DNA of 64,000 bases, from NCBI GenBank assembly GCA_905182275.1, contig CAJJAU010000003.1, positions 1 to 64,000 on the forward strand. The letters run 5' to 3'. The notes beneath the pieces are model-generated. The model saw nothing but the letters and a program-made list of their open reading frames with translations, was not told where the DNA came from and made no database searches. Shown here one piece after another: positions 1 to 64,000 of this stretch (its first letter is position 1; every line of letters begins with the position of its first letter). Source of the DNA: a gamma proteobacterium HTCC2207. Lineage in GTDB: Bacteria > Pseudomonadota > Gammaproteobacteria > Pseudomonadales > Porticoccaceae. The position numbers were made by a program, and so were the translations under genes.

Positions 1-489
1 AATAGGCGTACGCTTGCCATCTCGACCACTGTATCCATTCAGCCCAGACAGTGAGATGTAGTTGTTGTCATGGCCTGCTCGATCTCGATTGGGTCCTGTC
101 TGGCCATATCCAGTAATTGAACAGTAAATAAGTTTGGGATTGATTTTTCTAAGCGCCTCGAAGCCAACACCAAGCCTATCCATGACCCCCGGTCTGAATT
201 GCTCGATGATAATGTCATAGTCCGCCACCAACCTTTTAACCATCTCCACAGCGGCAGGATTTTTCAGGTCCAAACCAATAGATCGCTTGCTTCGATTTAG
301 CACAGCATGAGTGGTCGATGTGCCATCACTAAATGGTCCCATGGCTCTTATCATATCGGGTCTGGTTGGAGATTCCACACGAAGAATATCCGCACCTAAA
401 TCTGCAAGCATCATGGTGGCAAAAGGGCCAGGAACGAGTGTTGTGAAATCGAGGATCTTTAAATTAGACAGCGCTTGCATGATGAGCAT
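1..489 (-). CDS. CaiB/BaiF family (class III) CoA-transferase, N-terminal part
   Basis: The reverse strand reads open from about 489 to the left edge, giving roughly 163 residues of a class III CoA-transferase or alpha-methylacyl-CoA racemase-like protein. Visible family traits are the N-terminal ILDFTTLVPGPFATMMLADLGA stretch (cited in part: LVPGPFATMML), the LNRSKRSIGLDL segment that follows, and the EQFRPGVMDRLG and CSITGYGQTGP motifs. Family members move CoA between carboxylic acids or epimerise 2-methylacyl-CoA esters; the substrate cannot be told from this part. The catalytic Asp expected further on lies outside or at the edge of the window. Two in-frame ATGs exist (489 and 480); an AAGGA precedes the first closely and the second at a longer distance, so the start is uncertain by three codons. 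Confidence 0.85.
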   Translation of the reverse strand, partial: MLIMQALSNLKILDFTTLVPGPFATMMLADLGADILRVESPTRPDMIRAMGPFSDGTSTTHAVLNRSKRSIGLDLKNPAAVEMVKRLVADYDIIIEQFRPGVMDRLGVGFEALRKINPKLIYCSITGYGQTGPNRDRAGHDNNYISLSGLNGYSGRDGKRTPI

Positions 490-764
490 GATTCCTTGGG
501 TGGGTGAGTAACTGATTAATTAAACTTCGACCATTAGAAGTCTTTTGGAGTTTTAACGCAATCCCTTGGAAAACTTCTATGACATGAGAAATTCGAATAT
601 TTGTTGCGGACTCTCGACGGCCTAGATATGTGCTTATGAATCAATTCAATGGATTTTAATATAGAAATCCCTGCCATAGTAAATTTAGCGAATTTGGGAT
701 GCTGGACGGATCTTATTCGGATCAATTGTTCGGCTCTTCGGTATGACTATTCAGGGTATTAATT

Positions 765-1220
765 ATGAGTAAGTTTTACGGTTTAGTCGTTTTTCTGTAT
801 GTGATGCTTGCCTTTGGGTGCGCTCCATTGAAAGATGATGGGCAAATCACTTCGTATAACAAAATTGCCTCATTGGTATATGATTTTCCGATCCCAAGCG
901 AAGCTCAGATCCAAGTTAGCTCGGTCGCCGAATCTAAGCTACATGAGGGCACACACACCATTGCGTTGTCAGAAAAAAGCCAGGCCGTTAATTTGGATTT
1001 TTACTTAAGATACGCTGCAAGCTATGGGTGGGAGCTAAAATCTCGAAAAACAGATTCAATTGTCATATTGAAATTTGTAAAAAATACTCGACTAGTCACT
1101 GTGGAAATTAGCTACAGGGGCGTCGGGATTGAAAACAAAAGCCAGATCACTATCGTTCATGCACAAAAAGTATCTATTTTTAAAAATCTGCCGAATTCGG
1201 ATGCTCCTAAGCCCACTTGA
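765..1220 (+). CDS. Putative lipoprotein of unknown function
   Basis: This 151-residue protein begins with a short hydrophobic stretch (residues 5-18) ending in LAFGC, so Cys19 is a likely lipidation site; the residue at -3 is Ala, which is a weak lipobox. The rest is soluble, with alternating strands and no motif I recognise. A membrane-anchored periplasmic role is inferred from the signal only. It stands alone between the divergent CoA-transferase gene and cysC, with over 150 bases of AT-rich DNA downstream. I do not recognise the family. Confidence 0.6.
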   Translation: MSKFYGLVVFLYVMLAFGCAPLKDDGQITSYNKIASLVYDFPIPSEAQIQVSSVAESKLHEGTHTIALSEKSQAVNLDFYLRYAASYGWELKSRKTDSIVILKFVKNTRLVTVEISYRGVGIENKSQITIVHAQKVSIFKNLPNSDAPKPT

Positions 1221-1378
1221 TATTTAACAGACGTTCTAATTTGTTACTTTTATCTACCCGCTTTTTCCATGGTCAAATAACGCTTTTATTACTAGAGACT
1301 GATTTCATTATTTGTAAAAATACCCCTAACCGCTCTATGATGATCTCTTGGATTTAATAGCGGACTAGGGTCTTCTAA

Positions 1379-1993
1379 ATGGTTAATCAAAAAGCAACTA
1401 ACGTAACCTGGCATGAGGGTGACGTATCTGTTGATGAACGCAGAGCTCTACTCACTCAAAGGGGCGCTACACTTTGGTTTACGGGCCTGTCAGGGAGCGG
1501 AAAAAGTACTATAGCTGTCGCTCTGGAAAGGGCTTTGATGAATAAAAAGAAATTGAGCTATCGGCTTGATGGCGACAATATAAGATTGGGTATTAACAAG
1601 AATTTAGGGTTTTCAGCGGCTGACCGGGCGGAAAATATTAGGCGTATCGGTGAAATCGCAAAGCTTTTTAATGAGGCTGGTGTTATCACGCTAGCCAGTT
1701 TTATAAGCCCTTATCGTGATGACCGGAATCAAGTACGCCGTATTCACCAGGAAATGGGGCTGATCTTTGTGGAAATATTCGTCGATTGTGATTTGGCGTC
1801 TGCAGAGAATCGGGATCCCAAGGGTCTTTATAAAAAAGCACGAGCCGGTGAAATTAAGAATTTTACCGGTATCGATGATCCTTATGAGGCGCCCAATGAT
1901 GCTGAAATCCATTTAGTGTCCGATAAAATGAGCCTCAGCGAGGAGGTCAATTTCATTATGGACTATCTCGAAGACTTAAATGTACTGTCTTAA
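1379..1993 (+). CDS. cysC: Adenylylsulfate (APS) kinase
   Basis: CysC phosphorylates adenylylsulfate at the 3' position with ATP to give PAPS, the second step of sulfate activation in the cytoplasm. The 204-residue length is normal for a stand-alone enzyme. The Walker A loop GLSGSGKST lies near residues 36-44, followed by the APS-kinase signatures LDGDNIR and GFSAADRAENIRR and the FISPYRDDR segment that closes over APS. The start ATG is preceded by AGGG at a spacing of 8. The ATP sulfurylase gene follows 57 bases downstream in the same direction, so the two steps of PAPS synthesis are very probably co-transcribed. Confidence 0.95.
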   Translation: MVNQKATNVTWHEGDVSVDERRALLTQRGATLWFTGLSGSGKSTIAVALERALMNKKKLSYRLDGDNIRLGINKNLGFSAADRAENIRRIGEIAKLFNEAGVITLASFISPYRDDRNQVRRIHQEMGLIFVEIFVDCDLASAENRDPKGLYKKARAGEIKNFTGIDDPYEAPNDAEIHLVSDKMSLSEEVNFIMDYLEDLNVLS

Positions 1994-2050
1994 CTACAGG
2001 GCGCTAAGATGAATCTGGATGTAACTAATTTAGCGTTTGGAGATTAATTT

Positions 2051-3241
2051 TTGATTAAACCTCATGGCTCAGATAGCCTCAATTCTCTACTCATTGAGAA
2101 TGTTACTGATCGAAAGCGGTTACTTGACGATGCCGCTCGGTTACCGACGTTAACGATTAATTCTGCTGCCGCAGCCAATTTGGTAATGCTTGGAGCAGGG
2201 TACTTTAATCCTTTAGAAGGATTTATGGGGCTCTCGGATGCTTTGAATGTCTGTGAGTCTTTGCATACCACTAGTGGACTGTTTTGGCCTGTGCCTGTCG
2301 TTAACTTGGTAAGAGACAAGCCGTCATTTGTTGCGGGCTCAAAAATTGCTTTGTTAGACCCCAATGTGGATGGTCACCCGATCATGGCGGTGATGGAGGT
2401 TTCAGCAGTTGAGAGAGTGACAGATGAACAGCTAGGCATTATGTCCGCCGAGATATTTGGCACCGAAGACTCGAGTCATCCGGGAGTCGCAACCTTTAGC
2501 GGACTGGGAAACTATTTGATTTCTGGTGACGTACAGGTATTGAGCCTTAGTTATTTCCAGGCTGACTTTCCGGAAACCTTTCGTACAGCTCAGCAGATAC
2601 GCAGTGAAATCGATCAGCGTGGCTGGAATAAGGTTGTTGCATTTCAAACTCGAAATCCTATGCATCGTGCTCACGAGGAGCTCTGTCGGATGGCGATGGA
2701 ACGCTTGAATGCCGACGGATTGGTTGTTCATATGTTGCTGGGTAAGCTTAAGCAGGGTGATATTCCTGCGTCAGTGAGAGATGACTGTATTAGGGTCATG
2801 GTTGATAGTTACTTCCCGAAGAACTCAGTAATGGTAACGGGTTACGGCTTTGATATGCTTTATGCCGGACCTCGGGAAGCTATTTTGCATGCTATTTTTC
2901 GTCAGAATATGGGGGCTACGCACCTCATTGTCGGAAGGGACCATGCCGGTGTCGGGGATTACTACGGAGCCTTCGAGGCGCAGGAGATATTTGCCCAGCG
3001 AGTACCTAAAGGAGCTCTGGAAATACAGATATTTAACGCTGATCACACCGCTTTCTCAAAAAAGCTGGGCCGTGTTGTCATGATGAATGAAGTTGATGGG
3101 CACTCCGCAGATGATTTTGTGTTGCTGTCTGGGACTAAGGTGCGCGAAATGCTAAGTAATGGCATAGCACCACCTGCTGAATTTTCGCGTCCGGAGGTCG
3201 CTAAAGTGCTCATGGATTACTATCAGATCGAGGGTGCCTGA
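2051..3241 (+). CDS. sat: Sulfate adenylyltransferase (single-subunit ATP sulfurylase)
   Basis: Sat forms adenylylsulfate and pyrophosphate from ATP and sulfate. The 396-residue protein is the homo-oligomeric Sat type, not the CysD/CysN GTPase-coupled type common in enteric bacteria. The nucleotide-binding motif QTRNPMHRAHEEL lies near residues 200-212 and the GRDHAGVGDYYG motif near 296-307; both are diagnostic. No APS-kinase domain is fused to the C-terminus, consistent with the separate cysC upstream. The start is a TTG with GGAG eight to nine bases upstream. The next gene starts 5 bases after its stop, so sat and the DHH gene are transcriptionally linked. Confidence 0.95.
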   Translation: MIKPHGSDSLNSLLIENVTDRKRLLDDAARLPTLTINSAAAANLVMLGAGYFNPLEGFMGLSDALNVCESLHTTSGLFWPVPVVNLVRDKPSFVAGSKIALLDPNVDGHPIMAVMEVSAVERVTDEQLGIMSAEIFGTEDSSHPGVATFSGLGNYLISGDVQVLSLSYFQADFPETFRTAQQIRSEIDQRGWNKVVAFQTRNPMHRAHEELCRMAMERLNADGLVVHMLLGKLKQGDIPASVRDDCIRVMVDSYFPKNSVMVTGYGFDMLYAGPREAILHAIFRQNMGATHLIVGRDHAGVGDYYGAFEAQEIFAQRVPKGALEIQIFNADHTAFSKKLGRVVMMNEVDGHSADDFVLLSGTKVREMLSNGIAPPAEFSRPEVAKVLMDYYQIEGA

Positions 3242-3246
3242 CTCCT

Positions 3247-4209
3247 ATGGCTGACTATGATGTTTTTAATGGTGATGCGGATGGTATTTGCGCATTGGTT
3301 CAGCTGCGGCAAATCGATCCTCGTGATGCCACACTCATAACCGGTGTTAAGCGCGATATTCAGCTATTAAGGCAGGTTGAGCCAGATAGTGGAGACCGCA
3401 TTACTGTTCTTGATATCTCAATGGCCAAAAATCACTTGGATTTACTCAGAGTACTCTCTGAGGGTGCCGAGGTTTTCTATGTTGATCACCACTCTGCAGG
3501 CAAGGTCCCGGCATCTGCATCGCTTATATCGCTGATTAACGAAGCGGCAAATATCTCCACTAGTCTGTTAGTTAATCAATACCTTCGTGGAGCGAGGTTG
3601 GGCTGGGGAGTTGTAGGGACGTTTGGCGATAATTTGAAGAAGGTCGCGCAAGGTATGCTTAACGGGAAGAGTTTTTCATCTGATCAAGTAGATTTGTTAG
3701 AAAAGCTGGGTATCTATATGAACTACAACGGTTATGGTTCAGACCTCAACGACTTACATTTTACGCCTAAAGATCTCTATCAATTGGTTATTGATTACGA
3801 TGATCCTCTAGACTTTATTGCCGACAGCCGCCATCACTTTGATAAACTTGAAACTGGTTATCAGCAGGACTTTGCGGCGGTTACGTCGCTACAACCAATT
3901 CGCTCGAACGCCTGCACTGCAGTCTATATGTTACCTGACCAGCCCTGGGCACGAAGAGTCAGTGGCGTGTTTAGTAATGATCTCACTAATCAGCATCCCG
4001 AACGTGCCCATGCGGTGATTACAGAAAAATCGACGGGCGACTATTTGGTTAGTGTGAGAGCCCCATTGATCAACAAGCAGGGGGCAAGTAAGCTTTGTAG
4101 TCAATTTCCCACAGGTGGGGGCCGAGAAGCCGCCGCGGGAATTAATGATTTACCCAGTGACCAGTTAGATAGTTTTATCGATAAATTTGAACAAAGCTTT
4201 TTGAATTAA
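3247..4209 (+). CDS. DHH/DHHA1 family phosphoesterase, candidate PAP phosphatase
   Basis: The 320-residue protein has the layout of DHH phosphoesterases: a metal-binding FNGDADG motif near residues 7-13, LDIS near 55-58, the namesake VDHH near 79-82, and a C-terminal DHHA1-type motif GGGREAAAG near 290. Related proteins (NrnA/YtqI) hydrolyse short RNAs and 3'-phosphoadenosine 5'-phosphate (pAp), but others act on different phosphodiesters. It begins 5 bases after the sat stop codon, in a cysC-sat-DHH run. PAPS use releases PAP, so PAP clearance is an attractive job; this is inferred from context. Exact activity is not shown by sequence alone. Confidence 0.8.
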   Translation: MADYDVFNGDADGICALVQLRQIDPRDATLITGVKRDIQLLRQVEPDSGDRITVLDISMAKNHLDLLRVLSEGAEVFYVDHHSAGKVPASASLISLINEAANISTSLLVNQYLRGARLGWGVVGTFGDNLKKVAQGMLNGKSFSSDQVDLLEKLGIYMNYNGYGSDLNDLHFTPKDLYQLVIDYDDPLDFIADSRHHFDKLETGYQQDFAAVTSLQPIRSNACTAVYMLPDQPWARRVSGVFSNDLTNQHPERAHAVITEKSTGDYLVSVRAPLINKQGASKLCSQFPTGGGREAAAGINDLPSDQLDSFIDKFEQSFLN

Positions 4210-4248
4210 TAGTTTTAAAGAGTGATTTTTAGTTAATAGGAGTTCCAC

Positions 4249-4731
4249 TTGGACAGTAAACGACCATTTTCAGTTTTAGGTATACAGCAAATAGCCGTTG
4301 GTGGACCCGACAAGCAGCGGTTACGCAGTTTTTGGGTAGACTTACTGGGTCTTGAATACCGTGAGACCTTTATCAGTGAATCTGAAAATGTTGATGAAGA
4401 TATCTGCGTAATGGGAGCCGGTGAGTTTGCGGTGGAAGTCGATTTGATGCAGCCATTGGACACCACTAAAAAGCCCCGGGTTGATAGCCCTGCGCTTAAT
4501 CATGTCGGCTTATGGATCGACGATTTAGCCGCAGCGGTCAACTGGTTAGCTAGTAAGGGGCTGCGGTTTACACCTGGGGGCATTCGTCCTGGAGCCGCTG
4601 GACACGATGTGTGCTTCGTGCATCCGAAAGGCAATAGTGATTTTCCGCTGAGTGCTGAGGGTGTGCTCGTTGAGTTGGTTCAAGCACCACCTCGGGTAAT
4701 TGCAGCCTATCGTATTATTGCCAATGGCTGA
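4249..4731 (+). CDS. VOC superfamily (glyoxalase/dioxygenase fold) protein
   Basis: The 160-residue protein contains two beta-alpha-beta-beta-beta modules typical of vicinal oxygen chelate proteins, beginning [10 protein letters not shown] and NHVGLWIDD. Possible metal ligands are Gln in IQQIA, an acidic residue in FAVEVDLM, His in NHVGL and Glu in VLVELVQ; a Gln first ligand is known in eukaryotic glyoxalase I. It resembles the glyoxalase and methylmalonyl-CoA epimerase-like members, but I cannot assign a substrate. The start is a TTG with AGGAG at good spacing. It follows the DHH gene by 39 bases and may belong to the same transcript. Confidence 0.75.
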
Positions 4732-4871
4732 CTTAACTGCTTTATACCCCGACACAGTAGCTTTTGTTGGCTAATGTCTGTATGGTGCGCGCCATTCAAG
4801 GGCCTTCCAAGAATTCCTATTAAAAGCAGCTACCCAGGTCCTAGGTACGCAGCGAACACAAAGACACTACT

Positions 4872-6380
4872 ATGAAATTCACTGATCTAGGCTTATCTGC
4901 GCCTTTATTAAAAGCTATTGCCGGTAAAGGTTACGAAACGCCATCACCTATACAAGAAAAAGCCATTCCTGCGGTCCTAGACGGTCGCGACGTTATGGCC
5001 GCTGCTCAGACGGGTACCGGTAAAACAGCTGGCTTTACACTGCCCATTCTGCAGCGCCTTTCAGCTGGTCGTGGAGCACAAGCTAATCAAGCCCGCGCTC
5101 TTATTTTAACCCCGACAAGAGAACTCGCTGCTCAGGTAGGTGAGAGCGTTAAAGATTATGGTAAACATATGTCTCTTTCATCAGCTGTTGTGTTTGGCGG
5201 GGTGAAAATCAACCCTCAAATGTTGAAGTTGCGTCGCGGCGTCGACATTCTGGTAGCCACACCGGGCCGTTTGATGGACCTCCACAGCCAAAATGCGGTT
5301 AAGTTTGATCACCTTGAAGTCTTGGTATTGGATGAAGCCGATCGAATGCTGGACATGGGTTTTATTCGTGATATCACGCGTATTATTATGTTATTGCCAA
5401 AACGTCGTCAGAATCTGCTTTTTTCGGCAACCTTTAGTGATGAAATTCGTAAATTAGCCTCAGGCTTAGTCCGCAATCCTGTCGAGATATCAGTGACTCC
5501 TCGAAATGCGGCGGCACCGACTGTTACGCAGTCAGTGTATACCGTAGATAAAAAACAAAAGGCCCCTTTACTTACTAAACTCATCAAAGATGGAGCCTGG
5601 ACCCAGGCATTGGTGTTTACCAAGACAAAGCATGGCGCTAATAAGTTAACTAAACATCTTGAATCTGAGGGGATTGTTGCCGCGGCGATTCACGGTAATA
5701 AAAGCCAAGGTGCGCGCACCCGTGCGCTTGCTGAGTTTAAGGCTGGGGAAACACGCATTTTAGTTGCGACAGACATCGCTGCCAGGGGATTGGATATTGA
5801 GCAACTGCCTCAGGTTGTTAACTATGATCTGCCCAACGTTTCTGAAGATTATGTTCACCGCATTGGTAGAACCGGCCGAGCAGGTTTGACGGGTAAAGCC
5901 ATCTCACTGGTTAGTGCCGACGAGGTAGATCTGCTGTCTGGTATTGAGCGGTTGATACAGAGGGTATTACCGCGCGAAGAAGTCGAGGGTTTTGAGCCAG
6001 ATCAAGCGGTTAAAGAAACAACCCTCAATCGTCCTGTACGCGCGAACAAGCCACGCAGGCCGCTGAAAAGTGAAACGAACACGAGTAATAATTCTCGACA
6101 TACTAATAACTCCACCAAAAGCAAAGAACGTTCGAGTTACGGTCAGGGTCCACAGCCAGGCAACAAAGCGAAGAGTGGCGGGCGTCATCAGACCGAGAGG
6201 CTTCGTCCTGCGGGAGACACCGCTTCACGACCGACTAATGAGTCTGCCAGTGATAGATCAACCGGACAAGCGCCTTCGCCCTACGCTAACAGCCGAAAGA
6301 CCGAGACTGCCGCTCCAGGGCGGAGAAGACCTTCCGGGGGAAACTCCAATAGAGGATCCGGACGTAGTCGCGCTAAGTAA
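4872..6380 (+). CDS. rhlE: DEAD-box ATP-dependent RNA helicase RhlE
   Basis: This 502-residue protein carries the full DEAD-box motif set: Q motif (SPIQEKAIP), motif I AQTGTGKT, Ia PTRELAAQ, Ib [30 protein letters not shown] and [12 protein letters not shown]. From about residue 375 to the end it becomes a low-complexity tail rich in Arg, Lys, Ser, Asn and Gly, as in RhlE proteins, likely binding RNA non-specifically. RhlE helicases remodel RNA during ribosome assembly and RNA decay. It stands apart from the upstream gene by 140 bases and is 44 bases ahead of the SulP gene. The RhlE subgroup is chosen from the N-terminal [14 protein letters not shown] region and tail type. Confidence 0.9.
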
Positions 6381-6424
6381 GCGATTTTGTAAAGTTATGA
6401 TAAATTATCAAGAGAAACCAGTGA

Positions 6425-7990
6425 ATGTTTGAGCTTCAATTTAGCAAAGTAGCAACCTTTAAAAACGATTTACTCTCAGGCCTGACCGTCGCCCTTGCTC
6501 TGGTTCCAGAAGCTGTGGCGTTTGCTTTTGTTGCTGGAGTTGATCCCCTAGTAGGGCTCTATGCCGCCTTTATGGTTGGACTTATCACGGCCTGCATTGG
6601 CGGGCGTCCCGGTATGATTAGTGGTGCGACTGGCGCCTTGGCTGTGGTCATGGTGTCTTTGGTGGCTGATCACGGCGTCGAATATTTGTTCATTACCGTG
6701 GTGCTTATGGGGCTACTTCAGATAGCTGCGGGGGTCTTTAAACTCGGAAAGTTTATCCGTATGGTTCCCTATCCAGTGATGCTAGGGTTTGTTAATGGCC
6801 TGGCAATTGTCATATTCCTTGCTCAGTTGGGGCAGTTTGGAGAAGCGGGGCAGCCAGGTTGGCTATCGGGCACGTTCATGCAGGATTCTATTGTTGATGT
6901 TGCTTGGTTGCGGGGTGAAGAACTTTATATGTTGGTAAGCTTGGTGTTGGTTACTATGCTTATTATTCATTTACTGCCTCGATTTACTAAGGCTGTTCCT
7001 TCCTCGCTGGTTGCTATTGCAGTAGTTACTGGGCTAGTTCTGGGTTTAGACTTAAATACCAAAGTGGTGGGCGATATTGCTTCTATTAGCGGTGGATTGC
7101 CAAGCTTCCATGTGCCTGAGGTTCCCTTCAATTTGGAAACGCTGTGGATAATTTTGCCTTATGCGATCATTTTGGCGGCGATTGGTTTGATTGAGTCATT
7201 ACTCACGCTCCGTCTGATTGATGAAATTACCGAGACACGCGGACGAGGTAACAAAGAATGTATTGGCCAAGGCGTTGCTAATACGATGACTGGGTTTTTC
7301 GGTGGTATGGGCGGTTGTGCCATGATCGGGCAAAGTATGATTAATGTGAACTCTGGGGGTCGAGGTCGATTATCTGGGATCAGTGCCGCAGTATTTTTAT
7401 TACTATTTATTCTGGTGGGATCACCGGTGATTGAGCAAATTCCATTGGCAGCATTAATTGGTGTCATGTTTATCGTAGTGATCGGTACTTTCGAATGGTC
7501 AAGTTTCCGTATCGTTGGTAAGGTCCCGCGCAGTGATGCATTAATTTTAGTGTTGGTGTCAGGTGTTACCGTAGCGACTGATCTAGCCTTTGCGGTTTGT
7601 GTTGGCGTCATTGTTTCTGCGTTGGTATTTGCTTGGGAACATGCCAAATATATACGCATAGATTCACGCGAGGACCACAAGGGGTCCACGGTCTATGCAG
7701 TGACAGGCCCTTTATTTTTCGGCTCGGTGACCTCTTTTCTTGAGCGCTTCGACCCTAAACAAGACAACGACGATGTGATTATAGACTTTGCTCGCTCGAG
7801 GGTGGCTGATCACTCTGGGCTGGATGCGATTGATACCTTAGCAGAGCGATATGAAAATGCTGGTAAGACATTGCATTTGGTTCACCTTAGTCAAGAGTGC
7901 CGTACCCTGCTGACCAAAGCGGGAAGCCTTGTTGAAGTCAATGTGATCGAAGACCCAAAATACTTTGTTGCTGAGGACAGTCTGGCCTAA
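6425..7990 (+). CDS. SulP family anion transporter with STAS domain
   Basis: The 521-residue inner-membrane protein has the SulP arrangement: a hydrophobic core of many transmembrane segments (about residues 10-420) and a cytoplasmic STAS domain (about 430-515). The early segment [16 protein letters not shown] and the [13 protein letters not shown] segment are typical. SulP proteins move sulfate, bicarbonate or dicarboxylates, often with sodium or protons; the substrate is not readable here. Linkage within 5 kb to cysC-sat makes sulfate possible, though bicarbonate transporters look similar. The ATG is preceded by an AGAGAA-like stretch, and the downstream thioesterase gene starts 14 bases after its stop. 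Confidence 0.88.
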
Positions 7991-8004
7991 TCGAGGGGTT
8001 GTTA

Positions 8005-8526
8005 GTGGTGAACCTGAAATTCGCAATATTTAAACCGATGCTCAAGCTCGCTATGGAACGCACAGGCCATGGCGCCGCGCTGGGCTTTGAGTTGACCAAG
8101 ATAGGTCGCGGTGAAGTTGAAATGACTTTTCCCTATAAACTCGAGGTGGTAGGTAATCCGGTTACTGGTGTGATTCACGGCGGCGTTATTGTCAGTCTTC
8201 TTGATACCTGTTGTGGTTGTGCTGCTATTACGACTTTGACTCGGAGTGCGGTAACTCCGACCATGGACTTGCGTCTTGATTACATGCATCCGGCGGAACC
8301 TAACAAGCCCATTTATGTCGCGGCTAAAGTGTATCGCGATACCTCCAATGTGGTTTTTTGCCGTGGTTCTGCCTGGCAAGATGATCAGGAAAATCCGATT
8401 GCCCACTGTGTCGCCACCTTCATGAAAGTGGAGACCCCAAGTATTTCGTTTGGAAATATAGTTCGACGTAACTTTCGTCGTTTCATTCTGGGTAAAAAGG
8501 TTTATGAGCAGGCGGGCGATAAGTGA
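8005..8526 (+). CDS. PaaI-like hotdog-fold acyl-CoA thioesterase (first of a pair)
   Basis: This about 173-residue protein has the hotdog thioesterase signature GVIHGGVIVSLLD near residues 55-67, with the HGG loop and the catalytic-type Asp on the central helix. A second conserved stretch, TMDLRLDYMHP, follows. Such enzymes hydrolyse acyl- or aryl-CoA thioesters in the cytoplasm. GTG codons at 8005 and 8008 lie 6 and 9 bases after GAGGGG; a TTG at 7999 is too close to it, so I set the start at 8005. Its last four bases overlap the next thioesterase gene, indicating coupled translation. Confidence 0.82.
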   Translation: MVNLKFAIFKPMLKLAMERTGHGAALGFELTKIGRGEVEMTFPYKLEVVGNPVTGVIHGGVIVSLLDTCCGCAAITTLTRSAVTPTMDLRLDYMHPAEPNKPIYVAAKVYRDTSNVVFCRGSAWQDDQENPIAHCVATFMKVETPSISFGNIVRRNFRRFILGKKVYEQAGDK

Positions 8527-8963
8527 TTGATCAGGACCTAAAACTTAATTTAATGTCGGCTAGGCAACAGTTAAGCCCTCAGAAAATATTAGATTTAATT
8601 CCCTATAGCAGCTTTATTGGTGCTCAAGCTAAGTTTGATGGCAGTGAAGTGATCTATTGGTTAGACCGCCGACCGTCAAATATAGGCAATCCGTCGTTAC
8701 CGGCTATTCATGGTGGTGTTATCGGCGGATTTCTAGAGCTGTCGGCTTCCATTGAGATACTTTATTCTCTAGATGTAGCTAGCATCCCTAAGGTGGTCGA
8801 TTTCTCTCTGGACTATCTTAGGCCTGGTCGTTACAAAACTATCTATGCAGCCTGCACCGTTTTACGACAAGGTAAAAACTTGGTTAATGTCGCTGCCACT
8901 GCTTGGCAAGATGATGCATCAGAACCGATTGCCACTGCCCGATGTCACTTTTTACTCCCGTAA
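8523..8963 (+). CDS. PaaI-like hotdog-fold thioesterase (second of a pair)
   Basis: The 146-residue protein starts with GTG inside the end of the preceding thioesterase gene (4-base overlap, GTGA). It has the same hotdog core, with AIHGGVIGGFLE in place of the partner's IHGGVIVSLLD; the acidic helix residue is Glu instead of Asp. The segment FSLDYLRPG matches the partner's LRLDYMHP, and both have AWQDD near the end, so the pair probably arose by tandem duplication. Overlap and similarity suggest a hetero-oligomer, but this is inference. Substrate is unknown. Confidence 0.8.
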   Translation: MIDQDLKLNLMSARQQLSPQKILDLIPYSSFIGAQAKFDGSEVIYWLDRRPSNIGNPSLPAIHGGVIGGFLELSASIEILYSLDVASIPKVVDFSLDYLRPGRYKTIYAACTVLRQGKNLVNVAATAWQDDASEPIATARCHFLLP

Positions 8964-8975
8964 GATATACGACAC

Positions 8976-9003
8976 CTTGAAATTTCCTGTTATGCCCCCA
9001 TTT
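8976..9003 (+). promoter_or_regulatory. Sigma-32 (heat-shock) promoter of htpG
   Basis: CTTGAAA at 8976-8982 is followed after 13 bases by CCCCATTT at 8996-9003. This matches the RpoH consensus CTTGAAA/CCCCATNT with normal spacing, and it lies about 70 bases ahead of the htpG start. HtpG is a classic heat-shock gene, so site and gene agree. Confidence 0.88.
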
Positions 9004-9071
9004 TTGTATCCAGACGGATATGAAAGTATCGACCAATAAATTAGTTGAATCTACTAGGAGTTAAACAAACA

Positions 9072-11018
9072 ATGACCGCCAAAACAAAAACCGGTGCTGA
9101 GACTTTAGGTTTCCAAACTGAAGCGAAGCAATTACTGCATCTGATGATTCATTCTCTTTACTCAAATAAAGAGATTTTCCTTAGAGAGTTAATCTCTAAC
9201 GCATCGGATGCCACCGATAAACTCAGGTTTGAAGCACTGGAAAACTCTGCGCTCTATGAGGATGATGGCGATCTCCGTATTCGTATTGGTGTCGATGAGG
9301 AAGCGAAGATTATTACCATTACCGATAATGGTATCGGTATGTCTAGAGATGAAGTGATTGCTAATTTGGGTACTATCGCTCGGTCAGGAACTGCGGACTT
9401 CATGAAGAATCTAACGGGAGACCAAAAACAAGACTCACAATTAATCGGACAGTTTGGGGTTGGGTTTTATTCATCTTTTATTGTTGCTGACAATGTTGTC
9501 GTTGAGACGCGTCGTGCTGGAGCGAAGTCCTCTGAGGCAGTGCGTTGGAGTTGCAGTGGTGAGGCTGACTATCAAATAGAAGCCATCGAGAGAGCAGAGC
9601 GTGGAACTACGATCACTATGCACCTAAAAACGGATGAATCTGAGTTCGGTAATGACTGGCGTCTGCGCAGCATTGTGAAAAAGTATTCTGATCATATTGC
9701 AATACCGGTAGAAATGTTGAAGCAAGAAATGCCCTCTATGCCGGGCAGTGAGCAGGATGCCGAGGCGGATGAAACGGTGATTACTGCACCTGAATGGCAG
9801 GCAGTCAATGATGCGAAAGCGCTGTGGACAAGATCAAGAAGCGAGGTTAGTGATGAGGATTACAAAGAGTTCTATCGTCATGTTTCTAGCGACTTTGCAG
9901 AACCACTTGCGTGGAGCCATAACCGTGTAGAAGGAAAGCAAGAATACACAAGCTTGCTATACATTCCTGGTATGGCACCGATGGATCTATATCAGCGAGA
10001 AGCGGTGAGAGGCATCAAGTTATACATAAAACGTACGTTCATTATGGATGACGCAGAACAATTTATGCCAATGTATCTGCGTTTCGTGAAAGGTGTTTTA
10101 GACAGCGCCGATCTTCCGCTGAACGTGTCTCGAGAAATCCTTCAGAAAACTCCCATGGTTGACAGTATTCGAGCCGCATTAACTAAGCGAACCTTAGATA
10201 TGCTTGGCAAGATGGCGACTAGTGAGCCAGAGAAGTATGCTACCTTTTGGTCCCAGTTTGGTGCTGTTTTAAAAGAAGGGCCGAGTGAAGATCATTCTAA
10301 TCGTGAGAAAATAGCGAAGCTATTTCGCTTCGCCAGTTCTTCGGTTGAGGGCGCTGTGCCTACAGTAAGTTTGGCTGACTATATTGATCGAATGAAAGAA
10401 GGTCAGGACAAAATTTACTACGTCACCGGTGACAGTTATTCAGTAATTAACGACAGTCCCTATCTGGAAGTATTTCGCAAACATGACGTCGAGGTATTAC
10501 TGATGTCAGATCGTGTGGATGAATGGATGATGGGCTATCTAACAGAGTTTGATGGTAAATCTTTTCAAGATGTTGCCAGAGGCGAACTCGACTTGAGCAG
10601 TATCACCGGGCAGACATCGGATTCAGATTCAAAAGATAAAGACTCGAAGACTGATAATGACCAGCACAAAGAGACTGTTGCGCGGATAAATTCCCTACTT
10701 GAAGACAGAGTACAGGAAGTACGTGTTACTAGCCGACTAACGGATTCACCAGCTTGTTTAGTGGTAGGTGACAACGATATGGGCGAGCAGATGCGCAAAA
10801 TTATGGAGGCTGCAGGGCAAGCGGTACCCGAATCAAAGCCAATTCTTGAAGTTAATATGGAGCATCCACTGGTCTCTAAGTTAGGTGCAGAGAGTAATGA
10901 CGAAGATGCCGCGAGGCTTGCAGGCGTACTGTTTGATCAAGCAGCCTTATCTGCAGGACGTCCTTTGGAAAATCCTGCGAAATTTGTTCAAGAGCTTAAT
11001 AAGCTGATGTTTGGCTAA
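9072..11018 (+). CDS. htpG: Molecular chaperone HtpG (Hsp90)
   Basis: HtpG is the bacterial Hsp90, an ATP-driven homodimeric chaperone of the cytoplasm. The GHKL (Bergerat) ATP site is visible as [17 protein letters not shown] and GQFGVGFYS within the first 140 residues; the middle domain has the NVSREILQ segment and the C-terminal dimerisation domain follows. The start is set at the ATG at 9072 (648 residues), because GAG/AGGAG at 9056-9060 sits just upstream and the protein then begins [15 protein letters not shown], as in the family. A sigma-32 promoter precedes it and a strong hairpin terminator follows. Confidence 0.96.
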
Positions 11019-11038
11019 GGAGTTAGGCGGTTGCGTTG

Positions 11039-11070
11039 GTCACAGTGCTCTTGTGAGTACTGTGACTTTT
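11039..11070 (+). terminator. Rho-independent terminator after htpG
   Basis: GTCACAGTGCTC and GAGTACTGTGAC form a 12-base-pair stem (one G-T pair) around a TTGT loop, followed by TTTT. It lies 20 bases after the htpG stop and separates it from gpsA. Confidence 0.85.
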
Positions 11071-11136
11071 GCGGCTGACAGTATGTAAGGCAGCATCTAT
11101 AATATTGGTGAGGTTAGTTTTTATTTAGGAGTCACT

Positions 11137-12171
11137 GTGGGAATTAAGAAAAACCATAAGGTTGCGGTTCTGGGTGGTGGAAGTTTCGGCACCGTTATCG
11201 CTAATATCGTTGCGAATAATGGTTACCCAGTGACCTTGTGGCTTCGCAGCGAAGCGCTGGCTGCTGAGATACTGTCTTCTGGTGAAAATGCAGACTATCT
11301 TCCCGGCTACACGTTGAACCCTAACATTGCAATTAGTACTGATTTAGAGGAGTCCGTTAAACATTGCGAGAGTGTTTTTTTTGCAGTGCCCAGCGGCGCT
11401 TTTAGGCAGCTCGCCAAAAAAGTTAGTCAATGGCTACCAATTGATGCGCTGGTGATCAGTACTGCTAAGGGTATTGAGAGCGACACCTTTTTGTTACCTA
11501 CTGAAGTTCTGCGCGAGGAGCTTCCTAGTAATGAAGTAGGGCTTATCAGCGGTCCAAATTTAGCCAAAGAAATTGCCAATTCTCAAATAACGGCGACGGT
11601 GGTTGCCAGCGACAACGATGTTTACTGTGCTCAGGTTCAGCGTTTATTAGTATCCTCTTATTTTCGCGTTTATATCAATCATGATCGTTTTGGTGTTGAG
11701 TTGGCGGGTGCATTAAAAAATATCTATGCCATTGTCTCAGGAGTCACCGACGCAATTGGTGCTGGGCAGAATACCAAGGCCGTGGTCTTGACTCGAAGCT
11801 TGGCCGAAATGAGCCGGTTTGCCAGAGAGCTTGGAGCTAATCCTATGACTTTTCTTGGGCTCAGTGGTATCGGCGATCTCTATGTTACCTGTACATCGCC
11901 GCTGAGTAGAAACTTTAGAGTGGGTGTTGCCCTAGGACAGGGAAAAACGCTCGAGCAAGCAGTTAGTGATGTTGGACAGATTGCTGAAGGTGTTAATACC
12001 ACCAAATTGGTCAAGGAACGGGCCGATGAACTTGGTATTTATATGCCATTAGCGTCTGCTTTATATGCTACATTATTTGAACAACGGCCTATTGACGAGT
12101 CGTTGAGTACGATGATGCTCTCTGAGCAAAATATGGATGTGGACTTTATGGTGAAATCAAATGACGGATAG
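11137..12171 (+). CDS. gpsA: Glycerol-3-phosphate dehydrogenase [NAD(P)+]
   Basis: GpsA reduces dihydroxyacetone phosphate to sn-glycerol 3-phosphate, the head group precursor of phospholipids. The N-terminal Rossmann motif VLGGGSFGTVIA, the substrate segment SGPNLAKEI, the catalytic ELAGALKNIYAI and GLSGIGDLYVTC motifs are all present in the 344-residue protein, which has the usual length. The start is GTG at 11137, with TTAGGAG about 7 bases upstream. Its end overlaps the next gene by 11 bases, so the two are translated together. Confidence 0.95.
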   Translation: MGIKKNHKVAVLGGGSFGTVIANIVANNGYPVTLWLRSEALAAEILSSGENADYLPGYTLNPNIAISTDLEESVKHCESVFFAVPSGAFRQLAKKVSQWLPIDALVISTAKGIESDTFLLPTEVLREELPSNEVGLISGPNLAKEIANSQITATVVASDNDVYCAQVQRLLVSSYFRVYINHDRFGVELAGALKNIYAIVSGVTDAIGAGQNTKAVVLTRSLAEMSRFARELGANPMTFLGLSGIGDLYVTCTSPLSRNFRVGVALGQGKTLEQAVSDVGQIAEGVNTTKLVKERADELGIYMPLASALYATLFEQRPIDESLSTMMLSEQNMDVDFMVKSNDG

Positions 12172-12586
12172 TGGAATACATGTAAAGAAATCTAGCACCT
12201 GGGTTAGATTAGCCTATATGGTATTTTTTGGTGTGCTGATCGCGGTTGGCAGAATAGTACTAGGGATTGTTGTTGTCGGACAGTTCTTGATGGTATTAAT
12301 TACCGGTAACGATAACGATAACCTGCGGAACTTGGGGCAAGGTTTGGCGAAGTGGATTTACCAAGGTATATTATTTTTAACCTTTAATACTGATGCCAAA
12401 CCCTTTCCTTTTGATGAGTGGCCCGAGGTGGAACTTGCTGAGGGATACTCATCACGCACAGGGCGGTCAGATGATACTAACGTTGTCGATGCCGACGCGG
12501 TGGATGACGACAGTAGTATTCCATCGTTTGTGGCGAGTGATGAGGTTGACCAACCTGACTCTGATAAGAAAGATCAAGACGCGTAG
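12161..12586 (+). CDS. DUF4389 family membrane protein
   Basis: The 141-residue protein has two adjacent hydrophobic segments (about residues 15-50), then the amphipathic NLRNLGQGLAKWIYQGILFLTF region and the PFPFDEWPE motif that mark DUF4389 proteins, and ends in an acidic, probably disordered tail (Asp-rich, from about residue 95). Function is unknown. It overlaps the end of gpsA by 11 bases; DUF4389 genes next to gpsA are in keeping with a link to the membrane, but no role is established. Confidence 0.78.
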   Translation: MTDSGIHVKKSSTWVRLAYMVFFGVLIAVGRIVLGIVVVGQFLMVLITGNDNDNLRNLGQGLAKWIYQGILFLTFNTDAKPFPFDEWPEVELAEGYSSRTGRSDDTNVVDADAVDDDSSIPSFVASDEVDQPDSDKKDQDA

Positions 12587-13018
12587 GTTGATAGATATAG
12601 CGGCATTGTAAAGTCTTGCTGATTTCTCTTGCCGCAGCATTAGCCCATCCGTGTTGTTCATGCTTACAGACTTTTTGGCAGGTTTATGCGCATTGATATT
12701 CATGTATCTGTGGGTGCCTTGACATCAGTCTTCGCGTGATTAGGGTATTACTGGTAACTATTTCGTAGTCGGGGCCTTAATTGCTCAAAAATAATCTTGA
12801 AATTAATCAATTTGATGATTTAATGCTGCTCGGGTATTTTGTTTAGTGCGCGTTTACGCTTTACAAAGAAGTTAACTAAGCAGTCCTTGCTAATACGTTG
12901 GGGTAGCTGAGCAACTAATTTACGAGAGAACAATGTGCCAATTTAGGTGCTGCGTTTATCATATCGCTTTCCGCGAACTTTCCTGTAAGAGGGAGGGTAA
13001 TACTAAACTGGACAGAGA
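12587..13018. other. 432-base intergenic region, no gene recognised
   Basis: AT-rich spacer between the DUF4389 gene and the hydrolase gene. A TTGACA hexamer is present at 12719-12724 but has no good -10 at 16-18 bases. A 20-codon hydrophobic reading frame (12660-12722) lacks a ribosome binding site. GAGGGAGGG lies about 20 bases ahead of the hydrolase start. I see no tRNA or known structured RNA. Confidence 0.5.
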
Positions 13019-13876
13019 ATGCCGATTGAATTTATTAGAGAACGAACGTTTGAGTTAAACGGTTTAACACTGACAGCTAAGGAGTGGGGCCGTTCGGGCT
13101 CTATCCCCGTGATTGCACTGCATGGCTGGCTGGATAATGCCGCGACCTTCGACCGCATGTTGCCTTTTATGGAGAATCTCCATGTTATTGCGCTAGATTT
13201 AGCGGGCCATGGAAGAAGTAGCCATCGGTCGGTAGACTCTAGCTATGATATCTGGATAGATATTGGCGAAGTCATGTCGGTGGCAGACCAGATGGGATGG
13301 GACCGCTTTGCTCTTCTGGGCCACTCTCGTGGTGCAATAATCTCTGGGCTTATCGCCGGTACTTTTCCTGAGCGGATATCCCATGCAGTTCTTATTGATG
13401 GTTATGTGCCAATGCCTCAGTCGGCCGATAACGCCGCCAAGCAAGTAATGAAAGCTATCCGTGAAAATCGGCGTTTTGCTGCGTCCTCACCAACATTCTT
13501 TCAAGACTTTGACCGCGCCATTCAAGCTCGAGTCAATGGGTTCGTCCCTTTGCAACTCGATGCCGCTACAATACTTGCAAATCGGGGCGTTGCCGAAAGT
13601 CCAAGAGGCTTTTACTGGGCGAGTGACCAGCGGTTGAAGGCCGCTTCGTATGTTAAGTTTTCTCGGGATAATTTAGAGAGCTTTTTTACCGCTATTTTGG
13701 CCAGAGTGTTATTGATTCAAGCAGAGAATAGCGCATTTTCTCCTGATAGACAGCAGAGTGAATTGTTTGGCTGGATACCTCAAATGGAAATTACCAAAAT
13801 GCCTGGCTCTCATCACCTACACCTAGAAGATCAGGCTGAGGCGGTTGCGGAAAAAGTTCAGAGCTTTTTAAAATAA
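13019..13876 (+). CDS. Alpha/beta-fold hydrolase
   Basis: The 285-residue protein has the alpha/beta hydrolase core: the oxyanion-side motif ALHGWLDNA near residue 34, DLAGHGRS near 61-68, and the nucleophile elbow GHSRG near 101-105 with Ser as nucleophile. A C-terminal His (GSHHLHLE, near 265) is a good candidate for the catalytic base. It resembles serine-hydrolase-like and epoxide-hydrolase-like family members of unknown substrate. It is a single-gene unit closed by a hairpin terminator. Confidence 0.82.
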   Translation: MPIEFIRERTFELNGLTLTAKEWGRSGSIPVIALHGWLDNAATFDRMLPFMENLHVIALDLAGHGRSSHRSVDSSYDIWIDIGEVMSVADQMGWDRFALLGHSRGAIISGLIAGTFPERISHAVLIDGYVPMPQSADNAAKQVMKAIRENRRFAASSPTFFQDFDRAIQARVNGFVPLQLDAATILANRGVAESPRGFYWASDQRLKAASYVKFSRDNLESFFTAILARVLLIQAENSAFSPDRQQSELFGWIPQMEITKMPGSHHLHLEDQAEAVAEKVQSFLK

Positions 13877-13892
13877 CCGAAGCTAATAGTAG

Positions 13893-13920
13893 AAAAGCCC
13901 AGCATGTGCTGAGCTTTTTT
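13893..13920. terminator. Hairpin terminator between hydrolase and folE
   Basis: AAAAGCCCAGCA and TGCTGAGCTTTTTT form a stem of about 11 pairs with one C-A mismatch around a two-base TG loop. The A and T flanks let it act in both directions, for the plus-strand hydrolase and perhaps folE on the minus strand. Confidence 0.75.
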
Positions 13921-14088
13921 AGTTGTCCGCCTATATTATCTGAATTTGAATCTGAATTTCAAGGACACAACCTATGCTAGCCCGGCGAGCCTAGATCCGC
14001 CTAGGGCCCGTCCCCTTAAGCATGTTCAGGGCGAAAAAATAGCTCCAAAATTCCGTCTACAAACGGCTATACCATTTTGATTCAGTCT

Positions 14089-14781
14089 CTACCGAGAGCT
14101 GTTCAAGAAGTCTTGACGGAGGCTCAGATCAGACTTAAATCGGCCACCCATTGCGCTAGTTTCAGTGCGCGATGAGGCATCCATAATCCCTCTGGCTTTA
14201 ACACAATAGTGCGTTGCATCCATAAATACCGCGACGTCTTTAGTTTCTAGCAAAGTTTGTAACGCGACTAAGATTTGTTGTGTCAGACGCTCTTGAATTT
14301 GCGGACGTTGAGCAAAAAAGCTAACTATACGATTGATTTTAGATAAACCAATAATTTTAGCACCGGGGAGATAAGCCACGTCAGCAATGCCGTCGATGGT
14401 TACAAAGTGGTGCTCGCAGGTACTCAGTACCTTGACTCCTTTGACTTTAACCATTTCCTCCGCGCAGATTTTATTGTCGATCAATGAGATTTTCGGAAAC
14501 TTTGAATAGTCCAAGCCAGAGAATATTTCATCAACGTACATTTTGGCTATTCTGTGTGGTGTTTCTTCAATACTATCGTCGGTTAAATCGAGTCCTAGTG
14601 CACAGACAACCTCGGTCATAGCAACTTTAATGCGATCATATTTTTCGTCGCGCGTGAGTTGCTGGCCACTCATAGGAGTCTCAAGGCCCTGCTCAGTGAG
14701 GGCGTTGCGAACGAGTTGAGCTTCCTGTGATAGACGAGTGTGTAAAGCTAGTTTGTTTTCAGCAATGACAGTGGATGGCAT
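14089..14781 (-). CDS. folE: GTP cyclohydrolase I
   Basis: FolE converts GTP to 7,8-dihydroneopterin triphosphate, the first step of folate (and a branch of queuosine) synthesis. Zinc-site and active-site residues are visible in [12 protein letters not shown], with GLSKINRIV and the late CVKARGI motif supplying the other zinc Cys. I set the start at 14781, giving 230 residues close to the usual about 220, because AAAGGA lies 9 bases upstream; the frame stays open for 21 more codons to an upstream ATG at 14844 without a clear binding site. It is transcribed alone and converges on the hydrolase gene. Confidence 0.93.
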
Positions 14782-15246
14782 ATCTGAGTTTCCTTTACAG
14801 CTTTTATTAAGCATTAAATGAGTTAGGTTGTCGTGGCTGCCCACGCCCCGAACTTAGTCAAGGGGTTGCCGCCTTATTATTACATAATTTTAAAATACTG
14901 ATACGGTTATTGCTATTAAATTAATCTATGGTGCCAATAACTAGTGCGGTCTTACTGCATACTTATTTATCGAACTATAACAAAAAGAGTATACTGTTAC
15001 TGGCGTCATTCAGATCTATATGGCACCCACTGTGAGAAATATAAAGGCTTTTTCAGCTTGAATCCGTCTTGAGAGAAGATCGGCTCAAAATGAATCATTT
15101 TCTGTGCTCTGGTTGATTTTTCATAATATTTTTCATCCGTGCGATCCATTGGTTTGAAATTATCGGCGCATATTTTTGTCGATAAATTACAACGAAATAA
15201 ATTTTAAAGCACTGATCAACTGAAAAGTGCCTACAAGAGGGCCACT
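14782..15246. other. 465-base divergent intergenic region between folE and prmB
   Basis: This AT-rich region must hold promoters for folE (minus) and prmB (plus). TATACT at 14990-14995 is a -10-like box on the plus strand, with only a poor -35 partner. I see no riboswitch of a known class, no RNA gene and no supported small reading frame. Confidence 0.45.
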
Positions 15247-16191
15247 ATGACCATAAGCAATAGCGCTTCGCCAGACGTTGGGCTGGATCAGTGTAATGAT
15301 AATCCTTCGTTTACGGTGGGAGACATGCTTAAAATAGGAGAGTCTTTATTCTCTGATAGTGGAGTGTATTGTGGGCATGGTACTGATAGTGCTTGGGATG
15401 AGGCAGTTTGTTTGCTCTCTTTTGTAGTGGGTTTGCCGCCTAATGCGGACAAATCAGTACTAGACAAAAAATTGTCTGAATCTCAAGTGATAGAGGTCAA
15501 GTCTCTCTTCCAAAAACGTGTAAATGAGCGACTTCCTGCTCCTTATTTGACCGGGCAAGCATGGTTTTGCGGATTACTCTTTACAGTAGATTCTCGGGTC
15601 CTTATCCCGCGATCTCCGATTGCCCAATTAATTATGAGTTTCTTCGAGCCCTGGCTATCCCACGATCCTGCTCGAATTCTTGATCTGTGCACTGGCGGCG
15701 GATGTATCGGCATTAGCTGTGCTTATGGTTTCCCTGAGGCTGACGTTGTACTTAGCGATATTTCTAGCGAAGCGCTGGAGGTTGCCGACATAAACATTAA
15801 ACAACATCACTTAGACAGTCGTGTGAGCACTATTCAGTCGGATCTCTTTACGGCCTTATCAGGTCAACAGTTTGGCTTAATTGTCAGCAATCCTCCCTAT
15901 GTGGATGCTGATGATCTATCGCATATGCCCGAGGAGTTCCATCATGAGCCTGAGCTTGCCCTAGCCTCTGGTTTTGATGGGCTGGACTTTACTCGACGGC
16001 TGCTCAATGAAGCATCTGAGTACCTGCTCGACGACGGTCTTTTAATTGTTGAGGTGGGCAACTCCTCGGTCGCTCTTGAAGAGGCTTTTCCAACAGTGCC
16101 TTTTTTCTGGTTTGAATTTGAAGAGGGTGATGGCGGGGTGTTTATGTTGACTCGCGAGCAGCTTGTGGAACATGCGGAATTGTTTGTCTAA
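15247..16191 (+). CDS. prmB: Ribosomal protein L3 N5-glutamine methyltransferase
   Basis: PrmB methylates the glutamine of ribosomal protein L3 with S-adenosylmethionine. The 314-residue protein has the N-terminal helical domain of the HemK/Prm group, the SAM motif ILDLCTGGGCIGI near residues 142-154, and the catalytic NPPY motif (VSNPPYVDADDL) near 216. The CTGGGCIGI form and the LIPRSPIA segment favour PrmB over PrmC. GAGGG lies at good spacing from the ATG. aroC follows 57 bases on, the order seen in many gammaproteobacteria. Confidence 0.92.
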   Translation: MTISNSASPDVGLDQCNDNPSFTVGDMLKIGESLFSDSGVYCGHGTDSAWDEAVCLLSFVVGLPPNADKSVLDKKLSESQVIEVKSLFQKRVNERLPAPYLTGQAWFCGLLFTVDSRVLIPRSPIAQLIMSFFEPWLSHDPARILDLCTGGGCIGISCAYGFPEADVVLSDISSEALEVADINIKQHHLDSRVSTIQSDLFTALSGQQFGLIVSNPPYVDADDLSHMPEEFHHEPELALASGFDGLDFTRRLLNEASEYLLDDGLLIVEVGNSSVALEEAFPTVPFFWFEFEEGDGGVFMLTREQLVEHAELFV

Positions 16192-16197
16192 TAGACG

Positions 16198-16203
16198 TAT
16201 AAT
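16198..16203 (+). promoter_or_regulatory. Possible -10 box ahead of aroC
   Basis: A perfect TATAAT lies 46 bases before the aroC start, just after the prmB stop codon. No convincing -35 hexamer is found at 16-18 bases, so a separate aroC promoter is possible but not firm. Confidence 0.3.
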
Positions 16204-16248
16204 GGTTGTATTGTAGATTTAATATTTAATTAAAGGTGGCTTAAAAAT

Positions 16249-17334
16249 ATGTCGGGAAACTCAATTGGAAAGCTGTTTACAGTTACTAGCTTCGGGGAAA
16301 GTCATGGCCCTGCCATTGGGTGCATTGTGGATGGCTGTCCTCCGGGAATTGAGATTTCAGCTGCTGATTTACAGCCGGATTTAAACCGTCGAAAGCCGGG
16401 CCAGTCACGCTATACCACCCAGCGACGAGAGGACGACGAAGTTACGATTTTATCCGGTGTATTTGAGGGTAAGACCACCGGCGCCTCAATTGGCATGATG
16501 ATCGAAAATCAAGACCAGAAATCCAAAGATTATACTAAGATAAAGGACTTATTTAGGCCGGCACATGCTGACTATACCTACCATCAAAAGTATGGAGATA
16601 GGGATTATCGTGGCGGTGGGCGTAGTTCTGCGCGTGAGACGGCAATGCGAGTAGCCGCGGGTGCTATAGCTAAGAAGTATCTCAAAGAGATCGCTGGAAT
16701 CGAAATTTATGGCTACGTCTCACAGCTAGGCTCTATCGCCGCGGAACGGTTCGTTAAAACTGAAATTGAGAGTAATCCTTTTTTCTTTCCTGATCCGGAT
16801 AAAGTGCCAGAACTTGAATCCTTCATGCAGGCTTTGCTCAAGGAAGGTAACTCGATTGGCGCTAAAGTCACGGTCGTTGCTGAAGGCGTCCCTGTTGGCT
16901 TAGGTGAGCCAATTTTTGATCGACTCGACGCAGAGATCGCTCATGGTTTAATGAGCATCAACGCGGTTAAGGGGGTAGAACTCGGTGCGGGTTTCGACTC
17001 TGTGGCTCAAAAAGGATCAGACCATCGGGATGAATTAACGCCGGATGGTTTTTTATCTAACCATGCGGGAGGTATCCTCGGGGGAATCTCCTCAGGTCAG
17101 TCTATTGTTGCGCATTTGGCATTAAAGCCTACTTCAAGTATCCGTATTCCAGGCCAATCGATCGATAAGTTTGGGAAACCAGTGGAGGTCGTCACCAATG
17201 GCCGTCATGATCCATGTGTGGGTATTAGAGCAGTGCCGATAGCAGAGGCTATGCTGGCATTGACACTGATGGATCATTATCTGCGACATCGTGCTCAAAA
17301 CATGCATGTTGATAGCGGTCTAAAGCCTATTTAA
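16249..17334 (+). CDS. aroC: Chorismate synthase
   Basis: AroC makes chorismate from 5-enolpyruvylshikimate 3-phosphate using reduced FMN, the last common step to aromatic amino acids and folate. The signatures [15 protein letters not shown] near residue 13, RPAHADYTY and the [16 protein letters not shown] region (residues about 125-140) and the late GRHDPC motif are all present. The 361-residue length is standard. AAAGGTGG precedes the ATG. The gene ends 6 bases from the convergent LysR gene. Confidence 0.96.
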
Positions 17335-17340
17335 AAGGCC

Positions 17341-18216
17341 TCAATATTGGGTTACTTCGGCGTTAAGCAGTTGAATAAAGGCCTTGGCGGCATTGGATAG
17401 TGTTCTTTTGGTGTGGCAAATATATCCAAGATCCCGTTGCATTTCTGTGTGGTTGAATGGCATTACATGTAATTGCTTTGCCAGAGTCTCAGGTAGAACA
17501 CTCCAGCCCAGGCCAACCTCCACCATCGTGCTTATTGTTTCAAGATAGTTAGTCGACATAGTCGACTTCAACGGTATATTCTCAGTTTGAAAAAGCTTTT
17601 GTACAATTCGTCCAGTGTAGGTGTTTAGCCCCGGCAAAATAACTGGAAACTCCGCAATATCATTGAGTGTCGGAAAAGCTATACGGGCGAGAGGGTGATC
17701 GTGTGCACAAATGAAGTTAAGCGGGTCGTTCCAGATTTTTTGACTGACCACGTTTGGATGGCGTTCAAGTGCCAAGGTAATAACGGCGATCTCTGAGTGG
17801 CCATGAAGTACCTGCTCATAGGCTTTTTCGGAATCCATAAACTCAATGTCTAAGATTACATCTGAATGCTGTTGGGCGTAGCTTTTTAAGAGAGGGGGCA
17901 GTCTATGGAGCCCAAGATGATGGCTTATCGCCAAGCGCAAAACACCCGACGTCCTTCCCGATAGATCATTAATCGCTTGGAGCGCTGATTCATATTCTTT
18001 AAGAATTAGGCGCGCTCTTGGCAGTAGTTCTGTTCCTGCTTCAGTGAGAGTGACCCTCCTGGCGATTCTGTCAAAGAGTCTTTTGCCAATTTTTGATTCC
18101 AATAGAGCGATACGTTTACTGATGGTAGATTGAGTGACATCTAGCAAAAATGCCGCCTCTGAAAACGAATTGGTTTCGGCGACCTTAATAAATGCACTTA
18201 AGTTTTGGTTATCCAT
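17341..18216 (-). CDS. LysR family transcriptional regulator, divergent from leuC
   Basis: The 291-residue protein has the LysR N-terminal winged helix (residues 1-60; FIKVAETNSFSEAAFLL and TQSTISKRIALLE) and a C-terminal periplasmic-binding-like effector domain. It sits 112 bases from leuC on the opposite strand, the usual arrangement of a LysR activator with its target; a T-N11-A dyad and a tandem 12-mer lie between the two starts. Regulation of leuCDB, possibly with a leucine-pathway intermediate as effector, is inferred from this layout. CysB-like or other targets cannot be excluded from sequence alone. Confidence 0.88.
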   Translation of the reverse strand: MDNQNLSAFIKVAETNSFSEAAFLLDVTQSTISKRIALLESKIGKRLFDRIARRVTLTEAGTELLPRARLILKEYESALQAINDLSGRTSGVLRLAISHHLGLHRLPPLLKSYAQQHSDVILDIEFMDSEKAYEQVLHGHSEIAVITLALERHPNVVSQKIWNDPLNFICAHDHPLARIAFPTLNDIAEFPVILPGLNTYTGRIVQKLFQTENIPLKSTMSTNYLETISTMVEVGLGWSVLPETLAKQLHVMPFNHTEMQRDLGYICHTKRTLSNAAKAFIQLLNAEVTQY

Positions 18217-18230
18217 AGCTTAAACCTGGG

Positions 18231-18273
18231 TTATGGATTCGCTTATGGAATCGCATTCATTCATATTATGAAT
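18231..18273. promoter_or_regulatory. LysR-type operator region between the LysR gene and leuC
   Basis: Two tandem 12-mers differing at one base, TTATGGATTCGC (18231-18242) and TTATGGAATCGC (18243-18254), are followed by the perfect dyad ATTCATATTATGAAT (18259-18273), which contains a T-N11-A core. The dyad ends about 23 bases before the leuC -10 box, the position of a LysR activation site. Confidence 0.6.
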
Positions 18274-18295
18274 TTATTTCATCGTAAAGCAAAGG

Positions 18296-18301
18296 TATAA
18301 T
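18296..18301 (+). promoter_or_regulatory. -10 box of the leuCDB promoter
   Basis: A perfect TATAAT lies 28 bases ahead of leuC. The hexamer 17 bases upstream is TTTATT, a weak -35, which fits a promoter that needs an activator bound at the neighbouring LysR-type site. Confidence 0.6.
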
Positions 18302-18328
18302 GACTTATATCAGAAAAAGGTAAATGTA

Positions 18329-19762
18329 ATGACTGAAGAAACGCTTTATGACAAATTATGGAATGCGCATCTGGTCAAAGAAAACGATGACGGTTCCTCT
18401 CTACTCTATATTGATCGACATGTCCTTCATGAAGTCACCTCGCCCCAGGCGTTTGAGGGGTTGCGACTCGCGGGTCGACTGCCCTGGCGTCTGGATACCA
18501 ATATAGCCACGCCTGATCACAATATTTCAACGGATAAGGCTGAGCGAGATGCCGGTGTTGCCGGGATGGTTGACGAGGTGTCACGCATTCAGGTGCAAAC
18601 CTTAGATGACAATTGTGATCTCTATGGCATTAAAGAGTTTAAGATTAATGAAATGGGCCAGGGTATTGTGCATGTGATGGGTCCTGAATTGGGCGTTACT
18701 ATGCCCGGTATGACTGTGGTTTGTGGCGACTCTCACACTGCAACACATGGCGCATTAGCCTGTTTGGCGCATGGCATTGGTACCTCTGAGGTCGAGCACG
18801 TGTTGGCGACTCAGTGTTTGGTGACGAAGAAAATGAAAAATATGCGTGTTACCGTCAATGGTGCCCTAGGCACTGGCGTTACACCGAAAGACGTGGTCTT
18901 GGCTATCATTGGCAAAATTGGTACTGCTGGGGGAAATGGACATGCGATTGAATTCGCTGGCTCTGTGTTCCGTGAAATGTCAATTGAAGGCCGTATGACG
19001 GTATGCAATATGGCCATTGAGGCCGGTGCTCGCGTTGGAATGGTGGCGGTAGATGACAAAACCATTGATTATTGTAGGGGACGGCAGTTCGTCCCTCAGG
19101 GTGAGATGTTTGATCAGGCGGTTGGTTACTGGGAAACACTAGTCAGTGACGCTAACGCAGTTTTCGATATTGAAGTTGACTTGGTGGCCGAATCAATTGC
19201 GCCGCAAGTTACTTGGGGAACTTCTCCTGAGATGGTCGCCGCAGTGACATCATTCGTGCCAACGCTAGATGAGCAACCTTCGGAAGAGAAGCGCAAAGGT
19301 CTAGAGCGCGCTCTTGAGTATATGGGCCTTGAAGCTGGCCAGGCAATTGAGTCTATCGCTGTGGATCGTGTATTCATTGGCTCTTGTACGAATTCGCGCA
19401 TTGAAGATATGCGCGCTGCGGCGTTAATTGCTAAAGGTAGGCAAGTAGCCGGGTCGGTTAAGCAGGTACTGGTGGTGCCTGGGTCGCAAATGGTTAAGGC
19501 GCAGGCAGAAGCTGAGGGACTAGACAAGATATTTATGGCTGCTGGAATGGACTGGCGCGAGCCAGGCTGTTCTATGTGCTTGGCTATGAACGCAGACAAA
19601 CTTGGTTCTGGAGAGCACTGCGCTTCTACCAGTAATCGAAACTTTGAAGGCCGACAGGGTAGTGGCGGCCGCACTCACTTGATGAGTCCAGCAATGGCGG
19701 CGGCGGCGGCGATAGCGGGCCATATCACTGATGTACGTGCATTCTCAGGAGTGAACTCATGA
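18329..19762 (+). CDS. leuC: 3-isopropylmalate dehydratase, large subunit
   Basis: LeuC with LeuD isomerises 2-isopropylmalate to 3-isopropylmalate in leucine synthesis. The 477-residue protein has the aconitase-type cluster ligands: Cys in [12 protein letters not shown] and the CSMC pair in [10 protein letters not shown], which hold the 4Fe-4S cluster. [13 protein letters not shown] is another family motif. The leuD gene overlaps its end by 4 bases (ATGA), coupling translation of the two subunits. The LysR regulator is transcribed divergently. Confidence 0.96.
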
Positions 19763-20406
19763 AAGCATTTACACAGCATCGTGGGTTGGTTGGTCCCATG
19801 GATAGAGCCAATGTCGACACGGACATGATTATTCCTAAACAGTTTTTAAAGTCGATCAAACGCAGTGGTTTTGGCCCTAACCTGTTTGATGAATTGCGGT
19901 ACTTGGATGAAGGTCAGCCAGGAAAGGATTGCTCTGATCGTCCGGTTAACCATAGTTTCCCTCTAAATCAGGATAGATATAAGGGAGCTTCAGTGCTCTT
20001 GGCGCGCAAGAATTTTGGTTGTGGTTCCAGCAGAGAGCATGCACCTTGGGCGTTAGAGGACTATGGGTTTCATGTCGTTATTGCGCCAAGTTATGCTGAT
20101 ATTTTTTATAATAATTGTTTTAAAAATGGCTTGTTGCCGGTGATTTTGAGCGAACAGCAAGTAGACATTTTGTTTGATGAGTTAGCTGCACAAGAGGGCT
20201 ATCAGTTATCAATAGATCTACCTACGCAGACGGTCACTACCGATTCTGGACAGGTGTTTAGTTTTGAATTGGATAAGTTTCGTAAAGAGTGCTTGTTAAA
20301 CGGCTTGGATGAGATTGGTTTGACGTTGCAAGATGCAGACCAAATTAAGCATTATGAGACCGAACGTGCGGCACAGCATCCCTGGGTATTCGGAGTAATT
20401 AAATAG
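19759..20406 (+). CDS. leuD: 3-isopropylmalate dehydratase, small subunit
   Basis: The 215-residue swivel subunit completes isopropylmalate isomerase. It shows the [15 protein letters not shown] start motif, [19 protein letters not shown] near residue 75-95 and the [15 protein letters not shown] segment. Start ATG overlaps the leuC stop (ATGA) and its own stop overlaps the leuB GTG start, so leuC, leuD and leuB form one tightly coupled operon. Length is usual. Confidence 0.96.
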
Positions 20407-21494
20407 TGGCTAATAGTATGAAAAAGGTTTTGGTGCTCCCTGGAGATAATATTGGCCCAGAAATTATTGCTGAAGCAGTAAAGGTATTAAAAACGGTGAG
20501 CGATAAGTTTGGCTTGGGCGTCGAGTTAGATTATGCCCATTTAGGCGGTGCAGCGTTAGATGCCGTTGGTGATCCGTGCCCGCAGGAAACTTTAGATAAA
20601 GCTCGGGCTAGTGATGCGATCTTACTTGGTGCTGTGGGTGGACCGCAGTGGGATGATGTTGAACGTCATCTGCGGCCAGAAAAGGGTTTATTGGCTATTC
20701 GCTCTGAGTTGGAACTGTTTGGTAACTTGCGCCCAGCAATTATGTATCCCCAGCTGGCTCATGCGTCTTCACTAAAGCCTGAGTTTGTCTCCGGTTTAGA
20801 TATTCTAATTGTACGTGAGTTGGTGGGTGGTATTTACTTTGGTGAACCTCGCGGTATTCGGACCTTAGCAAATGGGGAGCGTGAGGGTTACAACACCTAT
20901 AAATACAATGAGTCTGAGATCCGTCGTATTGGCCGTATGGCGTTTGAAGCGGCAATGGTTCGTGGCAAGCGCCTCTGTTCAGTAGATAAGTCCAATGTGT
21001 TGGAAGCGACGATCTTGTGGCGCGAGATAATAACGGAAATGGCGGTCGATTATCCTGAAGTGGAACTGTCCCATATGTATGTAGATAATGCGGCCATGCA
21101 GCTGGTTATGCGGCCCAAGCAGTTTGATGTGGTAGTCACCGGCAATATGTTTGGCGATATTTTGTCCGATACGGCAGCTATGTTGACTGGGTCTATTGGT
21201 ATGCTCCCCTCGGCTTCGTTGGACAAAGATGGCGGTGGTATGTACGAGCCTTGTCATGGTTCAGCCCCGGATATTGCTGGTCAAGGTGTGGCTAATCCCC
21301 TAGCAACTATTTTATCGGTAGCAATGATGTTGCGTTACTCATTGAATGCGCCTGAAGCTGCAGAGGCAATAGAGCATGGGGTGAGTAAAGTGTTAGATCA
21401 AGGCTTGCGTACTGGTGATATCTATACGGCGGGTATGACTCGCGTTGGAACGGTTGATATGGGTAATGCTGTAGTCGCGGCTATCCAAGCGTAG
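20406..21494 (+). CDS. leuB: 3-isopropylmalate dehydrogenase
   Basis: LeuB oxidises and decarboxylates 3-isopropylmalate to 2-ketoisocaproate with NAD. The 362-residue protein carries [10 protein letters not shown], the substrate-binding [10 protein letters not shown], and the metal and NAD motif [21 protein letters not shown] (in part: [12 protein letters not shown]). The GTG start overlaps the last base of the leuD stop codon. An internal ATG five codons later is an alternative start. leuA is not in the window. Confidence 0.96.
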
Positions 21495-21546
21495 CTCAAA
21501 TTTTTTAAAGCGGTAACTTTAAGTAGTAGAATTATAGGCGGAATAA

Positions 21547-22659
21547 ATGAAAAAGACAGGTCTTGTGGGATGGCGAGGAATGGTTGGCTCTGTACTAATG
21601 GAGCGAATGCGGGCTGAGAATGATTTTGAGCATATTGAGCCCATTTTTTTTACCACATCTCAGGCCGGTAGGGCTGCACCTGTCATCGGTGGGTCCACAT
21701 CGGTACTTCAAGATGCCTTTGATATCGATGCTTTAAGTAAAATGGACATCATTCTTACCTGTCAGGGAGGGGACTACACTAATCGCGTATACCCTCAGTT
21801 ACGAAACAAAGGCTGGAAGGGTTACTGGGTTGATGCCGCCTCAGCGCTGCGCACAAAATCTGACTCGATAATCGTTCTTGACCCTATTAATAGGGACATG
21901 ATCGATCAAGGTTTAGCCGATGGTGTTAAAGACTTTGTGGGTGGGAATTGCACCGTGAGTCTAATGTTGATGGGTCTTGGCGGGCTTTTCAAAGAGGGGC
22001 TGGTGGAGTGGGCGACTTCGATGACCTATCAGGCGGCGTCAGGAGCCGGTGCAAATAATATGCGCGAGTTGATTAGTCAGATGGGTGCAATTGAAAAGTC
22101 GGTAAGCCAGCAAATAACAGATCCAGCGTCAGCTATTTTGGATATAGATCGCACGGTTGCCGACACTCTGCGAGGGGATCAGCTACCTGTAGATAACTGG
22201 CAATATCCTTTGGCAGGTAGTCTTTTGCCCTATATTGATGTTCAGTTGGACAATGGTCAGAGTAAAGAGGAGTGGAAAAACCAAGTTGAGACCAACAAAA
22301 TCCTTAATCGTCAGGCTAACCCCATTCTACTTGACGGCCTCTGCGTGCGGATCGGTTCAATGCGCTGTCATAGTCAAGCACTGACCATAAAGTTGACCAA
22401 AGATGTTCCTCTGGATGAAATACACTCTATGCTCAATGATGCTAACCCATGGGCGAATGTTATACCTAATGATCGGGAGGCTTCGTTATCCGCCCTTACG
22501 CCCGCTGCGGTTACAGGAACTATGAACGTTCCAGTGGGACGTTTACGGAAGATGAATATGGGTCCCAATTATCTTTCAGCTTTTACCGTTGGCGATCAAT
22601 TGCTATGGGGCGCGGCTGAGCCGCTACGCAGAGCACTGAGAATCATAATTGCTGAGTAG
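21547..22659 (+). CDS. asd: Aspartate-semialdehyde dehydrogenase
   Basis: Asd reduces aspartyl phosphate to aspartate semialdehyde for lysine, threonine, methionine and diaminopimelate synthesis. The 370-residue protein has the N-terminal [11 protein letters not shown] nucleotide motif and the catalytic Cys in [10 protein letters not shown] near residue 135, matching the Gram-negative Asd type. It follows leuB by 52 bases in the same direction, as in Pseudomonas, and is followed by fimV. Confidence 0.95.
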
Positions 22660-22842
22660 TAATAACTGAAGATAATTGTCTGCAATGACTTGTTGAGAAA
22701 CAGATGAAGATAGTTAAATCTAATTAGTACTCTGTTTTTTGACAACACAACGGTTACGATTGGATTTAGCATAGATTATCAACCTGATAATTTGCTATTA
22801 TTCGCCATGTCGTATTGATGCAGGCCACAGGAAAAGCAATCT

Positions 22843-24513
22843 ATGTTTCGGGAAAGAATTCAGTTTTTAGTCGCGTTGTTACTTGTGGTAAATGGCTCGC
22901 TTTGGTCTATCCAGTCCGCTGCTCTAACTCTTGGTGAGATAGAATTGAAGTCAGGTCTGGGTGAGTCACTTCGCGCGACAATCGAGATAGTTGGCGACAA
23001 CAATATCGATAGCAACTTATTTTCAGCTCAACTTGGAAAGGATATTGGCTCCCGCAGTCAGGAGGTTTTAGGGCAACTGGATCTAAGCACCTTGTCCTTT
23101 CAAGTGGTTGGAAATGAGTTTGGAAGCCATTACATACTCATCGATAGCCCGGCGCAAGTCCAGCAGCCGGAGCTGGACTTCCTGGTAGAGCTCCAGTGGC
23201 CAGATGATTCTGTGACAATTAGAGTAAACCTCCTATTTTTAGCTGAAAGCGCGGCAGCATTGGCACAGATAGTGGACCCTGATGTTAGCCGCTCGGTTTA
23301 TAAGGTGAGTCCTGGTGATACTTTGTGGAGTGTTGCTAGTATTTTTCGCACAGATAATTCTACGGTATGGCAGGTAATGGATGCCATGTTTAGCATTAAT
23401 CCTTCCGCATTCTTAACTGGCGATCCGAGTAAAATAATTATCGGTTCTAATATAAGTAGGCCCAGTTATAGCCAGATTGGAAATCAAAGTGGTTTTTTTG
23501 TTGCTGATCAGTTGGGTCTTGATGTTTATGGTGAGAGGGTTAACACAAATGTTATTGCTGGTACTTCTGTTGATGTAACACTGGCGTCTTTGGATGTTGC
23601 TGACTTGAATCAAGAAATCCCATACTTTAAAGTAGAGGATAGTTCCACTACTCAGCCTGTTGACGCAGAGAGAATAATCGTTGTCTCTGCTAGCAACGAA
23701 CAGCTGAAGACCTCAGGTAATACTGAGAATTCAATGCTCGCGTTGGCTCCTGAGGTATTAGAATCTGCTATGGACTTAAAGAGTGAGGTTACAAGACTCA
23801 ATGACGAGTTATTGGATGCCCAAAATGCCACCGACGAGGCGCAACATGAGACATCTGATCTGCGTGCAATAATTATATCGTTGAATGACGAAATCGTAAT
23901 CTTGCAAGACAGGTTGCAAACAACTGAAGTTAAAGAGGACAGAGCTGTTAGCCCAGGTTTAGGTGGTTCGAAATCGGGTTACTTAGGCAGCGGCCTTAGT
24001 GGCGCGCAATTGATGGCTTTAGTCATTGTGATACTAGCCGGTGTTGTTGTTTTAATCTATTACACAGTGCGCAGGGTAGTCGGGCGAAAATTAGAGCCTA
24101 TAAACGATGTAGAGGTGAGTTCTGAGTCTGACGCAGAGGCGGCTAAATTAAATTTAGAATCAGGTTTCTCGGATGACGAAATCTTTGGTAAAGGTGACCG
24201 TGAGCCAGCGGATGTTTTCGCGAACGTGGCGTCTCGGGATGATGCTATTGAGGAGTCGCTTAGCAACATCGATAGTTTTGAATTGAGTGATGAGCTTCAT
24301 CCAGAGGGTGCCTCCAATCTCGATTACTTAGATATGACAGAAAACATTGATCCGGTGGACGTAAAACTTGATCTCGCTGAAACCTATGCGGATCTTGGCG
24401 ATATTGCCGGTGCCAGGGAGATTCTCGAAGAGATTATTAGTGAGTCGAATAAGGAGGGTAAGAGGCGCGCTACTGAGGTTCTAGAGCGACTTGACTCTAA
24501 TTCTTCAAGCTGA
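22843..24513 (+). CDS. fimV: FimV/HubP-like polar organising protein
   Basis: The 556-residue protein has a signal peptide (residues 1-27), the FimV N-terminal domain (LTLGEIELKSGLGESL), a LysM peptidoglycan-binding motif near 148-195 (VSPGDTLWSVAS), a predicted coiled coil near 300-365, one transmembrane segment near 387-408, an acidic cytoplasmic region and the conserved C-terminal FimV domain (VKLDLAETYADLGD). FimV and HubP organise the cell pole for type IV pili, chemotaxis and chromosome origins. It lies between asd and truA exactly as in Pseudomonas. It is shorter than the 900-residue homologs, chiefly in the acidic cytoplasmic region. Confidence 0.9.
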   Translation: MFRERIQFLVALLLVVNGSLWSIQSAALTLGEIELKSGLGESLRATIEIVGDNNIDSNLFSAQLGKDIGSRSQEVLGQLDLSTLSFQVVGNEFGSHYILIDSPAQVQQPELDFLVELQWPDDSVTIRVNLLFLAESAAALAQIVDPDVSRSVYKVSPGDTLWSVASIFRTDNSTVWQVMDAMFSINPSAFLTGDPSKIIIGSNISRPSYSQIGNQSGFFVADQLGLDVYGERVNTNVIAGTSVDVTLASLDVADLNQEIPYFKVEDSSTTQPVDAERIIVVSASNEQLKTSGNTENSMLALAPEVLESAMDLKSEVTRLNDELLDAQNATDEAQHETSDLRAIIISLNDEIVILQDRLQTTEVKEDRAVSPGLGGSKSGYLGSGLSGAQLMALVIVILAGVVVLIYYTVRRVVGRKLEPINDVEVSSESDAEAAKLNLESGFSDDEIFGKGDREPADVFANVASRDDAIEESLSNIDSFELSDELHPEGASNLDYLDMTENIDPVDVKLDLAETYADLGDIAGAREILEEIISESNKEGKRRATEVLERLDSNSSS

Positions 24514-24550
24514 TATTTGATGAGTAATTTCCGCGACAAAAGGTTATAAA

Positions 24551-25426
24551 GTGCAACAGTCAGAGTGGAGCTACGCACCAAACTGCCGCGTTCCCAATGG
24601 GCGTAGTTTGCCTGTGGGTATCAGCCGCTACGCCGCTATAGTCAGTTATGACGGGGCTGACTTTTGCGGCTTTCAAAAACAAAAGCATAGTCCTTCGGTA
24701 CAGTCTGTAGTTGAGGCCGCTCTTTCCTATGTCGCGAATGAAGCGGTCATTGTAGGTTGTGCTGGACGCACGGATACGGGTGTCCATGCTAGTCGTCAGG
24801 TCATTCACTTCGACGCAAAAGCAATTCGCAATGGTCGAAACTGGGTGATGGGAGCAAATAGTCAGCTACCAGACTCAGTTTCGCTAGTTTGGGCTGATCG
24901 TGTACAAGACGACTTCCATTCACGTTTTAGTGCAACAGCAAGAACTTATCGGTATGTCATCGCCGCGCAAAACACTCGCCCTGCGATATTGGCCAGTGGA
25001 ATTACTTGGGTAAAAAACTCGCTTAACGTTCAAGCAATGGATGTGGCATGCAAGCATCTACTCGGAGAGCAGGACTTTTCTGCTTTTCGTGGCGCCGGTT
25101 GTCAGTCCTTATCGCCCTCTAGGAACGTTGAGCGTGCGAATGTTTATCAATCGGGACAGCTGGTTGTGTTCGAAATAACAGCCAATGCCTTTGTATTACA
25201 TATGGTGAGAAACATAGTAGGCTCGCTTATCGAAGTTGGCCTGCAGCGGCAGGAGCCGGAATGGATTCACCATCTTCTCACAGGCAGAGATAGGTGTAAA
25301 AGTGCTGCAACAGCTTCTCCCTGTGGACTTTATTTAGTTGATGTGCGTTACCCAGAGACGCACAAATTACCCTTGCTCCCAAAGGGGCCAGTATTTTTGA
25401 GTAATGAGCTGGGCGGAGGTAGTTAG
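24551..25426 (+). CDS. truA: tRNA pseudouridine synthase A
   Basis: TruA makes pseudouridine at positions 38-40 of tRNA anticodon arms. The catalytic Asp lies in GRTDTGVHA near residue 75, and the SYDGADFCGFQKQ segment is the conserved start of the fold. Start is GTG at 24551 with AAAGG 7 bases upstream, which gives a short 20-residue extension ahead of the usual start of homology (291 residues in all). trpF begins 2 bases after its stop. Confidence 0.94.
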   Translation: MQQSEWSYAPNCRVPNGRSLPVGISRYAAIVSYDGADFCGFQKQKHSPSVQSVVEAALSYVANEAVIVGCAGRTDTGVHASRQVIHFDAKAIRNGRNWVMGANSQLPDSVSLVWADRVQDDFHSRFSATARTYRYVIAAQNTRPAILASGITWVKNSLNVQAMDVACKHLLGEQDFSAFRGAGCQSLSPSRNVERANVYQSGQLVVFEITANAFVLHMVRNIVGSLIEVGLQRQEPEWIHHLLTGRDRCKSAATASPCGLYLVDVRYPETHKLPLLPKGPVFLSNELGGGS

Positions 25427-25428
25427 AA

Positions 25429-26046
25429 ATGTCAGTTGCAGTAAAAATATGTGGTATCACTGATGCGCATCAAGCAAAGATGGTTGAAGAGGCGGGCGCT
25501 GATGCTATTGGTGTTGTTCTTTATGAGAACAGTTCAAGGTATGTTGATCTCGAAGGTGCTATCGAAATTAAGCAAGCTGTCTCAGGCAGCATGCTATGCA
25601 TCGCCCTTGTGGTCAATGCTGCACCTGAGTTTATCTATCAAATAATAGAACGCTTAGCGCCTGACTTGATTCAATTTCATGGTGATGAAAGTCCTGAGTT
25701 TTGTAATCAATTTGGCTATCCATATATTCGCGCTATTAGGATGCATGAAAATCTTACTATCAGCTCGGAGGTTGAACGATATCAACCATCAGGTGGGTTC
25801 TTGTTTGATGCGTGGCACGCTGATCAATACGGTGGGACTGGCGAAAAGTTTGATTGGCAGAGGCTTCCAAAAGTGAGAGATTTCACGCTAATACTTGCCG
25901 GGGGCCTTAGTCCTGATAACGTAGCCGTGGCTATTCGAACGGTTGCGCCAGATATGGTTGACGTGAGTGGAGGGGTTGAGTCTGCAACGGGTATCAAAGA
26001 TCAGCATAAGGTAGCAGCATTTATTGATAACGCAAAAAACGCATGA
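25429..26046 (+). CDS. trpF: Phosphoribosylanthranilate isomerase
   Basis: TrpF isomerises phosphoribosylanthranilate in tryptophan synthesis. The 205-residue TIM barrel begins VKICGIT with the catalytic Cys, and has the QFHGDE motif, the catalytic Asp in FDAWH, and the phosphate-binding LAGGLSPDNV and DVSGGVE loops. Its ATG follows GGAGG at good spacing and lies 2 bases from the truA stop. As usual in this cluster it is separate from other trp genes. Confidence 0.95.
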   Translation: MSVAVKICGITDAHQAKMVEEAGADAIGVVLYENSSRYVDLEGAIEIKQAVSGSMLCIALVVNAAPEFIYQIIERLAPDLIQFHGDESPEFCNQFGYPYIRAIRMHENLTISSEVERYQPSGGFLFDAWHADQYGGTGEKFDWQRLPKVRDFTLILAGGLSPDNVAVAIRTVAPDMVDVSGGVESATGIKDQHKVAAFIDNAKNA

Positions 26047-26142
26047 CTTTATAGTGGTGCCTAACATCAACTGTCGCCTAAGCGTCTATATACTGGGTTC
26101 ATGAATCCACACTGAATGTTACAAATAATTTATTCGCTCGGC

Positions 26143-26171
26143 TTCTTGGCATCATAATGTCATGTTAGAAT
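26143..26171 (+). promoter_or_regulatory. Candidate sigma-70 promoter ahead of accD
   Basis: TTCTTG (26143-26148) and TAGAAT (26166-26171) are 17 bases apart in the 185-base gap between trpF and accD. The -10 is a one-mismatch box and the -35 is weak. Confidence 0.35.
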
Positions 26172-26231
26172 ACGGTCTACTGATGATAGGTTAACGCTCG
26201 AGTTCTCTGAACTCTAGTTAAAAGGAAGTTT

Positions 26232-27104
26232 ATGAATTGGCTCAATCGCATAAGACCTAAAGGGTCTGCTGCCACTAAAAATGAGCGCGCTAACTCTGTT
26301 CCCGAAGGGTTATGGAAAAAATGCGCTAAGTGCGCATCGCCGCTCTATCGCCCCGAATTGGAACGAAACTTATATGTTTGCCCAAAGTGCGAACACCATA
26401 TGCCTATTGGTGCTCGAAAGCGTATTGATATTTTTCTCGACAGCCTTGACATCATAGAGCTGGAGCCAGAGCTAGAGGCTATTGATAGGTTAAAATTTAA
26501 AGACGTAAAAAAATATAAAGACCGGATTCTAGACGCGCAAAAAAAGACCGGTGAGAAGGACGCACTGGTAGCCGTAGCAGGAAATCTCAAGGGTATTCCT
26601 GTGGTAGTCTGTGCCTTTGAGTTTGCCTTCAATGGTGGATCGATGGGTTATGCTGTCGGTGAGAAATTCACCCGCGCGGCTCAGCACGCGCTGGAACATC
26701 GTAAACCACTGATATGTTTTTCAGCGACCGGTGGGGCGCGTATGCAGGAAGCACTAATTTCTTTGATGCAGATGGCCAAGACTAGCGCAGTTTTGGAACG
26801 GTTAAGAATTGCAGGAGTCCCCTATATTTCTATAATGACTGATCCTGTTTATGGCGGTGTTTCGGCCAGTCTCGCCATGTTGGGGGATCTCAATATTGCA
26901 GAGCCTGGAGCAAGAGCTGGTTTTGCAGGACCAAATATCATTGAGCAAACGGTGCGTCAGAAATTACCCAAAGGTTTTCAGCGAAGTGAGTTTCTACTTG
27001 AAAAAGGGCACATTGATGCCATTATTGCTCGAAACCAAATGAGAGATCGCGTAGCGAGCTCATTGTCTAAGTTTTTAAATGTCCCTGAGCCCAGCGATGC
27101 CTAA
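26232..27104 (+). CDS. accD: Acetyl-CoA carboxylase carboxyltransferase subunit beta
   Basis: AccD with AccA transfers the carboxyl from biotin to acetyl-CoA to make malonyl-CoA for fatty acid synthesis. The 290-residue protein has an N-terminal four-Cys zinc ribbon (CAKCASPLY and CPKCEHH) and the crotonase-like carboxyltransferase core with [13 protein letters not shown] and [17 protein letters not shown] precedes the ATG. The folC frame overlaps the end of the gene. Confidence 0.96.
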
Positions 27105-28377
27105 TAGGTCCCTAGAGGAGTGGCTGGAAGAGATAGAGACGCGTCATCCCAGTGAGATAGACCTCGGCTTAGATAGAGTTTCGGCTGTCTGGGAGCGACT
27201 TAAGCAAGATATACCTCTTTCCGTGGTGGCGGATCCAGTCAGCATAATTGTCGCCGGTACAAATGGCAAAGGGTCATGCGTAGCGGCCATGCAAGCTCTG
27301 TTACTGCAGCATGGATATTCTGTTGGAGCCTTTACCTCACCTCATTTTCTTCACTATAGTGAACGAATTCGGATCGATGGTGTGGCGGTCTCTGATGACA
27401 ACATTGTCTTGGCTTTTGAGCTAATAGAATCGGTGCGTGCTGAAATATCACTAACCTATTTTGAATTTAATGCACTCGCTGCGCTGACTATTTTTCGACA
27501 AGCTAATCTCGATGCGGTGTTGCTTGAGGTTGGTCTTGGTGGCCGTCTAGACGCCGTTAATATTATTGATGCGGATGTTGCAATTTTAAGTAGTGTTGAC
27601 CTAGATCACCAAGATTGGTTGGGCAATACTCGGTCAGAAATAGCTCAAGAAAAACTTGGTGTTGCAAGGGCCGGAAAGCCTCTTGTGGTAGGCGAGACCA
27701 ATCTACCAGATGGTTTTTACAAAATGGTAGAAAATATCGGCGCAGAGCCCCTTTATAAAGGAAAAGATTTTAGCGTTGATGATGACGGTCCTGCTGGTCA
27801 GTTCTCGGTAAGCCTGAGAACTAATGAAGATACTTTGCTGATTCCACACATTACCCACCACAATTTGTTGCCAGCCAATATTGCTCTTGCTCTGCAGGCG
27901 CTAGTCAGTGCTGGATTTTCCCTGGATCCGCAGAATAGTTGCGATGCACTGGCGTCTTTGACGCTTGCTGGGCGACAACAAAAAATTAAATTTAAAAACC
28001 TCAATCTATTGCTGGATGTTGCTCATAATCCAGCTGCGGCGAGAGTCTTAGCTTCCAATATGCCTGCTGTTAAGGGCACGACGTTCGCGGTGGCCTCAGT
28101 CCTGAGCGATAAAGACTGGACTGGTATTGTTGCTGAGCTAGGGGTCAGTATAGATACTTGGTTGTTGGGGAAAATAACCGATAATCATCGTGCGATGGAG
28201 CCTCAAACTCTCTCCGAAGTAGTATACAATGCTGGTCTGAAGGGATCCTGCTTTGACTCGGTAGCATTAGCTTTCAATGAAGCAATTCACTTAGCGTGTC
28301 CTGATGATCAGATAATTGTTTTTGGTTCATTCCACACGGTTTCATCAGTATTAACGATTATTGCCAAAGAGGGTTGA
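27079..28377 (+). CDS. folC: Bifunctional folylpolyglutamate/dihydrofolate synthase
   Basis: FolC adds glutamate to dihydropteroate and to folates. The 432-residue Mur-ligase-type protein has the P-loop [12 protein letters not shown] near residue 60, the [10 protein letters not shown] motif and [10 protein letters not shown] near 315. Two starts are possible, ATG at 27079 and ATG at 27097; both overlap the end of accD and neither has a clear ribosome binding site, so reinitiation after accD is likely. dedD starts one base after the stop. Confidence 0.93.
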
Positions 28378-28378
28378 T

Positions 28379-28897
28379 GTGAGTGAAGGTCTAAAGCAAC
28401 GAATCGCCGGAACTATCGTACTGGGACTTCTTGGTTTGATTGTTCTGCCTCTCATAATTGATTTTGCCGATCCAGAAAAAATCGACAGAACTACAAAGAT
28501 TCCTCCCGCGCCCTCCATTCAGCCAGTAGCACTGGACAAGGCGCAGCGACCAAGCACAGTTGACAAAAACATACCGATAATCCCTTTATTTGATATTAAA
28601 AAATCACAGCCTACGACTGAAGACGGCGTGCCTCTTGGCTTGAACTCCAACAATCTTCCCAATGCATGGATTCTGCAGGTAGGAAGCTTTATTGATGCGC
28701 GTAAATCTACTGAATTACAAAAGAAGTTGGTGAGTGCTGGGTACAAAGCATTTGGTGAAAAGATCAAAATCGCAGACCAATACCATCACCGAGTATATAT
28801 AGGGCCAAAGCTAGATCGGAGTCGGGCTCTCGAAATAAAAGTCAAGATAGATGCTAAGTTTGATACCGACTCTATAGTGCTCTCATATGAGCCGTAA
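28379..28897 (+). CDS. dedD: SPOR-domain cell division protein DedD
   Basis: DedD-like protein with one N-terminal transmembrane segment (about residues 8-27), a Pro-rich periplasmic linker and a C-terminal SPOR domain (about 95-170; WILQVGSF and YKAFGEKI) that binds denuded septal peptidoglycan. Start is GTG at 28379, preceded by GAGGG at spacing 5 and one base after the folC stop; the frame extends six codons upstream to a TTG without support. Length is then 172 residues. Position between folC and cvpA matches DedD. Confidence 0.88.
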   Translation: MSEGLKQRIAGTIVLGLLGLIVLPLIIDFADPEKIDRTTKIPPAPSIQPVALDKAQRPSTVDKNIPIIPLFDIKKSQPTTEDGVPLGLNSNNLPNAWILQVGSFIDARKSTELQKKLVSAGYKAFGEKIKIADQYHHRVYIGPKLDRSRALEIKVKIDAKFDTDSIVLSYEP

Positions 28898-28933
28898 TGC
28901 TTCGGTGTCGCCGAATACGTAAAAAGGTAGATC

Positions 28934-29434
28934 ATGGATATAGTGACGATTGATATTGCCATAGCCATTATTGTGGCGACATCCGGAATTATTAGTATGG
29001 TTCGAGGTTTTGTCAAAGAGGCCATGTCTCTGGTGATCTGGTTGGCAGCATTCTTCGTCGCTATGAGTTTCAAAGAGGTGGTAGCAGAGCTTCTGATTAA
29101 TGTCATTGAGCTTGCTTCAATTAGGCAATTGGTGGCCTGGGGTATTTTGTTTGTGGGTACTCTGTTACTCGGGGCAATGATAAATTTTTTATTGGGTAAA
29201 TTAGTTAGTTCAACTGGATTAGGCGGTACTGACAGGACGTTAGGGCTAGTTTTTGGTGTTTTTCGAGGGTTACTGATCGTACTGGCCTTGGTGGTAGTCA
29301 TTCCCAAGGCGCTTCCGGTTGATCAGGATGCTTGGTGGACTGCATCTTCGCTTATCCCTCTTTTTCAGTCGTTTGAAGAAGTGGGTAGAGAGGCTGCAGC
29401 GGCCTTTTCGGACTTTATTATGGGTTGGATCTAA
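28934..29434 (+). CDS. cvpA: CvpA family inner-membrane protein
   Basis: The 166-residue protein has four predicted transmembrane segments (about 5-22, 29-47, 65-90 and 103-122) and the family features IVATSGIISMVRGFVKE and LGGTDRTLG. CvpA was named for colicin V production and in later work is linked to envelope stress and bile tolerance; its biochemical action is not known. AAAAAGG precedes the ATG. purF starts 2 bases after its stop, the conserved cvpA-purF order. Confidence 0.9.
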   Translation: MDIVTIDIAIAIIVATSGIISMVRGFVKEAMSLVIWLAAFFVAMSFKEVVAELLINVIELASIRQLVAWGILFVGTLLLGAMINFLLGKLVSSTGLGGTDRTLGLVFGVFRGLLIVLALVVVIPKALPVDQDAWWTASSLIPLFQSFEEVGREAAAAFSDFIMGWI

Positions 29435-29436
29435 AC

Positions 29437-30972
29437 ATGTGTGGTGTTGTTGGAATTTCGGGTACTTCAAACGTTAATTTAAGGCTTTATGATGCACTGA
29501 CGATGCTGCAGCATAGAGGCCAGGATGCCGCAGGCATAGTGACTGAGTCTGCGGGTGAATTACATCAGTGTAAAGGCGAGGGATTAGCTAGAGACGTTTT
29601 TCGTCGCAGTCATATGGTGCGGTTGGTAGGAAAGGTCGGGATTGGGCATGTTCGTTACCCTACCGCAGGTAGTTCAGGCCCAGCGTTAGCACAACCGCTG
29701 TATGTGAATTCACCCTATGGTATTTTTATTGCTCATAATGGTAATTTGACTAACGCTGACGAATTGCGTGACCAGATTTTCCGACAGGATTTACGTCACT
29801 TAAATACTGATTCTGATTCTGAGGTGCTACTTAACGTTTTTGCTCATGAGTTGCAGGCTCGGGGAAAGCTTGAACCTTGCAGTGAGGATATTTTTGCCGC
29901 CGTTAGTGGTGTTCACAACCGCTGCAAAGGTGCCTACGCAGTTGTCGGCCTGATAGCTAATTACGGTCTGTTCGCCTTCCGTGATCGCTTTGGCATTCGT
30001 CCCCTTTGCTACGGCAAGCGCGAGACCGAAGCGGGCATAGAGTATGCAGTTGTCTCCGAGTCGGTAGTATTAGACTCTCTGGGGTTTGAGTTGATCAAAG
30101 ACTTAGAGCCCGGCGAGGCACTATTTGTCGACAAAGAGGGCAATATTCATCTGCAGCAATGTGCTAAAGAGCATCAATTAGTTCCCTGTATCTTTGAACA
30201 CGTGTATTTCGCTCGACCTGATTCCTTGATTGATGATATCTCGGTCTATAAATGTCGTTTGAGAATGGGTGAGAAATTAGCTGAGAAGTTGACTCGTCTC
30301 AATCCGGGGCACGAAATAGACGTGGTGATTCCGATTCCGGATACAAGCAGAGTGTCGGCCCAAGCATTAGCTGAGCGGCTAGGCGTTAAACTCCGCGAAG
30401 GCTTCATGAAAAATCGCTATATTGGTCGCACATTTATTATGCCAGGACAGACCGAGCGTAAGAAGTCTGTGCGTCAAAAGCTCAATGCGGTGAAGTTAGA
30501 ATTTGCCGGCAAGAACGTGCTCTTAGTTGATGATTCCATCGTTCGAGGGACTACATCTCAGGAAATTATTCAAATGGCCAGGGATGCCGGGGCTAAGAAG
30601 GTATTTATGGCGTCTGCAGCTCCAGGTGTTCGGTATCCAAACGTCTACGGGATTGATATGCCGTCTGCCTCCGAATTGATTGCTCACGGTCGTACTGATG
30701 AGGAAGTAGGGGCATTGATTGGAGCCGATTGGCTTATATATCAAGACTTGGAAGACCTTATAGCATCTGCCTCCGAGGGTAATGTAAGTATCAAGCAGTT
30801 TGAATGCTCCGTCTTTAACGGTGAATATATTACCGGCGATGTTGATCAAGCCTATCTTTCTAGGATCGATTCCCAGCGTAATGACGCTGCGAAATTGGGT
30901 GAAGATTCGACAGCAGACATTAAGCAAAGCCAGGTGATTGGAATTCATAACAATGGTATGGCCAGTGGATAA
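29437..30972 (+). CDS. purF: Amidophosphoribosyltransferase
   Basis: PurF makes 5-phosphoribosylamine from PRPP and glutamine, the first committed purine step. The start must be the ATG at 29437 because the next codon is the nucleophile Cys (MCGVVGI), which becomes the N-terminus after Met removal; an upstream in-frame ATG at 29425 would bury it. The N-terminal glutaminase domain spans about residues 1-235 and the phosphoribosyltransferase domain has the PRPP loop VLLVDDSIVRGTT near 365. Length is 511 residues, normal for the family. Confidence 0.96.
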   Translation: MCGVVGISGTSNVNLRLYDALTMLQHRGQDAAGIVTESAGELHQCKGEGLARDVFRRSHMVRLVGKVGIGHVRYPTAGSSGPALAQPLYVNSPYGIFIAHNGNLTNADELRDQIFRQDLRHLNTDSDSEVLLNVFAHELQARGKLEPCSEDIFAAVSGVHNRCKGAYAVVGLIANYGLFAFRDRFGIRPLCYGKRETEAGIEYAVVSESVVLDSLGFELIKDLEPGEALFVDKEGNIHLQQCAKEHQLVPCIFEHVYFARPDSLIDDISVYKCRLRMGEKLAEKLTRLNPGHEIDVVIPIPDTSRVSAQALAERLGVKLREGFMKNRYIGRTFIMPGQTERKKSVRQKLNAVKLEFAGKNVLLVDDSIVRGTTSQEIIQMARDAGAKKVFMASAAPGVRYPNVYGIDMPSASELIAHGRTDEEVGALIGADWLIYQDLEDLIASASEGNVSIKQFECSVFNGEYITGDVDQAYLSRIDSQRNDAAKLGEDSTADIKQSQVIGIHNNGMASG

Positions 30973-31052
30973 TTGCGTCATAAATAGGTTTTCAGTAAAA
31001 TTAATCGGTGGCGGTTTATTTTCCACTGTAGTTAAAGCATCTGGAGTTTTAA

Positions 31053-31682
31053 ATGTTCGGTAGATCTGTCAGTAGTAAGATACCACGTCAGGAAAATTGC
31101 CTACCTGGTCGAGAGACACCCGTATCCGTCGCGGATACACATCTACTGACGGGGCAACCAATGCAACCACCTTATGATAGTTCGCTGGAAACAGCAGTAT
31201 TTGCTATGGGCTGTTTTTGGGGAGCAGAGAGACGGTTCTGGGAGATGGAGGGGGTTGTCTCAACCGCTGTGGGCTATGCCGGAGGTTATACACCTAACCC
31301 TACCTATGAAGAGACCTGCACGGGTTTAACTGGCCATACGGAAGTTGTGTTAGTGATTTTTGATCCCAGCGTGATAAGGTTTCAAGCGTTACTGGCGATG
31401 TTCTGGGAGTCACATAATCCAACCCAAGGTATGCGCCAAGGCAACGATATGGGTACTCAATATCGTTCAGCTATTTATTGTTCCAGCGCTGAACAATTAG
31501 ACCAGGCTCTCGGGTCGGCTTCAGTTGTTCAAGATAAATTGACCGTGCTAGATTATGGTGAAATTACTACCGAAATTATGCTAGCACCAGACTTCTTTTA
31601 TGCAGAAGACTACCACCAGCAATACCTTGCTAAAAATCCTATGGGCTACTGCGGTCTTAAAGGCACTGGTATTACCTGTTAA
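31053..31682 (+). CDS. msrA: Peptide methionine sulfoxide reductase MsrA
   Basis: MsrA reduces the S-epimer of methionine sulfoxide in proteins. The catalytic motif [11 protein letters not shown] with its nucleophile Cys is near residue 53, followed by [14 protein letters not shown] and the late HQQYLAKNP segment; a C-terminal Cys (GITC) is a likely recycling residue. The 209-residue form has an N-terminal leader of about 45 residues, as in E. coli MsrA. GGAG precedes the ATG. It ends 203 bases from the convergent ABC transporter operon. Confidence 0.94.
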
Positions 31683-31885
31683 ATAATGGGTTTTATAGTG
31701 TCAGGGGTAATGTAATCCTGATCTTTCCTGTCGACCCGTCGCATTCCCGCTTCGCTTACTTAGGATCTTTCGGTCAAAGCTTTCGTTAATTTGATAAGCA
31801 CGTCCTTGTCCGCTCTTGCTTTATATCAGTTACCTATGCGTATCTCGTACATTGCAGCATGATTGACGATTGTGACTTGTGCTCA

Positions 31886-33535
31886 TTATCGGTTATTAAT
31901 TCGTGCGCGCTCTGATCTAGGATCTGCACGAGGTATGGCTGCCAGCAGATCTTTAGTATACGCCTGTTTAGGACTGTCCCAGAGGGCCTCTGTTTCTCCC
32001 TGTTCCACGATAACGCCCTTATTCATAATTACCACACGGTCAGATATGTAACGGACAACGGAAAGGTCATGGGAGATAAACATCATTGTTAGGTTATGTC
32101 TCTCAACCAAATCTAAAATTAAGTCCAAAATTTGCGCTTGGATAGTGACATCTAGCGCAGATACAGGCTCATCGGCGATGATAAACTCAGGTTTTGTGGC
32201 AATAGCACGCCCTATCGCGATACGTTGGCGCTGCCCCCCCGAAAACTCATGCGGATATTTACGCACTTGGGCTTGAGATAGGCCCACGTCATCCATCAAC
32301 TGGCGTACTTGGCTGGCGATATTATGCTTGTTTGCTATCCCATGATAGAGCAGGGGTTCAGACAATGTTTCAAATACGGTCATTCGCGGATTAAGCGAGG
32401 CGTAAGGGTCTTGAAAGATCATTTGCATCTTTCTTCTCCAAGGCACTAGCTGGTTGGGCGTTAGCCCTGTGAGTGTTTCGCCGGCAAATTTCACTGAACC
32501 ACTCGTCGTGGGGGCCAACTGCAGTATGGATCTTCCTAGGGTTGATTTTCCTGAACCAGATTCACCGACCAGCCCCAGAATTTCGCCACGGGTTATGGTT
32601 AAACTAATACCATCCACAGCCTTTATGAATCGTTTGTCACTGTCTTTACTGGTGTTGAGTTGATTTTTGAAATACGTCTTTAAGTTATTGACTTCAACGA
32701 GAGATTCGTTGCCTGTAGCCCTATTTGGAAGTGTTTTAGCTCCCTCTGGGATCGCAGCTAGGAGCTTTTTAGTATAGTCGTTTTGGGTATTATAGAAGAT
32801 GCTGTCTGTATCACCCGCTTCACGCACGGTCCCGTCACACATAACGAGTACTTTGTCGGCAATACCTGCGACAACCCCTAAGTCATGACTGATAAATATG
32901 ACGGCGACATTTCTACTCTCTTGTAATTTCTTAATCAATTCAAGTATTTGTGCCTGAATGGTGACATCCAGTGCAGTGGTGGGCTCATCGCAAATTAATA
33001 ACTTTGGCTCTGTTATTAGCGCCATTGCGATCATCACCCGTTGTCTCATGCCGCCAGAGAATTCGTGTGGGTAGCAGTCGAAACGTACCTCGGGGTCAAT
33101 GATGCCCACTTCATCTAATAAGGCGACTGCTTTTGACTTTGCCTCAGGGCGACTCTTAACCTGGTCTTTGTTAGGATGATAAATTAGTGGTTCAATCAGC
33201 TGCTCACCGATAGTCAGGTACGGATTCAGTGACGTCATTGGGTCTTGAAATATAACTGCTATATCGTTACATCTGTGCTGCCTCATTTCCGCAGCAGAGC
33301 ATGTTAGTAAGTCTTTTCCATTGAACAGCGCTGTTCCACCTTCTATTTTGGCAGGGGGCTTAGGTAGCAGATCAAGTAGGCTGTAACAGGTAACAGACTT
33401 CCCTGATCCTGATTCGCCTACAATCGCTAAGGTTTCACCGCTATCTACAGAAAATGAAACATCGTCAACGGCCTTAACCACACCATTGCGTGTATGAAAA
33501 TATACCTTTAAACCATCTACCTCAAGAATCGCCAT
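31886..33535 (-). CDS. Peptide ABC transporter, fused tandem ATP-binding protein
   Basis: The 549-residue protein contains two complete ABC domains. The first has Walker [10 protein letters not shown] near residue 38 and signature FSGGMRQRV; the second has GESGSGKST near 322 and signature FSGGQRQRI. Each ends with the C-terminal extension typical of Opp/Dpp ATPases. This is the DppD-DppF type fused into one chain, as in YejF and related proteins. It is the last gene of a minus-strand operon after the binding protein and two permeases, and would drive import of peptides. Confidence 0.92.
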
Positions 33536-33550
33536 TATATAAGTCCTGTT

Positions 33551-34441
33551 TTAATCCTTTGAGGTTCTAGGGTCGAGAGCATCGCGCAGGCCGTCACCTA
33601 AAAAGTTGAGTGCAAATAGGGTCAAAGACAACGCGATTCCAGGGTAGATAAGCAACCACGGGAATTCTTCCATAGTTTCGACGCCATAATTTATCAATAA
33701 TCCCCACGAGCTCTCCGGGGGTTGTATGCCGAGGCCAAGAAAGCTCAAAAAGGCTTCTAGCAGCATTACGCTTGGAATAGTGAGAGTGGTGTAAACGATG
33801 ACAGGACCGAGAGTATTGGGAATGATGTGGCGCCGAATGATGGTCCATTGAGATAAGCCCAGTGAATGTGCGGCCTCAACAAATTCCTGATTTCTCAGAG
33901 ACATAACCTGACTGCGAACAATTCGAGCCATGGTTAACCACTCGACCGCACCAATAGCGAGGAACAATAAGAGTATATTTCGCCCAAATACGACCATCAG
34001 CAATATGATGAAAATCATGAATGGCAGGGCATAAAGAACATCGACTATACGCATCATTACGGCGTCTAAACGACCACCAAAAAATCCTGCGGTAGCACCC
34101 CAAAGAATCCCAATGACCAGGGCGACAGCGGTAGCTATAAACCCCACCATTAGCGACACGCGGCCACCATACATAATTCTGGTGAGCATATCTCGGCCGA
34201 AGATATCTGTTCCCAGCCAATGTTGAAGTGAAGGGGCGGTTGCGCCAAGGTCTAAATTCTGTTCTTCGTAGCCGTAGGGCGCGATTAATGGCGTTAACAG
34301 CGACACAAGAATTAGTGTGATTAGAACCGCTAGCCCAAACAGCGCTAAACGATTCTTACTTAATTTGATCCAGGCATCTTGCCATAACGACGTTCCGTGG
34401 TCTTCTGGTATGGCGATACTTTCGGAGCTCGAATTACTCAT
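33551..34441 (-). CDS. Peptide ABC transporter permease, OppC/DppC type
   Basis: The 296-residue permease has an N-terminal transmembrane segment near residue 30-50 (OppC N-terminal domain), the LGTDIFGRDML motif and the BPD inner-membrane domain with the EAA-type loop EAAHSLGLSQWTIIRRHIIPN. I chose the ATG at 34441 because it overlaps the stop of the upstream permease (TAATG) and has AAGGAG about 9 bases upstream; a further upstream ATG would overlap 15 codons. Confidence 0.9.
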   Translation of the reverse strand: MSNSSSESIAIPEDHGTSLWQDAWIKLSKNRLALFGLAVLITLILVSLLTPLIAPYGYEEQNLDLGATAPSLQHWLGTDIFGRDMLTRIMYGGRVSLMVGFIATAVALVIGILWGATAGFFGGRLDAVMMRIVDVLYALPFMIFIILLMVVFGRNILLLFLAIGAVEWLTMARIVRSQVMSLRNQEFVEAAHSLGLSQWTIIRRHIIPNTLGPVIVYTTLTIPSVMLLEAFLSFLGLGIQPPESSWGLLINYGVETMEEFPWLLIYPGIALSLTLFALNFLGDGLRDALDPRTSKD

Positions 34442-35376
34442 TACTTCGCTCCTTGTATTTCGTGTCTGAGTTTTGGATTCAACCAAATTGCCAGCATGTC
34501 AGATAAAAGATTAAATAAAATGATGAGAGTTGATAAAAATATCGTCATACCTAGGATCAACGTGTAGTCGCGATTAAATGCGGCCTGCACATAAAAACGC
34601 CCCATTCCCGGAATCTGAAATATAGTCTCTACGACAAAAGATCCAGCTAGCAGTCCTGCAAACGCCGGACCTAAAAACGCAACTACCGGTATTAACCCGC
34701 CACGAAGCGCATGTTTGACGATAATTAGCCGCTCGCTGAGCCCTTTGGCTCTAGCAGTTCTTATGTAGTCTTGCGACAAGACTTCCAACATTCCCCCTCT
34801 TGAGAGTCGTGCAATGTATGCGGCGTAGCCTGTTCCCAAAGTGATAGACGGTAGGATCTTATCGCCGGGGATATCTCCCCATCCTGAAACCGGCAACCAA
34901 TCAAGATGTATACCAAAGATAAGTACTAATAGGGGTCCTAAAAGAAAGGATGGCATGCAAATACCAATCATGGCACCCGTCATTGGCAGATAATCTTGTA
35001 AGGTGTTTGGCCGCATCGCTGCCCCCACACCCGCGGTTATTCCAACGCCAAGTGCGACTAGCATTGCATACAAGGCAAGTTCGGCGGTAACAGGTAGTCC
35101 GGCTGCGATCAGTTCATTAACTGTTCTTCCAGAGTATTTAAAGGAAGGTCCAAAGTCTCCCTGCAATACATCGCCAAGATAGCTCACATATTGTTGCCAA
35201 ACAGGTTGGTTGAGATTGTACTGCTCTTCTAGGGCTTTTATGACCTCCGGCGGGACCGCTTTATCCGCTGAGAAAGGACCTCCAGGAGCAGAGTGAACCA
35301 AAAAGAATGTGACAGTAATTACCACCAATAACACTGGAATGGCCTGGAGCAGTCTACCGAAGGCAAATCGATACAT
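34441..35376 (-). CDS. Peptide ABC transporter permease, OppB/DppB type
   Basis: The 311-residue permease begins with the RLLQAIPVLLVVITVTFFL transmembrane segment of OppB, has the PGGPF motif and a BPD domain with the coupling loop YIRTARAKGLSERLIIVKHALR (in part: RTARAKGLSERL). It pairs with the OppC-type permease whose start overlaps its stop codon. The binding-protein gene lies 22 bases upstream in the operon. Confidence 0.92.
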   Translation of the reverse strand: MYRFAFGRLLQAIPVLLVVITVTFFLVHSAPGGPFSADKAVPPEVIKALEEQYNLNQPVWQQYVSYLGDVLQGDFGPSFKYSGRTVNELIAAGLPVTAELALYAMLVALGVGITAGVGAAMRPNTLQDYLPMTGAMIGICMPSFLLGPLLVLIFGIHLDWLPVSGWGDIPGDKILPSITLGTGYAAYIARLSRGGMLEVLSQDYIRTARAKGLSERLIIVKHALRGGLIPVVAFLGPAFAGLLAGSFVVETIFQIPGMGRFYVQAAFNRDYTLILGMTIFLSTLIILFNLLSDMLAIWLNPKLRHEIQGAK

Positions 35377-35398
35377 TATTTAATTCCTTGTCTATGGA

Positions 35399-37066
35399 TT
35401 ATTCGTCAGCTTGTAGATAAATGTCTTTGTAAGACGCTGCATTCATAATGTTAGGATCGAAATTTTTAACTGAAGAACTAACAAGCTGAACAGTGGTATA
35501 GGTATAAATTGGAATAATCGGCATGTCATCAAGAAGCATAGTCTCCGCTTTTTGAAATACCTTTAACCGCTCCTCATGAGAAGTCATTGATGGAGCTACG
35601 TCCAGTATCAAGCGATCGTATTCCTCATTGCACCACCCGGTCCGATTATTGCCACCGTCGCAAAGAAACAAATCAAGGAAATTATTTGGGTCGACATAGT
35701 CACCGATCCATCCAGCCCGTGAAATTTCGTATTGACCCGCACTTTCAGTGTCCAAATAGACTTTCCATTCTTGGTTCAATAGCCTAACGTCAATGTTGAG
35801 GTGCTTTTTCCACATATCCTGAAGCGCCACTGCAACTTTTCGATGGCCCTCATTAGTGTTGTAAAGAATTTCAGTCGGAGGGAAGCCTTCACCGTTAGGA
35901 TAGCCAGCTTCAGCGAGTAATCGTTTGGCACCTTCAGGATCAAACTTGAGATTACTTTCAGGGTAATACCCCATTGTGCCGGGAGGTGTCATCGCATAAG
36001 CAGGTATCTGACCACCTTTGGTAATATTATCAACCAACCTTTGGCGATCAACAGTCATTGCTAAAGCCCGCCTAACACGTGGATCCTGGAGCTGAGGCTT
36101 TCTGACGTTAAGCCGATAATAATAAGTACCAAGGTAAGGCGCAATGCGTAGTTCAGGATTTTTAGCTTCGCGATAAACACTAATTTTATCGGCGGGGAGG
36201 CTACTAGTTACATGTAACTGTCCCGCTCTGAACATCCGTTCTTCAGTGACAATGTTCTCGATAGGAATAAATATAATTTCTTTTAGTGAGACATTTTTGG
36301 CATCCCAATAATGCGGATTACTTTGAACAACAATGCGCCTATTGATTTTCCAGTCAACTAACTTGAATGGCCCATTTCCCACAAGATTACCCTCATAGGT
36401 CCAGCGTGTACCTCGTTGGTCGGCATCTCCAAACTTCTCAATAGTAGCCTGGTGGACTGGAAATAGACTGTAGTGGTCCAGCAACTGTAAGAAGTAGGGC
36501 GTCGCAAAGCTCAGTGTTACCTGTAAGGTCCGATCATCAAGTGCTTTGACACCAACCTCGTCAAAATCAGAAACATCACCTTCGTAATATTGCTGAGCAT
36601 TTTCAATTGGGAATAGCATATACGCATAGAGGTTGCCTAAAGCGGGTTGCAGGGCTCTCCACCACGACCATGCATAGTCATGTGCTGTATGGGGGTCACC
36701 ATTCGACCAGCGCGCGTTGTCGCGGAGTTTAAAGGTATAAACTCTGCCGTCTTCACTGATAGTCCATGATTCAGCGACACCGGGGCGGGGTTCAAGGGTT
36801 TTTCTATCTTTGAGTACAAGGCCTTCCATGACGGCGGAGATAATGTGATGTTCCGGGACGCCTGTCGCAATCTGCGGGTCTAGGCTTTGCGGTTCAGTGC
36901 CATTGCCCCAATAGAGAGTCCCAGTCTTATTACCTGCCGAGACATTACTCTCTCCGCCACCGCAACTTGTTAGGCCAAAAAACACAAAAATTAAGAATAC
37001 CTTAACGCCCAACCCAGTTGTCCATTTGCGTGGGTATATGGAGCTAATGCTGGAAGAATAAGACAT
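35399..37066 (-). CDS. Peptide ABC transporter substrate-binding lipoprotein, OppA type
   Basis: The 555-residue protein starts with a long n-region, a hydrophobic stretch and the lipobox LTSC at Cys35, then a family 5 solute-binding protein: LYWGNGTEPQSLDPQ and the GLVLKDRKTLEPRPGVAESW region. It resembles OppA/MppA. Oligopeptide binding in the periplasm is the expected role; peptide size preference is not readable. AAAGGG lies 6 bases ahead of the ATG. It is the first gene of the minus-strand operon and faces the SRP RNA gene. Confidence 0.92.
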   Translation of the reverse strand: MSYSSSISSIYPRKWTTGLGVKVFLIFVFFGLTSCGGGESNVSAGNKTGTLYWGNGTEPQSLDPQIATGVPEHHIISAVMEGLVLKDRKTLEPRPGVAESWTISEDGRVYTFKLRDNARWSNGDPHTAHDYAWSWWRALQPALGNLYAYMLFPIENAQQYYEGDVSDFDEVGVKALDDRTLQVTLSFATPYFLQLLDHYSLFPVHQATIEKFGDADQRGTRWTYEGNLVGNGPFKLVDWKINRRIVVQSNPHYWDAKNVSLKEIIFIPIENIVTEERMFRAGQLHVTSSLPADKISVYREAKNPELRIAPYLGTYYYRLNVRKPQLQDPRVRRALAMTVDRQRLVDNITKGGQIPAYAMTPPGTMGYYPESNLKFDPEGAKRLLAEAGYPNGEGFPPTEILYNTNEGHRKVAVALQDMWKKHLNIDVRLLNQEWKVYLDTESAGQYEISRAGWIGDYVDPNNFLDLFLCDGGNNRTGWCNEEYDRLILDVAPSMTSHEERLKVFQKAETMLLDDMPIIPIYTYTTVQLVSSSVKNFDPNIMNAASYKDIYLQADE

Positions 37067-37223
37067 TTACAACCCTTTTTTAAATACGCTTGAAACCGTT
37101 TTGATGGAGCAGTTTAGACAAGCCACGCTCAGATGGGAAGAATAATTAAAGATGAGTTATTGGCAGGAGCACCGCCATGACATAATGTGACTGAACAAAA
37201 CGTCAATTTAACTATATCAGCGG

Positions 37224-37252
37224 TTGCACTTAAACTCTAAACCTCGGATAAT
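37224..37252 (+). promoter_or_regulatory. Sigma-70 promoter of the SRP RNA
   Basis: TTGCAC (37224-37229) and GATAAT (37247-37252) are separated by exactly 17 bases. The -10 box ends 17 bases ahead of the RNA's first stem base at 37270, the right place for a short 5' leader. Confidence 0.75.
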
Positions 37253-37269
37253 CGCGCGATCGCTTCGAC

Positions 37270-37384
37270 GGTGGCCCTCTTTGGTCCCCTCGCAACAGCC
37301 AGCTGTGAACCCCGCCAGGCCCGGAAGGGAGCAACGGTAGTAGTTACGCTGTGTGCCGAGGTGCGGCTATTGAGGGTCGCCACC
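37270..37384 (+). ncRNA. ffs: Signal recognition particle 4.5S RNA
   Basis: This 115-base RNA forms a long hairpin with ends GGTGGC and GCCACC. Near the tip it has the conserved domain IV elements: CAGGCCCGGAAGGGAGCA with the GGAA tetraloop and the symmetric and asymmetric internal loops that bind Ffh. Together with Ffh it targets inner-membrane proteins to SecYEG. The position immediately upstream of dnaX is that of Pseudomonas. No separate terminator is obvious between it and dnaX. Confidence 0.95.
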
Positions 37385-37392
37385 ATTAGTTC

Positions 37393-37421
37393 TTTCAGCC
37401 TAGCCTGTAACTGCCTATAAT
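37393..37421 (+). promoter_or_regulatory. Candidate dnaX promoter
   Basis: A perfect TATAAT (37416-37421) lies 28 bases before the dnaX start and TTTCAG sits 17 bases upstream of it, just after the SRP RNA. The -35 is weak. Confidence 0.42.
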
Positions 37422-37449
37422 ACCCCTTTAGTCTAAAACAGAAGCTGTT

Positions 37450-39339
37450 ATGAGCTATCAAGTACTTGCCCGCAAATGGCGTCCTAAATCTTTTTCTGAA
37501 ATGGCAGGGCAGGAGCATGTGCTCCAAGCTCTTATCAATGCCTTAGATAACGATCGTTTACATCATGCCTACCTATTTACAGGTACTCGAGGTGTCGGCA
37601 AAACCACCATAGGGCGGATTCTATCCAAGTGCCTTAACTGCGAGGTAGGTATTTCTTCTGTCCCTTGCGGAGAGTGCACAAGCTGTAATGAGATCGATAG
37701 TGGGCGCTTCATTGATCTGATCGAAGTAGATGCCGCATCTCGCACTGGTGTTGATGATATGCGAGATCTTTTAGATAACGTCCAATATGCACCGTCTCGC
37801 GGGCGCTTTAAGATCTATCTTATTGACGAAGTCCACATGTTGTCAAAATCTAGTTTTGCGGCCTTACTCAAAACTCTCGAGGAACCGCCCGCTCACGTTA
37901 AATTTTTATTTGCTACCACCGACCCTCAAAAGCTACCAATTACGGTTTTATCAAGATGTTTACAATTTAATCTTAAAAATTTAAGCGCGGAGCGTATTAC
38001 CGAGCACCTTAAATTTGTCCTTGGTGAAGAGCAGGTTCCCTTTGAAGAAGCCGGTCTCTGGTGTTTGGGGCGCGCTGCTGACGGTAGTATGCGCGATGCT
38101 CTAAGTTTAACCGACCAAGCTGTAGGGCATGGCGGTGGAAGCATCAGTGAGGCGGATGTGACCGCAATGCTGGGGTCAATTGAACGTCGTTATGTGGTAG
38201 ATGTTTGTCAAGCCTTGGCCAGTCAAAGCGGACCTGATTTGTTGGCGGCTATAGGCCAGATGGCGGAGCAATCCCCTGATTACGATGCTGCACTTGGCGA
38301 AGTACTGTCACTTTGGCATCAGGTTGCTATTTTACAGACCGTACCCGAAGCTCTGGATCCAAGTATTAGCCACTATAAAGAACTGGCGAACCTGTCTGAG
38401 TCGGTGTCTCGTGAAGATGTTCAGCTGTTTTATCAGATATGTTTGCTGGGTCGAAAAGACCTGCCGCTCGCACCTGAGCAGCGATCTGGCTTTGAGATGG
38501 TAATGTTGCGTGCTTTGGCGTTCCGTCCAGCCACGAACGGACGTCCCGTCAACGGTAATTTGCTTCCTCCGGAGGTGGAGCCTTCTGTAAAAAAGTCTGA
38601 TCAGGCATCGCCTGCTGAAAGTGAGGATGCAGTAGTTTCGATCATTTCGTCTCCAGTAGCTCCTGATGGCGCCAACAGGCCGCTTGAAAACGTGCCTGAA
38701 TTGGCCGTAGCTATCGAGCCGGATCCACAATCAGTAGCAGAAATCGAAGCTGAAACTGAAACTGAAACTGAAACTGAAACTGAAACTGAAACTGAAACTG
38801 AAACTGAAACTGAAACTGAAGATCAGCCTAACGATGACCTCATTGTTGAAGGGGTAGATAAGGCCGGAAAAAATAACATCGAAGTGCAAGCGCCGAACCA
38901 CAATGAGCCGCGTGAGAAAGATATTAGCCCAATAGTTCGGGTTAGTCTAAATGAGTTCTCGCCCAGTAATTGGATTGAGGTTCGGAGTCATTTAGATATA
39001 GGCGCGTCCTTAGGCGAAATTGCCAGTCATTGCCTTTTTACTGGACGCGATCAAGATGCATTGGTCTTTGTGATTGATAATCAAGAGAACAGTCTATATG
39101 ACAGTTCTCATCAAGAGAGCCTAGGAATAGCCCTTAGCGACTATTTTGATCATCCGATAAATGTGGTGATCAGCTCTGGAGTGGCTGAGCAAGAGACTCC
39201 TAGGGCGGCTAGCATGCGCGATACTGCTGAACGGCATGCGGCTGCAGTGGATCGTTTAAACTCCGATACTGCGGTAGTTCAGTTCAAGCAGCTTTTTGAT
39301 GGAAGTCTTGATGAAAGCTCCGTTAAACCAATAGATTGA
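37450..39339 (+). CDS. dnaX: DNA polymerase III subunits tau and gamma
   Basis: The 629-residue tau protein is the clamp-loader ATPase that also ties polymerase cores and DnaB together. Domain I has Walker [10 protein letters not shown] near residue 45, a four-Cys zinc module (CLNCEV...CGECTSC, residues about 64-79), DEVHM and the SRC motif. The C-terminal polymerase-binding domain begins near 495. The linker holds an (Glu-Thr) run encoded by a hexanucleotide repeat. A slippery A6G site at codons 381-382 with an upstream Shine-Dalgarno and a downstream hairpin should yield a 383-residue gamma by -1 frameshifting. ybaB starts 7 bases downstream. Confidence 0.96.
38571..38614 (+). promoter_or_regulatory. 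Programmed -1 ribosomal frameshift cassette in dnaX
   Basis: GGAGG and GGAG (38571-38580) form an internal Shine-Dalgarno, followed after 8 bases by the heptamer A-AAA-AAG (38589-38595) in the correct frame (codons 381-382). CAGGC and GCCTG (38602-38614) form a hairpin 6 bases downstream. After a -1 slip the ribosome reads GTC then TGA at 38598-38600, ending gamma at residue 383. The design is that of E. coli dnaX. Confidence 0.85.
38755..38820 (+). repeat. Hexanucleotide tandem repeat (ACTGAA) x11 in dnaX
   Basis: Eleven perfect copies of ACTGAA (66 bases), preceded by a related GCTGAA unit, encode Thr-Glu repeats in the tau linker. The unit is a multiple of three, so copy-number change would not alter the reading frame. 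Confidence 0.97.
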
Positions 39340-39346
39340 GGATAGT

Positions 39347-39664
39347 ATGGACATTAACAACCTAATGAAACAAGCTCAGCAAATGCAGGAGAAAATGGCC
39401 AAAATGCAGGAGCAGGCCGCTTCTACGGAAGTCACTGGTGAGTCAGGTGCAGGAATGGTTCAAGTGGTAATGACAGGACGGCATGACGTGCGTAAAGTCA
39501 CTCTTGACCCCTCGTTATTGCAGGAAGACAAAGAGTTTCTGGAAGACTTACTGGCTGCGGCGGTCAATGATGCGGTACGTAAAGTTGAGGCTCAAACGAA
39601 ATCTGCGATGGGCTCTATGACCGGTGGCATGGATTTACCACCCGGGTTTAAAATGCCATTTTAA
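39347..39664 (+). CDS. ybaB: YbaB/EbfC nucleoid-associated protein
   Basis: The 105-residue protein has the YbaB helix [17 protein letters not shown], then a beta core and a Gly/Met-rich C-terminal tail ([13 protein letters not shown]). YbaB proteins are small dimeric DNA-binding proteins encoded between dnaX and recR in most gammaproteobacteria, as here. Role in DNA organisation or repair is known only in outline. Confidence 0.95.
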
Positions 39665-39696
39665 GTGGCTCAGCAACCTGTGTTTGAGGATAGCTT

Positions 39697-40290
39697 GTGT
39701 ACGGAAATTTAATTGATCAACTTATAGATGCATTGCGATGTCTGCCCGGTGTCGGTGCTAAGTCTGCGCAGAGAATGGCGCTTCAACTGCTTGAACGGGA
39801 CAAAGCCGGGGCATCTCATCTTGCCAGTACAATTGCCGAGGCGGTGGAAAAGGTCGGTCGTTGTGAACGTTGTCGCACGCTGACTGAGCATGCTCGTTGC
39901 AATATTTGCGGAAATAGCGCTCGGCTTGAGACGCTGATATGTGTGGTGGAAAACCCTGCAGACCTTTATGCGATTGAGCAGGCTGGGGGTTTTCGCGGTC
40001 AATACTTTGTTTTGTTAGGGCATCTGTCGCCTATTGATGGAATAGGGCCTGAACAGCTTGGCATTGACCAGTTGATAGATCGACTGCGTAATGAAGAAGT
40101 GACTGAGTTGATTTTAGCCACCAATCTTACGGTGGAAGGAGAGACAACCGCACACTTTATCGCCGATAAAGCCAAATCCCTAGGTGTCGCCGTGTCACGC
40201 ATTGCCTACGGTGTACCCATGGGTGGTGAACTTGAATATGTCGATGGCGGCACCCTCAATCTTGCATTGCAAAGTAGAAAGGAAATTTAA
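39697..40290 (+). CDS. recR: Recombination protein RecR
   Basis: RecR acts with RecF and RecO to load RecA on gapped DNA. The 197-residue protein has an N-terminal helix-hairpin-helix (CLPGVGAKSAQRMA), a four-Cys zinc finger (CERCRTLTEHARCNIC), a Toprim domain (VVENPADLYAIEQ) and the C-terminal GVPMGGELEYVD motif. The start is GTG at 39697 with GAGGATAG upstream. It abuts rnd with no gap. Confidence 0.95.
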   Translation: MYGNLIDQLIDALRCLPGVGAKSAQRMALQLLERDKAGASHLASTIAEAVEKVGRCERCRTLTEHARCNICGNSARLETLICVVENPADLYAIEQAGGFRGQYFVLLGHLSPIDGIGPEQLGIDQLIDRLRNEEVTELILATNLTVEGETTAHFIADKAKSLGVAVSRIAYGVPMGGELEYVDGGTLNLALQSRKEI

Positions 40291-41400
40291 TTGGCTCACT
40301 GGATAGATTCAGATGTAAAGCTCGTAGAAATGTTGGACAAACTAAAGAGTGCAACAGTTTTGGCTGTTGACACTGAATTTATTCGAACCAACACTTTTTA
40401 TCCGAAAATCGCCTTAATTCAAATTTCTAATGGCATTGATTGCTGGTTGATTGACGTATTGGCGGTGGAGGACTTTACCGGCCTCAAATCCCTCCTGGAA
40501 TCACCTGATAGGCAGCTTATATTCCACGCCTGTGCTGAAGATTTAGAGGTTTTAGAATACGCACTTGGCATAGTGCCGACAACTATTTTTGATACCCAAA
40601 TCGCTGCAGGAATCTGTAATATTGGTTATTCAATGGGGTATGCGCGGCTCGTTAAGGCGGTTTTCGACGTCGAACTCGATAAGGACGAAACGCGCTCCGA
40701 TTGGTTAGCTCGGCCGCTCACTTCAAGGCAACTTCAGTATGCCGCCGCCGATGTGTTTTATTTGCACAAACTTCATGAACTTTTAAGTCAGAATCTCAAG
40801 GATCAGGATCGTGAGGATTGGTTTAAAGAGGAAAGTCTTGCCGTCTATGCCATGGTGGCAGGGCGCAAGGAGAGCGACGATTATTACATGCGTATTAAAA
40901 CTGCCTGGAAGTTAGAGCAGGGCGCATTAAAGATTCTTAAAAGACTCTGTATTTGGCGCGAGAGAACAGCTCGGGCGCGCAATAAGCCCCGAGGTCATAT
41001 CGTTAAAGATAATTCCTTGGTTGAAATCGCTAGGCGAAAACCTACGTCTCTACCTCATCTCGGAGGGATTGACGATTTGCATCCAGGGTTGATAAAACGA
41101 TATGGCTTGGACTTGTTGGTGCAGGTTGAAGCTGCAAACAGCGATGTTGATATCGATGTGTTGCCTCAGCCGTTGACTAAGGCTGAGGTTGTTGTGCTCA
41201 AGGCAATGCGTAACGCTCTTATAAGTGTTGCGGAAAGCACCTCAGTCCCGCAAGAATTTCTCTTCTCCAAGAAGGATCTAGAATTTATTTTGCGTGGCGC
41301 GATTGCTGGTCATGATCAATGGCCTAGGCGCTTCACATCAGGTTGGAGAGAGTCTTTGGTAATACCAGAATTGAAAAAAACACTGAGTGAGCTAATGTGA
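40291..41400 (+). CDS. rnd: Ribonuclease D
   Basis: RNase D trims the 3' ends of tRNA and other small RNAs. The 369-residue protein has the DEDD exonuclease domain: VDTEF (residues about 27-31), HACAEDLEVL near 89, YAAADVFYLHKL near 152, and an HRDC domain with the LVEIARRKPTS segment near 250. The start is TTG at 40291, immediately after the recR stop and 4 bases after an AGGAAA. ycgL starts at its stop codon. Confidence 0.93.
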   Translation: MAHWIDSDVKLVEMLDKLKSATVLAVDTEFIRTNTFYPKIALIQISNGIDCWLIDVLAVEDFTGLKSLLESPDRQLIFHACAEDLEVLEYALGIVPTTIFDTQIAAGICNIGYSMGYARLVKAVFDVELDKDETRSDWLARPLTSRQLQYAAADVFYLHKLHELLSQNLKDQDREDWFKEESLAVYAMVAGRKESDDYYMRIKTAWKLEQGALKILKRLCIWRERTARARNKPRGHIVKDNSLVEIARRKPTSLPHLGGIDDLHPGLIKRYGLDLLVQVEAANSDVDIDVLPQPLTKAEVVVLKAMRNALISVAESTSVPQEFLFSKKDLEFILRGAIAGHDQWPRRFTSGWRESLVIPELKKTLSELM

Positions 41401-41705
41401 TGGCCGAAGACCGATTGAGAATTCTCTGTGATATATTTAAAGGCAATCGCAAAGAGGGTATGTATATCTATGTATCTCATGCCGATGGGTTAGACAAAGT
41501 GCCTCAGAGTTTACTAGATAGTTTCGGGACTCCGTTACTGGTGACTCGCCTAATGTTAACCGAGAGTAAAAAACTGGCCCGTGCCAATACCATTAAAGTT
41601 ATGGATGACATAAACAGTAAAGGCTTCTATTTGCAAATGCCGCCGGTATTGTTTGCTCTAGATGAAGGCATGGCTGAGAATAACAAACTCCCTAGAGGGT
41701 TTTAA
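41400..41705 (+). CDS. ycgL: YcgL family protein
   Basis: The 101-residue protein matches the YcgL family by its YIYVSHADGLDKVP segment, the LLVTRLMLTESKKLARAN stretch and the final GFYLQMPP motif. The family has a small alpha/beta fold and unknown function. The ATG at 41400 overlaps the last base of the rnd stop (TGATG); a GTG three bases upstream is an alternative. The rnd-ycgL-ycgN order is conserved in pseudomonads. Confidence 0.85.
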   Translation: MAEDRLRILCDIFKGNRKEGMYIYVSHADGLDKVPQSLLDSFGTPLLVTRLMLTESKKLARANTIKVMDDINSKGFYLQMPPVLFALDEGMAENNKLPRGF

Positions 41706-42143
41706 ATGGGCGGTTTCTGGACAACAAAGACACTTGAGCAAATGAGCACTCTCGAGTGGGAATCGCTATGTGATGGCTGTGCTAAATGTTGTTTGGTAAA
41801 ACTTGAGGATCATGAGACTGGTGAGATTTTTCATACTAATGTTACCTGTGAATTGTTAGATATACATTCCTGCAAATGCAGCAACTACGATGCTCGACAT
41901 TCGATTGTTAGTGACTGCATTACCCTTGATCGTGATAACATTCAAAGCCTTGGTTGGCTACCGGAGACCTGCTCTTATCGCTTGATAGCAGATGGCAAGC
42001 CACTCCCAGAATGGCATCACTTAGTGTCTGGTGATACCGATAGAGTACACAGTTATGGCGCTTCTCTTCAAGGCTGGGTCGTTTCTGAGCTAGACGTTCG
42101 TAAAGAGGACGTAGAAGATCACATTATTCAATGGGTTGATTAA
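41706..42143 (+). CDS. ycgN: YcgN family Cys-cluster protein
   Basis: The 145-residue protein has the Cys pattern of the YcgN/YkgJ families: CDGCAKCC near residue 23-30, then CELL, CKCSNYDAR and CITL further on. The spacing is that of a metal- or Fe-S-binding cluster; function is unknown. It follows ycgL directly without a gap and precedes a membrane protein gene by 2 bases. Confidence 0.88.
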   Translation: MGGFWTTKTLEQMSTLEWESLCDGCAKCCLVKLEDHETGEIFHTNVTCELLDIHSCKCSNYDARHSIVSDCITLDRDNIQSLGWLPETCSYRLIADGKPLPEWHHLVSGDTDRVHSYGASLQGWVVSELDVRKEDVEDHIIQWVD

Positions 42144-42145
42144 TT

Positions 42146-42499
42146 ATGTATGCTGCTGAGGACTATTTTTGGGGATGGGTCGTCTATGTGTCTGGCGCGA
42201 CTTGCCTACTTTATACGGCTTGGTATTTATTACGTAACTTACGTTTTGCGTCCATCAGACATGTATTCTTAATGCTGAGTTCGGTATTTCTTTTAACACC
42301 AGTGCCGGCCTACATTGATGATCACCACCTAGCTCCAGCTTTTTTCGTCAGTGTATATGAAGGTTTAGTAGCAAACCCTGCTACAGGCTTTCAAAGAGGT
42401 GCGGCGCCTATTCTCGCGCTAATGACGTTTAGTTTATTCATATATGTGTTGTTCCGTCTGATTTTTTGGCAAGTAAACAAGCGTCGTTCGTCACACTGA
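42146..42499 (+). CDS. Small membrane protein downstream of ycgN
   Basis: The 117-residue protein has three predicted transmembrane segments (about 10-28, 38-55 and 88-110) with a hydrophilic loop between the second and third. It starts 2 bases after ycgN, so it is translated from the same message. I do not recognise the family; a similar-sized membrane protein follows ycgN in related genomes as far as I recall, so the gene is probably real. Confidence 0.65.
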   Translation: MYAAEDYFWGWVVYVSGATCLLYTAWYLLRNLRFASIRHVFLMLSSVFLLTPVPAYIDDHHLAPAFFVSVYEGLVANPATGFQRGAAPILALMTFSLFIYVLFRLIFWQVNKRRSSH

Positions 42500-42515
42500 A
42501 TAGACGACTAAGTAG

Positions 42516-42842
42516 TTATAAATCCAGTTCGGATTCTGAGCTTAAGTAGATTAATGCTGATAGCGCCACTGCAATTCCACTTAGGGACAATACAAACAGT
42601 GGTGTTATTGTAAATTTTCGTGGTAGTTGGCTGAGTAACTCCGCCGCCGGAAAATAGTTAAAGGCCAGGCCACAGCCAATTACCGCTGCTGCCAGTGTGA
42701 TTACAGTCTCTGAACCAATCGACCTATGTTTTTTAACCGGTAATGCTGATCTAACAGAATGCAAAAATCTACTTTCATGCAGTTCGGGCTCAGAGTCACG
42801 GAGTTGGCTGAACAGGTTGTCCAAATCTAATTCTTTACTCAT
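42516..42842 (-). CDS. Two-TM membrane protein, possible anti-sigma factor
   Basis: The 108-residue protein has a hydrophilic N-terminal half (about 1-48) and two transmembrane segments (about 50-68 and 80-100). Its ATG overlaps the stop of the ECF sigma gene (ATGA), with GGAGA upstream. A gene translationally coupled behind an ECF sigma factor, with a cytoplasmic N-terminus and membrane anchor, is laid out like an anti-sigma factor, but I see no ZAS zinc motif, so this is inference from context. Confidence 0.6.
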   Translation of the reverse strand: MSKELDLDNLFSQLRDSEPELHESRFLHSVRSALPVKKHRSIGSETVITLAAAVIGCGLAFNYFPAAELLSQLPRKFTITPLFVLSLSGIAVALSALIYLSSESELDL

Positions 42843-43393
42843 AACATATCTCCGTCTTTCCAACTTGAAAGTTCTTCTTGAAGTGTTTTCTTTCCCCGCC
42901 TTATTGCTGTCTTAACAGTGCCTAGCGGGATCTCCATAATATTACAAATTTCTTGATGTGTTAACTGTTTGTGTAAGTTTAGGTGCAAAGCCATTCGTTG
43001 TTGAGTAGGCAGTCTGAGTAGCGCGTGGGCCAGATCTTTGTGTAGGTCGTTACTGCTAAAGCGCGTTGTTGGTGTAGTGCGGTTTGCTAGATCATCACCT
43101 GCCGTTAATTCCCGATTTCGTGCCACCCTAAAGTGGCTGACTAGTAGGTTGTAGCCTATGCGGTATAACCAGCTACTGAATTTGGCATTTCCTTCAAAAG
43201 ACCCTATTGAATTATAGGCCTTAATAAACGTTTCTTGCGCTAGATCATCAGCCAGCGACTGATCCCAACCGGTCATTTGCCGGAGGGAGTAGCGCAAGGC
43301 CGCCTGATGTCGTCTAACGAGAACATCAAAAGATTCGTGACACGCCAGTGCCGCGACTCTTTTGATTAATGCCTGATCCGTGGCTTCAACCAT
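42839..43393 (-). CDS. ECF-type RNA polymerase sigma factor
   Basis: The 184-residue protein has sigma region 2 (LVRRHQAALRYSLRQ, then DLAQETFIKAY and FSSWLYRIGYNLL) and region 4 with a helix-turn-helix (LTHQEICNIMEIPLGTVKTAIRRG). There is no region 1 or 3, as in group 4 (ECF) sigma factors. It lies 5 bases after the DUF6249-like membrane protein gene and overlaps the two-TM protein gene, so all three are one operon. The signal it answers is not known. Confidence 0.9.
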   Translation of the reverse strand: MVEATDQALIKRVAALACHESFDVLVRRHQAALRYSLRQMTGWDQSLADDLAQETFIKAYNSIGSFEGNAKFSSWLYRIGYNLLVSHFRVARNRELTAGDDLANRTTPTTRFSSNDLHKDLAHALLRLPTQQRMALHLNLHKQLTHQEICNIMEIPLGTVKTAIRRGKKTLQEELSSWKDGDML

Positions 43394-43398
43394 TGCTG

Positions 43399-44169
43399 TT
43401 ATTCAGTCCCTTCGACAGACTTATCTTGTGTGCTGAGCTTCCATATTAACAGTCTCGCTAAGCCAATGAATAGGGGGATTAATGCGACTGAGGCAACATC
43501 CCAGCCAACCAATATACCCAAGAATAAAAGCAGTCCTATACCTATTCCAGTCAGCATGATCCCGCGTTGGAAATTCCCCTGTGGTTCGTCCGACCCATCG
43601 GAGCCCTGAAGGATCTCAACTGGGATATCTTTCCCTGCGTCTATAAACTTACTAATCAAAAGGTCCCGTTGTCGGCGTTTACGATGTTTGTAAAACAATA
43701 TTAGCCCAATAATTATAAACGGCATGCCCAAGGTTGAGAGAATGGCAACAACAGTGACAAGGACCTTGCCGGGACCGAAGCCGGAGTGGTCGATATCAAT
43801 CTCGACTCCGGTTTCGATTTGCTCAAGAGCCTCAAGTATCTCTTCTTGCTCCGACTCGTCAAGTTGGTCCCACTCAGTGCCAACAAGTTTAGTTATGATG
43901 CCACCAAGGGCGGTTAGTTCTTCATCATCCGCTGAAATTCGGATACCTAGATGCTTAACAGAGTCTTTTTCATGAACCTCTTCGTTCTCGAAGTCCAGTA
44001 TTAGCTTTTTCTTATGTTCATTGCTCTGGTTACTGGTTGCTGAGAGCTCTTTATTTAATGTTGAGTTGTCGGCATAAGCAGGTAACGTCAGTAGGGTTGA
44101 AACCATTACCACTGGAATTAAATATAGTGAAATGGTCAGGATCAGGGGTTTTAACGCCGGTATTTTCAT
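43399..44169 (-). CDS. Signal-peptide membrane protein, DUF6249-like
   Basis: The 256-residue protein has a signal peptide (residues 1-33, ending PAYA), an acidic extracytoplasmic region (about 34-130, with the ELTALGGIITKLVG segment), one transmembrane segment near 135-160, a basic cytoplasmic stretch, and two more hydrophobic segments near 203-240. The C-terminal half resembles DUF6249 membrane proteins. It is the first gene of the ECF-sigma operon, so a sensing or target role in envelope stress is possible; this is inferred. Function is unknown. Confidence 0.68.
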   Translation of the reverse strand: MKIPALKPLILTISLYLIPVVMVSTLLTLPAYADNSTLNKELSATSNQSNEHKKKLILDFENEEVHEKDSVKHLGIRISADDEELTALGGIITKLVGTEWDQLDESEQEEILEALEQIETGVEIDIDHSGFGPGKVLVTVVAILSTLGMPFIIIGLILFYKHRKRRQRDLLISKFIDAGKDIPVEILQGSDGSDEPQGNFQRGIMLTGIGIGLLLFLGILVGWDVASVALIPLFIGLARLLIWKLSTQDKSVEGTE

Positions 44170-44384
44170 AGGTTACTCCATGTCTAGTGATGAGAGTCTA
44201 TCGTCCAATAGAAAGCTCCATATTATCCAAAAAGCTTAGCTTCAAGTACTGTTTGGTCATACTTAATGCCAGTTTTCTCTCTTATGACGCTGCTACCAGT
44301 TAATTTAGATTCAAAACACATTAAAGAATAGATTAATATGTGCATCAAAATATTAATACACTTTCCAAAAGCGGATGAATTGCG

Positions 44385-45230
44385 ATGAAATTTACTGGTA
44401 CTGATAACTACGTAGCCACTGAAGAACTTCAAATGGCCGTCAATGCAGCGGTTACTCTGCAGCGACCACTCCTGATTAAAGGTGAACCTGGCACTGGTAA
44501 AACTCTATTAGCGGAAGAAGTTGCCAAGGCATTGGGCAAGCCGCTTTTAGCGTGGCACATAAAATCAACCACTAAGGCGCAGCAGGGCCTCTATGAGTAT
44601 GATGCTGTGTCTCGGCTGAGAGATTCACAGCTGGGTAGTGACAAAGTTCAGGATATTGGTAACTACATCAATAAAGGAAAGCTTTGGGAAGCCTTTACCG
44701 CGGACGAGCAGGTTGTTTTATTGATCGATGAGATTGATAAGGCGGATATAGAGTTTCCTAATGATCTGTTACTAGAGCTGGATCGCATGGAGTTTCACGT
44801 CTATGAGACAGGGGAGACAATCAAAGCGATTCAACGCCCCATCGTGATAATTACTAGTAATAACGAAAAAGAATTACCGGATGCTTTTTTGCGTCGTTGT
44901 TTCTTCCACTTTATTAACTTCCCTGATCGTATGACGATGCAGCGTATTGTTGATGTGCATTTCCCAAAAATTAAGAAGCAATTGGTCGATGATGCAATGG
45001 ACATATTTTTTGATGTTAGAAAAATTCCAGGGTTGAAAAAGAAGCCATCTACCTCTGAATTAGTGGATTGGTTAAAACTGATTATGTCTGATGATATCCC
45101 TGAAGATATCTTGACTAATCGTGACCCTACCAAGGCTATTCCTCCATTGTACGGTGCTCTGTTAAAGAATGAGCAAGACGTGCATTTGTTGGAGCGACTG
45201 GCGTTTATGACCCGGCGCGAAGCGAGATAA
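44385..45230 (+). CDS. MoxR-type AAA+ ATPase
   Basis: The 281-residue ATPase has Walker A GEPGTGKT near residue 35, Walker B LLIDEIDKAD near 108, sensor 1 ITSNNEKELPDAF and the arginine-finger RRC near 165. It belongs to the MoxR group, AAA+ chaperones that pair with von Willebrand A (VWA) proteins for cofactor insertion or complex maturation. The VWA gene starts 23 bases downstream. The client is unknown. Confidence 0.9.
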   Translation: MKFTGTDNYVATEELQMAVNAAVTLQRPLLIKGEPGTGKTLLAEEVAKALGKPLLAWHIKSTTKAQQGLYEYDAVSRLRDSQLGSDKVQDIGNYINKGKLWEAFTADEQVVLLIDEIDKADIEFPNDLLLELDRMEFHVYETGETIKAIQRPIVIITSNNEKELPDAFLRRCFFHFINFPDRMTMQRIVDVHFPKIKKQLVDDAMDIFFDVRKIPGLKKKPSTSELVDWLKLIMSDDIPEDILTNRDPTKAIPPLYGALLKNEQDVHLLERLAFMTRREAR

Positions 45231-45253
45231 AAATTTATTTAAGAGCCTAACGT

Positions 45254-46429
45254 ATGCTGATCAATTTTTTTAATACTCTCAAAAAAGCGAGGGTTCCTGT
45301 CTCGATCAAGGAGCTTCTTGATCTTTTGGCGGCTATGGAACAAAACCTTGCTTTTGGTTCTGTGGACGATTTTTATCTTTTGGCCCGCACCTGCATGGTT
45401 AAAGATGAGAAGTATTACGATCGGTTTGATCGAGCATTTGGTGCTTATTTCAAGAATCTTGAAAACATTGATGGGATTGTCGAAGCATTATTACCCGAAG
45501 ATTGGTTGCGCAAAGAGTTTGAAAAGCACTTTACCGATGAAGAGAAGGCCAAGGTACAAAGCTTGGGTGGTCTTGAAAAGCTGATTGAAGAGTTCAAAAA
45601 ACGCTTAGAAGAGCAGAAAAAGAGGCACGAAGGCGGTAACAAATGGGTGGGCACTAATGGTACTTCGCCCTTTGGTCACGGTGGTTTCAACCCTGAAGGC
45701 ATCCGCATGGGTGGCCCAGGCGGGAAGGGTACTGCGGTAAAGGTGTGGGACGAACGGCAGTATCAAGATTTGGATGACTCGGTACAAATTGGTACAAGAA
45801 ATATCAAAGTTGCGCTGCGCCGGTTGCGCAAATTTGCTCGGGAAGGTTCTGCCGATCATTTGGATCTAGAGGATACTATCCGCTGCACGGCAAGAAACGC
45901 CGGTATGCTAGATATAAAAATGGTGCCGGAGCGAAGAAACGCTGTGAAGGTGCTAATTTTCTTTGATGTAGGCGGTTCTATGGACCCCTATGTAAAACTC
46001 TGCGAGGAGCTCTTTTCTGCGGCTAAGACTGAGTTTAAGCACCTAGAGTACTTTTACTTTCACAACTGCCTCTATGATTATGTTTGGAAAGACAATCATC
46101 GCCGTCGTGAAGAGCAGCTTTCGACTCATGACCTAATCCATAAGTACGCAGCAGACTACAAAGTCATATTTGTAGGTGATGCGTCTATGGCTCCCTATGA
46201 GGTTACTAGCCCAGGGGGAAGTGTTGAGTACAATAATGAAGAATCGGGTGCTATTTGGATGCAACGAATGGCACAAACCTATGATAAGTTGGTTTGGTTA
46301 AATCCTGTGCAAGAAAAATATTGGGATTACACGCCATCGATTACCATGCTCAAAGAGTTGACTGAAGACAAGATGTTTCCCCTTACCTTGGGTGGGCTTG
46401 AAAAAGCGATGGCATTACTGTCGCGTTAA
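45254..46429 (+). CDS. VWA domain (CoxE-like) protein, MoxR partner
   Basis: The 391-residue protein has an N-terminal helical region (1-130), a charged Lys/Glu stretch and a Gly-rich linker (about 130-160), and a VWA-like domain from about 228 to the end. The MIDAS motif is DVGGSM at residues 238-243, where the usual DxSxS first Ser is Gly; CoxE-type relatives have such forms. It follows the MoxR gene by 23 bases and the pair probably acts as a chaperone machine for an unknown complex. No dehydrogenase or terminal-oxidase client gene is in the window. Confidence 0.85.
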   Translation: MLINFFNTLKKARVPVSIKELLDLLAAMEQNLAFGSVDDFYLLARTCMVKDEKYYDRFDRAFGAYFKNLENIDGIVEALLPEDWLRKEFEKHFTDEEKAKVQSLGGLEKLIEEFKKRLEEQKKRHEGGNKWVGTNGTSPFGHGGFNPEGIRMGGPGGKGTAVKVWDERQYQDLDDSVQIGTRNIKVALRRLRKFAREGSADHLDLEDTIRCTARNAGMLDIKMVPERRNAVKVLIFFDVGGSMDPYVKLCEELFSAAKTEFKHLEYFYFHNCLYDYVWKDNHRRREEQLSTHDLIHKYAADYKVIFVGDASMAPYEVTSPGGSVEYNNEESGAIWMQRMAQTYDKLVWLNPVQEKYWDYTPSITMLKELTEDKMFPLTLGGLEKAMALLSR

Positions 46430-46461
46430 ACACCAACGTCCCACTCTCCATAACTTTTGTC

Positions 46462-46467
46462 TATAAT
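46462..46467 (+). promoter_or_regulatory. Possible -10 box of fadD
   Basis: A perfect TATAAT lies 22 bases ahead of the fadD start, in the 60-base gap after the VWA gene. No good -35 is present at 17 bases (TCCCAC), so it is uncertain. Confidence 0.38.
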
Positions 46468-46489
46468 GTGATATCGGGAAGGGTTACTT

Positions 46490-48175
46490 ATGCATATTAA
46501 CGATGCTGTTATTAACGGTCGAAAAAGAATTGGCCTGTCTTCGGTGCAGCCACCTTTTCCTGCAAGTTCAATCCTCCAGATTTGGACGAAGGCAGTCTCA
46601 GATTCGTCAGCTAAGCCCGCTTTTAGTTGTTTAGGGCAGACGTTAACTTATGGTGAAATAGATCAGCTTTCTCGTCGCATGGCCAGCTATTTACAAAAGA
46701 AACTGAAGCTCAAACCAGGGGATCGCATTGCGATTCAGTTGCCTAATCTTATCCAATATCCTGTGGCGGTTATAGCTGCCATGAAGCTTGGATTGGTAGT
46801 GGTCAATACCAATCCGATGTACAGCGTACGTGAATTGGTACATCAGCTTAATGATTCTGGTGCTAAAGCGGTCATTGTTCTGGACCAGTTTTATGACACA
46901 CTGGCCAAGGCACTTCCGCAAACTGATGTAGAGCATGTCATAGTAACTCGCCCTATAGACCTGCTGAAGCAACCCAAACAAGCGGTTTTATCCGGTGTCA
47001 TGAAGGCTCTCGGGAAGCGGCCTAACATTAAGGGTAGTAGCGTCATTGCTTTTAAAGATATACTTGAGGTGGGCAGTAGTTATAGTCCCTATAGCGCCTC
47101 GCTTGATGATATATGTGCGCTTCAATACACGGGGGGTACCACTGGCGCATCAAAGGGCGTAAAGCTGACCCAGTTCAGTCTTCTTTCAAATATCGCCCAA
47201 GCATTGGATGTTATCTCGGTGGTTCCTGAATCACTCAAATACAGCGTCGCGGTAGCGCCGTTACCTCTTTATCATATTTATGCTTATTCGCTCTGTTTTG
47301 GAATGCTTCCCGTTATTCGTGGGCACTCAATTCTTATCCCGGATCCGCGCAACATACCGCTTTTTGTAGCAGCGATTAAAAAAATTGATTTTGATATTTT
47401 CTGCGGACTCAACTCTCTCTTTGTAGCAATGTTACAAAATAAAGACTTCCAGAGACTTAATTTCTCGAAACTAAAAATGACTCTGTCCGGTGGTATGGCA
47501 TTGATGAAGTCAGTGGCGGATGATTGGCAAAAAACTACTGGCTGTTTAGTCAGTGAAGGTTACGGTATGACCGAGTCGTCTCCGGTAATTTCTATGAATC
47601 CGTCGGGTTTTGAAAAGATTGGAACGGCCGGAATTCCAGTGGCAGGTACGGAAATCAAAGTGATTGACGATAAAGGCGTCGAGCAGTTGGTCGGTGGTGT
47701 TGGCGAACTGTGTATCCGCGGAAACCAAATAATGGCGGGTTATTGGAAACAGCCAGAACAAAGTGCGGAGGCCGTTACTGATGGCTGGTTGCGTACCGGG
47801 GATATTGTCAGTGTAGATGAGGATGGCTATATCTCAATCGTTGATCGTCTTAAAGATATGATTATTGTTTCCGGCTTTAACGTATATCCAAATGAACTTG
47901 AGCAGACCTTGACCACCCATCCGTCGGTTGCTCAGTGCGCAGCGATCGGATTGCCTGATGACAAATCGGGAGAGGTGGTAAAAATGTTTGTGGTAAAAGC
48001 AGATACGTCCCTGACCCAAGAGCAGGTTGTCGAGTTCTGTCGGGCAAATATGGCGGCCTATAAGGTGCCAAAGCATGTAGAGTTTCGCAAGCAGCTACCA
48101 ATGACGAATGTCGGAAAGGTATTGCGCAAAGACCTAAAGGCTGAAGAAGTAGCTCTGCGCGCAGCTCAAAACTAA
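46490..48175 (+). CDS. fadD: Long-chain fatty acid-CoA ligase
   Basis: FadD activates fatty acids to acyl-CoA via an acyl-AMP. The 561-residue protein has the AMP-binding motif YTGGTTGASKGVKLT near residue 210, GYGMTESSPV near 355, and the late motifs GWLRTGDIVSVDEDGY and KDMIIVSGFNVYPNELE (in part: GFNVYPNE) plus the catalytic Lys in GKVLRKDL. AAGGG precedes the ATG. A hairpin terminator follows at once. FadD is chosen over other acyl-CoA ligases from length and the overall pattern. Confidence 0.9.
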   Translation: MHINDAVINGRKRIGLSSVQPPFPASSILQIWTKAVSDSSAKPAFSCLGQTLTYGEIDQLSRRMASYLQKKLKLKPGDRIAIQLPNLIQYPVAVIAAMKLGLVVVNTNPMYSVRELVHQLNDSGAKAVIVLDQFYDTLAKALPQTDVEHVIVTRPIDLLKQPKQAVLSGVMKALGKRPNIKGSSVIAFKDILEVGSSYSPYSASLDDICALQYTGGTTGASKGVKLTQFSLLSNIAQALDVISVVPESLKYSVAVAPLPLYHIYAYSLCFGMLPVIRGHSILIPDPRNIPLFVAAIKKIDFDIFCGLNSLFVAMLQNKDFQRLNFSKLKMTLSGGMALMKSVADDWQKTTGCLVSEGYGMTESSPVISMNPSGFEKIGTAGIPVAGTEIKVIDDKGVEQLVGGVGELCIRGNQIMAGYWKQPEQSAEAVTDGWLRTGDIVSVDEDGYISIVDRLKDMIIVSGFNVYPNELEQTLTTHPSVAQCAAIGLPDDKSGEVVKMFVVKADTSLTQEQVVEFCRANMAAYKVPKHVEFRKQLPMTNVGKVLRKDLKAEEVALRAAQN

Positions 48176-48204
48176 AAAGGCCGGCCTATTAAAGCCAGCC
48201 TTTT
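48174..48204. terminator. Bidirectional hairpin terminator between fadD and nhaB
   Basis: AAAAGGCCGGC and GCCAGCCTTTT pair around CTATTAAA with one mismatch. A-rich and T-rich flanks suit both converging genes. Confidence 0.85.
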
Positions 48205-48223
48205 ATCCTACGACCTTATTACT

Positions 48224-49729
48224 CTATAACCGGTATAACACAGCGAGCAAACCAACCGTGGTCAGAACCACTGTGTAGGGTAGTGCCATAATGACCATGC
48301 GCATGTAGGACAGTCTTATCAGCGGTGCCAATGCGGATGTCAGCAGAAACAGAAACGCGGCCTGTCCATTCGGAGTAGCGACACTAGGAAGGTTCGTCCC
48401 AGTATTAATCGCTACGACTAACTTATCAAAGTGGTCACGGGTGATATCACCCGCATCAAAGACAGATTTGATTTCGTTAATGTAAACCGTTGCAACAAAT
48501 ACGTTATCACTAATAGCGGATAAAACCCCATTGGCTAAAAAGAACATACCCGGCTGAACTGCTGGATCCTCTGCGAGTACCCACGCAATAACGGGTGAAA
48601 AGAGATGGTTCTCATGAATGACCGCTACGATGGCAAAGAAGACGACAAGCAGGGCAGTGAATGGGAGAGCTTCCTCGAACGCATGACCAATACGATGCTC
48701 ATCAATAACACCGTTGAAGGAGGTCAGCAGGATAATTACCATCAGACCGATTAATCCAACTGCTGCCCAGTGAAAGGCAAGGCCGAACACTAGAATTAAC
48801 GCTACAACAAACTGCACTACCAACATCGCATTATCACTCTGGGTGCGCTTTGATGCTTCATGATCACTAGACGCTTGCAGTACTTCACGAACCGCTGCAG
48901 GCAATTGAGCGCCATAACCGAGGATCTTTATTTTTTCTAATAACACACACGTGATGAGGCCACACACTAAAACAGGCATGGTCACTGGTGCCATGCGGAC
49001 AAAAAACTCGATGAATTCCCACCCGGCGCGCTCTGCAATAAGCAGATTTTGCGGCTCCCCAACCGTTGTGCAGACGCCACCTAATGCTGTACCTACTGCG
49101 CCATGCATAATTAGACTCCGCAAAAAAGCCCTGAAATCTTCCAGGTTAGTTTGGTGTTCCGCAAGTAGGCCACTGTCATCGGTGTGGTCATGGTCTTCAT
49201 CGGTTATTGATTTTCCCGATGCGATTTTGTGATAAACCGAATAAAACCCCACCGATATGGTTATTAAAACCGCGGTGACAGTCAGTGCATCTAAAAATGC
49301 TGACAAAAAGGCACCCGCGAAACAGAACATAAATGACAGCGCTGTTTTTGATTTTACTCCGAGAAGAATTTTGGTAAACACGAACAACAGCATGTCTCGC
49401 ATGAAGTAGATTCCGGCGACCATGAACATCAGCAACAGGATTACTTGTAGATTAGCTGAAACCTCTAGATAAACAGCGTCAGGACTGGCCATGCCTATAA
49501 CAATGGCCTCAATGGCCAACAGGCCACCTGGTTGCAATGGATAACACTTGAGAGCCATTGCTAAGGTAAAGATAAACTCGGCAATCAGAGCCCATCCGGC
49601 CACAACAGGACCTGCAGTGAACATTAAAAGGGGGTTTAGAACCAAAAACGCGATAATGGCGGATTTATACCAATCGGGCGCGTCACCCAAAAAGTTTGCT
49701 TTAAATGCCTGTGGCAGAGTCGATGCCAT
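48224..49729 (-). CDS. nhaB: Na+/H+ antiporter NhaB
   Basis: NhaB expels sodium in exchange for protons. The 501-residue inner-membrane protein matches NhaB throughout its N-terminal part: [31 protein letters not shown] and [16 protein letters not shown], with about twelve transmembrane segments. I set the start at the ATG at 49729, because GGAGA lies 6 bases upstream and the protein then begins as in known NhaB; the frame is open for 20 codons further. It converges on fadD. Confidence 0.94.
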
Positions 49730-49931
49730 TTGTAGTCTCCTAGGTTGTTTATTAATATTCCGTTCGATAAAGTTAGCGATGCTCGGCAAAAATGAGTACC
49801 GCTAGGGCAAGATAATACAGCCTTTCATGGTAGACTTTAACCTCTAAAAATAACTCGAGCGACCTTATCTTTACGCCCCTCATAATGCAAGGGATCGAGA
49901 CACATTTCAATATGAAAAAGGAAAAACTACG

Positions 49932-50783
49932 GTGACAACTCCCCTGAACTTAGACGGACTTTATGCGTCATCACTTCGCGTAGATAGTAAAAAAAAATGG
50001 GTAGTAGCCGTCATTGGTGGTGATATTTTGCTATTCGGGTCTCACGGTAGTCAGCCATCGCTAGTGATTGCCGAAGAGGATGCTGATGTACTCAAATTCT
50101 TTTGTGAAGGTCGTTTACATGTCGGTCAGTGGTGGGGTAGTGACTGTGAGGTTTGGGACCTTTTGCCAGAAGCAGCCGGCTGTGATGGTTTTAAGAGGAT
50201 CGAGTTACGCTCACTGCTAGCACAGTCAGCAGATGCAGAGTTCTCATTAGCGAGCCGGGCAACACAGTTGCTAGATTGGCGGAAAAAACATCAATTCTGC
50301 GGCCAGTGTGGGGCTGCCAATCGAATGTCAGAAACTGAACATGCACTGATTTGTGAGCCTTGTGTAATTAGGCAGTATCCGAGAATCTCACCCTGCGTAA
50401 TAGTGGCTGTAGTGAGCGGTGATCGATGCTTGTTTGCTCGCCATCCTAGGTGGCCTGAGAATCGCTTTAGTACGCTTGCTGGTTTTATTGAAGCAGGTGA
50501 GAGCGCGGAACAAGCATTGCATAGAGAGGTGTTTGAAGAAGTTGGTCTAGAGATACATAATATTCGCTATGTTGGGAGTCAAGCTTGGCCATATCCTGGG
50601 CAACTAATGCTGGGCTACATTGCTGACGCTAAAACTGAAGATATTAAGATAGATGGTGTAGAGATAGCAGAAGCCCACTGGTTTAAGTATGATCAGTTGC
50701 CGGCTGTAGTGGCACCTGCAACGATTATGGCAGGGCGCCTAATAAAGCAATTTGTTGATGAGTCTAAAGCCGTATATGGCTAG
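49932..50783 (+). CDS. nudC: NADH pyrophosphatase (NAD-cap hydrolase) NudC
   Basis: NudC cleaves NADH and removes NAD caps from RNA. The 283-residue protein has the zinc ribbon CGQCGAAN...CEPC (residues about 122-142), the Nudix box from about 183 (GFIEAGES and REVFEEVGLEI), and the SQAWPYPGQLMLGY motif found after the box in NudC. The start is GTG at 49932. It is not tightly linked to neighbours. Confidence 0.94.
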   Translation: MTTPLNLDGLYASSLRVDSKKKWVVAVIGGDILLFGSHGSQPSLVIAEEDADVLKFFCEGRLHVGQWWGSDCEVWDLLPEAAGCDGFKRIELRSLLAQSADAEFSLASRATQLLDWRKKHQFCGQCGAANRMSETEHALICEPCVIRQYPRISPCVIVAVVSGDRCLFARHPRWPENRFSTLAGFIEAGESAEQALHREVFEEVGLEIHNIRYVGSQAWPYPGQLMLGYIADAKTEDIKIDGVEIAEAHWFKYDQLPAVVAPATIMAGRLIKQFVDESKAVYG

Positions 50784-50860
50784 AAGGGTAAGAGTCTTCA
50801 GCACAGGCTATTAGTGCATCAGTAACTTTTACTATATGTAATGATTTTTTGGAGATTAAA

Positions 50861-51928
50861 GTGGAATTTTTATTTGAATACGGCCTATTTTTTGCCAAGG
50901 TCGCAACACTGTTAGTTGCCTTTGTGGTGGTGGTTAGTGTCATTGTTGGTGCAAGTCAAAAAAGTAAAGATGGCCAGGGACAAGGGCATTTAGAGATAAC
51001 GCCGCTTAATCAGCAATTTGAAGACTTAAAAGATACGATGCTGATTGCTACTACGGATGAATCATTGCAAAAAGCTGAGGAGAAAAAGCTCAATAAGGCT
51101 AAGAAGAAGCAGCTTTCTGACGAAAAGAAAGCGTCAAAAAAAGTCAGTGAATCGTCGGCTCCACAAAGAAGTAAAGTTTACGTACTTAATTTTGATGGCA
51201 ATATAAGTGCATCAGCAGTAGGCCACCTGCGTGAAGAAATTACCGCGGTGCTTACGCAAGCAACGCCTAATGATGAGGTTTTATTAAAGCTAGAAAGTTC
51301 TGGTGGTATGGTTCATAGCTATGGATTGGCGAGTAGCCAGCTTGATCGGCTGCGTAAGAAAAACGTCCCCCTCACCGTGTGCGTTGATAAGGTTGCTGCA
51401 AGTGGAGGCTATATGATGGCCTGCGTAGCCGACAAAATACTGGCAGCTCCTTTTGCTATTATTGGTTCTATCGGCGTAGTAGCGCAGATGCCAAATTTCA
51501 ATAAAGTCTTAAAAAAGCATGATGTTGAGTTTGAATTACTGACTGCGGGTGAACATAAGCGAACCCTGACCATGTTTGGTGAAAATACTGAAAAAGGTCG
51601 TGAGAAATTTATTGAGGAGCTCGAAGACACCCATCAGCTTTTCAAAGATTATGTCTCAACGCGTCGTCCGCAGCTCGATATTGATAAGATTGCTACTGGT
51701 GAAATATGGTTCGGATCTAGGGCAAAAGACATGGAGTTGATCGATGATATTCAGACCAGTGATGAATACTTGGTGTCGCGGATTGAAGAGGCTGACGTTT
51801 TTGAGGTTGCCTACGTATTTAAAAAGAAACTGCATCAGCGTTTGGGCCTAGCAGCCGAAGAGAGTGCAGATCGACTGTTGCTAAAGTGGTGGTCTCGCCT
51901 GACTCAGAGCTCTAGCAAGCATCTCTAG
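50861..51928 (+). CDS. sohB: Inner-membrane protease SohB
   Basis: SohB is a periplasmic-facing serine protease of the SppA (S49) group. The 355-residue protein has an N-terminal membrane segment (about 8-28), a charged linker and the protease domain with catalytic Ser in ASGGYMMACVADKI near residue 183 and a Lys in the LLTAGEHKRTLT region. Start is GTG at 50861, preceded by GGAG; this gives MEFLFEYGLFFAK, matching E. coli SohB. A TTG further up would place the GGAG within the gene. Confidence 0.92.
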   Translation: MEFLFEYGLFFAKVATLLVAFVVVVSVIVGASQKSKDGQGQGHLEITPLNQQFEDLKDTMLIATTDESLQKAEEKKLNKAKKKQLSDEKKASKKVSESSAPQRSKVYVLNFDGNISASAVGHLREEITAVLTQATPNDEVLLKLESSGGMVHSYGLASSQLDRLRKKNVPLTVCVDKVAASGGYMMACVADKILAAPFAIIGSIGVVAQMPNFNKVLKKHDVEFELLTAGEHKRTLTMFGENTEKGREKFIEELEDTHQLFKDYVSTRRPQLDIDKIATGEIWFGSRAKDMELIDDIQTSDEYLVSRIEEADVFEVAYVFKKKLHQRLGLAAEESADRLLLKWWSRLTQSSSKHL

Positions 51929-51940
51929 CAAGTTATGTTC

Positions 51941-53107
51941 TCAGTCGCGGCGTAGTTTATCGTTTGGCGCAATAGGGTTAGGGAAGTTGAATACCACAAT
52001 GTAGCTGGACACCAAAAAGGTGATAATCGCAACGGCTTGGATTAGGTGAGATGAGTGCGTCCCAATAATCCCTGTGCTGAAGGCTAGGTAGGCGATCATC
52101 AACGAAAACTCACTGTTCTGGCCCAGTCGAAAGCCTATGTCCCAAGCAAGACTCTCAGTTTCGCTATGTGAGCGTAAAAGTCGGTGATAGATCAATGGCT
52201 TAATCGCCAGCATTAGGCCGGCAAGAATCAATGCCGGAAGAATGATAGCCGGAAGTAATGATAGGTCGAACCCGGCTCCCAAAGAGAAGAAAAACAAAAT
52301 CAAAAAGAAATCTCTCAGAGGCTTAAGGTTTAGAGCAATAAACTGGGCGATAGGACTAGTCGCCAAAGCGATACCAGCCAGAAAAGCACCGATTTCTCGT
52401 GATAAGCCTAAATAATGAGCGACTTCGGCGATGCCCAAACACCAGCCGGTGGCCAGTAGAAAAACGTACTCCCCAATTCTATCAAACCGGCTCAATAGGG
52501 GTAACAAAACGAATTTAACGGCGAGGAAACTTGTCACAACTAAAGCCGGCAGCGCGAGTAGCGTCTTGCCAAGAGGTATAAGATTTTGACTTGTAATATC
52601 GCCAGATATAATCAGCAACAAAACAAAAATCGCCAAAAAATCCTGCATCAACAGCATGCCCACCATTAATTCGCCTGAATGCTTGTGGTGCAGCGCTGTG
52701 GTGGGAAGAAGTTTAATGCCTATTATCGTGCTCGAAAACATCATGCCAGTGCCAATCACGAGGCTTTCAGTCGTAGAGTAGCCAAATAAGTCGGCAACTA
52801 TATAGCCGGTCACCGCAAATAGCGCTGAACTGATCAGTGTAATGTGGGTTACCTCTCTCAGAACACGCCATAACGCCTGAGGTTGCATATCCAAGCCGAG
52901 TAAGAAAAGCAGGAAAATAATGCCTATACTGCCAATTTCACTAATGAGAGCGACATCAGATACAAGTTCTAATCCAAATGGGCCTAGAATAGCGCCAAGC
53001 ACGATATACGCAACTAACAGGGGTTGGCGGCCAAACAATGCTAATGAAGCAATGATTGCGCCACCGCTGAAGATAAAAAAGAACAGTTGCAATAGCTCTC
53101 CGTGCAT
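51941..53107 (-). CDS. CPA2-type cation:proton antiporter, short form
   Basis: The 388-residue protein is almost all transmembrane (about 10-12 segments) and matches the KefB/KefC membrane domain: YIVLGAILGPFGLEL near residue 35, FLLGLDMQP near 67 and the GIALATSPIAQFIA region. It ends soon after the last membrane segment, so it lacks the C-terminal RCK/TrkA-N domain of KefB and KefC. It exchanges a monovalent cation, probably K+ or Na+, for protons. The convergent sohB ends 12 bases away. Confidence 0.85.
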   Translation of the reverse strand: MHGELLQLFFFIFSGGAIIASLALFGRQPLLVAYIVLGAILGPFGLELVSDVALISEIGSIGIIFLLFLLGLDMQPQALWRVLREVTHITLISSALFAVTGYIVADLFGYSTTESLVIGTGMMFSSTIIGIKLLPTTALHHKHSGELMVGMLLMQDFLAIFVLLLIISGDITSQNLIPLGKTLLALPALVVTSFLAVKFVLLPLLSRFDRIGEYVFLLATGWCLGIAEVAHYLGLSREIGAFLAGIALATSPIAQFIALNLKPLRDFFLILFFFSLGAGFDLSLLPAIILPALILAGLMLAIKPLIYHRLLRSHSETESLAWDIGFRLGQNSEFSLMIAYLAFSTGIIGTHSSHLIQAVAIITFLVSSYIVVFNFPNPIAPNDKLRRD

Positions 53108-53360
53108 GGCGGTTACCTCGTATTATAAATGTTTGCAGCCTACAAAGGATCGCATGCTGCCTTAGGTCGGCTTGATGTTTGTCGGCTTTAGTTTAGCTAA
53201 ATATCAATTTGGATGCACTGTGCTTTCTGGGTGCTTTTTGTGAATTGTAGAACCCTAGAGATCAGATGTGGTTTTATATCTGTTTTACATTAAAACAAGG
53301 AGAGACAGTGAACCTTTAGATTGTTAGAATATTGTCCCATATATTTTTAGGTAGCGACCA

Positions 53361-53477
53361 ATGAACGAAGAAAGTCCCCAGCAGAATAATGAAGATTCTA
53401 AAGCGGACGCGATTGCCGTGACGGCGATTCTGCTGATAGTGCTTGCTGCAGTGGTATATTGGCTATCTCGGTTTTAA
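53361..53477 (+). CDS. 38-residue single-TM small protein upstream of nadA
   Basis: A short frame of 38 codons begins with ATG at 53361. The first 15 residues are hydrophilic and acidic (MNEESPQQNNEDSKAD), and about 18-33 form one hydrophobic helix, ending WLSRF. The gene lies 25 bases ahead of nadA on the same strand. A weak AGG lies about 9 bases upstream of the ATG. The tidy polar-then-hydrophobic layout favours a real small membrane protein, but I do not recognise it. Confidence 0.5.
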   Translation: MNEESPQQNNEDSKADAIAVTAILLIVLAAVVYWLSRF

Positions 53478-53502
53478 GTGTGACTTTTGAGGTTGATCGC
53501 TA

Positions 53503-54573
53503 ATGACGGAACAGCAAAATACAGCCGAGGGACTGGTTGAAGCGCAACGCCAGATAGTCGAGGATTACCTGCTTCGGTCTCCTGATATCAAGTATTCAAC
53601 ATCACCCGACCGGGATGTTTTGCGTTCTAAAATAAAAGCACAGCTCAGTGCTCAGAATGCAGTTCTAATCGCCCATTACTACACCGACCCTATGATCCAA
53701 GAACTTGCTGAGGAAACTGGTGGTACGGTGTCAGATTCCCTCGAGATGGCGCGCTTTGGCAATACTCATGATGCTCAGACGCTGGTGGTCGCTGGGGTTA
53801 AATTTATGGGTGAAACAGCGAAGATTTTAACGCCCAATAAACGCATATTAATGCCCACCCTAGAAGCAACCTGTTCCCTAGACATTGGTTGTCCTGCGGA
53901 TGAGTTCTCTAATTTTTGTGACCTACATCCTGATCGAACAGTGGTTGTTTATGCCAATACTTCAGCCGCAGTTAAGGCGCGCGCCGATTGGGTTGTAACC
54001 TCAAGCATTGCACTTGAGGTGGTTGAGTTCCTCGACAGCCGTGGTGAAAAAATACTCTGGGCTCCTGATAAGTACCTCGGTGCTTACGTACAAAAGCAAA
54101 CCGGTGCCGATATGATTCTATGGGACGGTAGTTGTATTGTTCATGAGGAGTTCAAAGCCAAGGGCATTTTAGATCTCAAGCAGGTTTATCCAGAGGCGGC
54201 AGTTTTAGTGCATCCGGAATCACCAGAATCGGTGGTTGCTCTGGCTGATGTAGTCGGGTCTACCTCGCAGCTTATTAGCGCCGCCAAGGAATTACCGAAC
54301 CAGAAAATGATAGTGGCTACCGATCAAGGTATCTTCTATAAAATGCAGCAAGCGGTGCCCGATAAGCAGTTGTTAGTTGCGCCTACGGGTGGTAGTGGCG
54401 CCACATGTCGCAGTTGTGCGAGCTGTCCTTGGATGGGCATGAATAGTCTAGAAAATCTCCTCTCATGTATTGAGGAGGGGTCTAATGAGGTGTTTGTTGA
54501 TGCAGATATCGCGAAACTTGCGGTTCAATCTCTTGATAGAATGATGAACTTTAAAGCACAACATCTCAGCTAA
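53503..54573 (+). CDS. nadA: Quinolinate synthase
   Basis: NadA condenses iminoaspartate with dihydroxyacetone phosphate to quinolinate for NAD synthesis. The 356-residue protein has the 4Fe-4S ligand Cys residues, in [17 protein letters not shown] and [10 protein letters not shown], and the [11 protein letters not shown] and [12 protein letters not shown] segments. GAGG precedes the ATG. Its last 4 bases overlap the convergent protease gene. Confidence 0.96.
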
Positions 54574-56087
54574 AGTCTTTTAGCTTTCTCTTCCATTCCA
54601 ATCACGTCTCTAAGACGCTGTCGGACGATAGATGATCGTTTGAAATCAGGGGTTACTAGTGTTTGTGCAAGACCTAATTGCTCTCGCGCTAACCCAAATG
54701 CGCCTACTAGGATAAAATATTCTGCCCTAGCTTCATGGACGCCCGATATATTTCCCGCTAACCCACGAACCTCAGCGAGACGATACCAAACCATAGGGTC
54801 TTGGTTTCTTGATCTAGCAAGTTCGGTAAGGGCTAGGCTGGCCTCTTCATATTGATGATCCAGCCATAGAGTTTCAGCTTGTAGGGACAGTAGAGGGTAA
54901 TTGCCGGGATTGCGGCTAACAAGAAAGGCTAATTTAGTCAGTGCCTGTTCATATTGTTCGTCTGCCATATCTAACTCTATGGCGGTGTAGTTATAAATTT
55001 GGTGGTTGGGGTCTTTCTTTAAAAGCGCTTCCATCAAATCTCGTGCAGCATCGACATTACCACTGGTTAAATAACTTAGAGCCAGGCCATATATTGCAGC
55101 ATTTCTTTGCTGGGCATTTGCGTCCAACTTGGTGTTAAAACGCTTAATGTTATCCTTTTGGTTCTTAGTCATAGCAACCTGTGCTCGAGCTTGCATCAAA
55201 TAGTAATCGCTATTGTCGGGATAATGCCGCATGGAGCTACCCATAGCTCGGCCTCTGGCATCTGCTATGCGTTTCTCAGTTACTGGATGGGTTAGCAGAA
55301 ACTCGGGAGCTCTATCGCCGGCGTACCGAGCTCGCTTGAGCATGGTCTCAAACATATCTCCAACCGCTCCGGGGTCCCGCCCGGATTTCTCCATGGTTCG
55401 CAGTCCGAATCGGTCGGCTTCTTTCTCGTTAGAACGACTATATCGCAGTTGGTTTTCTAGACTCATTGCTTGAGTTGCGGCCATGGCGGCCATCCCGGCA
55501 TCGCCACCAACAGTCGCTGCTAGGACTAATCCGGCGAGTAGTCCTGCCAGGCTCAGCGCAGACGAACTACGTTGGGCTTCTAGACCCCTAGCGAAGTGCC
55601 GTTGGCTTAGGTGGGCCAACTCATGAGCTAGCACTGACACCATTTGATCTTCGTTTTCAGCAAATGCAAATATGCCGGTGTGTATACCTATAACACCGCC
55701 GGGTACAGCAAAGGCGTTCATGCTAGGGTTATTAACAATGATGAGTTCAATGCGTGGGTCCTCAAGTTCGCTGTAAGTTGCTAAGTTGTAAATAAGATTC
55801 TCGAGGTAATCTTGCATGAGAGGATCGTCGAACTCTTGAACTCTACTTCTGAAAACTTTCAACCAGGTCCGGCCCAGCTGGTACTCCTGCTGTTTTGAGA
55901 TGATCCCCGAGCTGCTGTCGCCTAAAATAGGCAGTTTGATGTCATTGCCAGCCGCGCTAGAAAAAGGGGTCGACAGAAGAGCAATACAAAGCCCTAAAGC
56001 CCAGTAAACTTTTCTTAATGAGATACTTAGAGCATCGTAAATAGCTGGTAATTTGTAGATGATCAAAATAGGAATACACACGTTCAA
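54570..56087 (-). CDS. M48 family metalloprotease, BepA/YfgC-like
   Basis: The protein of about 505 residues has a signal sequence near 35-55 ([16 protein letters not shown]), the zinc motif HELAH near residue 165 with the downstream EKEADRFG acidic ligand, and a C-terminal half of TPR-like repeats. It fits BepA (YfgC), a periplasmic chaperone-protease for outer-membrane proteins such as LptD. No good ATG is available; TTG at 56087, 7 bases after GAGG, is the best-supported start, but the frame stays open to a TTG at 56132 and the true start may be later. It overlaps nadA's end. Confidence 0.82.
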
Positions 56088-56222
56088 AAGACTTGCCTCT
56101 ACCTTAGCGGAAAATGAATAACAATTCGACAATTCAAACGTAAACTGGTTTCATGGGGATTCGGGAATAGGTTAAAAGTAGCTGGATTGTGAAATCTAGC
56201 CCTTATGTAGGTCAGGAGCGTA

Positions 56223-57299
56223 ATGAAGCAAATCTTAAATAAATGGTTGGGTCGGTACTTTGGGAATGAAGAAGCGGTTCTGTTGGCGGTAATGCTAGCC
56301 TCTTTTATGATATTGATCGCTACAGTAGGTGAGTTCTTGGGTCCAGTTTTTGCTGCACTGGTGATAGCCTTTTTACTTCAGGGTGTCGTTAATGCCTTGA
56401 TCCGCGTTGGGTCATCCCAGAGGACTTCAGTAATTACCGCTTTTATACTTTTTCTGGTTGCCTTAGTTACGATTCTAGTAGGGCTGGTGCCTATCGTTGG
56501 ACGTCAAATGACCCTGCTACTAAGCGAAGCGCCTAATATGCTCGGTCGGCTCCAGGTTTTTCTGGCAGGTCTTCCTGAACGCTACGAAGATTACGTGACC
56601 GCAGAACAGTTTCAAATGATCTGGGTGCGTGTATCTGAAGAGATAGCAAACATAGCTGAGCAGGTGCTTTCATTTTCACTTAGCAGCTTCCCCAGCTTAT
56701 TCGCTATTGCTATATACCTATTGTTGGTCCCGGTACTTGTGTTTTTCATGTTGAATGATCGAGAAAAGCTAGTCAGGTTTGTGACGAACCTACTTCCTAA
56801 TAAAAGACCGGTGATGTCGTCTATTTGGTCGGAAATGAATGTCCAATTCGCCAATTATGTTCGTGGAAAAGCCATAGAGATTCTTATTGTAGGCTTGTTA
56901 TCTTATGCTTCTTTCCTTTTTATGGGCCTTAATTATGCAGCTTTGCTGGCACTACTAGTCGGTCTTTCAGTGTTAATACCCTATATAGGTGCCACGGTAG
57001 TCACTCTGCCAGTGTTACTGGTGGGCTACATGCAGTGGGGCTCCTCGCCCGAGTTCTTTTGGTTGTTTATGGTGTATGGAGCCATCCAGTTTTTCGATGG
57101 CAATGTACTGGTTCCATTACTTTTTTCTGAAGTGGTTAATCTGCATCCTGTCGCTATTATTGTGGCTGTTTTATTGTTCGGGGGTATCTGGGGGTTTTGG
57201 GGCGTGTTTTTCGCAATTCCGCTAGCGACTTTAGTCAAGGCCGTTTTTAACGCTTGGCCTGATGGCTCTCCCTCTGATGTAGAAGTGGTTGAGGATTAG
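56223..57299 (+). CDS. AI-2E/PerM family transporter
   Basis: The 358-residue inner-membrane protein has about seven or eight transmembrane segments with the family's central hydrophilic stretch (about residues 100-150) and conserved PYIGATVVTLP and GNVLVPLLFSEVVNLHP motifs. Members include PerM and the TqsA AI-2 exporter; substrates in most cases are not known. AGGAG precedes the ATG. Confidence 0.87.
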   Translation: MKQILNKWLGRYFGNEEAVLLAVMLASFMILIATVGEFLGPVFAALVIAFLLQGVVNALIRVGSSQRTSVITAFILFLVALVTILVGLVPIVGRQMTLLLSEAPNMLGRLQVFLAGLPERYEDYVTAEQFQMIWVRVSEEIANIAEQVLSFSLSSFPSLFAIAIYLLLVPVLVFFMLNDREKLVRFVTNLLPNKRPVMSSIWSEMNVQFANYVRGKAIEILIVGLLSYASFLFMGLNYAALLALLVGLSVLIPYIGATVVTLPVLLVGYMQWGSSPEFFWLFMVYGAIQFFDGNVLVPLLFSEVVNLHPVAIIVAVLLFGGIWGFWGVFFAIPLATLVKAVFNAWPDGSPSDVEVVED

Positions 57300-57376
57300 T
57301 TCGTTATTTTTTAGGCTGATCTTTATCCTGGGACGTATCAGATTGTATTAGATCTGAACATACACAATGTAAATAC

Positions 57377-57898
57377 ATGATTAAAGTTACAGAAAAGCCC
57401 CAGAAAACTATTATTTGTCTTGAGCCTAATCGTTCGGCTACGTGGCAACAAACAAAGACTGCGATTTTGGCACTCTCGTCTTTTATGATGGTTATTGGCG
57501 TTGGATGGCTAATCGCAGGGGTTTGGCTAATATTGCCTTTTGTGTTGCTTGATATTTTGGTTTTTTCGTATTTTTTTTATCGCGTATGTGAGGCCACTTA
57601 TCTTCGCCAATTTATTATTATTGAGCCAGACTCAGTTTGTTTTCAAACAGGTATTCGGACGCTAGGTGCGATTAAGAAGTTCCAGCGGCCTTGCTATTTA
57701 CTCATCCACAAGCGCCGGTCCCCGAGTCACCTCGAAGGTTATTCTCTCACTGATGATACTGAGGTTCAATCTATAGGTAGCTTTCTCAATGAAGACGACC
57801 TCAAGCATCTAAGGCTTGTGCTAGGGCAATTTGGATTTCTCGAGATTAATCAGGAGTGGTGGAAGCCCAAGGCTACGGTAAACAGACTGGATTATTGA
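57377..57898 (+). CDS. DUF2244 domain membrane protein
   Basis: The 173-residue protein has two close transmembrane segments (about 28-46 and 50-68), then a soluble region with the family features CEATYLRQFIII and RPCYLLIHKRRSP, and a C-terminal FLNEDDLKHL segment. DUF2244 genes are often near cytochrome oxidase or other membrane-complex genes, but that context is absent here. Function is unknown. No clear ribosome binding site precedes the ATG. Confidence 0.72.
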   Translation: MIKVTEKPQKTIICLEPNRSATWQQTKTAILALSSFMMVIGVGWLIAGVWLILPFVLLDILVFSYFFYRVCEATYLRQFIIIEPDSVCFQTGIRTLGAIKKFQRPCYLLIHKRRSPSHLEGYSLTDDTEVQSIGSFLNEDDLKHLRLVLGQFGFLEINQEWWKPKATVNRLDY

Positions 57899-57969
57899 TG
57901 CCTATTAGCATGCTTTACTCGCCGGCATTATTATCTATTTGCATATAAACGATTCGAACCCAGCGGGTT

Positions 57970-57987
57970 CTTGTAGTATAACTAATC
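57970..57987 (+). promoter_or_regulatory. Upstream operator-like element ahead of aceE
   Basis: CTTGTAGTATAACTAATC repeats the left arm and part of the right arm of the perfect dyad at 58085, with the same three-base centre. TATAAC within it could be a -10 box. It lies 225 bases ahead of aceE. Confidence 0.45.
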
Positions 57988-58069
57988 TTTTTTTTAGCAA
58001 TATTAAAATTATCTCTATAATAATCAACTGCTTATATTTTATGGCTTTTTTTAAGGTGAAACAATCTAC

Positions 58070-58103
58070 TTTATTTTCGGAATGCTTGTAGTTATACTAC
58101 AAG
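58070..58103 (+). promoter_or_regulatory. aceE promoter with overlapping palindromic operator
   Basis: TTTATT (58070-58075) and TATACT (58093-58098) are 17 bases apart, a plausible sigma-70 promoter. The dyad CTTGTAGT-TAT-ACTACAAG (58085-58103) has perfect 8-base arms and covers the -10 box, so a dimeric repressor bound there would block transcription. A GntR-type regulator such as PdhR is a good guess. Confidence 0.6.
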
Positions 58104-58194
58104 TCCGATCGGGCGGGGTATTAATTGGCGATGATAGGCGCCACTCCGGTTCGAAGCACCGTCTCCGCCGCTTTAACGACTAATATTCAACTGG

Positions 58195-60858
58195 ATGATA
58201 TCTATGGATGATTTGGATCCCACTGAAACTCAAGAATGGCTCGATGCGTTAGACTCAATTGGTCGAAACCATGGGGAAGGGCGTGCTAGCTACATTCTGA
58301 ACCAACTAAATGCTCATGCGACAGAACGCGGTATCGAGCTTCCACAATCGGTGACCACAAATTTTTGTAACACAATCCCCGCGGTTCGCGAAAAGGCCAT
58401 GCCTGGAGACTTATTCATGGAGCGCCGCATACGCTCATTGGTCCGATGGAACGCTCTGGCGATGGTGATGAGAGCGAATAGTCAGAGTGAGGGGATTGGC
58501 GGACACATTGCGAGCTTCTCATCTGCAGCAACTCTATATGACATTGGGTTTAATTATTTTTTCCGTGGACCTGATTGCGACAGTCTTGGGGATTTGGTGT
58601 TCTTTCAAGGTCACAGTTCTCCAGGTATGTATGCACGCTCATTTCTCGAGGGTCGTCTGTCAGTAGAACAACTCGATAATTTTCGGCGTGAGGTGGATGG
58701 GACTGGTTTGTCATCATATCCGCATCCTTGGTTGATGCCGGATTACTGGCAATTCCCAACAGTATCCATGGGCTTGGGGCCCATTCAGGCAATTTATCAG
58801 GCACATGTGATGCGCTATCTTTCTGCGCGAGGGTTGGTTGCCCGCGGGGACAGAAAAGTTTGGGCCTTTCTCGGTGATGGTGAGTGCGATGAGCCAGAAA
58901 CGCTCGGTGCTATTTCCCTTGCCGGTAGAGAGGGGCTTGAGAATCTTATTTTTGTCATCAATTGCAATCTCCAGCGTCTTGACGGCCCAGTTCGTGGTAA
59001 TGGGAAAATTATCCAGGAACTAGAAGGGCAATTCCGGGGTGCTGGTTGGAATGTTATTAAAGTTATTTGGGGTAGGCACTGGGATGCTCTTTTAGAGCGA
59101 GATAAAAGTGGCTTACTTCTGCAGCGAATGAATGAAGTCTGTGACGGCGAGTTACAGAATTATAAGTACAATGGAGGTGCCTATACTCGAGAGCACTTCT
59201 TCGGGAAGTATCCTGAGTTATTAGAATTAGTCAAAGATATGACTGATGATCAAATCATGAAGCTTAATCGTGGTGGCCACGATCCATACAAAGTCTATGC
59301 GGCATATTCAGAGGCGGTCGAAAATAAAGGTACTCCAACCGTAATTTTGGCGCATACAGTCAAAGGCTATGGCCTTGGTGAGGGCGGCCAGGCAGCTAAT
59401 GATACCCATTCGGTTAAAAAATTAGATGTGGAAAATTTAAAGACCTTTAGAGATAGGTTTGGAATTCCAATTTCTGATGACCAGCTGGAAAAGGTCCCTT
59501 ATTACAGGCCCGCGGAGGATAGTCCAGAACTCACCTATATGAAGCGTAGGAGAGAGAGTTTGGGCGGATCTCTGCCGGCACGTAAATCTGACTTCGATGC
59601 AATGTCGGTGCCTGCTTTAGGGGCGTTTGACAAGCAGCTCACTGGCAGTGGTAAACGAGAGATTTCATCGACTATGGCCTTTGTTAGAGTTTTATCTAAC
59701 TTAGTCAAAGATAAAGATATTGGTGAATATGTTGTACCAATTGTTCCAGATGAGGCGCGAACTTTTGGCATGGAAGGTATGTTCCGTCAGCTTGGTATTT
59801 ATACATCAGCAGGACAGAAGTACGTCCCTCATGATCACGAACAGATCATGTATTACAAAGAAGACAAAAAAGGCGTCATCCTCGAGGAAGGAATTAATGA
59901 AGCCGGAGCTATGTCTGCTTGGCTAGCTCTAGCGACTGCCTATAGTACAAGTTCTCGACCGATGATTCCCTTTTACATCTTTTACTCGATGTTTGGTTTT
60001 CAACGGATCGGCGATCTTGCATGGGCGGCGGGTGACAGTCAGGCTCGTGGCTTTTTGATCGGCGCAACGGCCGGTAGAACAACTCTGAACGGGGAGGGTT
60101 TACAGCACCAAGATGGACATAGCCTGATACTCGCGAATACGATTCCCAACTGTAAAAGTTATGATGCTACCTTTAGCTACGAACTTACCGTAATCATTCA
60201 AAGTGGCCTTAAACGAATGTTTGAGGATAAAGAAAACTGTTTTTACTATCTCACCACGATGAATGAAAACTATGTCCATCCAGCGATGCCTGAAGGGGTT
60301 GAAGACGGCATTATCAAAGGTGGCTACCCATTGGTGCAATCGGTTTCTAAGAAGGGTAAGAGTAAGAAGGTTATCCTTATGGGTGCAGGTACGATCTTAA
60401 ATGAGGTTTTAGCAGCGGCAGTGTTGCTCAAAGACAAGTTTTCTGTTGAGTCTGATATTTGGAGTTTAACCAGTATTAATGAATTAGTCAGGGAAGGGCA
60501 GGCGGTTGACCGGTGGAATCTATTGCATCCCACAGAGAGCACTAAGAAAAGTTATATTGAGAGCCAGTTAGGCGAGATCGACGAACCGGTAGTTATTGCC
60601 ACTGACTATATGAAAGCCTATGCAGAGCAGCTACGCCGATATATTCCCGGCACTCTACACGTACTTGGAACTGACGGTTTCGGACGGAGTGATAGCAGAG
60701 AGACCCTGCGGCGATTTTTTGAGGTAGATCGTTATTTTATTGTGATTTCGGCATTGAAAGGCTTGTCGGATAATGGAGTAATAGATTCATCAGTGGTATC
60801 TGAGGCCATAGAGCTATTTTCCATCGACCCGAACAAGCCTAATCCACTATATCTTTAA
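58195..60858 (+). CDS. aceE: Pyruvate dehydrogenase E1 component, homodimeric
   Basis: AceE decarboxylates pyruvate with thiamine diphosphate and acetylates the lipoyl group of AceF. The 887-residue length is that of E. coli AceE. The thiamine-binding motif begins GDGECDEPETLG and ends with NCNLQRLDGPVRGN near residue 255-268, and GHIASFSS, AHTVKGYGLG and GRTTLNGEGLQHQDGHS (in part: GEGLQHQDGHS) are conserved. The ATG at 58195 and one at 58204 are both possible starts. aceF follows after 60 bases. Confidence 0.96.
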   Translation: MISMDDLDPTETQEWLDALDSIGRNHGEGRASYILNQLNAHATERGIELPQSVTTNFCNTIPAVREKAMPGDLFMERRIRSLVRWNALAMVMRANSQSEGIGGHIASFSSAATLYDIGFNYFFRGPDCDSLGDLVFFQGHSSPGMYARSFLEGRLSVEQLDNFRREVDGTGLSSYPHPWLMPDYWQFPTVSMGLGPIQAIYQAHVMRYLSARGLVARGDRKVWAFLGDGECDEPETLGAISLAGREGLENLIFVINCNLQRLDGPVRGNGKIIQELEGQFRGAGWNVIKVIWGRHWDALLERDKSGLLLQRMNEVCDGELQNYKYNGGAYTREHFFGKYPELLELVKDMTDDQIMKLNRGGHDPYKVYAAYSEAVENKGTPTVILAHTVKGYGLGEGGQAANDTHSVKKLDVENLKTFRDRFGIPISDDQLEKVPYYRPAEDSPELTYMKRRRESLGGSLPARKSDFDAMSVPALGAFDKQLTGSGKREISSTMAFVRVLSNLVKDKDIGEYVVPIVPDEARTFGMEGMFRQLGIYTSAGQKYVPHDHEQIMYYKEDKKGVILEEGINEAGAMSAWLALATAYSTSSRPMIPFYIFYSMFGFQRIGDLAWAAGDSQARGFLIGATAGRTTLNGEGLQHQDGHSLILANTIPNCKSYDATFSYELTVIIQSGLKRMFEDKENCFYYLTTMNENYVHPAMPEGVEDGIIKGGYPLVQSVSKKGKSKKVILMGAGTILNEVLAAAVLLKDKFSVESDIWSLTSINELVREGQAVDRWNLLHPTESTKKSYIESQLGEIDEPVVIATDYMKAYAEQLRRYIPGTLHVLGTDGFGRSDSRETLRRFFEVDRYFIVISALKGLSDNGVIDSSVVSEAIELFSIDPNKPNPLYL

Positions 60859-60918
60859 ATATTGATTATCGTGGCTACACTGAGTTAGCATGAATTTTAT
60901 ATGTATGAGGAATATTGT

Positions 60919-62250
60919 GTGTCTATAAAAACTGTAGTAGTTCCAGACCTTGGCGGGGCAGAGTCCGTTGATGTTATTGAGTTGAGTCTGGCGGTAGGAG
61001 ATAACGTTGAATTAGAGGGCTCATTACTGGTTCTAGAATCCGACAAGGCAACCATGGATGTGCCCAGTCCGTTTGACGGTCAATTAGTAAAATACTTAGT
61101 TGCTGAAGGGGATACAGTGAAGGTCGGTGACGCTATTGCTGAACTCGAGACGATTGTCAGTAGCGATGATGCCCCAGAGAGCAAGCCGGAGGCGTTAGCC
61201 GAGCTAGCATTACCTCCTGAGTCTCCAGTAGTGCCGTCCATTGACGCGGTAGAGCCGAGTCCTCCCGAGCCGCAGGCCCCAGTAGAGTTAAAGTCTCAAC
61301 CGCCAGCTGCTGTTTTAGAGCAATCCGCTGCTGATGTTGAGGAAGCTGATATCTATGCAGGGCCATCGGTAAGAATGTTGGCCAGAGAGCTAGGTGTGCA
61401 GCTGGGTGTTGTTCGAGGTAGCGGCCCACGAGGGCGAATCCTGCGGGATGATGTCAACGATTATGTCAAAGCTGCGCTCGCGCAAGGTTCGTCACGGGTG
61501 CAGACTGCCAGCAATGGCATTCCCGAGGTGCCAACGATTGATTTTAGTCAGTTTGGCGCTATTGATACTGTGAAGATGACTAAAATCCAAAAAATAACCG
61601 CAGCCAATATGCAGCGTAACTGGCTCAATGTGCCTCATGTTACCCAATTTGATGAAGCTGACACTACTGATATGGATAGCTTTCGGAAGTCACTCAAGGC
61701 TGAGGGAGATGCGCGGGGCATTCGAATTTCTCCAGTGGCATTTTTAATTAAGGCCATAGCCATTGCTTTACAGGAGAATCCAGTATTTTTGCGTTCACTG
61801 GCTGGCGATGGTGAAAATTATATTCAAAAACACTACTGTAATATTGGGATGGCCGTCGACACGCCGAGAGGTCTGGTTGTGCCGGTTATTCGTGATGTTG
61901 GTAATATGGGACTATGGGATATTGCAACTGCAGTAACTGAATTCGCAGGCAAAGCGCGCGAGGGTAAGTTGAAACTCGCTGACATGCAGGGAGGGTGCTT
62001 CACTCTGTCTAGTTTAGGTGCTATTGGAGGCAATGGGTTTACACCTATTGTCAATGCGCCCGAAGCCGGAATTCTTGGGGTGTCCAAAGCGCAGATAAAG
62101 CCCGTTTGGGACGGTCAAGAGTTCCAGCCGCGGCTAATGCTCCCGCTAGCACTATCCTATGATCACCGCTTGGTTAATGGTGGTGATGCTGGTCGATTTA
62201 TGACTCAGATAGTTAAGCTGCTGAGTGATGTCAGGCACTTAGCGCTGTAA
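60919..62250 (+). CDS. aceF: Pyruvate dehydrogenase E2, dihydrolipoyl acetyltransferase
   Basis: AceF carries the acetyl group on lipoyl-lysine to CoA and forms the core of the complex. The start is GTG at 60919, with GAGGA 8 bases upstream (443 residues); the frame is open 6 codons further. It has one lipoyl domain with Lys43 in ESDKATMD, a Pro/Glu-rich linker, an E1/E3-binding motif (VRMLARELGV), and a catalytic domain ending SYDHRLVNGGDAGRF. The active-site form DHRxxNG, with Asn, is the Azotobacter/Pseudomonas type. Only one lipoyl domain is present, against three in E. coli. Confidence 0.95.
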   Translation: MSIKTVVVPDLGGAESVDVIELSLAVGDNVELEGSLLVLESDKATMDVPSPFDGQLVKYLVAEGDTVKVGDAIAELETIVSSDDAPESKPEALAELALPPESPVVPSIDAVEPSPPEPQAPVELKSQPPAAVLEQSAADVEEADIYAGPSVRMLARELGVQLGVVRGSGPRGRILRDDVNDYVKAALAQGSSRVQTASNGIPEVPTIDFSQFGAIDTVKMTKIQKITAANMQRNWLNVPHVTQFDEADTTDMDSFRKSLKAEGDARGIRISPVAFLIKAIAIALQENPVFLRSLAGDGENYIQKHYCNIGMAVDTPRGLVVPVIRDVGNMGLWDIATAVTEFAGKAREGKLKLADMQGGCFTLSSLGAIGGNGFTPIVNAPEAGILGVSKAQIKPVWDGQEFQPRLMLPLALSYDHRLVNGGDAGRFMTQIVKLLSDVRHLAL

Positions 62251-62276
62251 CCTTCTATATTTTCAAGGAGAGGAAT

Positions 62277-62717
62277 ATGCAGTTTTTGCACACTATGGTG
62301 CGGGTTTCAGATATCGAGGCATCGTTGGCTTTTTATTGCGGCGCTTTGGGGATGACTGAAGTGTCACGCTATGATGTTGAAAAAGGTCGGTTTAGTTTGA
62401 TCTTTTTGGCGGCTCCAGAGGACTCAGAGACGGCCGTAACAAAGGATGCACCTTTATTAGAGCTTACTCATAACTGGGATCCAGAGATATACGAGGGTGG
62501 CAGAAATTTTGGTCATCTAGCGTTTCGGGTCCCAGATATCTATGCCGCTTGTTCACGGTTAGCAGAACACGGCGTACTGATTAGCCGACCCCCTAGAGAC
62601 GGTCGTATGGCATTTGTAAGGTCTCCGGATGGTATTTCCGTCGAGCTACTGCAAGCTGGAGACTCTCTGGCGCCGATGGAGCCTTGGTTATCAATGCAAA
62701 ACTCGGGTGATTGGTAG
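62277..62717 (+). CDS. gloA: Lactoylglutathione lyase (glyoxalase I)
   Basis: GloA converts the hemithioacetal of methylglyoxal and glutathione to S-lactoylglutathione. The 146-residue VOC protein shows the four metal ligands in order: His in FLHTMVRV, Glu in LLELTHN, His in FGHLAFRV and Glu in ISVELLQ; the GGRNFGHLAF stretch is typical. AAGGAGAGG precedes the ATG. It follows aceF by 26 bases and may be on the same transcript. It converges on the acyltransferase gene. Confidence 0.9.
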   Translation: MQFLHTMVRVSDIEASLAFYCGALGMTEVSRYDVEKGRFSLIFLAAPEDSETAVTKDAPLLELTHNWDPEIYEGGRNFGHLAFRVPDIYAACSRLAEHGVLISRPPRDGRMAFVRSPDGISVELLQAGDSLAPMEPWLSMQNSGDW

Positions 62718-62730
62718 CCGGTTTGATCGA

Positions 62731-63804
62731 TTAGCTCTTTTTGAAAGGTAACATTTCATTCGCCTGTTCGATATGCGCATCAATGGCATAGTTTTCTTCG
62801 TCGAGGAATTTAGCAATAGCCTTTTTGAACTCTGGGTGTTTAATCCAATGCAGAGAATGGGTTCTTATTGGCTCAAAGCCTCTAACCAATTTATGCTCCC
62901 CCTGGGCGCCTGCATCATAGCGCTTTAAGCCCATTTTGATTGCGAACTCAATACCACGATAATAACAAAGCTCAAAATGGAGAAAGGGGAACTCGCCCAG
63001 ACTACCCCAGTAACGCCCGTAGAGAGTATCGCTGTCGAATAAATAAAGCGCACACGCGATGGGCTGGCCGTCCTGTGTGGCTACCGACATAGCAATCTGC
63101 TCGGGCATTCCCTTGGCAATGCGCTGGAAGAATGTCTCAGTTAGATAACCTCGAGTCCCATTTCTCTTGGCGTAGGTTCGCTCGTAAAGTCGATAAAAAA
63201 GTTGCCAAATTTCCGTGCTTATGTCGGCGCCCAATAGCACTTCTATTTCAATGTTTTGCTTCTGTATCTCATCTCTTTCTTTCTTGATCATTTTCCGCTT
63301 ACGTGAGGTCATGCCTGCCAGATAGTCATCAAAACATTGATAATTTTTGTTCATCCAATGATATTGGACACCGGTTCGTTTAAGTAACCTAGGATCATCA
63401 AACAGCTTTATGTCATTTTCTTCCGGAAATAGAATATGCCAGCTTGAAGCCTCGGTGTCCTCTGCAATATTAATTACCTCGTCGATAATTTGGCGGCAAT
63501 GCTTTTGATTCAGACCTTCAGAGCAGCGGAGCCGGCTTCCTGTGGACGGAGTAAATGGTACAGCAGTGACCAACTTCGGGTAATACTCTAAGCCATTTTG
63601 GTGGTAAGCATTTGCCCAAGCATGGTCAAAGACATACTCTCCCATTGAGTGATCTTTGAGATAGAGCGGCATGAAACAGTCAGTTTCTCCGTCGCTAAGA
63701 GTCAGATGAACAGGCTCCCATCCCGAGTCACTGCAGGCACTGCCACTTTCCTCGAGAGCCTCAAGAAATGTTTCTGTCAAAAACGGATAGGGTAGAGCAC
63801 TCAT
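62731..63804 (-). CDS. FemAB-like GNAT acyltransferase (DUF482 type)
   Basis: The 357-residue protein matches the DUF482 peptidogalycan-biosynthesis-like group: FLEALEESGS near the start, the Lys/Arg-rich MTSRKRKMIKKERDEI near residue 166, and a GNAT-fold C-terminal half with YGRYWGSLGEFPFLHFEL and RYDAGAQGEHKLVRGF motifs. Relatives of the FemAB type add amino acids to peptidoglycan precursors, but the function of this branch is not settled. It converges on gloA 14 bases away. Confidence 0.85.
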   Translation of the reverse strand: MSALPYPFLTETFLEALEESGSACSDSGWEPVHLTLSDGETDCFMPLYLKDHSMGEYVFDHAWANAYHQNGLEYYPKLVTAVPFTPSTGSRLRCSEGLNQKHCRQIIDEVINIAEDTEASSWHILFPEENDIKLFDDPRLLKRTGVQYHWMNKNYQCFDDYLAGMTSRKRKMIKKERDEIQKQNIEIEVLLGADISTEIWQLFYRLYERTYAKRNGTRGYLTETFFQRIAKGMPEQIAMSVATQDGQPIACALYLFDSDTLYGRYWGSLGEFPFLHFELCYYRGIEFAIKMGLKRYDAGAQGEHKLVRGFEPIRTHSLHWIKHPEFKKAIAKFLDEENYAIDAHIEQANEMLPFKKS

Positions 63805-64000
63805 AAGAAGGATCCTATAGTTGACCGTTGGCAGCGGGCTGCGCCAGGATTTACCGCTTGTTTTTGAGTGGGATGACGAGTTGCACGCGTCTCTAACTCT
63901 TAAGTCATGTGTACGTCGCTGCCACTTTATATGATCACATATATTGCCATAATGGAATCAATATAAGCTTTCTAGTTATCAGTGCTACTGGGCGCTGCGG

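Follow-up and report, generated by a model that had tools for sequence, protein, structure and literature searches.

The dnaX locus and its internal signals

The window, i.e., the whole stretch of 64,000 nucleotides analysed here, belongs to a genome of 2.0 Mb (88 contigs, assembly 91% complete) and carries dnaX on the forward strand at positions 37450–39339, flanked by a small SRP RNA on one side and by ybaB and recR on the other. The bacterial small SRP RNA (37279–37375, forward strand; Rfam RF00169, 72.8 bits) lies 5' of dnaX and is mentioned as context only. The reading frame, which runs from the ATG at 37450 to the stop codon at 39337–39339 (both read from the sequence), encodes tau, a protein of 629 aa with a predicted mass of 68.7 kDa that scores over the cut-offs of NF005942 and TIGR02397. 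According to Pfam, DnaX domain III (PF12169) occupies residues 232–357, and tau domain V (PF12170) occupies residues 506–625; therefore, a DnaX protein ending at residue 383 would retain domains I–III without domain V. In E. coli, a -1 frameshift in dnaX makes a short second protein from this clamp-loader gene.

The heptamer A_AAA_AAG (38589–38595, forward strand), formed by codons 381 and 382 plus the preceding base, stands in frame between domain III and domain V of the window gene. It is preceded by an internal Shine-Dalgarno sequence (SD; 38571–38580, forward strand) composed of GGAGG (38571–38575), 13 nt from the heptamer, and GGAG (38577–38580), 8 nt from it, whose duplex energy with the anti-SD, -10.8 kcal/mol, is the strongest among the in-frame positions tested in this dnaX. 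In the -1 frame (38595–38600, forward strand), the codon GTC (38595–38597) is followed immediately by the stop codon TGA (38598–38600), giving a putative gamma protein of 383 aa that would end in KKV and have a predicted mass of 42.0 kDa. Six nucleotides past the heptamer, a 5-bp stem (38602–38614, forward strand; -6.0 kcal/mol) is formed by CAGGC (38602–38606) and GCCTG (38610–38614) around the loop ATC. The preliminary description of this DNA had read the heptamer, both SD motifs, the GTC-TGA end, the stem and the size of gamma (383 aa, about 42 kDa) exactly; the cassette, which it had put at 58 bases, comprises 44 (38571–38614). Frame 0 is open to codon 629, and the layout is accordingly not the inverted one, in which tau arises by the shift.

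Further downstream, (ACTGAA)11 at 38755–38820 (forward strand) encodes a (Thr-Glu)11 tract outside the signal. The tract is 3' of the -1 stop and would, as previously proposed, be confined to tau if the shift occurs. It resembles a recent hexamer expansion with the frame preserved: no comparable exact hexamer tract was found in the other dnaX genes among the 111 loci compared, and the next longest exact tract was 24 nt (L010/L044), with a different unit. The tau linker also contains a second in-frame heptamer, A_AAA_AAT, at 38868–38876 (codon 474), with TAA immediately after it in the -1 frame, probably by chance.

Chance expectation and conservation in the genus

These data raise a key question: do the heptamer and the SD-like bases mark a programmed shift, or are they present by chance or as a consequence of the encoded 12 amino acids? 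Lys-Lys and Pro-Glu-Val-Glu are plain linker residues, and in-frame A_AAA_AAG occurs four times in the 59 largely non-overlapping ORFs of at least 100 codons in the window. The SD duplex energy before these four heptamers is -10.8 kcal/mol in dnaX and -3.3, +0.3 and +0.6 kcal/mol in the others. When the codons of dnaX were shuffled 20,000 times, the heptamer appeared in 3.0% of the shuffles and the heptamer with a -1 stop within 2 codons in 0.6%; only two shuffles (0.01%) combined both with an SD of -9 kcal/mol or lower, and this test set no hairpin requirement.

The same-genus set consisted of 23 genomes, including that of the window, and 21 of them gave dnaX (G001 and G012 gave paralogs only and were left out). 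All 21 genes obtained contain an in-frame A_AAA_AAG past which the -1 frame reaches a stop after 1–3 codons; once redundancy was removed, 19 of 20 same-genus loci had an SD ranking among the strongest 5% of positions in the gene concerned. The linker around the heptamer was hardly alignable (19 loci). The codon preceding AAA AAG was GTA in 12 congeners, GCA in five, CTA in two, and ATA and GGA in one each; the pattern itself requires the wobble A seen in 21 of 21, and what this count shows is that the pattern is missing from none of them. Elsewhere, A occupies the third base of GTN and GCN codons in 19–21% of cases. Lys-Lys at the heptamer was written AAA AAG in every one of these 21 genes, while elsewhere in the 77 dnaX genes analysed below it was AAAAAA 12 times, AAGAAA twice and AAAAAG just once. 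The uniform spelling of Lys-Lys amid a diverging linker, its rarity at other positions and the result of the codon shuffles all argue against a chance origin, which we consider very unlikely even though the window stem taken alone is at chance level (see below). In one genome (L011/L058, G017), frame 0 of dnaX stops at codon 423, about 24 codons past an intact cassette and within a repetitive linker, probably owing to an assembly indel.

RNA structure around the heptamer

Another important question is whether the stem in the window contributes to the signal. Among codon-shuffled dnaX linkers, 14% had a stem of 5 or more pairs at the corresponding position. The 22-nt hairpin alone reached z = -1.36 against dinucleotide shuffles, 16 of 200 of which were equally good, and longer stretches gave z = +0.39 (35 nt), +0.3 (40 nt) and -0.80 (60 nt); against synonymous recoding, the stem region gave z = +0.06. 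Thus, the position of the stem is typical and its strength is about what chance gives. PMC8861025 describes an 11-bp stem for E. coli dnaX and a sevenfold faster translocation when the HIV stem was shortened from 12 to 6 bp; as stem length matters for ribosome pausing, the 5-bp stem of the window should cause little of it.

To place the window among its relatives, 77 non-redundant cassettes were used, obtained by reducing two overlapping locus sets (80 named loci and 30 unnamed ones) at 92% identity around the site, with E. coli included. A set of 30 loci designated as the genus in the folding analyses comprises the same-genus loci and hand-picked named close relatives; L079 was left out, as the gene is cut before the site, as was a cut gene from the order (G024). 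SD strength, scored as the duplex energy with the anti-SD and ranked within each gene, was among the top 5% in 71 of the 77 cassettes. In 40-nt folding windows, the mean energy peaked at -13.3 kcal/mol at +5 nt after the heptamer; most other offsets lay between -4 and -9 kcal/mol, the exceptions being the positions flanking this maximum and a second, upstream maximum of -11.5 kcal/mol. Compared with synonymous recoding, the downstream fold had a mean z of -1.29, with 46 of 77 cassettes below -1, and in the 71 cassettes having a hairpin at 4–9 nt the best one started most often at 6 nt past the heptamer (27 cassettes). Taken together, the folding peak, the preferred hairpin position and the excess over synonymous recoding suggest selection for downstream structure throughout the group, with the underlying sequence changing; the excess in the relatives is a further point against a chance origin.

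Within this group, the window is toward the weak end of downstream structure: its top-scored hairpin in the scan is a different one, at 9 nt, and ranks 56th of 77. The 5-bp stem itself is absent in both top-scoring named relatives (L032 and L033), whose downstream regions nevertheless form other folds that are more stable than those of shuffles (z = -1.29 and -2.74). The preliminary description had named loss of the heptamer and hairpin in close relatives as evidence against its reading. The outcome is split: the heptamer is retained in 21 of 21 genes and the site still tends to be structured, but the particular hairpin is not shared. Its phrase "complete E. coli-style -1 frameshift cassette" applies to the heptamer, the SD and the early -1 stop, supported by the 21 same-genus genes, and does not extend to the hairpin, which is at chance level and less than half the 11 bp of E. 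coli. What is conserved is therefore the heptamer, the SD, the stop and some structure just downstream, and not any given hairpin sequence.

An SD-holding hairpin upstream of the heptamer was also considered as a separate feature. The 36-nt windows ending at the heptamer had a mean z of -1.17 against dinucleotide shuffles, but this fell to -0.52 (t = -3.9; 23 of 77 below -1) when the upstream arm was shuffled with the SD fixed and to a slight -0.22 (t = -1.9; 19 of 77 below -1) with both the SD and the amino acids fixed. This upstream fold probably results for the most part from the SD and the Pro/Glu codons, and it was not retained as a separate feature. No trade-off between SD strength and hairpin strength was found over the 77 loci (Spearman 0.14, p = 0.24).

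Distribution of dnaX layouts in the order and class

The distribution of the cassette was assessed with strict criteria (an in-frame heptamer, an A run of at most 7, a -1 stop within 6 codons and an SD of -5 kcal/mol or lower). The order draw covered 72 of 76 genomes (no match in G186 and G214; G192 and G209 cut and left out): 27 had a strict cassette, six a weak one, nine an A run of at least 9 and 29 neither, and one gene was cut. Two of these 29 are inverted, and in one (G212) the linker contains an N gap. In the class draw (140 genomes, six without a match), the 131 dnaX genes from outside the order included four cassettes, three weak ones, 19 A runs of at least 9 and 100 with neither, with five cut. 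Across the class, the cassette is thus patchily distributed, with an enrichment in this order. Its presence in 72 of the 80 loci of the named set reflects a set composed of the closest relatives.

That the cassette is not universal is a point against the frameshift interpretation. Two other routes to gamma were considered. In the first, RNA polymerase would slip on the A run, as is known for Thermus dnaX. A runs of at least 9 occur in the linkers of nine of the 72 order genomes, and over the 28 such runs of the order and class a stop follows within 5 codons in 56% (-1 frame) and 57% (+1 frame) of cases, the corresponding values for randomly chosen linker positions being 32% and 26%. The window gene, however, has only A6, with no A run of at least 8 past nucleotide 1000, while PMC1088944 reports that, in a large proportion of genomes, selection against slippage-prone runs becomes evident at a length of nine. 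As a strong SD and a stop set for the -1 frame also suit ribosomal slippage better, we regard the transcriptional route as extremely improbable for the window. In two genomes, dnaX consists of two ORFs with A9 (L224, G159) and A11 (L289, G072) runs, frame 0 ending at 379 and 396 aa before a long -1 frame; these genes are candidates for tau made by transcriptional slippage. Two others encode short DnaX proteins of 401 aa (L299, G039) and 364 aa (L294, G170) with, by eye, no evident tau C-terminus in the long frames just downstream, and possibly represent gamma-only DnaX; in G039 a RecR-like frame follows the short dnaX, and the G170 genome is 0.3 Mb.

In the second route, gamma would be produced by proteolysis of tau, as known in Caulobacter (PMC5009743), or tau alone would be needed. 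The 27 of 72 order genomes with no cassette, A9 run or inverted layout (among them G212 with its N gap) are in keeping with it. Nevertheless, it leaves the conservation of the heptamer, the SD and the early -1 stop unexplained, and for the window it is highly improbable. In the window dnaX, the heptamer, the SD and the stop together make a genuine -1 frameshift cassette the most likely explanation.

Three relatives in the same order, i.e., all three genomes examined of the genus g160 (L343 in G218, L344 in G183 and L367 in G239), show the reverse arrangement: frame 0 ends one codon past A_AAA_AAG, with TAG in G183, TAA in G218 and TGA in G239, and the -1 frame is open for 246–296 codons. In G183 and G218, the C-terminus of the -1 shift product aligns to normal tau, while G239 is known from the open frame only. 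SD energies in G183, G218 and G239 are -7.1, -5.6 and -11.8 kcal/mol, and those of the downstream hairpins are -14.7, -20.3 and -16.7 kcal/mol. A cassette of the same kind thus stands in a layout in which gamma ends in frame 0; the shift must work there if tau is made, which supports the frameshift reading of the window site. The three form one clade (SH-aLRT 99) in a quick tree of 28 rows, in which 13 of 25 inner branches are weak. In the sister genus, the one readable genome of two (G238, L368) has the canonical layout, and G237 has an N run at the site. Another contig of G239 carries a further, more distant match to dnaX (L370) with an unreadable start, perhaps a contamination.

The inverted layout itself is already known as a kind: GeneTack lists 17 two-ORF dnaX genes, 12 of them with poly-A stretches (PMC3711429), and Chlorobium phaeobacteroides is named in PMC5009743 as an inverted candidate with E. 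coli-like stimulators. No report of inverted dnaX in this order was found in the open-licence literature searched. These relatives are a more interesting by-product than the window cassette. They constitute a natural experiment in which tau depends on the shift and low-efficiency slippage could hardly sustain replication. Because of this dependence, dnaX frameshift efficiency outside enterobacteria becomes testable with reporters from the sister genera. A broader interpretation, for and against which we see the balance as even, is that the dnaX site of this order acts as a near-even splitter allowing either product to be placed in frame 0. Under this interpretation, the window and the other cassette genomes would have tau in frame 0 and gamma by the shift, and one genus (3/3 genomes examined) would have swapped them while retaining this heptamer together with an SD and a strong hairpin. 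Cassettes, A9+ runs and neither also alternate within the order, and in the window a strong SD would replace a weak hairpin.

Proposed mechanism and comparison with known systems

The window cassette is very probably a programmed -1 ribosomal frameshift site of the E. coli dnaX type. The ribosome would decode codons 381–382 (AAA AAG) with an apparently sole tRNA-Lys (UUU). Base pairing between the internal SD and the 16S rRNA 3' end would hold the ribosome back, perhaps slightly aided by the short stem in front of it. Some of the ribosomes would then re-pair one base back, on AAA AAA, and terminate at TGA after adding a single valine. The shifted product would be gamma (383 aa), with the ATPase, lid and domain III; unshifted ribosomes would yield tau (629 aa), the sole carrier of the Thr-Glu tract and of the polymerase-binding domain. 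The preliminary description stated outright that gamma is made; the E. coli-type site is present and kept in the genus, and from this we infer slippage in this organism. Judging by the signals, the shift is expected to be driven by the heptamer and the SD, the latter carrying more of the stimulation than in E. coli, and the frameshift rate may be below that of E. coli.

Among 24 tRNA matches in the window genome, there is one tRNA-Lys(UUU) and no tRNA-Lys(CUU), and an anticodon-pattern search likewise gave one UUU and zero CUU; in an assembly 91% complete, a CUU gene could be missing. In E. coli, both lysine codons are decoded by a single tRNA-Lys, whose slip is from AAG to AAA (PMC6787027, PMC5009743). 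A search of the window's own assembly (91% complete) for the 16S 3' end pattern gave no match; the standard 3' end was present in 4/4 congeners tested. In the wider draws, the tRNA-Lys(CUU) pattern was detected in 85 of 140 class genomes vs. two of 76 order genomes (one of them doubtful; a match in G215, by eye unlike a tRNA arm, was counted as negative), with imperfect recall, as its UUU twin matches 120 of 140 genomes. A cassette was present in one of 77 genomes with the CUU pattern vs. 33 of 121 without it (two inverted genes counted as cassettes, six cut genes excluded). The CUU pattern is concentrated outside the order; there alone, the figures were 1/76 and 3/50 (p = 0.30), and tree-based independent pairs were too few for a test. 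The raw counts are striking, yet an exclusion between CUU and the cassette is inseparable from ancestry in these samples.

The classification of the window cassette as a further example of a known mechanism is sound, and a textbook recoding site is thereby extended to a marine lineage by statistics rather than by eye. With E. coli dnaX (control locus L031), the window shares A_AAA_AAG, its location past domain III and ahead of the C-terminal domain of tau, the internal SD, the stop after one -1 codon and the place at which a stem starts, 5–6 nt further on. The two differ in the strength of the SD duplex (-10.8 kcal/mol in the window vs. -7.4 in E. coli), in the stem (5 bp and -6.0 kcal/mol vs. 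11 pairs and -18.0 kcal/mol), in the heptamer codon (381 vs. 429) and in the -1 codon (Val vs. Glu). Frameshifting in E. coli dnaX is given as 50% in PMC5009743 and as 70–80% in PMC6787027. Thermus thermophilus likewise obtains gamma and tau from one dnaX gene, but by transcriptional slippage on A9 (PMC1088944), where the window has A6. The two-ORF dnaX genes listed by GeneTack and that of Chlorobium phaeobacteroides resemble the window in the gene and the direction of the shift, while their layout is inverted.
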